Source: a virus. From it: a DNA stretch of 46,011 nucleotides. The notes below the pieces were generated by a model. That model had not been told where the DNA came from, did no database searches, and was given only the letters and a program-made list of their open reading frames with translations. Numbering within the stretch: the first letter of the stretch is position 1; every line of letters starts with the position of its first letter. The DNA is taken from the IMG/VR virus record IMGVR_UViG_3300025147_000019, positions 1-46,011 of that record; one strand, written 5' to 3'. Positions 1 to 46,011 of the stretch are shown here, piece by piece. Made by a program: the position numbers and the translations under genes.

Positions 1-6309: not shown

Positions 6310-8586
6310 TTAGATAAATCCTACTTCATAATGTTTAAAACTCTTATTTAATGAAATATTTCTATAGTATATTGCGTTATTACACCGAATCTTTTCAACT
6401 CTTTTAGTCATCTCAATCCCAAATTTAGTCGAACTCATTAAATATTCACTATTTTCAACTGCCCATTTCTTATAAGCCTGGTAAACTTCACTTGCTTTTT
6501 CACTCCCACTATCTGAAGTACACTCACCTAAAAAGCTACTGATAACATCCATCTCTGATCTGTACTCTTTAATGGCATCTTCAACTGCTACTGGAGGTTT
6601 TAATCCTTCTCTCCTCCACAGCAAACACCCTTCTGTTGCCCAATTTAATATTGCTGGGTACTCTTGCCTGAGTTTATGCTTTAACATCTTGTCCGCTTTA
6701 CTTTCAGATATTTGGACCGTAAATGGTATTAATCGCACCCTTCTCCATATTCCTGTATCAGTTCCTCGAATAATTGGTTTGTGATTTGTACCCATCCATA
6801 GCTTAAATTCAGGCTTGAATTCAAATTCATTACCATATAGTTTCCGAGCGGTAACCCTATCTCCTCCAGTTAACTGTTTAATAAGTCCCTCATTCAATCT
6901 CATTCCCTCTTCAGGCTCTACACTTGTTACAAATCTTGCACCTCTTAACCTAGCTATATCACTGTTGGCGCCTCCGCTCTGTCTCTTGACCATTATAGTA
7001 TCTGGTTGAATATTGATGGCATAATCCCCAAGGATATCTGAGATAGTATCCAGAAACGTTGATTTACCATTTCTACCATCGCCATAACAGAAGAAAGCGC
7101 ATTGTTCCGATGTATCACCCGAGAGAGAATAACCCACTGCTTTCTGAATGTATCTTATTAATTCTTTATCATTTTTAAAAACAGTGTCTAAAAAATTAGT
7201 CCATAGAGGATGATCTATTTTATCTGTATATTCTGTGTAAGTTATTTTTGTAAGCATCTGTTCATTATCGTGTGCCAGGAGCTCCCCTGAAACTAAATTA
7301 ATAATTCCGTTTGGAGTGTTGAGCATATTTGAGTGATTATCCAGTTGATTAGGTAGTATTGGGATCCTGTGTTCGGTTTCGCTAATCATTGCTTTTTTTG
7401 ATTTATTGCTCCTGCTTGCCTTAACATGTTTAAGAAAGTTTTTCTCCATTTCTTCTTCATCTTCAGCATCACGAATATAAATATTGAGTTGATGTTTCAT
7501 TGTTTCGATAACTTCATCAACCATTCTCTTAACTGCTCCAGTTGAATCCGAACACCATTTGCGGCCATCGTAGTATAAAAATTCTTTATCGATATAGCTG
7601 TAACGAATCTTTTTACCAAATGTGTCGCACATCCTCTCAGCGTTACCGGTATCATCAAAAGTATAAAGTTTATCTTTTACTGGTTCTGCAGTATTTGCAG
7701 ATTTACCAATTGTAATTTGATATTCTTCTTTTCCCTCATAGATACTTCTGCAGTCTTTGGATGCTTTACTAACTGTAATTATTCCGTAAGTGCTTCCTGA
7801 TTGTTTACGCCCCCACTTATCTCTCATCAATCCGCTGCTCCTGAAGATTGAGTCCATTAAAGTTTCATCTCTGCCACACCAAAACGCTAACATATTACAA
7901 AAACTCATATCAGCTTCACTTTGAGAAGTAAAATACAATTCCCAGTTTCCATTGTATAAATCAGAAAACATTCTCCCTTGTTTGGACACGGACGCAATTC
8001 TTACTATTTCAGTTTGCGATAAATTAAGTGTAGAATTTTTAACTATTCCTGTAGTAGGCTCTGATCCACCGCCGATATACTTTTCATGCAGCGGCTTTAT
8101 TGTTTCAGTGCAATCTGTAATATCGCAATACTCACTGGCCATGGTACCCGTCATCACGAAAAATCTACCGTTCTCATACATCTCAACATTCTTTTTTCTA
8201 CGGCCATTCTTAGGAAGTTTACCTTTGCATATAATATGGATTCCATTGCCGCTTACTGAATACTCAGAATAGCTCCCAAGAGTGTGGATAAACTCATAAA
8301 CAATATTATCCTCATCGTTATTTCTATACGATTGAATAGCTTCCTCAGCTCCATCAATGTCTACTCCAAAATACCCATTTGCAAACATGAAACCTATACC
8401 ATTATGTTGTTTTGAAGCAGCATAGGCGGTTTTATAATCCGCCCATGTGCTATTATTATTGCTTTGAGCCTGTCCACCCGTATGAGGATTTATAGGCATT
8501 TTTTTTATTTTACCTGGCCTAGATTCATCGGGAAGTGATTTCCAACATACCCACTGATTTAGTTTTAATAATTCTTCAGGAAACAT
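6310..8586 (-). CDS. D5/P4-type primase-helicase
   Basis: 758 aa. The N-terminal part has archaeo-eukaryotic primase-like features (GYFGVDIDG around residue 74, then the HIICKGK segment). The central-to-C-terminal part is a D5-type superfamily 3 helicase: Walker A GDGRNGKST near residue 504, then an acidic SVEPEEG Walker-B region, and a GTNHKPIIRGTD sensor-type motif followed by the conserved WRRVRLIPF. It should prime and unwind DNA at the phage origin as one polypeptide. Length is normal for the family. The upstream DUF669 gene and downstream AT-rich gap support a replication module. Confidence 0.9.
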   Translation of the reverse strand: MFPEELLKLNQWVCWKSLPDESRPGKIKKMPINPHTGGQAQSNNNSTWADYKTAYAASKQHNGIGFMFANGYFGVDIDGAEEAIQSYRNNDEDNIVYEFIHTLGSYSEYSVSGNGIHIICKGKLPKNGRRKKNVEMYENGRFFVMTGTMASEYCDITDCTETIKPLHEKYIGGGSEPTTGIVKNSTLNLSQTEIVRIASVSKQGRMFSDLYNGNWELYFTSQSEADMSFCNMLAFWCGRDETLMDSIFRSSGLMRDKWGRKQSGSTYGIITVSKASKDCRSIYEGKEEYQITIGKSANTAEPVKDKLYTFDDTGNAERMCDTFGKKIRYSYIDKEFLYYDGRKWCSDSTGAVKRMVDEVIETMKHQLNIYIRDAEDEEEMEKNFLKHVKASRSNKSKKAMISETEHRIPILPNQLDNHSNMLNTPNGIINLVSGELLAHDNEQMLTKITYTEYTDKIDHPLWTNFLDTVFKNDKELIRYIQKAVGYSLSGDTSEQCAFFCYGDGRNGKSTFLDTISDILGDYAINIQPDTIMVKRQSGGANSDIARLRGARFVTSVEPEEGMRLNEGLIKQLTGGDRVTARKLYGNEFEFKPEFKLWMGTNHKPIIRGTDTGIWRRVRLIPFTVQISESKADKMLKHKLRQEYPAILNWATEGCLLWRREGLKPPVAVEDAIKEYRSEMDVISSFLGECTSDSGSEKASEVYQAYKKWAVENSEYLMSSTKFGIEMTKRVEKIRCNNAIYYRNISLNKSFKHYEVGFI

Positions 8587-8651
8587 AATTTATTCCACCT
8601 TTATGCAAAACATACATTGCATATTTTGTATCATATTTGTAAACTAGCCCG

Positions 8652-9173
8652 TTAAAATGGAAGTTCATCAAGACTACCTGGTTTAGGTGCTTGTCCTTTG
8701 GCGGATGGAGCAGAGGAATTAGCCGCTGCTGTTTTGTAAACATGATTACAAGTTGGATATTTGGTCTCATTGGTATATTTAACTTTAACCTGCGTGCCTC
8801 CGTTGAATTCCTCATGTTTAACAGTGACACGAATTAATTTCCCTTTCAAATCCTCGCACCACTCATTCAGACCCGCGTATTTCTTACCATTCTGTAAATT
8901 GGCTGCTTTGCTTATAGACTGTATTCCAAATGAACTAAAACCACCGCAAGCTTTATCTGCATCCTTAGGCTCTTTTACTTGACATATTGAATGCCAAATA
9001 ATTGCGTTTTTATATGGCTGTTCGATGTCATTTCTTACAATAAGCGGGACGTTAATATATATAGTTCCACTTTTAAAAACATCCTCTAAAGCTGATTTTA
9101 CTATTACCTCATACTCACCTACTGGCATTACTCCGCCGCCTGAACTTGCCTCTTCATGTTTAACCTCAAACAT
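8652..9173 (-). CDS. DUF669-type SSB-like protein
   Basis: 173 aa. The N-terminal 125 residues match the DUF669 phage family in pattern (LPVGEYEVIVKSA-like start, GFSSFGIQSISKAA, WCEDLKGKLIRVTVKHEEFNG). A flexible A/S/P/K-rich linker follows, and the extreme C-terminus SLDELPF is an acidic-hydrophobic tail like those by which SSB proteins recruit partners. It is probably a single-stranded-DNA-binding protein for replication and recombination. It overlaps the nuclease gene by 8 bp. Confidence 0.75.
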   Translation of the reverse strand: MFEVKHEEASSGGGVMPVGEYEVIVKSALEDVFKSGTIYINVPLIVRNDIEQPYKNAIIWHSICQVKEPKDADKACGGFSSFGIQSISKAANLQNGKKYAGLNEWCEDLKGKLIRVTVKHEEFNGGTQVKVKYTNETKYPTCNHVYKTAAANSSAPSAKGQAPKPGSLDELPF

Positions 9174-9480
9174 TTGTATTACCTCCTAGTATAATATTTA
9201 GCGCCTCTTTCACGCTTCTTGCGAATCCTGCTTTGTGTCCTAACTTCTGGATCTGTTTCACGAAATTTATCTGATCTGGACTAGCTCTGCCCAGTGGTGT
9301 CTTTACTTCGATGAATGCAATATATCCATTTCCGATAAATAACAAGTCTGAAGTTCCTTTGATACCGCATCTAATTGTGCGGCCATCTTCTGTTTTAAAG
9401 ACTCCCGTATTCATCCGAAGAACTACACCATGAGCGGAGAGGGCTAGCCTTATCTCGTTCTGAATATCTGTTTCACTCAT
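9166..9480 (-). CDS. VRR-NUC domain nuclease
   Basis: 104 aa, a stand-alone VRR-NUC domain. Visible motifs: ETDIQNEIRLAL at the start, MNTGVF, the metal-binding IKGTSDLLFIG (D) and FIEVKTPLGRASPDQINFV (E-x-K plus Q). Such minimal PD-(D/E)xK enzymes are usually next to phage helicases and may cut branched structures. The gene overlaps the helicase by 4 bp, so the two are probably translated together and may act together. Confidence 0.85.
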   Translation of the reverse strand: MSETDIQNEIRLALSAHGVVLRMNTGVFKTEDGRTIRCGIKGTSDLLFIGNGYIAFIEVKTPLGRASPDQINFVKQIQKLGHKAGFARSVKEALNIILGGNTNV

Positions 9481-10790
9481 ATAATCCCCCTTCGTTTCGC
9501 TTGCATAAACGCATAACCTGGCTTGTAACCTTTCTTTTTAGCGAATGCCACCAACTCACCCATCGTGTGACAATCGTCAGCTGTTTCAAAATCTAGCACT
9601 ATTTCATTTATCAGTTCTAACTTTGCCTCTCTAATTTCTTCTAGCGTCCTACTCGCTATCGGGTATTCGAATCCGCATTTAGGACATATAGGAGCTGGTT
9701 CATGAGTATAGAAACATTCAGGACATTGCCGCACCTTAACCTCGTTTTCTTCTTTCTTTGCTCCCTTCTTTTTAGCTTCCAGTGTCCACTCTCGGTCCTG
9801 ATCCGGTAGTCCGAACCTTGCATAGTTTCCTACATGGTCAATAATTACTGCTTTCTTACCGGGTTTGTACCTCATACATCTCATACTCTGTTGAATGTAT
9901 AGCGTCAGGCTCTTTGTTGGTCTGAGTAGGATGGCAGCTTCACAATCCGGTACGTCAAATCCTTCTGATATCAGGTCGACATTACAGAGTATTTTTATCA
10001 TCCCAGACTTAAACTCTTTAATAATTCTGTGTCTTTCAACTTTCAATGTGCTGCCATCGATGTGTGCTGCTGATATACCTGCCTCCTTAAAATTAGCTGC
10101 CATCTGCTCACTATGTGATATTGAAGCGCAATAACATATTGCTTGTTTACCATCTGCCAGCTGCCTGTAATATCCAATTACATCACCAAAGATAGATTTT
10201 TTAATAAGTTTTTCCTCAATTTCTTTGGTGACATACTCGCCAACCTTTACATGTAATCCAGTGAGGTCCGCAACTGATGGAGCGTAGTAGTCATAAGATG
10301 CAAGGAAATTATTTTGTATTAAATACTTTGCACTTACACCGATTATCAGTTTATCGTTTACATCTCCAAGTCCCCCACCGTTTAACCTACATGGAGTTGC
10401 TGTTACACCTACACATTTTGCATTAGGATAATATTCATAAATGCGTTTATAGCTTTGGGCCAAACAATGATGATTTTCATCAGTAATAATTAACTGAGGA
10501 TCCTTCATTTTTTTAAGGCGTCTTGTAATTGTCTGTACCATTCCGATTCTGCAGAGTTTCATATCTACGCCATATGCTCTAAAAGTTTCCTCTATCTGGT
10601 CGCAAAGTTCCTTCCTGTGGACAATAAACAATACTCGATTTCCTTTGTCTGTTGTTCTTTTTGCCATATCAGCAACCGCTATAGACTTGCCACCTCCACA
10701 GGGTAGTACAACGCATGGTCGTTTGAATCCATCGATGTAAGCTTGTCTAACTTCATTTATTAGTGTCGTCTGATATTCCCTTAGGTTCAT
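9477..10790 (-). CDS. DEAD/DEAH-family (SF2) helicase
   Basis: 437 aa from ATG 10788-10790, preceded by GAGGTG; the longer open frame lacks a better RBS. Motifs: Q-like LREYQ, Walker A CGGGKS (31-36), motif II as DENHH, motif III TATPCR, motif V EGFDVPDC and a variant motif VI QQSMRCMR. The C-terminus has a CPEC...CPKCGFEYP zinc ribbon, as in the phage helicases paired with VRR-NUC and primase genes. Likely role: strand separation or branch processing in replication and recombination. Confidence 0.9.
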   Translation of the reverse strand: MNLREYQTTLINEVRQAYIDGFKRPCVVLPCGGGKSIAVADMAKRTTDKGNRVLFIVHRKELCDQIEETFRAYGVDMKLCRIGMVQTITRRLKKMKDPQLIITDENHHCLAQSYKRIYEYYPNAKCVGVTATPCRLNGGGLGDVNDKLIIGVSAKYLIQNNFLASYDYYAPSVADLTGLHVKVGEYVTKEIEEKLIKKSIFGDVIGYYRQLADGKQAICYCASISHSEQMAANFKEAGISAAHIDGSTLKVERHRIIKEFKSGMIKILCNVDLISEGFDVPDCEAAILLRPTKSLTLYIQQSMRCMRYKPGKKAVIIDHVGNYARFGLPDQDREWTLEAKKKGAKKEENEVKVRQCPECFYTHEPAPICPKCGFEYPIASRTLEEIREAKLELINEIVLDFETADDCHTMGELVAFAKKKGYKPGYAFMQAKRRGII

Positions 10791-10791
10791 C

Positions 10792-11022
10792 TCACGACAC
10801 CTCTTTAGGAGAATCTTTGATTTCAAATAAATCGTCAAAATCTACAGAGAGAACTTCACATATTATTTTGGCGGTTTTGGGATTAGCATTGCTTTTAGCA
10901 TTTTCAATATTACATATAGTCACTGGGTTTAATTTTGCCTTGACAGCCAATACTCTCATGCTAAATCCCATTTTCATTCTTAATTCAGACATTTTATTTT
11001 GCTTTACAACAATAATTTTCAT
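10792..11022 (-). CDS. XRE-family HTH regulator
   Basis: 76 aa with a standard XRE helix-turn-helix: MSELRMKMGFSMRVLAVKAK then LNPVTICNIENAKSNANPKT and an FDDLFEI tail typical of Cro/CI domains. There is no effector domain. Being inside the early operon, between the AAA ATPase and the helicase, it may be a local autoregulator. Its end contains the RBS of the helicase gene. Confidence 0.75.
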   Translation of the reverse strand: MKIIVVKQNKMSELRMKMGFSMRVLAVKAKLNPVTICNIENAKSNANPKTAKIICEVLSVDFDDLFEIKDSPKEVS

Positions 11023-11898
11023 CTACTTTCCTTCCTCCTTAGTTTTTAACGCCTCTTTTGCATTACTTGCGCAACTAATACACAACTGTCTGCTATATGC
11101 TTTAATCGTCCCTGCAATAATTTCCGCAGAAGTTTTACCAAATGCAGCATTAATAACCAAATCACAGTCAGCGCATCGCTCTGGGTCAACTCCATCATCA
11201 AGCCATGCTTTTAATTGACTACCTAATTCCGGAGTTATTATTGCGCCAAACTTATCAAGGAAAGTAGTATCCTTTGAGGCTACTGCGATATGAGATCGTG
11301 CTATATCTAACACGATATCAAACTCATATTCAGTATCTTCACGTTGGATCGGCGCAAGTCCTACCTTCACAGGCTGCTGTTTGCCTTTCTCATTTTCCTC
11401 CATAACATATTCCATCTTGCTGCGCATAGTGACAATTGTGTGACAATCAACTGCCAAAATCGTATTTACTAAGCTGTTTTGTACCTTTCCAGCTTCATTC
11501 CATGCCGTATAAGAATTTTTCCCTGACTTTGCTGCAATAGTATCTTTGTAGTCAAGAACACCGCCTTCGTTATTCCACGCATGAGAGAAGCTGTCTACAA
11601 CTACAACCCCATCTGCCCCAACAACCTTACAGCCTTCTATAACATAATCTTTGTATCTTTCAGCTGAATATGGTGGTGTCAGTTCTGCGTACATAAACAC
11701 ACCTGTATTTAAATCTGATCGATTAACATAGAACTTGCCTCGCTTATGTTCCGTGTCTATGAGAGCTACTTTGCTCCAATCTCCTGTCATTCCAAAAGCT
11801 ATATATAAAGCTGACAATGTTTTACCTGCTCCTGAAGGTCCTGTTAAAGCTAATCTTAATTTTGCCTTTTCCCTTGTAGCAGTTTCAAATAAACTCAT
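11023..11898 (-). CDS. RecA-like AAA ATPase (AAA_24, Sak4-like candidate)
   Basis: 291 aa. Walker A GPSGAGKT at 20-27, a DTEHKRG switch, Walker B VVVVDSFSH near 100, and a sensor-like TIVTMRSKMEY. A Cys group (CADCDL...CISCASN) lies near the C-terminus. This family of phage nucleotide-binding proteins is related to the RecA core, and Sak4 relatives act in recombination with SSB. The nearby DUF669 SSB-like and SbcC-like genes agree with that role, but annealing activity is inferred only. Confidence 0.75.
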   Translation of the reverse strand: MSLFETATREKAKLRLALTGPSGAGKTLSALYIAFGMTGDWSKVALIDTEHKRGKFYVNRSDLNTGVFMYAELTPPYSAERYKDYVIEGCKVVGADGVVVVDSFSHAWNNEGGVLDYKDTIAAKSGKNSYTAWNEAGKVQNSLVNTILAVDCHTIVTMRSKMEYVMEENEKGKQQPVKVGLAPIQREDTEYEFDIVLDIARSHIAVASKDTTFLDKFGAIITPELGSQLKAWLDDGVDPERCADCDLVINAAFGKTSAEIIAGTIKAYSRQLCISCASNAKEALKTKEEGK

Positions 11899-11920
11899 TA
11901 TTCAATTACCCCCCTTTTCC

Positions 11921-13393
11921 TTATAATTGTTCACCTGTCAAAGCATCTATCTTTTTACCATCTTGAATACTTGTAATTCTCATTTCTCCATCTGTAACTT
12001 TCGTGATAATATATTGGAACCCATCACCAGAGCATTCATTGATAAATTCCATTTGTCCCTTTGGTGAAAGCTTCTCAAATCCATCGATAAGAATAATTTT
12101 TAATTCTCCAGCTGTTGCCCTAACAATATTCATTACGAATTTGATTCTTTCTCCACCTGAAAGGCTTATAATTGGTCTTTCGTTTATTGTAATAAAACCT
12201 TGGCTATCTACTGCAAGTCCTTCAATGGGCATCTCTGCCTTAGCCAGAAGCATCTGAGGTTTAGTCCTCATATACTCAATTTTATTTTTATAATCCTTAG
12301 CTTTTATTTCTTTTGCAGCAAAATCCGTTTCTTTAACTTTAAGATCATCAGCTGTTCTGACATAAGATTTCATTGTTTCAGCTTCTTTATGTGCTGCTTC
12401 GAGAGGCGCAATGTCAATAACTGTATTTTCTGCTAGATATGTTTCAGCCAATTTACTCTCATCAGTTACATTGTTGGCCAACTTCTTGTACGATTCTGTA
12501 ATATCAGCAACGCTTTCTACGCATTTACTGTCTGCCTGCTCAAGATTCAATTTTAATAACGCTATTTGAACTTCTAAATTGGTAATGCTGGCATTGGTAG
12601 ATAGCTTACCTTCTTCGTTTAATCTCTTAGCTTCGGCAATATCAATTTTGCAGCTGCTACGGAATGCTTCAACTTTGTCGTTTGCTCTATCAACTATTGT
12701 CTGATTATTAATGCGAGCAGCGTTATCTTTATTAGCATTGCTGATAGCTTCATATTTTTCCTGAAGAGAAACATTACGCCATTCATCAGCATTATAATTT
12801 TCAGGTAGTTTTGTTATCGCTGTTTTTATTTCACCGGAGAGATCTTTAATCTTACGGTTCAAATCCGTCCTGGCATCAAAATAATACTTCTCAACTTCCT
12901 TGCACACTTGCAAACCATGTTTTCCACAGTCAACACCTAGTGGAATCTCTTGAAGCCATGCCTGTAAATCTTCTTTGGTTACCTTTATAGGCATAAGAGA
13001 TAAAATCAAAGCTGTCAGGTCCTTGTCCTCCATCTGAATCAAACTAATTGGATTAAGTTGTCTCTCGCTTACTAATCCTTTCAAAAAGTCCTCAGGCTTA
13101 TTTGGTGACATACCACCTTTATCAATTGTTGTAGTGGTAGTCTTGCCATCTTTATTTACATACTTTTTCATCGTGGTTCCATCATCCAAGTCAAGATATG
13201 TTTCAGCTTTTTCAGCATCTGAATTAACAAACACCTGACGTTCTGACTTGTTATAGAAGAATCTTTGTATAGATTCCAGTATTGATGTTTTGCCCTGTCC
13301 TTCTTCACCTTCAATTAAAGTAATCTCACCTGGTTTGAATTCTAATTCCTTAACTCCTAAACAATTTTTTAGTTTTAAAAATGATATTTTCAA
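11921..13393 (-). CDS. SbcC/Rad50-like ATPase
   Basis: 490 aa. N-terminal half-ATPase with Walker A GEEGQGKT (29-36), a long coiled coil (about 180-370) and a C-terminal half with the ABC signature SLSGGERIKFV and Walker B KIILIDGFEKL. It is shorter than cellular SbcC, and no zinc hook (CxxC) is seen at the coiled-coil tip, nor is there an SbcD-like nuclease next to it. Such short SMC-like ATPases are common in Firmicute phage recombination modules. Likely DNA end processing; the partner nuclease is unknown. Confidence 0.8.
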   Translation of the reverse strand: MKISFLKLKNCLGVKELEFKPGEITLIEGEEGQGKTSILESIQRFFYNKSERQVFVNSDAEKAETYLDLDDGTTMKKYVNKDGKTTTTTIDKGGMSPNKPEDFLKGLVSERQLNPISLIQMEDKDLTALILSLMPIKVTKEDLQAWLQEIPLGVDCGKHGLQVCKEVEKYYFDARTDLNRKIKDLSGEIKTAITKLPENYNADEWRNVSLQEKYEAISNANKDNAARINNQTIVDRANDKVEAFRSSCKIDIAEAKRLNEEGKLSTNASITNLEVQIALLKLNLEQADSKCVESVADITESYKKLANNVTDESKLAETYLAENTVIDIAPLEAAHKEAETMKSYVRTADDLKVKETDFAAKEIKAKDYKNKIEYMRTKPQMLLAKAEMPIEGLAVDSQGFITINERPIISLSGGERIKFVMNIVRATAGELKIILIDGFEKLSPKGQMEFINECSGDGFQYIITKVTDGEMRITSIQDGKKIDALTGEQL

Positions 13394-13406
13394 TTAAATT
13401 CCCCCT

Positions 13407-14264
13407 TTAAAATATTCTGTTTATAACTTCAAATAAATAAGTATTGTCTACCGCAAACTCTGGATTCTTTTCTTTCTTATCTTCTATGGCAGCTATAGCT
13501 ACATTAAAATAAGCACTATCAACACCTGCAAGTTGGTCTTTAAATACCTTGAAATCTTTCAAATCTAATTCGCTGACTTGCAAACACATTTTTAAATACT
13601 GACCTGCGTTGATAGTCCAACCTCTAGAAACAAACTTTCTAGTACGGATTATGGAGCATACCGGATATCTTGAGCCTGTGTAATAAAGTTCCTTGTTTAT
13701 AATTGATTCCAAAGCTCTTGAAGGCAAGTCCAATTTATTATCAAAGAATGAATAGCAGCAAGTACAATGGACAAAATCATAATTCATATGTATCTCTTCA
13801 GGAGAACCATAAAATCTGATAACTAACTGTATTTTGTCTGATAGTGAAATTGCATTAGTTGAAAAGAACACTGGACGGTATTTGGGCTTTTCATCATCAA
13901 TTGTCGGAGATATAACAAAGGGTTCTGTTTCATCTGTAATACCAGTTTCGTTTTCCTCTGCAGCAATGCCTTTACTTCTAATAAAACACTGGATCCTTTC
14001 TCCCTCAAGTTTTATCTCAACACATTTTTCATGCGTCTTATTGAATATATCAGCGTAATATTTAGCTACTTGCAAACATCCTTCTTTAGTTCTGAAATAC
14101 ACATCATAATCATTAGGTTCTTCACTATTCAGCATTGAGACAATGGATCCACCTGTAATAATGATGTTTTCTCTTAAAACTTTTACGATTGATGCATCAT
14201 CGATATTTTTTAACCAATCTTCTATTTTAGCGTTTAACGCTTTTTTGATATTCTTACCTATCAT
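13407..14264 (-). CDS. Phage protein with nucleotidyltransferase-like motif
   Basis: 285 aa from ATG 14262-14264 (GAAGGG 10 nt upstream); an ATG at 14288 has no RBS. Residues 36-57 read IITGGSIVSMLNSEEP then NDYDVYF, the pol-beta-type nucleotidyltransferase pattern GGS...DxD (G38-S40, D52, D54). A further VHCTCCYSFFD and ...CSIIRTRKF segment follow. Related genes occur beside SbcC-like ATPases in other Firmicute phages. The substrate (RNA end, protein or small molecule) is unknown. Confidence 0.65.
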   Translation of the reverse strand: MIGKNIKKALNAKIEDWLKNIDDASIVKVLRENIIITGGSIVSMLNSEEPNDYDVYFRTKEGCLQVAKYYADIFNKTHEKCVEIKLEGERIQCFIRSKGIAAEENETGITDETEPFVISPTIDDEKPKYRPVFFSTNAISLSDKIQLVIRFYGSPEEIHMNYDFVHCTCCYSFFDNKLDLPSRALESIINKELYYTGSRYPVCSIIRTRKFVSRGWTINAGQYLKMCLQVSELDLKDFKVFKDQLAGVDSAYFNVAIAAIEDKKEKNPEFAVDNTYLFEVINRIF

Positions 14265-14314
14265 TCTTGACCAACCCTTCTGCTTCATGATATTATGAAG
14301 CTACACATTTTCAT

Positions 14315-14485
14315 TTAGACACTTTGGCGAGTGTCTTCTTCTTTATCTAGCGCACTATATAATTCCTTACGCTTACTTACTATTGCTTTTCCGACTAAAT
14401 CTGCTCCTTTAACTGTCTGACATTTTTCAAACTGATTAAATAACATGTCCAGTTCTTGACTAATACGTACTGTTGTTTCACTCAT
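14315..14485 (-). CDS. 56-aa protein with a Spo0E-like SQELD motif
   Basis: ATG 14483-14485; the start overlaps the stop of the 23-aa ORF, so it is probably coupled. Residues 6-19 read VRISQELDMLFNQF. SQELD is the signature of Spo0E-family aspartyl phosphatases that remove phosphate from Spo0A. A second helix has SKRKELYSAL, similar to the first helix of that family, but here the order is reversed. A ribbon-helix-helix-like DNA-binding reading (TTVRIS strand) is an alternative. Confidence 0.5.
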   Translation of the reverse strand: MSETTVRISQELDMLFNQFEKCQTVKGADLVGKAIVSKRKELYSALDKEEDTRQSV

Positions 14486-14549
14486 TAGCTTTCACCATCC
14501 ACCATAGCGGCGGCCTTGGTGTTTCATAGATATCAGATACAATTAACAT
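14478..14549 (-). CDS. 23-aa coupled mini-ORF
   Basis: A strong GAGGAGG 8 nt before ATG 14547-14549 opens a 23-aa frame (MLIVSDIYETPRPPLWWMVK plus ANE) that ends inside the start of the 56-aa gene (stop TGA 14478-14480). The RBS is one of the best in the region, so translation is likely. It may be a leader that sets coupling to the next gene. Confidence 0.4.
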   Translation of the reverse strand: MLIVSDIYETPRPPLWWMVKANE

Positions 14550-14562
14550 TTTCACAACCTCC

Positions 14563-14709
14563 TCATAATTTTTCATAGGTAGTACACTGTAGATATTCCT
14601 TGTTTGTGTCTTCATCAATAACAGATTGTAAATCTATTTCACCTAAGCTGATGCATATACCACCTGCGTTGTACATGCAATTATCCCAACCACATGAAAC
14701 TTTTGCCAT
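14563..14709 (-). CDS. 48-aa DUF1540-like Cys protein
   Basis: ATG 14707-14709 behind AAAGGAGGCG. The start MAKVSCGWDNCMYNAGGICI has the C-x5-C-x(2)-N-x(2)-G-x-C spacing typical of DUF1540 small metal-binding proteins of Clostridia; a later Cys is near the C-terminus (LQCTTYEKL). Function unknown. Confidence 0.65.
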   Translation of the reverse strand: MAKVSCGWDNCMYNAGGICISLGEIDLQSVIDEDTNKEYLQCTTYEKL

Positions 14710-14727
14710 TTTCTTATTCGCCTCCTT

Positions 14728-16461
14728 TCAAGTATTAGTAATTTGAAATAGCTTGTGCGTACCATCGCGGAGTGACTGTTCTTCTTCTGACATTTCATAT
14801 CCAAGTTTTTCGAGGAAATCATAAACCATATTTAAATTTTCATTGTTGTAATGTTGGTTATTCCAGTTATAATAATGTTCTCTCTTCGACTCAATTGCTA
14901 AATAGGTTGCAATAAGTAAGTGTTGTTCTGGCTGAGCAGTAATTTTAGGGGCAAAATCATCGAATTTCCATTCTGCATCTTCTTCAATCTTTATATTGAG
15001 AGCTTCAGAGAAGTCATCATAATCAAGATCATAACTTCCATCTAACATACCTCTTAATAAATATTCAATGATTATGCTTATACACTTTTTAGCTCGAGTG
15101 CTAGAATAATCAAGAATAAAGGAACGTCTGATCTGATATGCTTGTTTGGATATTTCTTCAAGAGCAGCTTGGTTCTCTCTAAGTTCTTTCTGTTTTTCAT
15201 CAGATACGTAACTATTAAAGGTCTTTTCTGATATCTCTGTTTTCTTGTATAAGTCAATAGAACCATAATTTGATACTTTGAAAAAATATTCTTTAGTATC
15301 AGTGTCGTCAGGTTCAGTAATATCTTCCGGCTTAGAATTATAGTAGTTTTTGACATATTGCAGTCCTTTTGTATCTTCTACTTGTGTTGCGAATTTCTTC
15401 AGTTCAGTAATTATTAATGCCAATCTTACTTCACTTTTTTCCTTATCGATAGCGCTTTGTAATTCCCATTTAAAATTAGGTGTACCGATTTTTTCAAGTA
15501 CCTTATTTCGTAATTCAACATCATGAATTTTTTCCAGCTCAGCATAATCCATCAAAGTCCCGCCTCTTTCAACTGATTTGCGGAATTTATCACTATCAAA
15601 TTCAAGAAGCTTTACTCTACGGCTTACAGTTGTATATGAGAATCCAGTTTTACTGGAGATATCACCAACAGTATCACCAAGGTCCATCATCATTTGAATC
15701 CCTTGAGCTTGCTCATAGATAGTCAGGTCGCTCCTCTGCATATTCTCGAGTAGCATTGTACCAACTTGTTGACGAAGGTCCATATTTGATATTGAACATG
15801 GTACTTCTGTCAATCCTGCGAGTTTTGCAGCTGCAAGACGACGGTGACCAATAACAGCGATGTATCCCATTTCCTCCTGTTGTTTTGGACTATCAGCGCC
15901 GACACCTGTGATTTGAGAAAACCAAGGAACTACTGTTAGGTTTTGTAATATCCCACTATTTTTTATACTTTGTGCTAATTCGGTAAGGTCACCGAGATTC
16001 TTACGAGGATTATTATAATGGGAATGAATCTTTGTAATATCAATATTTTGAATCATGTTTTTGCTCCTTTCAATTTCGTTATTCACTTTATTCTTTTCCT
16101 CCTTCTGCCATTCAAAATCCATTGTGTATCCGTTCTGTATTGCTTCTTGGAGACTGTTAAACATATCAACTCCTACTTCCCACCATGCAAAACTACCATC
16201 TGGATATATAATTTCATCTACACAATGCCGTTCATATGGAGTTGATGGATTATCTGAATATCCAACCATTCTGGCAAGCTTACAGTTTTCATCTTCACGT
16301 CTAGTTTTTTGTTCCAGGTACTTTTCGCACCAGTGACAGTCCATGTTTGTTCCTGCTAATCCGCAACTGTTTGTTCCATCTTCATATTCCCAAGCCATTG
16401 CAAAAATGCAGCTGTATGTTCGTGAAATCTTCTTATCAGAGCAATCGATGCATTCACTCAT
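14728..16461 (-). CDS. ParB-like protein with extra Cys-rich N-terminal domain
   Basis: 577 aa. From residue 136 (MIQNIDITKI) it is a ParB/Spo0J-like protein: NPRKNLGDLTELAQSIKNSG box I, GHRRLAAAKLAGL box II, then an HTH region (TVGDISSKTGFSYTTVSRRV) and a long acidic C-terminus. Residues 1-135 are a separate Cys-rich module (C4, C7, C18, C33, C42, C45). An AAAGGAG 7 nt before M136 makes a 442-aa short form (14728..16056) likely. A ParB-like transcription or partition role is possible; no ParA is seen. Confidence 0.75.
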   Translation of the reverse strand: MSECIDCSDKKISRTYSCIFAMAWEYEDGTNSCGLAGTNMDCHWCEKYLEQKTRREDENCKLARMVGYSDNPSTPYERHCVDEIIYPDGSFAWWEVGVDMFNSLQEAIQNGYTMDFEWQKEEKNKVNNEIERSKNMIQNIDITKIHSHYNNPRKNLGDLTELAQSIKNSGILQNLTVVPWFSQITGVGADSPKQQEEMGYIAVIGHRRLAAAKLAGLTEVPCSISNMDLRQQVGTMLLENMQRSDLTIYEQAQGIQMMMDLGDTVGDISSKTGFSYTTVSRRVKLLEFDSDKFRKSVERGGTLMDYAELEKIHDVELRNKVLEKIGTPNFKWELQSAIDKEKSEVRLALIITELKKFATQVEDTKGLQYVKNYYNSKPEDITEPDDTDTKEYFFKVSNYGSIDLYKKTEISEKTFNSYVSDEKQKELRENQAALEEISKQAYQIRRSFILDYSSTRAKKCISIIIEYLLRGMLDGSYDLDYDDFSEALNIKIEEDAEWKFDDFAPKITAQPEQHLLIATYLAIESKREHYYNWNNQHYNNENLNMVYDFLEKLGYEMSEEEQSLRDGTHKLFQITNT

Positions 16462-16490
16462 TGGCTTAGTTATCTCCTTTCATTTACGGT

Positions 16491-16859
16491 TCATGATTCT
16501 AGCAGCTCCTCGTTAAACTTCCAGTTCAATCCGTTTATATTGCTCAGCCGACATAAATTACAAGGATGATCTTTTGGAAGCTGCTCAATTTTTAGCTTAG
16601 AATCATTTACGCAGCAGATGCAGATTTCATATTCCCTCAATAATATCTTGGCTTTTTCTAACTTAGCTTTTAACGATTCTATTTCTAGTGACATGGATTC
16701 AACCGGTTCTGTTATTTTGGCACTGAGTCTTTTAATTTCTCTTTTACAATCCATCGTGCCACTATGTTCTACACCTTTACTGAAAATGTATAATTTCGTT
16801 AATCGGTCCATTTCAGTTGCTAATCTTTCTTTCCAGAATGGTAAATCATTCTCTAACAT
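16491..16859 (-). CDS. Hypothetical coiled-coil protein with Cys clusters
   Basis: 122 aa from ATG 16857-16859, behind GGAGGACAACG; the longer open frame has no RBS. A coiled coil (about 35-80, ESMSLEIESLKAKLEKAKIL) is followed by ICICC and HPCNLCRLSN, probably a metal site. It resembles the layout of the 3194..3589 product. It overlaps the small membrane gene upstream. Confidence 0.6.
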   Translation of the reverse strand: MLENDLPFWKERLATEMDRLTKLYIFSKGVEHSGTMDCKREIKRLSAKITEPVESMSLEIESLKAKLEKAKILLREYEICICCVNDSKLKIEQLPKDHPCNLCRLSNINGLNWKFNEELLES

Positions 16860-16990
16860 ATCTCGTTGTCCTCCAATCTTTCCTGTTCTTCCTGTCTGCT
16901 GCAAATACTACTAAGTTTCATAATTGCAAATATACTCAGGAGAACCACTATAATAAAAATTACTAGGATTACGGTTAAAAATAGTTTCAT
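16853..16990 (-). CDS. 45-aa single-span membrane protein
   Basis: ATG 16988-16990 behind AAAGGCGG. The N-terminal MKLFLTVILVIFIIVVLLSI is one long membrane helix; the rest is charged (SRQEEQERLEDNE). Its stop lies within the next gene's start, so the two are coupled. Function unknown. Confidence 0.6.
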   Translation of the reverse strand: MKLFLTVILVIFIIVVLLSIFAIMKLSSICSRQEEQERLEDNEIC

Positions 16991-17005
16991 ATTGCACCGC
17001 CTTTC

Positions 17006-17034
17006 TTGTGGTATTTTCTCCCTTATGGTAAAAT
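17006..17034 (+). promoter_or_regulatory. Sigma-A-type promoter for the plus-strand gene at 17057
   Basis: -35 TTGTGG (17006-17011), 17-bp spacer, -10 TAAAAT (17029-17034), then GGGAGGTG before the ATG. Correct spacing and orientation. Confidence 0.6.
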
Positions 17035-17056
17035 ATTGTCGAAGGGAGGTGATTTT

Positions 17057-17275
17057 ATGGATATTATAGTAAACAAACCGAAATGTCCTTTTTGTAGCGG
17101 TCCTAACATAGGGAAAGTAACACCGCCAGTGGGAACAACATCCTATATTCTAACTACAGTTGATACAACTCAAACTCCTCCTGCTTTCAATCCTACAAGT
17201 GGGCTTCCTGTTGATTTATACGGATGTTCCGACTGTAAATGTATTTATTTGAGATGTGAATCACTTAAGAAGTAA
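17057..17275 (+). CDS. 72-aa zinc-ribbon-like protein on the opposite strand
   Basis: ATG 17057-17059 follows GGGAGGTG; upstream in-frame codons lack an RBS. The product begins MDIIVNKPKCPFCSGPNIGK and has a second pair as GCSDCKC, a clear zinc-ribbon pattern. It is a single plus-strand gene inside the minus-strand early operon, with its own promoter, so it may be expressed from the prophage. Its end overlaps the convergent gene 17261..17527 by 15 bp. Confidence 0.7.
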   Translation: MDIIVNKPKCPFCSGPNIGKVTPPVGTTSYILTTVDTTQTPPAFNPTSGLPVDLYGCSDCKCIYLRCESLKK

Positions 17276-17527
17276 TGTTCCATCAATTATTGTTTTTGCA
17301 AATATTTCTTTTGGCTGTTCTGAAACTGGTACTTTCAGGGCAGCTCCTTTTTCTTCCACTTCAACATTAAATAATTTTTCACTAACAGCTTGCACTGTGG
17401 ATGTTTCGGAAATTGCAAATTTTGCATATATTAAAATTTGTCCAGCATCATCCAGTGAAACTTTTTCTTCTGCCAGCAGATTAATAATTTGTCTGGCAAT
17501 TTTTTCGTTTTTCTTTGTTGCATACAT
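17261..17527 (-). CDS. Hypothetical 88-aa protein
   Basis: RBS AAGGAGAG precedes the ATG. A helical N-terminal half (ARQIINLLAEEKVSLDDAGQ) is followed by a mixed C-terminal part. The first half resembles the small helical regulators that accompany phage HTH genes, but no specific family is recognised. It overlaps the plus-strand gene tail-to-tail. Confidence 0.55.
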   Translation of the reverse strand: MYATKKNEKIARQIINLLAEEKVSLDDAGQILIYAKFAISETSTVQAVSEKLFNVEVEEKGAALKVPVSEQPKEIFAKTIIDGTLLLK

Positions 17528-17545
17528 TTCTTCTCACTCTCCTTT

Positions 17546-17845
17546 CTACACTTTCTGAATAATCAGCCTGTCATTTTCTAGGGTTACATTTACATAAGTT
17601 CCCGCATCAATCCCAAGCTTGTCCAAAAAACTTTTTAAAATATGGACCTTATAATTCTCTTGCACCCTCGTTTCATGTTCTGTGGGATCAGGCGCTTTAT
17701 CTTGAATCTTTAATTCAGATATCCGGGAATTAACTCTACTTACTGATAAGTTATATCTCTTTGCGATATCGTACTGCGCTGCCTTGTCGTACCCAATGCG
17801 TTTTACTTCTTCTATTAACTGGTCATCTGTTATTCTCTTGGCCAT
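17546..17845 (-). CDS. HTH protein with AbrB-like C-terminus
   Basis: 99 aa, AAAGGAG upstream. Residues 5-50 form an HTH unit (TDDQLIEEVKRIGYDKAAQY then DIAKRYNLSVSRVNSRISEL) that aligns by eye with residues 115-155 of the 1342..2094 product. The C-terminal GIDAGTYVNVTLENDRLIIQ has the strand pattern of an AbrB/SpoVT swapped-hairpin DNA-binding domain. Probably an early transcription regulator. Confidence 0.6.
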   Translation of the reverse strand: MAKRITDDQLIEEVKRIGYDKAAQYDIAKRYNLSVSRVNSRISELKIQDKAPDPTEHETRVQENYKVHILKSFLDKLGIDAGTYVNVTLENDRLIIQKV

Positions 17846-17861
17846 GGAACGAGCTCCTTTC

Positions 17862-18446
17862 TTAAATTTTTACTGCATATTCTTGAATGCTTAGCGTGCT
17901 TTCTGCTTGCTGCTTGTGAGAGTTTATTTCCTTCTTAACAAATCCGATGAACGTTAACCATTCCTTTTCCTGTTTAAGCCACAGTCTGTACGTCTTGCCA
18001 TTTTCTAACATCGCGGTACGAAAAGCTTTTTTGTTATCTTTGCAAGCATCTGCATTTTTTAGGCCTATGACAAGTTTTGTGTTTAACTCTTCTAGCATGG
18101 TTTTTTTGGGTGCAGGCTTGCGGAAGTAATTGTTTACCAGTTGGCGTTGGACTTCCCAAGATAGGTCATCATCAAAAACTTTTGCTAGCATCATGTATCC
18201 GCTTTCAGTTATCAAGATTAACCCTGAAGGAGCTGTTATTCCAAACTCCGTTTTTGCTTCGGTCGTATTACGTCCTAAGTAATCTTCTCCATCGTTAAAG
18301 CGCTTTTTATTACGATTGAATGCGTGCCTTGCAGTTCCTTCTGGTCTTTGGTGACAAATGTCTATATCTTTTAACGTGCAAACCCTCTTACCTTGGTACT
18401 CTTTGATTTGAATTTCTGTGTTTTTAATTTTAATTAAATTTTGCAT
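17862..18446 (-). CDS. ORF6N-domain antirepressor-like protein
   Basis: 194 aa, AAAGGAG upstream. The N-terminal 110 residues fit the ORF6N phage domain: IEIKEYQGKRVCTLKDID then HAFNRNKKRFNDGEDY and LILITESGYMMLAKVFDDDL. A separate C-terminal domain (about 125-190) is lysine-rich. Proteins of this class act as antirepressors or Cro-ancillary regulators and are usually first or second in the early operon, as here. Confidence 0.75.
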   Translation of the reverse strand: MQNLIKIKNTEIQIKEYQGKRVCTLKDIDICHQRPEGTARHAFNRNKKRFNDGEDYLGRNTTEAKTEFGITAPSGLILITESGYMMLAKVFDDDLSWEVQRQLVNNYFRKPAPKKTMLEELNTKLVIGLKNADACKDNKKAFRTAMLENGKTYRLWLKQEKEWLTFIGFVKKEINSHKQQAESTLSIQEYAVKI

Positions 18447-18468
18447 TGTTACTCCTTTATACCTCCTG

Positions 18469-18477
18469 TGATATAAT
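18469..18477 (+). promoter_or_regulatory. Extended -10 element before 18497
   Basis: TGATATAAT (TG-N-TATAAT) lies 20 bp before the ATG of the plus-strand gene, with GAGGTG between. No good -35 at 17 bp is seen, as is common for extended -10 promoters. Confidence 0.5.
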
Positions 18478-18496
18478 GTAATTGAGGTGATTTGTA

Positions 18497-18844
18497 ATGG
18501 TATTTCTTGATCGTAAATCTAAAAAGGTTCTAAAGGCTGTTATTAAAGCTAGAAATAAAATAAATTTTGTTAATGGGTCTGAGCTGCTTGTACCGCTTTT
18601 ACCTAAAATGCCTATTAATTTAATCAATGAATCTCTTTGGCATCTCCACGATATAAAGTTACTAGTATGTGAAGGTGGTATCGATGAAATCTATAACATA
18701 TCCATTCCTTACGAATCTGTTAATCGTAGGGAATTTATATGGATTAAATTTAAGCAATTCATTTTTAAAAGTATATTAACACCTATTTTGGTTTCTATTA
18801 CCACTACTCTTATAGCTCTTTGGGTAAAGGGATTTTTTAAATAG
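18497..18844 (+). CDS. Hypothetical 115-aa membrane-anchored protein
   Basis: GAGGTG 6 nt upstream. Residues 1-75 look like a winged-helix-type fold (KVLKAVIKARNKINFVNGSE, LINESLWHLHDIKLLVCEGG); residues 90-110 (KSILTPILVSITTTLIALWV) are a membrane helix. It is on the plus strand with its own promoter, so it is likely expressed in the lysogen. A superinfection-exclusion or sensing role would fit but is only inference. The end overlaps the next minus-strand gene by 8 bp. Confidence 0.65.
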   Translation: MVFLDRKSKKVLKAVIKARNKINFVNGSELLVPLLPKMPINLINESLWHLHDIKLLVCEGGIDEIYNISIPYESVNRREFIWIKFKQFIFKSILTPILVSITTTLIALWVKGFFK

Positions 18845-18965
18845 CGCCAACAAGTTTTAGCATGATTAAGGTTGTTACTACACTAATTGTGATAGTTGCC
18901 AAGTAACTGAAAATTACTTTATTCTGGCGATCTATTTTGGTATTAAACTCGTCTTCGTTTTGCAT
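18837..18965 (-). CDS. 42-aa single-span membrane protein behind Spo0A-like boxes
   Basis: ATG 18963-18965 behind AAAGGAG. It begins MQNEDEFNTKIDRQNKVIFS and then has a membrane helix (VIFSYLATITISVVTTLIML). The upstream 100 bp hold a pair of Spo0A-like boxes (19039-19055). Small single-span peptides in this position can be exclusion factors or toxins, but nothing identifies this one. Confidence 0.55.
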   Translation of the reverse strand: MQNEDEFNTKIDRQNKVIFSYLATITISVVTTLIMLKLVGAI

Positions 18966-19038
18966 TTTGCTTCTCCTTTCTTTTTAAGATTTATTTAGTT
19001 ATCAAGGTACATTTTGTAGCAATTTCTAAAATAAATCG

Positions 19039-19055
19039 TTCGACACCATTCGACT
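19039..19055 (-). promoter_or_regulatory. Tandem Spo0A-like boxes (two)
   Basis: On the minus strand: AGTCGAA (19055-19049, one mismatch) and TGTCGAA (19045-19039, perfect), with starts 10 bp apart. The 16-bp core GTCGAATGGTGTCGAA also occurs at 21572-21587. TGTCGAA is the 0A-box consensus, and 10-bp tandem spacing is that of the abrB operator of Bacillus. The nearest gene downstream is the small membrane gene at 18837. Confidence 0.55.
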
Positions 19056-19065
19056 TCTTGTGAAC

Positions 19066-19308
19066 TTATGCCGATATGTTCTCATTTGAGACCACTTCAT
19101 TAAAAAAAAGCTCCTTAAATGTTATTTGTTCACCTTTGTTTTCAAAGAATAAGATTATACGAAGTGCTTCTTCAATATTAAAAGGTCTTGCACCATTGAT
19201 TTTATTTGACATAGACACTGTTGAGCAACATATTACCTTAGACATTTCAAAATCAGTTATTCCGTATTTAGCTTTTAATTCTCTTATACGATGGAATTTT
19301 TTAATCAC
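19066..19308 (-). CDS. Cro-like HTH protein (DUF739-like)
   Basis: 80 aa from GTG 19306-19308, 5 nt after AAGGAGGTGG; the upstream ATG at 19342-19344 has no RBS and lies in the operator. HTH: FHRIRELKAKYGITDFEMSK then CCSTVSMSNKINGARPFNIE, followed by a short C-terminal tail. It is the first gene of the early operon, divergent from the repressor, so a Cro role is likely. A third operator-like repeat lies inside its 3' end (19077-19094). Confidence 0.8.
   Translation of the reverse strand: MIKKFHRIRELKAKYGITDFEMSKVICCSTVSMSNKINGARPFNIEEALRIILFFENKGEQITFKELFFNEVVSNENISA
19077..19094. promoter_or_regulatory. Operator-like repeat O1 inside the cro-like gene
   Basis: TGTTCTCATTTGAGACCA contains the perfect palindrome TCTCA-TT-TGAGA. 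It matches O2 at 16 or more of 18 positions. Confidence 0.55.
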
Positions 19309-19335
19309 GCTTACCACCTCCTTTTTGAAATGTTG

Positions 19336-19353
19336 TGTTCTCATTTGCGACCA
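19336..19353. promoter_or_regulatory. Operator-like repeat O2, overlapping the early promoter
   Basis: TGTTCTCATTTGCGACCA, next to the -10 of the minus-strand early promoter. A second 7-bp inverted pair, TTGCGAC (19345-19351) and GTCGCAA (19367-19373), brackets that -10. Confidence 0.65.
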
Positions 19354-19381
19354 TTGTATAAAACTTGTCGCAATATGTCAA
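19353..19381 (-). promoter_or_regulatory. Early lytic promoter (PR-like)
   Basis: On the minus strand: consensus -35 TTGACA (19381-19376), 17-bp spacer, -10 TACAAT (19358-19353). It points into the cro-like gene and the early operon. Operator O2 touches its -10. Confidence 0.85.
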
Positions 19382-19411
19382 TACTTTTTTTAAATAAATA
19401 TTAAATAATGT

Positions 19412-19440
19412 TTGCGTTAACTTTAACTATATAATATAAT
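19412..19440 (+). promoter_or_regulatory. Repressor promoter (PRM-like)
   Basis: -35 TTGCGT (19412-19417), 17-bp spacer, -10 TATAAT (19435-19440). It reads into the repressor and integrase. Operator O3 begins at its last base. Confidence 0.75.
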
Positions 19441-19457
19441 GTTCTCAAATGTAAACA
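19440..19457. promoter_or_regulatory. Operator-like repeat O3
   Basis: TGTTCTCAAATGTAAACA shares the left half TGTTCTCA with O1 and O2 but has a weaker right half. It lies just after the -10 of the repressor promoter, where it could give autorepression. Confidence 0.55.
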
Positions 19458-19489
19458 ACAAATAAACTTATAGAAACAGGAGCAACAAT

Positions 19490-19720
19490 ATGGCTAGTGA
19501 AATTTTCGCAAACAGAGTAAGAGGTTTAAGAGAAGATAAAGGTATGGGGTTAAGACAGCTGGCAACAGAGTTAGGTATAGGCCACAGCTCTCTCTCCAAC
19601 TATGAACACTGTAAGAGGGTACCGGATATTTATACATGTAAAATATTTGCTGATTATTTTCAAGTTTCATGCGATTATCTCATTGGAGCAACCGATGATC
19701 CAACACCGACAAGGAGGTAA
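19490..19720 (+). CDS. Short CI-like repressor (XRE HTH)
   Basis: 76 aa, RBS AGGAGC. A full XRE HTH (FANRVRGLREDKGMGLRQLA, TELGIGHSSLSNYEHCKRVP) and a short FQVSCDYLIGATDDP end typical of this class. It lacks a LexA-like self-cleaving peptidase domain, so induction probably needs an antirepressor (the ORF6N protein is a candidate) rather than RecA-driven cleavage. Its stop codon overlaps the RBS of the integrase, so the two are in one operon. Confidence 0.8.
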   Translation: MASEIFANRVRGLREDKGMGLRQLATELGIGHSSLSNYEHCKRVPDIYTCKIFADYFQVSCDYLIGATDDPTPTRR

Positions 19721-19724
19721 CACT

Positions 19725-20954
19725 ATGCCTAAACAAAAAAATCCTAATGGCCAAGGAAGTTATACCAAACTAAAAGATGGACGTATTAAATGGAAACAAA
19801 TGATTGATGGTGATCTGCGCCAAATTACAGCCAGGACACCAAAAGAGTTGCAAGAGAAAATTAAAGATGTTGCTGGACTTCCAATAATTAAAGTAAAAAT
19901 AACTGTTGCTGATTGGTTTGAAAAATGGCTTAATATATATGTAGAACCATTAAAAAAACCAGCAACTTACGAGCAATATAAATATTTATGGGAGCAACAT
20001 ATTAAACCTGAAATAGGAAAAAAGAAACTATCAAGTATAAAAAAGTACGATATTCAACAAATAATAGCTGAAATGAATAAGAAAACTAAACAAGTCAGAA
20101 GGAAAAATAAAGAAACAAAGGAATGGGAAACATACGATTCCGGTGAAAAGTTAAGCACCTGGACAATGAAACACGTTAGAAAAGTTATGAACATTGCATT
20201 TACAAAAGCAGTTGACGATAAAGTTATAGCTGAAAATCCAGTTTGCAAAATAGAGATACCAAACAAACAAGCCAAGCCAAGAAAGACACTCAAAACATCA
20301 GAGTTAAAAATACTATTCGAGTATGCAAAAAAAACACGCTGGTATTGGGCAATGAGATTTTTACTAGTAACTGGACTTCGCAGAGGTGAGCTTCTAGCTC
20401 TTAAATGGTCAGATATCGACTTTAAAGATAAAAGAATTACAATTGATGAATCAAATAGTGCATCAGGCATTGGAGATACAAAATCCGCAGAGTTGCATTA
20501 TGTTCCTTTATCAGATAGAGCTATCTATTATTTGAATATGCAAAAAGAAATGTTAATCAATGAAACAAATCCAATATTGTTTAATGAAGATCTTAAAAAA
20601 ATAGACTTAATATTCCCATCTGAAAAAGGCACTTTATTAAAACCGGATAGTTTTAATAGTGCAATAGATAGAATTAATTTAAAAGCCAATATACATGTAA
20701 CTCCACATATGTTTAGACATACTTTCGTTTATATGTCTAAAGGGTTATTAACTAGATCAGAATTGCAAGAAGCTTTAGGACATGACGAATCTACAACAAC
20801 TGAAGATATATATGGAACTATGTTGTCTGATACTCAAAAAGTTGCTAGTAAAATTGATCAAGCATTTAATGATCTAGATAATGAAATGGATAAAATAGAA
20901 GAAAAAAAAGAAGGAAAAGTTATACAGTTGTTTCAAAAGAAAAGGAAAGTTTAA
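19725..20954 (+). CDS. int: Phage integrase, tyrosine recombinase
   Basis: 409 aa from ATG 19725-19727, directly behind AAGGAGG; the frame is open further upstream but only as overlap with the repressor. N-terminal AP2-like arm-binding domain (GQGSYTKLKDGRIKWKQMID), SAM-like core-binding domain (60-170) and catalytic domain: R219 in TGLRRGE, H328/R331 in HMFRHTF, H353 in LGHDES, Y363. This is the Tn916/lambda-type layout. It ends 20 bp before the arm sites of attP, the usual arrangement. Confidence 0.92.
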   Translation: MPKQKNPNGQGSYTKLKDGRIKWKQMIDGDLRQITARTPKELQEKIKDVAGLPIIKVKITVADWFEKWLNIYVEPLKKPATYEQYKYLWEQHIKPEIGKKKLSSIKKYDIQQIIAEMNKKTKQVRRKNKETKEWETYDSGEKLSTWTMKHVRKVMNIAFTKAVDDKVIAENPVCKIEIPNKQAKPRKTLKTSELKILFEYAKKTRWYWAMRFLLVTGLRRGELLALKWSDIDFKDKRITIDESNSASGIGDTKSAELHYVPLSDRAIYYLNMQKEMLINETNPILFNEDLKKIDLIFPSEKGTLLKPDSFNSAIDRINLKANIHVTPHMFRHTFVYMSKGLLTRSELQEALGHDESTTTEDIYGTMLSDTQKVASKIDQAFNDLDNEMDKIEEKKEGKVIQLFQKKRKV

Positions 20955-20974
20955 GAATATTACGTTTTAAAATA

Positions 20975-20998
20975 TTAGGTACAAATTAGGTACAAATT
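20975..20998 (+). repeat. Integrase arm-type sites, int side
   Basis: Two direct repeats TTAGGTACAAATT (20975-20987 and 20986-20998) with 11-bp period, next to the int stop. Copies recur on the other side of the core at 21209-21250. Confidence 0.6.
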
Positions 20999-21005
20999 GC
21001 AAAAT

Positions 21006-21039
21006 ATAAGCGACTTACAATTCTCTGCAAGTCGCTTAT
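21006..21039 (+). terminator. Hairpin after the integrase gene
   Basis: The arms ATAAGCGACTT (21006-21016) and AAGTCGCTTAT (21029-21039) are perfect 11-bp complements around a 12-nt loop, followed by TTTC. It is probably the terminator of the repressor-int operon; the U-run is short. Confidence 0.6.
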
Positions 21040-21044
21040 TTCAA

Positions 21045-21090
21045 TGGTCAGAGTGACAAGATTTGAACTTGCGACCCCCTGCACCCCAAG
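21045..21090 (-). other. attP: attP core: 3' half of a tRNA-Pro(GGG) gene
   Basis: Read on the minus strand, this 46-bp stretch is the 3' half of a tRNA: anticodon loop TTGGGGT (GGG, proline), stem GCAGG, variable GGGTC, T-arm GCAAG-TTCAAAT-CTTGT, acceptor strand CACTCTG, A73 and CCA. The match breaks down in the 5' side of the anticodon stem, so it is not a full tRNA. Integration into a tRNA-Pro gene with this 3' half would restore the tRNA. Confidence 0.85.
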
Positions 21091-21208
21091 TATTACTCCT
21101 TAATTATATGCAACTATAATAGTAGTTAACAATGTTTAATCTATTAGGGTTACAAATAACGGTTTCAAATGGAACCACGTTGTTATGTAAACTAAATAGT
21201 AATAAATA

Positions 21209-21250
21209 TTAGGTACATTTTAGGTATTAGGTTTATTTTAGGTACAAATT
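21209..21250 (+). repeat. Integrase arm-type sites, distal side
   Basis: TTAGGTACATTT (21209-21220), TTAGGTATTA (from 21220) and TTAGGTACAAATT (21238-21250), the same repeat and orientation as next to int. Together with 20975-20998 they flank the attP core. Confidence 0.55.
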
Positions 21251-21262
21251 TGCGACCACTTG

Positions 21263-21484
21263 CTAATCTGAAGCACCTATATATATAATATACTTTGCAA
21301 GGGTAAGTTGTTCAATTATTAAACTCTCATATCTAATAAAGCTGCTTAAACCTTCTTTGCCTAGCATTTTTCTTATGTCATTTTCTTCTTCTAAAATTTT
21401 GATATTCAACTCTTGATATTCATGGCATGCTGTTGTTATTTCTTCGCACTTATCCATTATGAATTCTTTTTCTGATTTGCCCAT
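21263..21484 (-). CDS. 73-aa helical protein driven by a promoter with Spo0A-like boxes
   Basis: ATG 21482-21484 behind AAAGGAG; the longer open frame to 21589 would read through the promoter and is rejected. The protein is acidic and almost all-helical (MGKSEKEFIMDKCEEITTAC..., NIKILEEENDIRKMLGKEGL). No family is recognised. Its position beside attP marks it as accessory. Upstream are a near-consensus promoter and three 10-bp-spaced 0A-like boxes, so expression may follow the sporulation state of the host. Confidence 0.6.
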   Translation of the reverse strand: MGKSEKEFIMDKCEEITTACHEYQELNIKILEEENDIRKMLGKEGLSSFIRYESLIIEQLTLAKYIIYIGASD

Positions 21485-21529
21485 TAATATTCTCCTTTTA
21501 CTGCAAATAGAACATACGTTCGTATAGTT

Positions 21530-21558
21530 ATTATATGCTTCGTTAAACTGTAAATCAA
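21530..21558 (-). promoter_or_regulatory. Sigma-A promoter of 21263..21484
   Basis: On the minus strand: -35 TTGATT (21558-21553), 17-bp spacer, -10 TATAAT (21535-21530). Confidence 0.75.
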
Positions 21559-21571
21559 GATAAATATTTCT

Positions 21572-21598
21572 TTCGACACCATTCGACATTATTCAACA
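21572..21598 (-). promoter_or_regulatory. Three tandem Spo0A-like boxes
   Basis: On the minus strand: TGTTGAA (21598-21592, one mismatch), TGTCGAA (21588-21582, perfect) and TGTCGAA (21578-21572, perfect), each 10 bp from the next and separated by TAA and TGG. They end 13 bp before the -35 of the promoter at 21530-21558, roughly -49 to -75. The first pair has the same TAA spacer as the known abrB 0A boxes. Confidence 0.65.
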
Positions 21599-21745
21599 TT
21601 TGCCTCCTTTACTAATGATTTACATAATGTAGATTTATTTAAATAATACTACCTGATACGTAGAATGTCTACATGATTAGTACTAATACAGCGAATTATG
21701 ATATAACTATGGTACAATCTTCCTATCCTATAGGAGGATATACCC

Positions 21746-21958
21746 ATGATTAAAATTTATTTATCCGAAATACTCGGACGTAAAAAGTTGACTCAATTAT
21801 ATATAGTAAAGAAAACAGGTATAAGACCAGGCACAGTAAATGCATATTATCATGAATTTATTAAACATGTAAATTTAGATCATTTAAATAAGATGTGTGA
21901 AGTTCTTGGGTGTAGACTTGATGAATTGATTGAATACATACCAGACGATAAAAAATAA
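21746..21958 (+). CDS. XRE-type HTH regulator
   Basis: 70 aa, RBS TAGGAGGATATACCC, preceded by an extended -10 TGGTACAAT. The whole protein is one HTH domain (LSEILGRKKLTQLYIVKKTG, LDHLNKMCEVLGCRLDELIE) with the LDELIEY end of small Cro/CI-like proteins. It is transcribed alone and followed by a terminator, so it is a separate regulator in the lysogenic region. Confidence 0.75.
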   Translation: MIKIYLSEILGRKKLTQLYIVKKTGIRPGTVNAYYHEFIKHVNLDHLNKMCEVLGCRLDELIEYIPDDKK

Positions 21959-21992
21959 GCCCCTCCGATGGGTTCAGGAGAGGCTCTTGTTT
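21958..21992 (+). terminator. Terminator after the XRE gene
   Basis: The arms AGCCCCTCC (21958-21966) and GGAGAGGCT (21977-21985) are followed by CTTGTTTT. It overlaps the gene's stop codon region. Confidence 0.75.
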
Positions 21993-22001
21993 TAATTATT
22001 A

Positions 22002-22526
22002 TTATTGAGAAACAATTGATATCATATTCGTTTTATAATCAGCTTTTGCTTCAACATATTCGGTAACAACACCACCAAATGAATTCTTTCCCCTATATTT
22101 CATAATAATAGTAACGCTATCATCTTTATTATTAGTAAACCTTGTATCAACATGTTTGAAACTATCAGGATCATTCATGTTATCTTTGATTAGTTTAACT
22201 AATTCTTTACAACTTCCATCCCACGGACTAAATAAAGCATCAACCCATATCTTATGATCAGTAACTTTTTGCACCTCAGCATTTATTTTATCATCTTCAG
22301 CTTTTTTAGCTATTTCAGCAGGTGAAAGTGTTGGTTTAGGTGTTGGAGCAACCGTAGATGCGGATTGAGACTTAGCTTCTTGAATTGTATTCATATTATT
22401 AGATACTGTATTTGAACTATTTTCATCTCCTGTTACAGCACTAATAACACTAATTAAAAAAAATAATGCAATTATCCAAAACCAAACCTTTTTATAAATA
22501 GGTTTCTTTTTAATTATTTCTATCAT
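22002..22526 (-). CDS. Membrane-anchored exported protein, likely lysogenic conversion gene
   Basis: 174 aa, RBS AGGAGGT. A basic N-terminus (MIEIIKKKPIYKKVW) and one membrane helix (FWIIALFFLISVISAV, 16-31) precede an S/T/N/P-rich linker (STVAPTPKPTLSP) and an extracellular domain (80-174, e.g. LVKLIKDNMNDPDSFKHVDT and MKYRGKNSFGG). No lipobox is seen. Similar domains occur in Firmicute genomes outside phages. Expressed on its own from the accessory region, so it could change the lysogen's surface. Confidence 0.65.
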   Translation of the reverse strand: MIEIIKKKPIYKKVWFWIIALFFLISVISAVTGDENSSNTVSNNMNTIQEAKSQSASTVAPTPKPTLSPAEIAKKAEDDKINAEVQKVTDHKIWVDALFSPWDGSCKELVKLIKDNMNDPDSFKHVDTRFTNNKDDSVTIIMKYRGKNSFGGVVTEYVEAKADYKTNMISIVSQ

Positions 22527-22646
22527 CAGAATTACCTCCTGTTTATTTTACCATTATCATACACCATAACTTTACATAATAATACTTTTATTCGTGTCCA
22601 TATGTAAAAATATGTGTTAAACTTCCTTAGAAGGGAGGTGTTTCTA

Positions 22647-22841
22647 TTGTCTAAAGAATTGATCCATAAACTTGCCATATCCTACATATGTAATACAGGC
22701 AAACTTTCTAGTGCCACTACGCACGAAGATTTTTTAAACCTGTACAAAGATGCCTTGAAAGAATTTAACCATCTTATTAATCCTGTTTCTACTAAAACCA
22801 TAACTGTACATAAGAGTGGTCTTATGAGCAAAGGCATCTAA
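22647..22841 (+). CDS. Small 64-aa phage protein (TTG start)
   Basis: TTG 22647-22649 is 6 nt after GGGAGGTG; the ATG at 22614 has no RBS. The product begins MSKELIHKLAISYICNTGKL and is helical. Similar short proteins are found in Firmicute prophages near integrases. It converges on 22843..23109 with only a 1-bp gap. Function unknown. Confidence 0.6.
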   Translation: MSKELIHKLAISYICNTGKLSSATTHEDFLNLYKDALKEFNHLINPVSTKTITVHKSGLMSKGI

Positions 22842-22842
22842 G

Positions 22843-23109
22843 TTATATGTACTTTGAGTGTAGTTGTGTGCATCCTGGTATCACTTTTTTTGCTAAATCA
22901 AGTATATGGATTGCGCCTGCTACACTACAGAGTGATAATGGTTCAATAACCTGTTTAACTAGGTTTATTTCCACCTCGTTTAACTCACAATCTTCAAGTC
23001 CAAAAGGACTTTCAAGCCCAAAAATATCTTTGATTGCATAGGGGCTTTCCACTCTTTCAGGTATTTCTTTGGTAAGTCCATCTTTTTCTTTTAATTTATC
23101 CATAATCAT
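22843..23109 (-). CDS. Hypothetical 88-aa protein
   Basis: The ATG is preceded by GGAGGCAATG-like sequence. Acidic N-terminal half (ERVESPYAIKDIFGLESPFG) and a helical C-terminal half ending ILDLAKKVIPGCTQLHSKYI. The repeated GLESPFGLE unit is odd. No family recognised. Confidence 0.5.
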   Translation of the reverse strand: MIMDKLKEKDGLTKEIPERVESPYAIKDIFGLESPFGLEDCELNEVEINLVKQVIEPLSLCSVAGAIHILDLAKKVIPGCTQLHSKYI

Positions 23110-23201
23110 TGCCTCCGTTTAATTTATTTGTAATTATTATATCATGTGGAATACTTGTATACAATAATACATTTATACAATGCTATTATATATATATTCT
23201 T

Positions 23202-23300
23202 TTATGACAGCTAAAACAGCTAAAAGTATAAGTATTGTAAATAGAGAAGTATATATAAGAAAAAGAAAAGTTTGCGGTTTAGCTGTTTTAGCTGTCATAA
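23202..23300. repeat. 23-bp perfect inverted repeat built of tandem 9-mers
   Basis: Arms 23202-23224 and 23278-23300 are perfect complements around a 53-bp AT-rich spacer. Each arm contains a 9-bp unit twice (CAGCTAAAA CAGCTAAAA in the left arm). There is no ORF in 23110-23419. It may be the binding site of a regulator, a strong RNA hairpin, or part of a small mobile element. Confidence 0.7.
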
Positions 23301-23419
23301 TTTATTTAATTACTACCAAAATATATATGTAAAATAATATTATTTATGTTAACAGATTACTTTATGTAACATATACTATATTAATTAAACAATTCAATTA
23401 TGAAAGGAAGTTTAAAATT

Positions 23420-23590
23420 ATGTCTAATTTTTCGACACGAGCCACAGGAGATCCAACTAATGAATGTATTAGAGTACCAAAAGTTTATGATTGGGTAACA
23501 TTAAATGTAGACGAAATTAAAAATGTAACAATTCCCACTATTATAATCTATTTACATTATTATACTATCATGATATTATCACCTTATTAA
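23420..23590 (+). CDS. 56-aa fragment similar to the start of a spore or surface protein
   Basis: RBS GAAAGGAAG. The first 38 residues (MSNFSTRATGDPTNECIRVP, KVYDWVTLNVDEIKNVTIP) resemble the conserved 'CIRVPKVYDWV' opening of Firmicute proteins linked to spores or cell surface. After that the frame runs into low-complexity I/Y/T residues and stops, so it is probably a 3'-truncated copy of a host gene. The family link is from memory and tentative. Confidence 0.45.
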   Translation: MSNFSTRATGDPTNECIRVPKVYDWVTLNVDEIKNVTIPTIIIYLHYYTIMILSPY

Positions 23591-23607
23591 ATTTATAGGG
23601 GTGCGTT

Positions 23608-23780
23608 ATGGAAGAAATTGTGAAAAGATTATAATTTTACTTAATAGGCTCCTGAATGAAAATAAAATTACCATAGAACAATATGAACAGCACATTAAAT
23701 TAAAATTGGAGTTTTTGAACGAGTGTAAAAATAATAGATTCTATTGTAATGTGGGAAATGCTAAAATTAGCTTTGATTGA
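23608..23780 (+). pseudogene. Frameshifted small gene
   Basis: ATG 23608-23610 with GGGGTG upstream reads MEEIVKRL and stops. In the -1 frame the coding continues from 23625 for 51 codons (IILLNRLLNENKITIEQYEQ...LEFLNEC...) to TGA 23778-23780. The join looks like one missing base in AAAAGATTATAATT. The local heptamer is not a canonical slippery site, so a broken gene is more likely than programmed frameshifting. Confidence 0.55.
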
Positions 23781-23925
23781 AAAAGGCTATTCTCTCTATC
23801 AGATGCAATATAGCTATAAGCATCATGAAGGTTTTCATGCTTGGATGTCGAAAGAGGATAGTCAAGTAGAAGTGATAACTCATGAAGAAAGTGCGGAAGA
23901 AAATATTGTTAAAATCAATAGCTAA
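23749..23925 (+). CDS. Hypothetical 58-aa protein
   Basis: ATG 23749-23751 overlaps the end of the frameshifted gene; no good RBS, so it may depend on coupling. It begins MWEMLKLALIEKGYSLYQMQ and ends with an acidic tail (HEESAEENIVKINS). It may be the downstream partner of the broken gene and therefore also decaying. Confidence 0.4.
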   Translation: MWEMLKLALIEKGYSLYQMQYSYKHHEGFHAWMSKEDSQVEVITHEESAEENIVKINS

Positions 23926-23935
23926 AAAAGCAAAA

Positions 23936-23964
23936 AAAAATAAAGCTTTGAAGCTTTATTTTTT
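23936..23964. terminator. Bidirectional terminator
   Basis: The arms AATAAAGCTT (23939-23948) and AAGCTTTATT (23951-23960) are perfect, with A- and T-tracts on both sides. It separates the plus-strand fragments from the GNAT operon and overlaps the 3' end of the GNAT gene. Confidence 0.8.
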
Positions 23965-24528
23965 GTGAAAACTTACGAATTTGGAAAATTCATCTGCTTT
24001 GCTTTTATCTGTAATATCTAAACACATATAAACTGTATCATCTTTCCCAATAGTTTTTTCGTCTTCCACTTCAATAAACGAGAATCTTTTATTATACCAT
24101 TTAACTCTATCCATTGCAGCATGAAGAGTAATAAATTTACACCCAATAACCGTAGAAATTTGGGTTTGTATTAAGTTTAAAATATGTCCCATTAAATGTG
24201 TACCTAGATGGTACCCCCTAACGCCATTCTGCCAATGATTAGCAATAGCTATACGTGATAGTTCTATGCATGGAATATACTCTGGTTCTGTACTCATTTC
24301 AATGTCGAAAACTTTCATTGAATCACACTTCAAAGTAAAATATCCTACAATTTCATTGTTTTCCACATCTACAACTAATTTTGTAATTCCTTCACCTATT
24401 ACATGATAATAATATGCTTCCTTAATTAGAAAATAATCCATTTTAGAATCACTACATTTAAATTTTTTAATCTTTGGTAAATCAGATAATTCAATGTCCC
24501 TTATTTTTAGCATAAATGAGTCACGCAT
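23956..24528 (-). CDS. GNAT-family acetyltransferase, possible toxin
   Basis: 190 aa. GNAT features: FTLKCDS strand, IPCIELSRIAI (beta4), the acetyl-CoA loop VRGYHLG (103-109, R-G-x-x-L-G-x) and a C-terminal WYNKRF with Y145 in the usual catalytic position. The layout resembles TacT/AtaT toxins that acetylate aminoacyl-tRNA. It lies 12 bp after a 44-aa gene that could be the antitoxin. There is no good RBS, so translation may be coupled. An ordinary acetyltransferase remains possible. Confidence 0.7.
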   Translation of the reverse strand: MRDSFMLKIRDIELSDLPKIKKFKCSDSKMDYFLIKEAYYYHVIGEGITKLVVDVENNEIVGYFTLKCDSMKVFDIEMSTEPEYIPCIELSRIAIANHWQNGVRGYHLGTHLMGHILNLIQTQISTVIGCKFITLHAAMDRVKWYNKRFSFIEVEDEKTIGKDDTVYMCLDITDKSKADEFSKFVSFHKK

Positions 24529-24540
24529 CCTAGTGTTTAC

Positions 24541-24675
24541 TTAGTTGAAGATTTTTGCCAATTCTGCGCATTCTTTAAAAAGCGCTGTTTTGTCAGTTGG
24601 ATTTTTAATCATTTCAAATATTTTTTTTGCTGCCGCCCCGGTAATTATAGGCGATGATTTTACTGAAACTGCCAT
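24541..24675 (-). CDS. 44-aa protein before the GNAT gene, candidate antitoxin
   Basis: ATG 24673-24675 follows GGAGGGTATGATATT; an upstream extension lacks an RBS. The product MAVSVKSSPIITGAAAKKIF then EMIKNPTDKTALFKECAELA has no ribbon-helix-helix domain, unlike the DUF1778 antitoxins of known GNAT toxins. Short gene plus GNAT, with a palindromic leader upstream, is a toxin-antitoxin layout. Function is inferred from context only. Confidence 0.5.
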   Translation of the reverse strand: MAVSVKSSPIITGAAAKKIFEMIKNPTDKTALFKECAELAKIFN

Positions 24676-24803
24676 AATATCATACCCTCCCTCACACATT
24701 TTTAGTTCTTCATTTTCTTCTGTAAATCCATTATGTACCATAATATTAACACTCCTTGGCAAGTATTGTCAAACCTTATTTGACGAAATATAACGAATTA
24801 TTT

Positions 24804-24845
24804 CGTTTAATTACATATATTTTCTTAAATATGTGTAATTAAACG
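24804..24845. repeat. 12-bp inverted repeat upstream of the GNAT operon
   Basis: CGTTTAATTACA (24804-24815) and TGTAATTAAACG (24834-24845) are perfect complements, 130 bp upstream of the 44-aa gene. It is a possible operator. The rest of 24763-24999 is AT-rich without an ORF. Confidence 0.5.
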
Positions 24846-24999
24846 TATTTTCTTTTGTTAATTATATAATATTGCCATGTATTAATATAATTTCCCATAA
24901 TTTATGTCTGCAAAACAAGTTTTACATTTTTATTAATATTTTTGCATGATATTTAAAGCATACCGATATTTTAGCATTAAATTATAATTTCTTTTGGGC

Positions 25000-25041
25000 A
25001 AAAAAATATAGCCCTCGCATCCAGTTAAGGAAACGAGGGCT
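25000..25041 (-). terminator. Terminator of the late operon
   Basis: The minus-strand stem AGCCCTCG/CGAGGGCT (25041-25034 with 25017-25010) is followed by a run of T (25006-25000). It is directly after the holin stop, so it ends late transcription. Confidence 0.85.
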
Positions 25042-25058
25042 TAAGTATAGGAGGAACT

Positions 25059-25403
25059 TTATATACAGTTATTGTTCTGCTCTGTTTGTTTAGCTTCCAC
25101 AGAATTAGCTTTTACATAGGGATCCGTTGGTAAAAGTTCAACCGTTTCATATTTAATGTTCATGGCTGCTTTGCCCATTGAATAAATTCCACCTGCAGCA
25201 GCTCCAAGGACAAAACCATCTTTCAGTGCCTGAAGAATAGTTCCTCCAAATACAAATGCATTGAGAACATTCAGCGCACCTGCTATGGCAAAAACGAGCA
25301 GTGGGATAAGCAGTTTACCCCTAATGCTAGTAAACAGGCTGAAGGTCTTTACAACCCCAACTAAGACCATGACCATTCCGACAATTATGTATGAATCTAA
25401 CAT
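25059..25403 (-). CDS. Phage holin
   Basis: 114 aa. Three hydrophobic segments (about 4-20, 31-55 with VFAIAGALNVLNAFVFGG, and 62-76 GFVLGAAAGGIYSM) and a hydrophilic C-terminus (VEAKQTEQNNNCI). The size and position at the end of the lysis cassette, after the endolysin, fit a holin that opens the membrane to the endolysin. Membrane role is inferred from hydrophobicity and position. Confidence 0.7.
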   Translation of the reverse strand: MLDSYIIVGMVMVLVGVVKTFSLFTSIRGKLLIPLLVFAIAGALNVLNAFVFGGTILQALKDGFVLGAAAGGIYSMGKAAMNIKYETVELLPTDPYVKANSVEAKQTEQNNNCI

Positions 25404-25432
25404 ATTACATCACCATTCCTTTTTATTTTATT

Positions 25433-26599
25433 TTAAATATCAAATAAATTTAATTTGTATTTTTCGATCGTATTGATCAGTAGTTGGCTATATTCGGGAT
25501 CCGTTGCATAGCCACAAGCTTGTATTTGTTTGCAAGCAGACTTGTACTCTTTTGAAGCAAGAACAGGCTTGTATCGCGTGTTCTGTAACAACTGACTGTG
25601 GTCTGCAATACTTTCAGCATATGAATCATACTTGCGAAAATAAGCGTTAACCGTAATCATTTTACCGTTAACATATTCTTTAGTTGGGTATAATTTACCC
25701 TCATGCCCACATCCCATAGTCCACTTGATACCAAACAAATTATTGCATTCTAAAGCAAGTTTAGACAAGCCCTTAGCAGATTCGAGTATTGCTTGTGCAA
25801 TTGTAATGGAAGGAAGCACTTGATCCTTGGCAAATGATGCAACAGCTCCAGGTGCTATTTTTTCTATGAACAGGGTATCAGCGTTTTTTTTTAAGACAAT
25901 AAAACAACCACCGATATGCCGGGAGCTCCCATCAGTAGGTTTGTTTACTGTCACCCATTTCCCATTAATTTTTATTATCATTATACTGGATCCGCCGCCA
26001 TCACAAAATGCGGATTGCTCTGCTTTAGCATATATGGAAAAGGCAGCTGCTTCTTCTGCGTTCATACCTTTGTTGAAGGGACTAATTGTAGCCATTGCTT
26101 TGAGTCCTGCGCATGCTTTCATTTTTCCTTGCACTGCCGCAAACATGAATGAACCATCTTTTGTACGCATAAGTATCGTTCTTGCTGCACGACTATCAGG
26201 TTCTCCTGCCGTAGTTTTTATAATATCTTTAACTCCATTGCGTACCAATGTAGCTCCTAATCCTGCTGTCCATCTTGCATCTGCTTCATACTTATTTCTT
26301 TGAGTTTGTGTTAATTTTGCACCATATAGAAAGAGCAATTTACTATCCTTTGTATAGGAAACCGTTGTAGCATATTTACTCCACCGGATACAGTCCTCGC
26401 TGCTAGCATCAAAATTAAAAAATGGACCATTGCACGCCATAATTGCATCCGGATAAGCTTTAACCATATCTGCTAGTGTTTCTAATTTACCTTTTACACC
26501 TTGAACATAAATTACTTCATTCTGTGATTTGCTGCATTCAAAGGTGTGGACATCAGATCCCAAACACCTCAATTTCTTATAACCGTTTGTTCCTAACAT
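25433..26599 (-). CDS. Endolysin: NAGPA-like domain fused to glucosaminidase
   Basis: 388 aa in two parts. Residues 1-235 resemble the phosphodiester glycosidase (NAGPA/DUF2233) family: ACNGPFFNF, GEPDSRAARTILM and the catalytic-type FCDGGGSSIMIIK. Residues 250-388 form an endo-N-acetylglucosaminidase like FlgJ/AtlA: LPSITIAQAILESAKGLSKL (catalytic E) and NNLFGIKW, then YATDPEYSQLL. The second half should cut the cell-wall glycan; the first may act on a wall polymer. There is no signal peptide, so export needs the holin. Confidence 0.85.
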   Translation of the reverse strand: MLGTNGYKKLRCLGSDVHTFECSKSQNEVIYVQGVKGKLETLADMVKAYPDAIMACNGPFFNFDASSEDCIRWSKYATTVSYTKDSKLLFLYGAKLTQTQRNKYEADARWTAGLGATLVRNGVKDIIKTTAGEPDSRAARTILMRTKDGSFMFAAVQGKMKACAGLKAMATISPFNKGMNAEEAAAFSIYAKAEQSAFCDGGGSSIMIIKINGKWVTVNKPTDGSSRHIGGCFIVLKKNADTLFIEKIAPGAVASFAKDQVLPSITIAQAILESAKGLSKLALECNNLFGIKWTMGCGHEGKLYPTKEYVNGKMITVNAYFRKYDSYAESIADHSQLLQNTRYKPVLASKEYKSACKQIQACGYATDPEYSQLLINTIEKYKLNLFDI

Positions 26600-26893
26600 T
26601 TAATCAGCTCCCTTTTTTAATTCATCAATTCTTTTATGTGCTGATTGTGCTGATTCTTCAACCCTTGCTAACCTCTCAGCGTGAGCGTTTAGAGTTTTAT
26701 TTGTGTCTCGTTGTTCTAGCAGCACATCATCAATTCTGCGTTTTATGTACTCAGTATCAGCTTTTAGCGCTCCGCTTTCTGTGCCCTCGGCCACGTTTTC
26801 TTTTTTTGTTCCATTACTATACCCTAAGTATCCAAAAACAATTGAGCAGATTGTGGCAATTAAGCCGATTAAAATAACTACATTTACAGTCAT
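26600..26893 (-). CDS. Small membrane protein with coiled coil (XhlA-like)
   Basis: 97 aa. N-terminal membrane helix (VVILIGLIATICSIVFGYLG) followed by a charged coiled coil (TEYIKRRIDDVLLEQRDTNK, LARVEESAQSAHKRIDELKK). This matches XhlA-type holin accessories in Bacillus and Clostridium phages. It lies immediately before the endolysin in the same operon, and so probably aids lysis. Confidence 0.65.
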   Translation of the reverse strand: MTVNVVILIGLIATICSIVFGYLGYSNGTKKENVAEGTESGALKADTEYIKRRIDDVLLEQRDTNKTLNAHAERLARVEESAQSAHKRIDELKKGAD

Positions 26894-26932
26894 TTCCTCA
26901 ACTCCCTCTCTTTTTATTAAATATAATTTCGT

Positions 26933-26959
26933 AAAAAAAGAGAGTGATTTCTCACCCTC
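26933..26959 (-). terminator. Terminator between the tail fibre and lysis genes
   Basis: Minus-strand stem GAGGGTGA/TCACTCTC (26959-26952 with 26947-26940, one G-T pair), followed by seven T. Late transcripts may partly stop here, tuning lysis gene expression. Confidence 0.7.
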
Positions 26960-26989
26960 CTGTACTTCATGTTATAATCCTAATGCGTC

Positions 26990-28906
26990 TTATAGTGTGT
27001 TTAAAAAATTACCTATCATTTTACCTATTAAAGCCATACCTATTGCATTAGGATGCAAACTATCATCGGAAAAATTAGCAAGAGTAATAGCATTTAAACC
27101 ACTTGTAGTTTGTAAATCTAAAATAGGTACATTGTATAATTCGCAAACTTGCTTCATTGCTTCTGTGTATTGTTTTAATGTACATCCTGCGGAATTAACT
27201 AAAAATCCATATCCTGCTGTTCCTATATATGTTGTTGTTATAAATGCTAGTCTTATCCAAGGCTTTATAGTTAATATATTTTCAATAACTGCTTTCATAT
27301 TTCCATAAAAACTATCAACAGTTTTAGCATCATTTATTGTCCCAAGTACGGTACTACTTCCAAAATCATTAGCTGGTGCAAATACAGTCACAACATCAAT
27401 TAATGCAAGGTCATTCCATGCTAATCCATCATCCATTACTTTTAAAGGAATGCCTGATGTTGCTCTAGTTGTTACACTACCAAATCCACAAATACCTTGA
27501 ACATATTTTTGATATTGATTTCTAAATGTTATACTGTCACCTATTGCCATCCAGTTTTTATGCGACCATCTACGCAAATCATTTTCAATGTAGTAAGTTG
27601 TCAAATCTATTGTAGTTCCTACGGAGGTTAAAACATAATCGTTGCCTAAAATTAACTGTGTCCAATCAATTAATACCTCTCCAGTTATTCCTGAAGTATT
27701 TTGTTCTTCGAGTGATACTCTTGTTACTCCTGTTGGTTCTGTATAAGATAAATTATAAAATCTGCAAACTATAGCATCACTTTCAACTTCTCTTACAAGT
27801 ATATAATACGTTCCTCCATTGCTTCTCCAAAGTCTTTGAATATAATAATGTTTAACATGGTTTGCACCATAAAGTTTTATATCTTTAAATGTTTTTTTAA
27901 AACTTACCCAATACCATGCACTACCAATAGTAGAAAATGGATAAGATGTTGTATAATCACTCAATAAAATATCATTTGCATTTTTATCTTCTGCTGAATT
28001 AATCAAAGTTTTAACATCTAAATCCGATTGAGCATTTGTCATAATATATTCAGCACCATTTGCTAATTTTGACCAATTAATTGTAACATCAGCAAACATT
28101 CCAGAGCCAACAAAATCACCACATCTTACAGTAGTTACTCCACTAATAGGAGGGGTATATTGGTCTGCTTGAAGTTGACAAACATCAACACCATCCGAAA
28201 CCCTTGTAATGACAATTAAATAATAATGGGTAGCATAAAAATCTACTAAAATTCTACGAATATAATATTTTTGAGTTGTATCTGCATTATATAGTTTTAC
28301 ATCAATAATTGCATCATGCAAAGCATTAAATGAAGCATTACTATATAGTGTTGCACTTTTAGAAAAAGGGTATTGATATCTTGCCCTAACATCTTGTTTT
28401 ACTGTAGTTACACTCCCGTCTGCAATGCCTGTGCTTTGATATTGTATACCAGTATCAACCCATGAAGAACTATTCCAAGTATATACATGACCATCTACTG
28501 TAACTACATAATTTCCTGTATCTCCTGATGGCAATGCAGTTGTCAATGCTAGCAATGTTGCATATGTACCTTTTACACTTCGGTTAACCGCTGCGACTTT
28601 TGTATCTACATATGTTATGTCAGCTTTATTTACTACTTTTAAAACTTCTGTTTTATCTGTATTAGTATAGTCATTTGCAGATAATCCTTTACCTAAGACC
28701 TTATCAACTTTACCACTATTTAAATCATTTATTTGTTGCGTACTTTTAGCCTGATATGCAATAGATGCAGCTGTTACATCATATATTCCTTGTTCCATTT
28801 TATTCATAATATTTTCATCAACCGGAGTTCCATTCTGGACTATCTGGCCCTGTGGACTTACTATTCTATTTTGCCATTGTGTTTTTATATAATTCACTAA
28901 AGACAT
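26990..28906 (-). CDS. Tail fibre/receptor-binding protein with SGNH hydrolase domain
   Basis: 638 aa. The N-terminus (about 1-95, NRIVSPQGQIVQNGTPVDEN) is a typical baseplate-attachment segment. Two similar beta-rich modules follow (about 180-305 and 322-445), each with a -D(I/V)KLY- strand, a -YYI-R- strand and a closing -I(D/N)W- strand. The C-terminus is an SGNH/GDSL esterase: GDSI near 453, NDF near 513 and SDDSLHPN near 617. It probably binds and de-esterifies a wall polysaccharide of the host during adsorption. Confidence 0.8.
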   Translation of the reverse strand: MSLVNYIKTQWQNRIVSPQGQIVQNGTPVDENIMNKMEQGIYDVTAASIAYQAKSTQQINDLNSGKVDKVLGKGLSANDYTNTDKTEVLKVVNKADITYVDTKVAAVNRSVKGTYATLLALTTALPSGDTGNYVVTVDGHVYTWNSSSWVDTGIQYQSTGIADGSVTTVKQDVRARYQYPFSKSATLYSNASFNALHDAIIDVKLYNADTTQKYYIRRILVDFYATHYYLIVITRVSDGVDVCQLQADQYTPPISGVTTVRCGDFVGSGMFADVTINWSKLANGAEYIMTNAQSDLDVKTLINSAEDKNANDILLSDYTTSYPFSTIGSAWYWVSFKKTFKDIKLYGANHVKHYYIQRLWRSNGGTYYILVREVESDAIVCRFYNLSYTEPTGVTRVSLEEQNTSGITGEVLIDWTQLILGNDYVLTSVGTTIDLTTYYIENDLRRWSHKNWMAIGDSITFRNQYQKYVQGICGFGSVTTRATSGIPLKVMDDGLAWNDLALIDVVTVFAPANDFGSSTVLGTINDAKTVDSFYGNMKAVIENILTIKPWIRLAFITTTYIGTAGYGFLVNSAGCTLKQYTEAMKQVCELYNVPILDLQTTSGLNAITLANFSDDSLHPNAIGMALIGKMIGNFLNTL

Positions 28907-28919
28907 TTAAAAACCTCCC

Positions 28920-29444
28920 CTAATATTGATATTGACCGCAATCAAATGTGCCACATATAAAATATCCGTAATAACATTCTAGATGTGACCGCATATTTTT
29001 CACAGAATTTATTGCATTTGAAAGTTCGTATATTTTTGGAATTTCTATAATCTCATTTTCAATAACAACCCTAAAGGTATAAGGGTCTCCCCCATATTCG
29101 AACCATTCTTTTACTTCCCCTGTGTTAAATACCGTATTTATTACTTCATTTACCGCTGCAGGAGTACCTTTAGTCTTATGCCACTTTAATGAGTTTTTTA
29201 TAAGTAATCTCTTCTTATCCACCGTTAAGTCGGTATCATAGAAATCTACATGCATTTGCCAGGCTAACTCATCCAAAATCTGATCTTCCAGAACATCAAT
29301 TCTCGAATAAATTAAACAAGATATTATTTCAGTAGAAAGTTGTTGAAACTGAGGACCAAGCGTAGCACAAAAAGCTTTTGTAGTTGAATCCATCTGCATG
29401 AGTTTTGTCTGTAGACTTAACAAGCTAACATTACTTAGGTCCAT
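28920..29444 (-). CDS. Tail protein I (baseplate)
   Basis: 174 aa from ATG 29442-29444, behind GGAGGAG inside the baseplate J gene; the longer open frame is overlap. The sequence ELAWQMHVDFYDTDLTVDKK then LIKNSLKWHKTKGTPAAVNE and EWFEYGGDPYTFRV is characteristic of the P2 gpI family, which builds the baseplate with gpJ. The tail of the protein is Cys/Tyr-rich (YYGYFICGTFDCGQYQY). Confidence 0.85.
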   Translation of the reverse strand: MDLSNVSLLSLQTKLMQMDSTTKAFCATLGPQFQQLSTEIISCLIYSRIDVLEDQILDELAWQMHVDFYDTDLTVDKKRLLIKNSLKWHKTKGTPAAVNEVINTVFNTGEVKEWFEYGGDPYTFRVVIENEIIEIPKIYELSNAINSVKNMRSHLECYYGYFICGTFDCGQYQY

Positions 29445-29445
29445 G

Positions 29446-30552
29446 CTATTCAACTCCTCCAAAAATAATATTAATGGTTCCCTCTTTTGCAACCTTATCG
29501 AGATCCACGAGTTCATATACAGGAGAATTTAATACTATTCGGCTTGCACCTATATAAATCAACCTATACCTTAGTTCATCCGGGTTTATTGCTCTGCCAA
29601 GCTTTTCATGCTGCCATTGTATAAACTGCTGAACAACTCCCTTAGTACCTTCAATAGCATCCCTAATAAAAGGTACCTCAGTTAAGCGGGCAGATGAAAT
29701 GTAATAAGTAAACTCAATATTATAGGTTACCTGAGTAGGAGCTGCTACCTGCACCATATCAGTTAATGGTCTTTTGTCTTTAGCACTTACGATAGCCAAT
29801 ACTTCATCAAGAATATCCTGCGTTGGTATCCCTCCTCCTGATAAAAGCGGAACAATTCTAACCACCCCTGGTGAAGGACTTGATACAGATACATCAGATA
29901 TTTCGCTATTAGCAGTCTTTGCCCAATAAATATATGCTCCTTCAGGTCCTGCAACACTATAACTCTCAGGAGCTTGTCTAATTCTTTCCCTGAAATTATC
30001 ATCAAGTTCTAAATCAGATCCACCTGAACTCGTATTTATGTTTTCTACACTTACCACATATGCAATAGGGTCAACAAGTGTCTTTATCTGACCAGGTACA
30101 AAGTTATTATATTTTTCTCCGCCCTCTGTAGCCTCTGCAATTACATCACCTGTTATCTGACCTGCAGGTATAATAATATCCATAACCGTTGCAAAGTATA
30201 GTGATCCATCTGGAGTCGCTCTTCGTCCAGATAGAATAGGAGTATCACTTATCTGCACAGATGATAAGGTAAATCTAAAAGTCGTTTTAGCCTTTTGTGC
30301 TGGTATTCTCACTACATCAAAGAACTCTCCAAGAGCTGCTAAAATATCCCCTGAAGCATACCTCAATAAATTTTGCTTTGCATTTTCATTTATTTCATTC
30401 TTTAATCCGACAATCACAGGTAATTGCTGATTCAAAAATATCCTACGTTCATCCGCAGGATATAATGTTTCTTGTAATGCAGTTTCAAACCCATTTATTA
30501 ATTCCCTCTGTATCTGGTCTGCATCTACAGTAATAAATTGTATGTCGCTCAT
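29446..30552 (-). CDS. Baseplate protein J
   Basis: 368 aa. Typical gpJ/baseplate J-like features: a long helical N-terminus, RLPAQKAKTTF-like and SGRRATPDGSLYFATVMD strands, LDDNFRERIRQAPESYSVAG and ISDVSVSSPSPGVVRIVPLL near 240. It forms the wedge edge of the contractile tail's baseplate. It overlaps the gp25-like gene by 4 bp, as is usual in W-J-I operons. Confidence 0.9.
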   Translation of the reverse strand: MSDIQFITVDADQIQRELINGFETALQETLYPADERRIFLNQQLPVIVGLKNEINENAKQNLLRYASGDILAALGEFFDVVRIPAQKAKTTFRFTLSSVQISDTPILSGRRATPDGSLYFATVMDIIIPAGQITGDVIAEATEGGEKYNNFVPGQIKTLVDPIAYVVSVENINTSSGGSDLELDDNFRERIRQAPESYSVAGPEGAYIYWAKTANSEISDVSVSSPSPGVVRIVPLLSGGGIPTQDILDEVLAIVSAKDKRPLTDMVQVAAPTQVTYNIEFTYYISSARLTEVPFIRDAIEGTKGVVQQFIQWQHEKLGRAINPDELRYRLIYIGASRIVLNSPVYELVDLDKVAKEGTINIIFGGVE

Positions 30553-30863
30553 ATTTCTAACACCACCTTAAATTGCATATTTCCGTCATCATCAATCCCA
30601 CTGAATCCAACCTCAGTAACTTTGGCTCTTGGCTCATAATCAGAAACTAATCTAAACACCTCAGATGTATACATTGCAACGGCAATATCTAATGGTTGGT
30701 CTAATAAAGTTGGATCCATTCCCATAACTCGATTATAAGCAACCTCATATTTCCATGTATTTATAAGATTTTGTACATTTTGAATTATCCTTTGTTCATC
30801 AGAAGCTGACCAATTTATATTATGTGGTTGTCCGGTATCTATAAAATATTCCAATGAGATCAT
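30549..30863 (-). CDS. gp25/gpW-like baseplate wedge protein
   Basis: 104 aa. The pattern QRIIQNVQNLINTWKYEVAY, NRVMGMDPTLLDQPL and a C-terminal strand NMQFKVVLEI fits the small gp25/lysozyme-like baseplate family (P2 gpW). Its position before J fits. It is expected to sit at the base of the sheath and connect to the baseplate. Confidence 0.75.
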   Translation of the reverse strand: MISLEYFIDTGQPHNINWSASDEQRIIQNVQNLINTWKYEVAYNRVMGMDPTLLDQPLDIAVAMYTSEVFRLVSDYEPRAKVTEVGFSGIDDDGNMQFKVVLEI

Positions 30864-30866
30864 CTC

Positions 30867-31469
30867 CTATTCTTCGTATTCCATTGCCCTTCTTGCTCCC
30901 ATAGGGATATTGGGGTTTACTCTTTTCTGTTCAGACTTATCTACTGAATTTATGAGAGCGTCTGAAATAGAAATACTACCCTTTGAAGCTGCAGCCGTTG
31001 AAGTTGAAGTTTTTGTTGTAGTTGGAATAGTACCAGGACGAACGTATTCATCAAACTTCAAGGACAATTCAGCCTGCAGCATATTGCCTTTGCCATCAAT
31101 AACAGTACCTCCGACTTGGATATCTATCAACAACCACTTATAATAACCTAATGCTTTTTTCCCTAGAATAAAAGCATTAGCAATAGCAGCATCCTTGATA
31201 TCTTCCCAACTTTCAATTTCGTTTCGTGGATTTACTCCTAAATTAATATTAAGTGCAATTTTAAAGCTTAAAGAGTTTAGTCCAGCACCTTTTACATATG
31301 TGGAGGGCTTATTATATTTTGAAAGCTTCTTTCCTGTTGATGTGGACTTATTCCCGCTTGTGTCTTGTTTTTCAGTGTCCAAGGAAGAACTGTATTGAAA
31401 ATCAGAAAGAGTATATATTCTATTTGAACTAACCAAGAATACTTTTTTGCCAAATGAAGCTAATTGCAT
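30867..31469 (-). CDS. Tail protein U-like
   Basis: 200 aa. LASFGKKVFLVSSNRIYTLS at the N-terminus and a WLLIDIQVGGTVIDGKGNML strand pair match the P2 gpU group, a tail tube and baseplate-hub-associated protein. The C-terminal 60 residues are S/T/A-rich and probably flexible. The gene lies between the spike and gp25, where U-like genes occur in many Firmicute myophages. Confidence 0.65.
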   Translation of the reverse strand: MQLASFGKKVFLVSSNRIYTLSDFQYSSSLDTEKQDTSGNKSTSTGKKLSKYNKPSTYVKGAGLNSLSFKIALNINLGVNPRNEIESWEDIKDAAIANAFILGKKALGYYKWLLIDIQVGGTVIDGKGNMLQAELSLKFDEYVRPGTIPTTTKTSTSTAAASKGSISISDALINSVDKSEQKRVNPNIPMGARRAMEYEE

Positions 31470-31480
31470 TTAATCACATC

Positions 31481-31672
31481 CTAAAATTTCGCTATAATAA
31501 GGCCATCAGTCATACTATCAGAAAAAAATAAAACAGCCACATTATCACCAACAGCCAGAAGTGAAATATGTGCTGCGATTTTAAGTACAGGAGACACACA
31601 ATTTTCTCTATCGATGAAAGTAACTCGTGCTCCTTCTGATTCGACTGTGGAAACAATACCTTTTAAACTCAT
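31481..31672 (-). CDS. Small spike/gpV-like OB protein
   Basis: 63 aa, all-beta pattern (GIVSTVESEGARVTFIDREN, VGDNVAVLFFSDSMTDGLII). This resembles the short OB-like spike or gp45 homologues of Clostridial myophages. It is much shorter than P2 gpV, so the membrane-piercing tip must be small or another protein. Located directly before the D gene. Confidence 0.55.
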   Translation of the reverse strand: MSLKGIVSTVESEGARVTFIDRENCVSPVLKIAAHISLLAVGDNVAVLFFSDSMTDGLIIAKF

Positions 31673-32581
31673 TTAATAACCTCCTAAAGGCTTCCTCACT
31701 CTTAAAAATGTTTTTTTGCTAACAATTTTATGAACTGATTGCGTAATTATATATCTGCCATCAGCCATTCCTACTCCTGATACATTAATCGTACTGCCTG
31801 CAGAGATTGATACGTCAATATTAATTGTGAAATATCCGGTATTCTCAGTCTTGTTTTCTAATCTTAGCAAGTTTTTAGTGTACCGTTCAGCTTCTGCGAG
31901 ATTGTCCACAGTTACATCGGTAATTTTTAACATTGGACCTAAAAGGCCAGGATTGTATTCATACTTTATATCGTTGTACGAAAGTCTGCTTGACCCATAA
32001 ATCCCTGTAGATTTGCTTGTAAATTCAAATGGGCCATCAAACTGATCAATATAAATTGTTTTTACATATGCCTGATCTTCCATGTATTTTTCTTTATAAA
32101 TTATTGCATTTTTATTAAATAGTTTTAAAATACATCCTTCCAGTTTACATCTGGAATCAAGAAATTCAAAGTCTGCTTTTTCGTACTGGTCAATTCGCTT
32201 ATAGAGATTATTTTCGATACCGTAAGTTTTAAGAGTAAAACCATTTTTTGTGGCCATCTCCTGCGCGAATTCTAAAAACCTAACATTTTCCCACGCTTTT
32301 GTATTTTCCGTTTTAGCTTTTTGAGGTATCGACAAAGCACGAATTGTAAAAATACCACGTTGCTGCTTAATTTCATCAACATACATGAGGCCAGATGTTA
32401 AACCATTTGACGTAAATTGTAGTGTATGGTTTTTTTGAGGTTTCCACCTGCTCCATATCCCTTTTGTATCATTAAATCTTATATCAAGACTATCAGAGTT
32501 TCCTCCCGCATTACCTACGATATCAGCGCTTTGTATATCAACAACCCCTGTTATATCTTTACCTTCATATATTAATTGCAT
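31673..32581 (-). CDS. Late control D-like baseplate hub protein
   Basis: 302 aa. The D family (P2 gpD/T4 gp27-like) is suggested by QLIYEGKDITGVVDIQSADI, IWSRWKPQKN, YVDEIKQQRGIFTIRALSIP and ISAGSTINVSGVGMADGRYI. It forms the central hub through which the tube passes. Flanked by X (LysM) and V as in P2-like clusters. Confidence 0.85.
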   Translation of the reverse strand: MQLIYEGKDITGVVDIQSADIVGNAGGNSDSLDIRFNDTKGIWSRWKPQKNHTLQFTSNGLTSGLMYVDEIKQQRGIFTIRALSIPQKAKTENTKAWENVRFLEFAQEMATKNGFTLKTYGIENNLYKRIDQYEKADFEFLDSRCKLEGCILKLFNKNAIIYKEKYMEDQAYVKTIYIDQFDGPFEFTSKSTGIYGSSRLSYNDIKYEYNPGLLGPMLKITDVTVDNLAEAERYTKNLLRLENKTENTGYFTINIDVSISAGSTINVSGVGMADGRYIITQSVHKIVSKKTFLRVRKPLGGY

Positions 32582-32585
32582 AGTG

Positions 32586-32792
32586 TCACCTCATCCATGG
32601 GGGTAATGTAATAGCTGCTTGTGCTGTAATTAAAGGTATTGTCAGAACTACACCCGCATCAAAAATCAAAACATCTGCATACTGAGGATTTGCCTGAATA
32701 ATTAAAGAAGCTTTAGCTTCATCATTATAAACATCAAGCGCAAGCATATCAAAAGTATCACCTTGCATTGTTACATACTGAAAATTATCCAA
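32586..32792 (-). CDS. Tail protein X (LysM-like)
   Basis: 68 aa from TTG 32790-32792, seven nt after AAAGGAGAGG; an upstream open frame is overlap with the tape measure end. The sequence QGDTFDMLALDVYNDEAKAS then IIQANPQYADVLIFDAGVVL is a LysM-type gpX domain. It is expected in the baseplate hub. It overlaps the tape measure gene by 8 bp. Confidence 0.75.
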   Translation of the reverse strand: MDNFQYVTMQGDTFDMLALDVYNDEAKASLIIQANPQYADVLIFDAGVVLTIPLITAQAAITLPPWMR

Positions 32793-34593
32793 ACGCCATC
32801 CTCTCCTTTTCTGCAAAAAATTCTTCCATCATCGAATAGAATCGATATTTATCTTCTTCTAATGCTTGGCTTATTTCTGCTTTATTTCCACCGTAAATCA
32901 CAGGAGCATATGTTATCATTACGCCATTACTTTGTGCCTTGTTACCCCCACCTAACATCTGTGCTGCTTGATTTAGCAATCCGAAACTTCTAGGTGTTCG
33001 TTGTAATGGTATTGCCATTTCAGGACCAGCATCACCGAATATCGATGGACTGGTTGCGATACCTCCCAACGCAAACTTTGGTATAGTTCCTGCTGTTAAA
33101 TTAGCTTGAAGGTCAACACTTTTTCCACCAAGACCAAGAAACTTTCCTATACCGCCAAGTACTTTTCCAATGCCTCCAACAACCGTAGATATTAAATCTG
33201 CAAAATCCGTTATCATTGGCATAATTGACTTAAGCGCAAGGACTAGAACTCCACCTATAATACCTGCTAGATATCCTAAAATAGGAGCGAGTGATTGAAT
33301 CAATGGTAGTAAAGACATTATTATTTGCAACAATGGTGGGAATAATGCTTGAACAATCTGCATCAAAACAGGTATTAATGGTGTCAATACAGCCATTATT
33401 ATATTCAAAATTGGTGGTATTAGAGGCAGCAACGCAGTTACTAATTGAGTAATCATTGGAATTAGTGAAACAGCTGTTTGAGCTAGCAACCCAAACAAGC
33501 TTGATAGTGTAGGTAATATTTGTTTCAAAGTGCTCAATATTACTGGCGCTAACTCTTTCACCAGTTCCAGTATCATCGGAAGAATGGATGTCTTTGAGGA
33601 CATAGTAAATATATCACCTAGTACAGGAATAAACTGCTGTGCAAGGTTCATTATTGTTGGTAACGCTGAACCTATCTTATCAAATACAGTCGATATAATA
33701 CCTTGAAACTTTTTCATCAATTCAGGATTACCCATAATCTTTTCCATGAAACCATTGCCAATTTGCAAAAGTTTTGTTAATGCTGGCAAAGCTGCAGTCA
33801 TCACTTTTGCTGCTAACTGGTTGAAATTAGTTGTCAATAATCTGGTTTGATTTGCAAAACCGCCTTGTGTTCTTGCAAAGTCTCCTTGGGCATCCTTGGA
33901 TTTGTCCATCAAATACGCATATCTTAATGAAGTCTGAGAAGCCTGGTCCATGTTTTGATAAGACGTCTTAATTCCTTTGGCAAGTGCATAAGCTTCTAGG
34001 TTTGCAACGCTCATATTTATTCCAAGTGCTCTTAGTGGTTCAGTCTCTCCGGCAATACCGGCTTTGATTTTTTCAAAAGCATCATCTTGAGATATATTAT
34101 AGAAGGATGATAAATCACCAGATAAACCAGTAAGATTTTCAGACATTTTAACAACATTGTTTCCTGCCAGTCCACTACTCTTCATCATAGCTCCAAGAGT
34201 ACCATTGTACTGTTTTGCGGCTAATTCAGATAACCCGTAAGACTTAAGAGCCTTTTGTGACCAGTCATTAATTTGACTTGCACCAGCGGGACCAAAGGTT
34301 ACATCCACAACATTCTGAACTTCAGTTAAATCAGATGCAAGTTTGATTCCTCTTGCTCCAACTAAAGATATTCCGGCTGCGATTGCTCCTGCGCCTATAG
34401 CGGCAACTCTTGCTGCTCCCGCTAAGGCCGTTTTTATTGCGCCGCCTAGTTTTGACGTCTGTCCAATAGACCTTTGCGTATTTTGTGCAAAATTACCATT
34501 CATTCTAGATGCTCTCATCATTGCTGCTTGCAAAGATGGATCAACTCGTCCTGCTAAAACAATAAGAGCTCTTAATTCACTTCGACTAGCCAA
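32785..34593 (-). CDS. Tape measure protein
   Basis: 602 aa, starting at TTG 34591-34593 with AAGGTG. Helical, with a TP901-like N-terminal part (ASRMNGNFAQNTQRSIGQTS, a Gly/Ala-rich membrane-like stretch near 55-80) and several long hydrophobic segments in the C-terminal half (about 380-465, LLPLIPPILNIIMAVLTPLI). Its length would set a contractile tail of roughly 90 nm. It is preceded by the frameshifted chaperone, as usual. Confidence 0.85.
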   Translation of the reverse strand: MASRSELRALIVLAGRVDPSLQAAMMRASRMNGNFAQNTQRSIGQTSKLGGAIKTALAGAARVAAIGAGAIAAGISLVGARGIKLASDLTEVQNVVDVTFGPAGASQINDWSQKALKSYGLSELAAKQYNGTLGAMMKSSGLAGNNVVKMSENLTGLSGDLSSFYNISQDDAFEKIKAGIAGETEPLRALGINMSVANLEAYALAKGIKTSYQNMDQASQTSLRYAYLMDKSKDAQGDFARTQGGFANQTRLLTTNFNQLAAKVMTAALPALTKLLQIGNGFMEKIMGNPELMKKFQGIISTVFDKIGSALPTIMNLAQQFIPVLGDIFTMSSKTSILPMILELVKELAPVILSTLKQILPTLSSLFGLLAQTAVSLIPMITQLVTALLPLIPPILNIIMAVLTPLIPVLMQIVQALFPPLLQIIMSLLPLIQSLAPILGYLAGIIGGVLVLALKSIMPMITDFADLISTVVGGIGKVLGGIGKFLGLGGKSVDLQANLTAGTIPKFALGGIATSPSIFGDAGPEMAIPLQRTPRSFGLLNQAAQMLGGGNKAQSNGVMITYAPVIYGGNKAEISQALEEDKYRFYSMMEEFFAEKERMAFG

Positions 34594-34598
34594 TTAAT

Positions 34599-35080
34599 TC
34601 ACCTTCTTTCAGCTTGCCTTCTTTCAGCTCTGTTTCTGTCTCTTGTATCTATCTTATTAAGGTCATCGTAATATTCAATAAAATCTAAAACCGTCATATT
34701 TAAATAACTCATAAAAGGTGTTTTTGTATATAAACCAACTTCTATTGCCGCTGCTCTTATAGACTTTCCTCGAAATCCTCCGCAGCTATTAGAAAATTTC
34801 TTGCTAATGCTCTGGCTTTTACAGCATCAATACCTTTCATTCTAAAATAGTCATTGATACTAGAGCCTGTGTTTTCCTTTGCGGCGGTTGAAGCAAAGAG
34901 ATACATATGCCATGAATAATTCATTTCTTCCAAGGTCATTGATATTTGACCATTTCCAAGCATCATCTTTTCTGCTTCTATCATATCTTTTGCAGTCAAA
35001 TTTTCAAAATCATATTTAATTTCTTTTACTTCAGTGCCATCTATCATGATTGGATTTTTAAGCTTTAATATTTTTGGCAT
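34599..35080 (-). CDS. Tail assembly chaperone, -1 frameshift product
   Basis: A 160-aa extended form made by a -1 slip at AAATTTT (34799-34793). After the slip the frame reads SNSCGGFRGKSIRAAAIEVG and continues through YLNMTVLDFIEYYDDLNK to RAERRQAERR and TGA 34601-34599. This fills an otherwise unexplained 160-bp gap before the tape measure. It corresponds to gpE' of P2 or gpGT of lambda, which bring tail tube and tape measure together during assembly. Confidence 0.8.
34757..35080 (-). CDS. Tail assembly chaperone, short form
   Basis: 107 aa from ATG 35078-35080, behind TAGGAGGATTATA; upstream codons are not preceded by an RBS. The protein (LKLKNPIMIDGTEVKEIKYD, FENLTAKDMIEAEKMML...) is the gpE-type chaperone and ends FEESL. 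It shares its first 96 or so residues with the frameshift product. Confidence 0.8.
   Translation of the reverse strand: MPKILKLKNPIMIDGTEVKEIKYDFENLTAKDMIEAEKMMLGNGQISMTLEEMNYSWHMYLFASTAAKENTGSSINDYFRMKGIDAVKARALARNFLIAAEDFEESL
34793..34799 (-). other. -1 ribosomal slippery site A AAU UUU
   Basis: In the chaperone frame the codons are AGA AAT TTT, giving the canonical X XXY YYZ heptamer A AAU UUU. A -1 shift opens the extension to 34599. Confidence 0.85.
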
Positions 35081-35143
35081 TATAATCCTCCTAAAATAAC
35101 AATGGCAGCCCATTATTGAGCTGCCATGCCTGATTCTTCATTC

Positions 35144-35653
35144 TTAGCCAAGTGTTTGTCTGATTTTTTTCATGTAATCCACACCATTGACCTTATAAAT
35201 ATATGAGCGCTTATCAATTAGTAATATTTCTACACCTTCGATAACCTGCCTATATCTTAATACCTCAAATTCGTGCGAACTATCATTTGTTGCCGCCGAT
35301 TCAACTTTCCCCGGGTCTATCTTTTTTATAATACCTGAAATGTATACTTTTGTTCCTTCAGGCACTTTCTGCCCGTCAGCGTTTAAAGTATCTTTTACAA
35401 ATCTTAATTCAATATTCTGTATCCCAGGCTTTGCAAGTTGAGAAGACTTTTTATTTATCGATCTTGAGCTCATTGCAAAAGTCATAGGTCCAATCTGCCC
35501 GGTGGAAGGTAAATCAATACTTCCCATTATGCCTGCACCTTTGAGTTCAGCGGTTTGGTTCTCAATAGATGGAAGCTGGCATGAAACATTGTCATCAATT
35601 TCTACTCCATCAACAACAACTTTATGTGCAATAACATTACCTGATATAATCAT
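35144..35653 (-). CDS. Major tail tube protein
   Basis: 169 aa. The sequence ISGNVIAHKVVVDGVEIDDN, AGIMGSIDLPSTGQIGPMTF, LRFVKDTLNADGQKVPEGTK fits the P2 FII-type tube family. It forms the inner tube of the contractile tail and overlaps the sheath gene by 4 bp, as in P2-like operons. Confidence 0.9.
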   Translation of the reverse strand: MIISGNVIAHKVVVDGVEIDDNVSCQLPSIENQTAELKGAGIMGSIDLPSTGQIGPMTFAMSSRSINKKSSQLAKPGIQNIELRFVKDTLNADGQKVPEGTKVYISGIIKKIDPGKVESAATNDSSHEFEVLRYRQVIEGVEILLIDKRSYIYKVNGVDYMKKIRQTLG

Positions 35654-37098
35654 GCCTGTTCACCCCCCAATAATGTACTTAAACCTTTGGTCGTGTAAGA
35701 TAATTTCCCTGTGATGCTCTTGCCAGGAGGAGTTGTTGTTGTAGCAATATCAAAATCAAAATCGCCTTCAACAATATCAGAAGTCGGATTGCTTGTTTCA
35801 GTAAACAAAATCTTACCATAAAGCAATGCCCCTCTGACCATCAAAGTATCAAGCTTTTCTTGGAAATCATTCAATATTGTTTCTATTCTTGCACGGTTAA
35901 AATTGCTATCAACCTGAACGCCATACCTAAGCTGAAATTCGTTCAACAAGTAATAAAGCATTCTGACATTACAATCAAATTTATCTCTTGGATCGATGTC
36001 GGCACCAAAAGAATATGCACCGGTATGGGATCCCCATAAAACCCAACGCCCACCCCAATAAGTTAGAGTTCTTATACCCTGACTGTTTAGATCATTTGCT
36101 TGAACTTGATCATAAACAATTGCGGTACCATCAGCCAAACATAATCCGGTTATATCAACAGGTTTGTTGGAAGGTGTTTCATAAGGTATGTTGTCATTGT
36201 TGTAATCTACCTGCTGCATTGCAACCGTGGTAAGTGTGGATATATGGAATATCTTATTTCCCTTTTTAGCAAGTGGCCAACAAGGACTTTCTCCCGAACC
36301 TAAATAATTGTTCGTAACTTTCAATGCTTTCGCCTTCGTAATTGTGTCGCAAGTACTATCTGTTATCAGATTGCTATTAACCCATGCATACCAATGCCCA
36401 TTGATTTTTTGACCGGCTGCTTTAAGTGCGACATCAACCTCAGGATTATGACTCCATCCTGGTGCATCCAAGATTGTTGGTACCATGTTGTATGTTTGAT
36501 AAACATAATCAACAACTGATATACCAGTTTTTACACCTGAAACGTCAACCCCACCAATCACTGTTGTTTTTGTTAGGGTATCAAGTTTCACTTCATCAAA
36601 AGTTACTGTAACAGGTGCTACCATTGTTGTTAATGCCTTAATTAATACCTTTGTGCCATCAGGTGTGTATTCTGCGGTGAAATCGGTACCCTTTACTTTA
36701 CCCGTAATTGCAACCGTTTTTAATATCACCTTATCATTTGCAATATATCCCTGACTGTTTATCATCGTGACAACTACTGGCGTACCCGCTGCTTTCATTG
36801 TATCGGGATCCAATACGTTTACTAGAATAATCGGCCCAATAGGTTGAATACTATTTTTAAAATGAGCATAAATTGCCTCACACAAATCAAAATCAGTCCA
36901 GTTACTATCGTTATACCCTACTTTCTGTACTGCATCCGCATAACTTTGTACAAGAATAGGTTGATTAATTTTCCCAGCATAATCTGCTAATTGATGCACA
37001 GGAAGAACACCAAAATATACAGGTAAAGTTCCAGATCCCTGAGGAGTAACTATATCCTGTGTTGGCTGTAATTCTCCGTACGCTCCATGTTTATACAC
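35650..37098 (-). CDS. Tail sheath protein
   Basis: 482 aa. Typical phage sheath organisation: GVYGELQPTQDIVTPQGSGT-like opening (here AYGELQPTQDIVTPQGSGTL), a YVYQTYNMVPTILDAPGWSH subtilisin-like domain, ADIDPRDKFDCNVRMLYYLL and a C-terminal FTETSNPTSDIVEGDFDFDI with KSITGKLSYTTKG for the handshake. The presence of a sheath defines this as a myophage. Confidence 0.93.
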   Translation of the reverse strand: MYKHGAYGELQPTQDIVTPQGSGTLPVYFGVLPVHQLADYAGKINQPILVQSYADAVQKVGYNDSNWTDFDLCEAIYAHFKNSIQPIGPIILVNVLDPDTMKAAGTPVVVTMINSQGYIANDKVILKTVAITGKVKGTDFTAEYTPDGTKVLIKALTTMVAPVTVTFDEVKLDTLTKTTVIGGVDVSGVKTGISVVDYVYQTYNMVPTILDAPGWSHNPEVDVALKAAGQKINGHWYAWVNSNLITDSTCDTITKAKALKVTNNYLGSGESPCWPLAKKGNKIFHISTLTTVAMQQVDYNNDNIPYETPSNKPVDITGLCLADGTAIVYDQVQANDLNSQGIRTLTYWGGRWVLWGSHTGAYSFGADIDPRDKFDCNVRMLYYLLNEFQLRYGVQVDSNFNRARIETILNDFQEKLDTLMVRGALLYGKILFTETSNPTSDIVEGDFDFDIATTTTPPGKSITGKLSYTTKGLSTLLGGEQA

Positions 37099-37116
37099 TA
37101 CAAATCGCCTCCTTTT

Positions 37117-37650
37117 TTATAATAATTCTTTTATCCCTTTTGTAAATTGACTTGAATTTTTACTAGCGGTAAAAGTTATGTATCCATACCAATAAGGATA
37201 AGGTTGGTCTTGATACATCCCCCATTTAATGGGTAACTCCGCAGTACTAACACCATAAATTATTCGGTTTCTTAACAGTTCATCTACTGTTCTGTCAATT
37301 AAATTTAGTAAATCGTTATATCCTTTGAAATCTGGTGTATAATTAAGGCTTTCGTCGCTGTTAGGAGCGTGAATTCCTGGACTATAAACAGCAACACTGA
37401 TTCTGATGTTTACTTCTGCTGACTGGCCATCGTCACTTGCATCATCCATTCCGACAATTAAGCAAGGCATTGCTGATTCCATACCTGCAGGTAAATACCC
37501 TTTAGGAGGTACCCATCCTACATGCACCTGAGGATTTACAAGCTCATAATCTTCAACATTATCGTCAGAAGGCTTTTGAAGTTTTATTGTTGGTGTGACT
37601 TTTTCCTTAAAGAAATGTTCATACGCTTCAAGAATTTTTATCGTTGACAT
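37117..37650 (-). CDS. Tail completion-type protein (U position)
   Basis: 177 aa, RBS AGGAGGTAAT. HKVTPTIKLQKP-like start, VHVGWVPPKGYLPAGMESAM, a strand VNIRISVAVYSP and a C-terminal GYITFTASKNSSQF. It lies between the Z-like gene and the sheath. By position and fold pattern it may be the tail terminator that ends tube and sheath growth. Family assignment is uncertain. Confidence 0.55.
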   Translation of the reverse strand: MSTIKILEAYEHFFKEKVTPTIKLQKPSDDNVEDYELVNPQVHVGWVPPKGYLPAGMESAMPCLIVGMDDASDDGQSAEVNIRISVAVYSPGIHAPNSDESLNYTPDFKGYNDLLNLIDRTVDELLRNRIIYGVSTAELPIKWGMYQDQPYPYWYGYITFTASKNSSQFTKGIKELL

Positions 37651-37651
37651 A

Positions 37652-38275
37652 TTACCTCCTGTTAATCCTCGTGTTGGCAGCTGTCATACTTCTAATTATT
37701 TCATGCTGCAATCGTTCCTCTATTTTTGCTTGTGCTGCAGCTTGAATTTGGTCAGAAGTATTTGAACTTGTAATCATTTGGGGAATAGATAGTGTCTTCA
37801 AAACAACAACCGGCATTCTTCCTCTTCCTTCACGCCTGAAAACATTAAACTGTACACCGTCAGGATCACGTGCTCCAGTAGACATTATAAAAGGTTTGGG
37901 TGAGGTGTTTACTACTTTCTTGCCACCTGATCTTTTAATTTGAACCTTGACACTACGTGAAGCGCCCCCCCGAATAGGAGTTGTTGGTGTGTGTGGGAAG
38001 TGTGCTATAGAAAGTACATGTCCAGTAGAAGTAATGCTTGCGGTTAAATTTGTTCTGGTCGGCTTTCTTATTCCTGTTTTAAAGCTTTCCTTTACATCTT
38101 TTTGTTTGATGGCGTATTCTTTTGTTACTATTCTTCCAACTTGTGTAAGAGTATAATCCACCGCACGATTTAAAGCGTGATAAGTAGCTTCTTCTACCTG
38201 TCCCTCAAACCCTCTGAGTTCAATTGTGAGTCTATTTATTGAACTGGTGTCAACTATAATAGCATTAGTTGCCAT
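37652..38275 (-). CDS. Minor tail protein Z-like
   Basis: 207 aa. VTKEYAIKQKDVKESFKTGI, FPHTPTTPIRGGASRSVKVQ, VNTSPKPFIMSTGARDPDGV and GRMPVVVLKTLSIPQMI fit the lambda gpZ/minor tail Z family. These act at the top of the tail to make heads and tails join. Position between FII-like and U-like genes equals that in lambda. Confidence 0.8.
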   Translation of the reverse strand: MATNAIIVDTSSINRLTIELRGFEGQVEEATYHALNRAVDYTLTQVGRIVTKEYAIKQKDVKESFKTGIRKPTRTNLTASITSTGHVLSIAHFPHTPTTPIRGGASRSVKVQIKRSGGKKVVNTSPKPFIMSTGARDPDGVQFNVFRREGRGRMPVVVLKTLSIPQMITSSNTSDQIQAAAQAKIEERLQHEIIRSMTAANTRINRR

Positions 38276-38277
38276 AC

Positions 38278-38595
38278 CTAGCCACCTCGGTTCTGAGTCA
38301 GTATAATCTCATACATTCCGTTATCTTCCCGGATATTAAACACATACATCTGCCGACCATCAAAAATTTGGGGCGTGCCTTCTTCAACACGAGCCCCAAA
38401 TTCTGATTTTTTAACAAAATATAAAATTTCGCCAAAACTAATACCATCAAATTCTTTCTTGCTTCGATGCATGAGCCTGTCATTGTCCACAATTATTGTT
38501 AATACTCTTTTATCAATTGTGTGTGTTTCTGCAAAATCATCTTGATTAACAAAAGTATTTAAATCGGATGAAAAGTAATCTTTTAACTTGCTCAT
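38278..38595 (-). CDS. Head-tail joining protein (FII position)
   Basis: 105 aa. Strand-rich (IDKRVLTIIVDNDRLMHRSK, FGEILYFVKKSEFGARVEEG). Its position between the FI-like and Z-like genes suggests the lambda FII-type head-tail connector. Overlaps the preceding gene by 4 bp. The fold is inferred. Confidence 0.6.
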   Translation of the reverse strand: MSKLKDYFSSDLNTFVNQDDFAETHTIDKRVLTIIVDNDRLMHRSKKEFDGISFGEILYFVKKSEFGARVEEGTPQIFDGRQMYVFNIREDNGMYEIILTQNRGG

Positions 38596-39005
38596 GTAGG
38601 CATCACATCATCTATGTTGAAGTCTATTTTAAGGTCGTTATCAGATTCAGCAGGAGTTCCATCTTCATCATCTTCAACCTTTTTTAATTCTTCAATTCTT
38701 TTTTCAATGGCTTCAATTAAAGTTTTTCTTTTTTGCCCTGCCTTCTCTTCGTTAATCATTTCATTGAGTAGCTCCTGGTCTTCTAATGTTAAAATGTGTT
38801 TTTTTACACTTTCAACATTGCCTTCAGGAACCAGTTTTAGAGGGGGAGTTTCTTCGTATTCCTCTTCTGCTTCCTCTTCACTGTATTCAGCAACGCCATT
38901 ATTAACAAGCCTATCCTCATCTTCTTTGGATAGGCTTGGAATAGTGTCACCGGCAGAGTAGGTTGTTACTCCATCGTATATTTTCCCAACTGTAACTTTA
39001 ATCAT
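38592..39005 (-). CDS. FI-position protein with HI1506-like start
   Basis: 137 aa. The N-terminal MIKVTVGKIYDGVTTYSAGD then TIPSLSKEDEDRLVNNGVAE is a small beta domain found in phage head proteins; the rest is very acidic and helical (EEEAEEEYEETPP; DEDGTPAESDNDLKIDF). It corresponds in place to lambda FI, which stimulates packaging, though sequence similarity is limited. Confidence 0.6.
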   Translation of the reverse strand: MIKVTVGKIYDGVTTYSAGDTIPSLSKEDEDRLVNNGVAEYSEEEAEEEYEETPPLKLVPEGNVESVKKHILTLEDQELLNEMINEEKAGQKRKTLIEAIEKRIEELKKVEDDEDGTPAESDNDLKIDFNIDDVMPT

Positions 39006-39020
39006 CTAATCACCTACTCC

Positions 39021-40073
39021 TTAATATACTACTGATACATACCAGTCATCAATATCTTCTGGTACAGGCAGCGGTCTTGAAGTAACTTTGAGTTTCTTAA
39101 CTTCATTTTCAGTGTCAGACCATTTTTTAGGTACTCTTTCACCTTCGATTGTAATAAACTCACCAGATTCATCCATCTGAGTAACAGCGCCATAAATTCT
39201 TTTTGCCATGTCTGTTCTTGCAAGAATAACAGTGTTTGTAGGCATCATAGGCTGTTCAATTCCAGCATCATCAAGGAACCATTCGTCATAGGTATATATT
39301 TCAAGACCTAAACCCACAAGTGTTCCGATGTATGTAACCGCTTCATCTACAATTCTTGGTTCAATTTTACCAACCGTCATATTATATTTATTGAACAAAT
39401 CTCTGATGTCAGTATCTTTCATGAAAAGGTCGGCAACATCATTTGACATTAAGCAAACATTAGGAGCTCTTCCCGAAGCTTTTACAATTGCCAGTCTCCA
39501 TCTCTTTATGTCAGCGTACTTGGTAGATGTAGCAACGTCCCACTTTGCAATACCTGCCAAAGTTTCTTTATTTGTCATTCCATAATCAACAACCTGGTCA
39601 ATTGTTACAGCAGTGGTATCATCGATGTAACCTTTGCAAGTTACTTTACCGGATACAAGTACTTCACGACACATCCATTCTTCTCTTCTAGAGATATAGT
39701 CGTCAAGTTCTGCAAGATCTCTACCAAGTATTTGTGCTGCTCTTTCAGCAGGAGTTGTTTTACTGTAAACATTTTCACCCATTAAACGAGTGTTTAAATC
39801 GTCTTTGGTTAAAATTCTAACAGGTGCAATTCTTGGTGTTTTGTAAGACTGCGTTCTGTAACCCTGTCTGTCTAAAACTTTTCCTCCTACGCGTGGAGCA
39901 ACAAAAGGGGCCATCTTTCTTTTGCCTTTTTTGAAGTCTACATCAACATCTTCGGTTAGGTAAGTTTCTGATCTACTGAAGAAAGTGTCTCTAATAAAAG
40001 ATCTAACTGGCATCATCTTTTCGATGGCTGCCATCATGGTTCTTGTTGAATAAATATTAATCTGATTTGCCAT
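39021..40073 (-). CDS. Major capsid protein (lambda E family)
   Basis: 350 aa. NQINIYSTRTMMAAIEKMMP opening, FIRDTFFSRSETYLTEDVDV, FKKGKRKMAPFVAPRVGGKV, LMSNDVADLFMKDTDIRDLF and a C-terminal YGAVTQMDESGEFITIEGER match the gpE-type HK97 fold capsid family. It forms the icosahedral shell, with the D-type decoration protein upstream. Confidence 0.93.
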   Translation of the reverse strand: MANQINIYSTRTMMAAIEKMMPVRSFIRDTFFSRSETYLTEDVDVDFKKGKRKMAPFVAPRVGGKVLDRQGYRTQSYKTPRIAPVRILTKDDLNTRLMGENVYSKTTPAERAAQILGRDLAELDDYISRREEWMCREVLVSGKVTCKGYIDDTTAVTIDQVVDYGMTNKETLAGIAKWDVATSTKYADIKRWRLAIVKASGRAPNVCLMSNDVADLFMKDTDIRDLFNKYNMTVGKIEPRIVDEAVTYIGTLVGLGLEIYTYDEWFLDDAGIEQPMMPTNTVILARTDMAKRIYGAVTQMDESGEFITIEGERVPKKWSDTENEVKKLKVTSRPLPVPEDIDDWYVSVVY

Positions 40074-40094
40074 TTTGTCTCATCCTCCCTCTAA

Positions 40095-40466
40095 TTAATA
40101 TGATAGACTATCATTTAGGAATATACCGTAATTCCTAAGTGAATCTTCGTGGTCTGCTGCAGTATTTGCAGCTGCAAATGTCAAAGCTTTTCTATTGAAC
40201 TCTCCAGATTCATAGCATTGTGCTACAACATCAGCGGTAGTATCCACAGCATCAGCCAAAATAAACTTAGCTACCTGTGATCCATCGACTGAAGCTTTTG
40301 CTACGAGCTTACCTTTATTACTTGCAGTAATTATTCCAATTACACTGCCTCTAACTAGAGTACCCTGTCCTGCTAAGATAGTAAGACCTTTAACTAGGAT
40401 TGGTACTTTGCACCCAACAATAAGATTATCAGGTGTTGTTGAACCTATTGAAATGTTTTCAGCCAT
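40095..40466 (-). CDS. Head decoration protein D
   Basis: 123 aa. TILAGQGTLVRGSVIGIITA and AKFILADAVDTTADVVAQCY, GEFNRKALTF are typical of the gpD trimer that caps capsid three-fold axes and stabilises the filled head. It abuts the protease gene (shared base) and precedes the capsid gene as in lambda. Confidence 0.88.
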   Translation of the reverse strand: MAENISIGSTTPDNLIVGCKVPILVKGLTILAGQGTLVRGSVIGIITASNKGKLVAKASVDGSQVAKFILADAVDTTADVVAQCYESGEFNRKALTFAAANTAADHEDSLRNYGIFLNDSLSY

Positions 40467-40855
40467 TATCTTGCCCTCCTTTTATTTGCTCCTGCAGCAA
40501 TATTATCTACTGCTTTGTTTTCAGCTGCTTGCTTTTCTTCATCAGTTTTTTGTACTAATGGATCTGCAGTAACGCCAGCTGCTCCTGATGCACTAGCATC
40601 AGCTTCTGCATCGGCAAGATACTTTGTGCCTTTGCCATTATCTTGCTGTAATGCCTGGAAAGCCAAATCCTTTGCATCAACAGGCTTTTCGAACTTTGCC
40701 TCATTTACCAATTTGGGATCCAAGTTTTTCGATATCTTTTCGATATCCTGAATTCTTGCTCTTTCAGTTTTTGTTCCTTCCTCTTTGGCTGCATCCTCTA
40801 TCTGCTTAACCAAGTCGGGATAAGCATTTCTTAGTTCGTTTATGTCTTTAAACAT
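40466..40855 (-). CDS. Nested scaffold protein (Nu3-like)
   Basis: 129 aa in the same frame as the protease, starting MFKDINELRNAYPDLVKQIE behind GGAAGGAGATACACAT. It holds the helical, K/E/A-rich scaffold (KEEGTKTERARIQDIEKISK, ALQQDNGKGTKYLADAEADA) and a basic ANKRRAR end that could bind the coat protein. Analogous to lambda Nu3 within C. Confidence 0.75.
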   Translation of the reverse strand: MFKDINELRNAYPDLVKQIEDAAKEEGTKTERARIQDIEKISKNLDPKLVNEAKFEKPVDAKDLAFQALQQDNGKGTKYLADAEADASASGAAGVTADPLVQKTDEEKQAAENKAVDNIAAGANKRRAR

Positions 40856-41584
40856 ATGTGTATCTCCTTCCTTTTCGTTATTTATATTTGCGACAGGCTG
40901 CGGCTTTGAAGCTTGGGCCTGCTGTGCACTAGGTGAAAAATGGTTTAAGTTTGGGATTGTTTTAAACTTTGAAAGATCATGACTGATATTATTTATGATA
41001 AGAAGATTTCCGTTTAATACTGGATCATTTTCCGCAGAAATATCGGAAGAAACTTTATCCGCAAACCCTTCTCTTACGGCATCTTCTCCTGTCATCCATG
41101 TTTCGTTGTCCATCAGTATTGATATTTCTTCTTTATCTTTGCCTGTCTTGGCCATGTATGCGCTTATAATACCATCCTTGATGGTATTAAGAGTTGTGGC
41201 CATTTTTGTAAAGTCTTTGGCTTCTCCATATGCTATCGATGAAGGATTGTGTATCATCATAAAAGATGATGCAGGAACTATTATTTCATTCCCTGCCATT
41301 GCAATAACACTTGCGGCAGATGCAGCAATTCCATCAACTTTTACAGTAACGTTTGCTGGGTGATCTTTAAGCAAAGCATAAATTGCATGACCCGCAAAAA
41401 CATCTCCGCCACCGGAATTAATCCTGACAGTAATTTGAGTTACATTGCCCAAGGCTTTCAAATCTGTAGCAAATTGTTTTGAAGATACAACATCATCCCA
41501 CCATGAGCTCTCGGCTATGGTTCCGTATAACGTTAATTCACCTTCTGTTTCAGATACATTTTTAAAATTCCAAAATTTAGACAT
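40466..41584 (-). CDS. Head maturation protease with C-terminal scaffold (C/Nu3-like)
   Basis: 372 aa. N-terminal ClpP/S14-like protease: NSGGGDVFAGHAIYALLKDH, catalytic S89 in GIAASAAS and H112 in MMIHNP, with an acidic residue further on. The C-terminal 130 residues are a charged, helical scaffold. A strong internal start at M244 (40853-40855, GGAG 8 nt upstream) should make the scaffold alone. Cuts the scaffold and portal-proximal proteins during head maturation. Confidence 0.88.
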   Translation of the reverse strand: MSKFWNFKNVSETEGELTLYGTIAESSWWDDVVSSKQFATDLKALGNVTQITVRINSGGGDVFAGHAIYALLKDHPANVTVKVDGIAASAASVIAMAGNEIIVPASSFMMIHNPSSIAYGEAKDFTKMATTLNTIKDGIISAYMAKTGKDKEEISILMDNETWMTGEDAVREGFADKVSSDISAENDPVLNGNLLIINNISHDLSKFKTIPNLNHFSPSAQQAQASKPQPVANINNEKEGDTHMFKDINELRNAYPDLVKQIEDAAKEEGTKTERARIQDIEKISKNLDPKLVNEAKFEKPVDAKDLAFQALQQDNGKGTKYLADAEADASASGAAGVTADPLVQKTDEEKQAAENKAVDNIAAGANKRRAR

Positions 41585-43178
41585 TGTTGTTACCTCCCCC
41601 TTGGATTACTGGTTGAATTGATACCCTAGCTTTTGCCAAAAGTTCATTTTCTCTTGTAATCTGAATAATGTTTTTATCCCAATCACCGCCAGTAAGCCCG
41701 ATAGTTTCTTGCTCGTGTGTGGAATAACCTTCTGTAACTCGCAATGTAGCTGCTTGGACTTCTTTCATCGGGTCAATCATCCCAGGAGCAGGTCCATTCC
41801 AATCAGCTTTGCACCAACCTTTTTTTATTGATACGTCATTGAAGAAACCAGTTGCTGTAATACGCCCTCGTGCAATTGCTTCTGACAACCACATCTCATA
41901 TACCGGTTGGCAAAAGTCAGTAGCAAACCATGTTCTACGCATGCGGAAAGCCTTCCATGCTTCAAGAAGTGCCGCCCTAGATGCTGAATAACTGGCCATG
42001 AAAGACTTAGTTAATAACTCAAACGGAATTTCTAATGCTGCTCCAATATATTTGGCCATTGCAGTTGTGAATATATCGAACTGTGCGGTTGGTTGTGAAG
42101 GGTCCCCAAAGGTTACAGCTTCTCCAGGATTCATAACGTTTATAGTTCCGGCTCCTAATTCATATGCATTTACATCGGCCGAATCAACTTTTTGATCATC
42201 TGCTATAGTTGAATTAAAGGGATCATCAGATGAAGGCGCTTCAGTTGTTATAAATGCTGTGTAAAAAGATTGTATGACTGCCGCTGTTAATGTTGCTTCA
42301 GTGTAACGACTAATCTGTTTCAGACATTCAATTGTAGGTGCAAGAAAAGGTATACCTCTATACTGTTCACATCTTTCCTGCTCCATCAAATGCAGTATAT
42401 TGGGATTACCTGTCTGTTTTCCGAAAGCTTCAACTCTTTTCCATTCCTTCGTTAATTGACAAATGTTACTATTAGGGTATTGATTGCAAACGTAGTAAGC
42501 AGCTACGGCGCCATCTTTATCTATCTCTATACCATTTATGATCCGATTACCATTATCAGCCTTTATAAAGCTACTTACAAAATCCAATGCTTGTGAATTA
42601 GGATTACTTACCCTATCAGCCTCAAATAAATGAAGCCTTAAACCATATGGCATCCATTTTGTTGGATTACTATTTTTTATCAGCGCAAAACCATCACCAT
42701 TTAAAAGCCAAGACATTAATGCTATTTGTTGCAGCTCATAAAAGTTATTCAACCTAAGAGAATCACACCATACTGAATCAGCCCATAAACCAAACTCTCG
42801 TTCTGTATTCATCTCCCAAGCATCCGCCTGCTCTCGGGTAATCCCAAGAAATTCAAAATCAATACGGGCTTTAAGTTTTAATCCTGAACCTACAACATTC
42901 GTTCGATTGGTTTTAATGGCCGATGTTGCAAGAGGTGAACCCATATACAAATCACGTGAACGTTGGCGAAGTAAATTAAGATTATTATCAATGTCATCCT
43001 GTGGGCTTCTACTTTCTGCAGTCCAGCCTACCATTGACTTTTTTGTTCGGCTTGCTCCGCTTTGAGAATAGCCAGAGTTAGAAAATTTTCTAACAGCATT
43101 TGATTGAGCTCTAGCAACCTCTCTCTTTAATCCTGCCTTTGGGTTTACATATCCCACTACCTTATCAAATATATTCAA
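41577..43178 (-). CDS. Portal protein (lambda B family)
   Basis: 533 aa. GLKREVARAQSNAVRKFSNS start, RQRSRDLYMGSPLATSAIKT and NVVGSGLKLKARIDFEFLGI, NPNILHLMEQERCEQYRGIP, LAPTIECLKQISRYTEATL, then SASRAALLEAWKAFRMRRTW mark the lambda-type portal. It makes the dodecameric DNA gate. It overlaps the protease gene by 8 bp. Confidence 0.93.
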   Translation of the reverse strand: MNIFDKVVGYVNPKAGLKREVARAQSNAVRKFSNSGYSQSGASRTKKSMVGWTAESRSPQDDIDNNLNLLRQRSRDLYMGSPLATSAIKTNRTNVVGSGLKLKARIDFEFLGITREQADAWEMNTEREFGLWADSVWCDSLRLNNFYELQQIALMSWLLNGDGFALIKNSNPTKWMPYGLRLHLFEADRVSNPNSQALDFVSSFIKADNGNRIINGIEIDKDGAVAAYYVCNQYPNSNICQLTKEWKRVEAFGKQTGNPNILHLMEQERCEQYRGIPFLAPTIECLKQISRYTEATLTAAVIQSFYTAFITTEAPSSDDPFNSTIADDQKVDSADVNAYELGAGTINVMNPGEAVTFGDPSQPTAQFDIFTTAMAKYIGAALEIPFELLTKSFMASYSASRAALLEAWKAFRMRRTWFATDFCQPVYEMWLSEAIARGRITATGFFNDVSIKKGWCKADWNGPAPGMIDPMKEVQAATLRVTEGYSTHEQETIGLTGGDWDKNIIQITRENELLAKARVSIQPVIQGGGNNNV

Positions 43179-43197
43179 TTATCTTCACCTCCTCCAA

Positions 43198-43434
43198 TCA
43201 CAAATCTCTTATTGTTATTCTAAATGCGCGTCTGTGTCCTCTTCCTTCGTCAACTGCTTTCAATTCTTCAACAAGATTTTCAAGTTCTTTGATGCCTTTT
43301 TTAATCTCAACCAAATCTGCCCTTGTCAATGAACGGGAGCCAAGCGTGTAGGCTTGCCCCGCTAAAACTGCTATTTCTGCATCATAATAGGCTTGAAGTC
43401 TAGTTTGCGTATGAGTTAGACGTTCACTTGCCAT
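43198..43434 (-). CDS. Small head-completion-type protein (W position)
   Basis: 78 aa, helical. RLTHTQTRLQAYYDAEIAVL then GQAYTLGSRSLTRADLVEIK resembles the short DUF6148-like proteins placed between terminase and portal, matching the slot of lambda gpW. It would join after packaging to close the connector. The lambda-like role is by position. Confidence 0.65.
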   Translation of the reverse strand: MASERLTHTQTRLQAYYDAEIAVLAGQAYTLGSRSLTRADLVEIKKGIKELENLVEELKAVDEGRGHRRAFRITIRDL

Positions 43435-43474
43435 AAAATCACCAACTCCCTATCAAATTATCTTTATAAATAAC

Positions 43475-43497
43475 AAAAAGCCGTATTGATTTTACGG
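43475..43497 (-). terminator. Weak hairpin between terminase and the W-position gene
   Basis: CCGTA/TACGG stem (43481-43485 and 43493-43497) followed on the minus strand by five T. The stem is only 5 bp, so it may be an attenuator that lowers transcription. Confidence 0.4.
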
Positions 43498-43503
43498 TTT
43501 TCA

Positions 43504-45363
43504 TTAAGCATCGATCCCTTTTTTCACACAACCAGTTCGCTTTTTTGTTTGAGTTTGAGATGAGATATCTGCACTCTGTCCTGCTGGCATTGATTTTAAC
43601 CGTTTTTCGATTGCATCAAAGTCAGGTTTTAGCAATTGAAGTGCTGCTTGAGCATAATTGCGGGTATCAAAGGCTTCATTTCTAGCATGTTCAGCTATCT
43701 TTTGCCATGTATATTGTGCTATTCCATTCTTTTTAATCAATACTTGTCGTTCAGAAAGTAGCCCTTTAAAGTAATTGCGGTCATATCCTCTGTTTTCATC
43801 GTCCGGATAATGGCAGTACCGTGGACCAATGTCCCTTACTTTCAAAGCTGATATAATACTTGTCTTTCCTTCATCAACTCCGAGGATAGCAACCATTGCA
43901 TTTTCTTTATTATTGCGACTTAACTTGTGTATTAACGGAAGACTAGGACCACCCATTCCTTTTACAGAAATAATTCGCCGGTGTTCATTCTTTTTTGTAA
44001 ACTTATAAACATCGGTAGTAAAATGTCCGCCTGAGTCAATACACGTACAGGCAATTTTGATTCCTTTGTTGTCAGCAAATTTATATATCTTAGATAATTT
44101 GTCATCAAGGGTTATCCAAGTTTCTTTATCATTTGGCTTTCCAAGAACCACACCATATCCGATACCCCAGCTTTCATTTTCTCTACCCCAACCAACTATC
44201 TCATATTCAAGTCTATCATCCTGTGTATCAACTCCACAGGTGAGGAGAAGAACTCCTTCGGGTAACTCAGCTTCATAGGGTTCACGGCGTTCAAGAAACT
44301 TATCTTCACTATCAATATCAAGCTTTTCTTTCCATGGCAAACCAAAAAGAGTATTTACAACAACCTTAAGTTTTTGAGGATCTTTTTTAGATTCAAGCCA
44401 CTCTTTTACGATTCGTTCCCACTTATACCAGGGAGAAGAAAACGCATTAAGGTGAAAACTTCTGGTTCCTTTTATGTTTGGATTATCAGGTACCCATTCT
44501 CCTGGTTGTTGCTTCCATGTTCTTTCGTCAAATAATTCTAAACATGCTGGGCACTGAAAGTTTATATTTGATACTGTGTAGTTTGCATGTTCATCTTTAG
44601 TATAATCAAATTTCATACCATGAATATCAAAGAATACAAACGCACCGCAATGAGGACATTCTTTTTTCCATTTCTCTTGGGTGCCCTTCTTATAATCAAC
44701 TTCAATTCTGGATGCACCTTCTACGGTTGGAGTAGATACATAAATTCGCTTAAAGTTCCAAAATGTTATTTGCCTTTTCTCGGCAAGTGCAATAGGATCA
44801 CCTTCAGTTCCTGCAGATGCAGGGAAGCGGTCAACTTCATCACAGAGCAATATTCTCATTGGTCTTGAGGATAAATCCGCTGCAACATTTGCACCGGTGA
44901 TTACAATTAATCCTCCTGGGAACTTTTTATGCAAAGTAGAGTTTTCACCGTCACGCATTTTAGGATCACTTACTTTTCCAGCAAGTACTTCTGTATCTCT
45001 AATCATCGGAGCCAATCTGTCACGACTCCAGTCTTTAGCTAATGGATCCTTTGTTGGCAGAACAACCATTATTGGTGAAGGGTCCTGATGCATATAGTAG
45101 CCAGCAATATTAAGTTCTAGTTCTGTTTTCCCTACCTGAGAGCTCCACATTAGTACAACTTTTTCAATCTCCGGATCTGTTACTGCATCCAATACAGCTT
45201 TTTGATAATCTACTGTTCTCCATTGTCCAGGAGAAGATGAAGCTTCAGGGGAAAGCTTTCTATATTTATCAGCCCATTCGCTTACCGTTACACTTGGTGG
45301 TGGCGCCCATGTTTGCCAGACACTAAGCATTATGCTTTTAGATCTGGACTTAATCATCATCAT
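43504..45363 (-). CDS. Terminase large subunit (lambda gpA/GpA family)
   Basis: 619 aa from ATG 45361-45363 (three ATGs in a row; AGGGTG just upstream inside terS). VWQTWAPPPSVTVSEWADKY, Walker A-type VVLMWSSQVGKTELELN, Walker B ILLCDEVDRFP, ECPHCGA and CPAC zinc pairs, nuclease-type GVDTQDDRLEYEIVGW and a C-terminal ...QYTWQKIAEHARNEAFDTRN belong to the phage terminase GpA family. It packages DNA and cuts at cos, in line with the 12-base ends. Confidence 0.93.
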   Translation of the reverse strand: MMMIKSRSKSIMLSVWQTWAPPPSVTVSEWADKYRKLSPEASSSPGQWRTVDYQKAVLDAVTDPEIEKVVLMWSSQVGKTELELNIAGYYMHQDPSPIMVVLPTKDPLAKDWSRDRLAPMIRDTEVLAGKVSDPKMRDGENSTLHKKFPGGLIVITGANVAADLSSRPMRILLCDEVDRFPASAGTEGDPIALAEKRQITFWNFKRIYVSTPTVEGASRIEVDYKKGTQEKWKKECPHCGAFVFFDIHGMKFDYTKDEHANYTVSNINFQCPACLELFDERTWKQQPGEWVPDNPNIKGTRSFHLNAFSSPWYKWERIVKEWLESKKDPQKLKVVVNTLFGLPWKEKLDIDSEDKFLERREPYEAELPEGVLLLTCGVDTQDDRLEYEIVGWGRENESWGIGYGVVLGKPNDKETWITLDDKLSKIYKFADNKGIKIACTCIDSGGHFTTDVYKFTKKNEHRRIISVKGMGGPSLPLIHKLSRNNKENAMVAILGVDEGKTSIISALKVRDIGPRYCHYPDDENRGYDRNYFKGLLSERQVLIKKNGIAQYTWQKIAEHARNEAFDTRNYAQAALQLLKPDFDAIEKRLKSMPAGQSADISSQTQTKKRTGCVKKGIDA

Positions 45364-45886
45364 CACCCTGCAATACGTCATCGTTAATAAATAACTCTGG
45401 AGTGTAGTCTGCTAGTTCATTAAGCGCCTCTTCAACTTGCATTTGCAATAGCCCTTGTACCATACTCATATCTGATCTATTTAAAACCATTGGCGCCAAC
45501 TTTGAAGGTAGCGCAAGCAATTTAGTCTTGGCTTTCGCAATCATATCGACCATCACAAACTCAATATCCTCTGATCTGTGAAGGTCACCTTTCATTACTT
45601 TAAGCTGAAGCTCTGCTTTTTCTCGTTTAGCTTTTTCATGAAGCGCTTTTTCGGTATCATAATTTATTTTGATTTCCGTTTTTGCGGTACAAGATTCAGC
45701 TGCAGCTCTTAAATAAACGCAATATTTTCTTATGCAGTCACGCATCTCATATTTGCCTCTTGAAATAGACTGAAACACGCCTTCGTCAGCTAGTTGACGT
45801 ACTCTTCTGTCAGTGATTCCGAATAGGTCAGCCAATGTGATACTGTTAACGATTGTAATGTCTATGTTATCTATGCTTGCAGCCAT
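45350..45886 (-). CDS. Terminase small subunit (Nu1-like)
   Basis: 178 aa. N-terminal winged-helix DNA-binding part (TLADLFGITDRRVRQLADEG) as in Nu1, which binds cosB, then a helical oligomerisation and TerL-contact region. The acidic tail ends DDDD and overlaps terL by 14 bp. It is the first gene of the late operon, 113 bp from the putative cos, as in lambda. Confidence 0.88.
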   Translation of the reverse strand: MAASIDNIDITIVNSITLADLFGITDRRVRQLADEGVFQSISRGKYEMRDCIRKYCVYLRAAAESCTAKTEIKINYDTEKALHEKAKREKAELQLKVMKGDLHRSEDIEFVMVDMIAKAKTKLLALPSKLAPMVLNRSDMSMVQGLLQMQVEEALNELADYTPELFINDDVLQGDDDD

Positions 45887-45923
45887 TTCATCACCACCAA
45901 TTATTTATTAATTCTTTTCCAAT

Positions 45924-45963
45924 AAAAAAGCACTCTTCTGAACAATTTCCAGGAAGGAAGTGC
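45924..45963 (-). terminator. Terminator between cos and terS
   Basis: On the minus strand: stem GCACT(TC)CTTC/GAAGAGTGC with a 2-nt bulge (45963-45930), followed by six T (45929-45924). It lies after the wrapped-around gene end (45974) and before terS, so late transcription that starts upstream of cos must pass it. Confidence 0.7.
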
Positions 45964-45999
45964 CTATGAATTTTCATATCAAACTTTGTGTATCTCGGG

Positions 46000-46011
46000 T
46001 CGCGAGTGCAC
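46000..46011. repeat. cos: Right copy of 12-bp terminal repeat, putative cos overhang
   Basis: TCGCGAGTGCAC, identical to positions 1-12. See that entry; the terS start is 113 bp away. Confidence 0.6.

Follow-up and report, generated by a model that had tools for sequence, protein, structure and literature searches.

In the abrB operator of Bacillus subtilis, 0A boxes stand head-to-tail, 10 bp apart. The core of the box, TGTCGAA, is experimentally established, with G2, C4 and G5 as contact bases, and the DNA-binding domain of Clostridium difficile Spo0A reads TGTCGAA too (PMC3485338). Direct control of a virus by Spo0A is already known from lytic phi29-like phages; it has been established at the early promoter A2c of phi29 (Meijer 2005, as related in PMC9437464). 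The phi29 A2c promoter carries the tandem TGTTGAA-AAT-TGTCGAA. An earlier, sequence-only reading of the present DNA likewise stated that phi29 has its early promoters controlled by host Spo0A. We found no direct Spo0A operator described for a temperate phage in the searchable literature, a body of work that lies mostly outside subscription journals.

The DNA studied here, referred to as the window, is a virus contig of 46,011 nucleotides; its genes include those for terminase, portal, capsid and primase. It carries two arrays of 0A-like boxes which, we believe, form a probable pair of Spo0A operators in a temperate phage.

Two head-to-tail arrays and their counterparts elsewhere

Array 1 (21572-21598, minus strand) consists of three head-to-tail 0A boxes with a 10-bp period. 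Read on the minus strand from 21598 to 21572 it is TGTTGAA-TAA-TGTCGAA-TGG-TGTCGAA, with boxes at 21598-21592, 21588-21582 and 21578-21572 that start exactly 10 bp apart and spacers of TAA and then TGG; direct reading thus confirmed the three minus-strand boxes that had been claimed. Two of them match the Spo0A core perfectly, while the first has C4 replaced by T, a change at a contact base. Array 2 (19039-19055, minus strand), which the sequence-only reading did not mention, has two head-to-tail boxes, AGTCGAA-TGG-TGTCGAA, one perfect and one differing from the core at position 1 only. It precedes a 42-aa probable membrane ORF (18837-18965, minus strand), and no clear promoter was found for it. 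Both arrays are intergenic with the same 10-bp spacing, and they share an identical 16-bp core, GTCGAATGGTGTCGAA.

The immunity region encodes a Cro-like early regulator (19066-19344; phrog_3, E 4.3e-5) and early genes on the minus strand and, on the plus strand, a short CI-like repressor (19490-19720) with an HTH but no peptidase domain, the integrase gene, and a 70-aa HTH_26 gene of Cro/CI type (21746-21958) that is divergent from array 1. Three putative CI/Cro operators were found in this region, one (TGTTCTCATTTGAGACC, 19077-19093) 21 bp from array 2 and the others at 19336-19352 and 19441-19457.

To see the arrays against other genomes, triple arrays with at most two mismatches were sought in 148 Clostridia genomes and, as a control, in 97 genomes of a class outside the Firmicutes, the one containing a Gastranaerophilales genome. 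The Clostridia gave 22 matches in 12 of the 148 genomes, against 3 for the reversed motif, and the control class, which was unmatched to the Clostridia set in base composition, gave none in 97. To our knowledge, the control class lacks Spo0A. Three Clostridia loci had further features of note: a four-box array between divergent HTH genes, possibly in a mobile element (L296:1491-1527), and, in two genomes, 0A arrays near seemingly related small host genes of 94 and 98 aa (L294:521-547 and L298:1491-1527).

A pattern scan of IMG/VR recovered phi29-like phages, recognised by their terminal protein, in which the array precedes the early operon. The raw counts, 42 loci at 10-bp spacing and 47 at the 11-bp control spacing, were set aside as evidence because the control equalled the signal. 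Loci at 11 bp are mostly simple tandem repeats with near-identical spacers. A cleaner class, in which all three boxes are exact and the spacers unrelated, is conspicuous at 10 bp, by inspection only. Five other phages have in common a promoter of the form [TTCGACA-N3]x3-N11-TATAAT-like before small genes (L180:109-135, L182:12296-12322, L195:5989-6015, L196:9120-9146 and L197:213-239); at L180, L195 and L196 these genes are 56-59 aa long and have an integrase or recombinase nearby. By eye, none of the five N11 promoters has a -35 element, so Spo0A may act there as an activator.

The best surviving alternative to Spo0A is a phage-encoded HTH regulator, unrelated to Spo0A, that would read the whole 16-mer. 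The phage encodes several HTH proteins, and both the 16-mer and its TGG spacer are identical in the two arrays, an identity that could reflect recent duplication or indeed a protein reading all 16 bp. However, such proteins usually bind inverted repeats, whereas the arrays repeat directly, every 10 bp, and have a Spo0A core, and the same boxes recur with varied spacers in unrelated phages and Clostridia genomes. Furthermore, the CI/Cro-type operators of this phage have a different sequence, TGTTCTCATTTGNGACC, and occur only within the immunity region; for their different motif we rejected the arrays as CI/Cro operators. Given these points, we consider a phage regulator of this kind unlikely.

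Surroundings of array 1 and the weight of the tandem arrangement

Array 1 ends 13 bp before the -35 of a predicted sigma-A promoter, TTGATT-17-TATAAT (21530-21558, minus strand; 10 of 12 positions matching), a gap that direct reading upheld as described earlier. The -35 lies at 21558-21553 and, after a 17-bp spacer, the -10 at 21535-21530. Downstream is a 73-aa ORF (21263-21484, minus strand) with the Shine-Dalgarno sequence AAAAGGAG. This promoter may drive the 73-aa gene, as had been proposed; the window holds 29 promoter-like sites against 21 expected, so that the hexamers alone are not significant. Array 1, lying between divergent genes, may act on either one. A further element, likewise absent from the earlier account, is a LexA-type SOS site (GAACGTATGTTC, 21510-21521; consensus from PMC4234289) within this promoter, overlapping the predicted transcription start of the 73-aa gene. 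It is the sole perfect GAACN4GTTC in the window, and about 8e-4 such sites would be expected by chance in 90 bp.

The 73-aa protein is acidic (pI 4.7) and was modelled from its single sequence as one long helix (pTM 0.46). Its match to DUF6809 (18.5 bits) falls under the Pfam cut-off of 27, and among 23 loci with DUF6809 genes neither a LexA site nor a tandem array was seen, so a general link of such genes to either element was rejected. Searches of phages and IMG/VR returned no close relatives of the 73-aa gene or the integrase region, nor were relatives of the arrays found, the best integrase matches found having 24% identity only, and 245 Clostridia genomes likewise held none. An antirepressor role for the 73-aa protein is a guess. 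Nearby, at 22002-22526, is a 174-aa probable membrane-anchored protein whose PHROG matches are to superinfection exclusion.

Could the repeats of array 1 simply be coding sequence? They would then belong to a 14-aa leader, MLNNVEWCRKKYLS (21599-21555), or to the N-terminal end of a longer, 108-aa form of the 73-aa ORF. A strong Shine-Dalgarno sequence, AAAGGAGG, does lie 3 nt before the ATG at 21599, a promoter-like TAGACA-17-TATTAT stands upstream on the minus strand (21671-21643), and the frame 21263-21589 is open. A 10-bp period is nevertheless at odds with codons, no comparable start or Shine-Dalgarno sequence accompanies array 2, and the 73-aa start has a good Shine-Dalgarno sequence of its own, with the weak DUF6809 match covering the 73-aa version. 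We therefore think a coding origin very improbable.

Single boxes carry no meaning, as they are about as frequent as chance predicts (110 with at most one mismatch in the window, against 104 expected). The tandem arrangement, in contrast, is far above chance. When pairs with at most one mismatch in all were sought in the window at spacings of 7-30, every pair fell at spacing 10, apart from the spacing of 20 that follows from the three boxes of array 1. Chance would give about 1e-4 perfect pairs and 3e-7 such triples, and none of 100 shuffles of the window reproduced the arrangement. Applied to related phage loci totalling 1.73 Mb, the same pair search found 2 pairs at spacing 10, no different from other spacings. 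Chance similarity without function accords with the frequency of single boxes, but since tandem arrays orders of magnitude over expectation occur twice in one phage, both times between genes, we regard it as more improbable still.

The phage is temperate, as the sequence-only reading held: besides cI/cro it has a tyrosine integrase (19726-20954, plus strand, likely start 19726) and an attP (20966-21250) in which arm-type repeats, TTAGGTACAAA, at 20966-20998 and 21200-21250 flank a core corresponding to a tRNA-Pro 3' end (about 21043-21088). A second tyrosine recombinase, XerC/XerD-like, is encoded far from attP at 4751-5752. Helically phased direct repeats near attP might recall an integrase arm-type or other recombination site, yet good arm repeats lie on both sides of the core, array 1 lies some 480 bp away from it and array 2 about 2 kb off, beyond int; with the real arms found, we rejected array 1 as an arm site and give the whole idea almost no credence.

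Host and proposed regulation

The nearest terminases (52-58%) are from Thermosediminibacterales, Caloramator, Desulfotomaculum, Pelotomaculum, Brevibacillus and Paenibacillus, among others. No exact host tRNA match for the att site was present in the genome contigs searched; the nearest, with 3 mismatches, came from two Clostridia genomes of one family. Of 12 genomes that carry the closest related phages or the closest attB tRNA, ten encode Spo0A_C; the other two are draft metagenome assemblies. The Caloramator Spo0A aligns to the Bacillus DNA-binding-domain structures 1fc3 and 1lq1, the latter a complex with DNA, with a 22-aa helix stretch unchanged, and a perfect box precedes Caloramator spo0A itself. 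The host is probably a spore-forming, Clostridia-like bacterium.

Given the matching core, the 10-bp head-to-tail geometry, the enrichment in Clostridia, the recovery of phi29-like phages and the presence of Spo0A in most hosts of relatives, Spo0A is a well-supported candidate for the reader of the arrays. We think it likely that both arrays are operators for host Spo0A~P that tune two minus-strand, lytic-direction transcripts beside LexA and CI/Cro sites. In our model, Spo0A molecules would line up head-to-tail along one side of the helix. On array 1, at about -49 to -75, Spo0A~P would modulate transcription of the 73-aa gene next to attP, from a promoter that LexA probably keeps off until DNA damage occurs; on array 2 it would tune the lytic-direction segment that runs after cro into the 42-aa membrane gene and an ORF6N gene, with a CI/Cro-type repressor probably sitting next to it. 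As a LexA-type site adjoins array 1 and a putative CI/Cro operator adjoins array 2, each array appears to be paired with another switch, and each site would thereby couple a prophage switch to the sporulation state of the host. Based on the phi29 precedent, it is more likely that Spo0A would restrain lytic growth as cells begin to sporulate; from its position array 1 could instead be activating.

The proposal that this temperate phage senses sporulation through Spo0A thus stands as regards its lifestyle and its Spo0A-type arrays, while binding, the direction of regulation and the 73-aa gene as target are what we infer. Its further suggestion, that an accessory gene is what is regulated, seems too narrow: array 2, taken with the LexA-type site and the operators of CI/Cro type, indicates a role at the lysis/lysogeny switch and not just at such a gene.

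If this model is correct, a prophage can tie its induction or its accessory genes to sporulation, with a bearing on phage survival in spores and on the timing of lysogen induction; two Spo0A-type clusters suggest that the phage consults the spore-formation decision of its host before acting. More broadly, it may be a recurrent feature of temperate Clostridia phages to have direct Spo0A operators at small integrase-adjacent genes and so to read sporulation together with SOS (LexA) and CI, the window being a two-operator example and separate phages sharing the fixed N11 promoter in which 0A boxes replace the -35; on this generalisation we are evenly divided.

Comparison with described systems

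The principle of carrying sites for a developmental master regulator of the host is shared with phages of Alphaproteobacteria, in which CtrA sites serve lytic deferment (PMC9437464); the regulator and the hosts differ. A prophage gene that responds to Spo0A is sunA (sublancin) of SPbeta, where AbrB and Rok, both under Spo0A, are key (PMC6391423); here, Spo0A-type boxes lie within the phage itself. The head-to-tail geometry is like that of abrB and other Spo0A-regulated host promoters, although the present array is viral and has three boxes.

LexA-controlled phage switches include the GIL01-type use of host LexA and LexA-controlled antirepressors. The phage described here resembles them in its LexA-type site at a small-gene promoter and its CI without a peptidase domain; it differs in having Spo0A-type boxes in addition, and the 73-aa protein is not recognisably akin to known antirepressors.

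The phage also encodes a 576-aa protein with a ParB_N domain (14728-16461), noteworthy in that phi29 relies on the ParB (Spo0J) of its host for spore entrapment; parS-like sites in the window are at chance level only.

The locus resembles the A2b and A2c promoters of the phi29 family (Salasmaviridae) in that a phage of spore formers carries TGTTGAA/TGTCGAA boxes in tandem, 10 bp apart and oriented with transcription, close to promoters of early genes. In contrast, phi29 has a strictly lytic life cycle and boxes that overlap its core promoter, whereas array 1 lies upstream of a near-consensus -35, a geometry unlike both phi29 A2c and the N11 promoters, and the present phage is temperate, with LexA- and CI/Cro-type operators adjoining its boxes. 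We believe that the two arrays probably show the phi29-type use of Spo0A in a new form.
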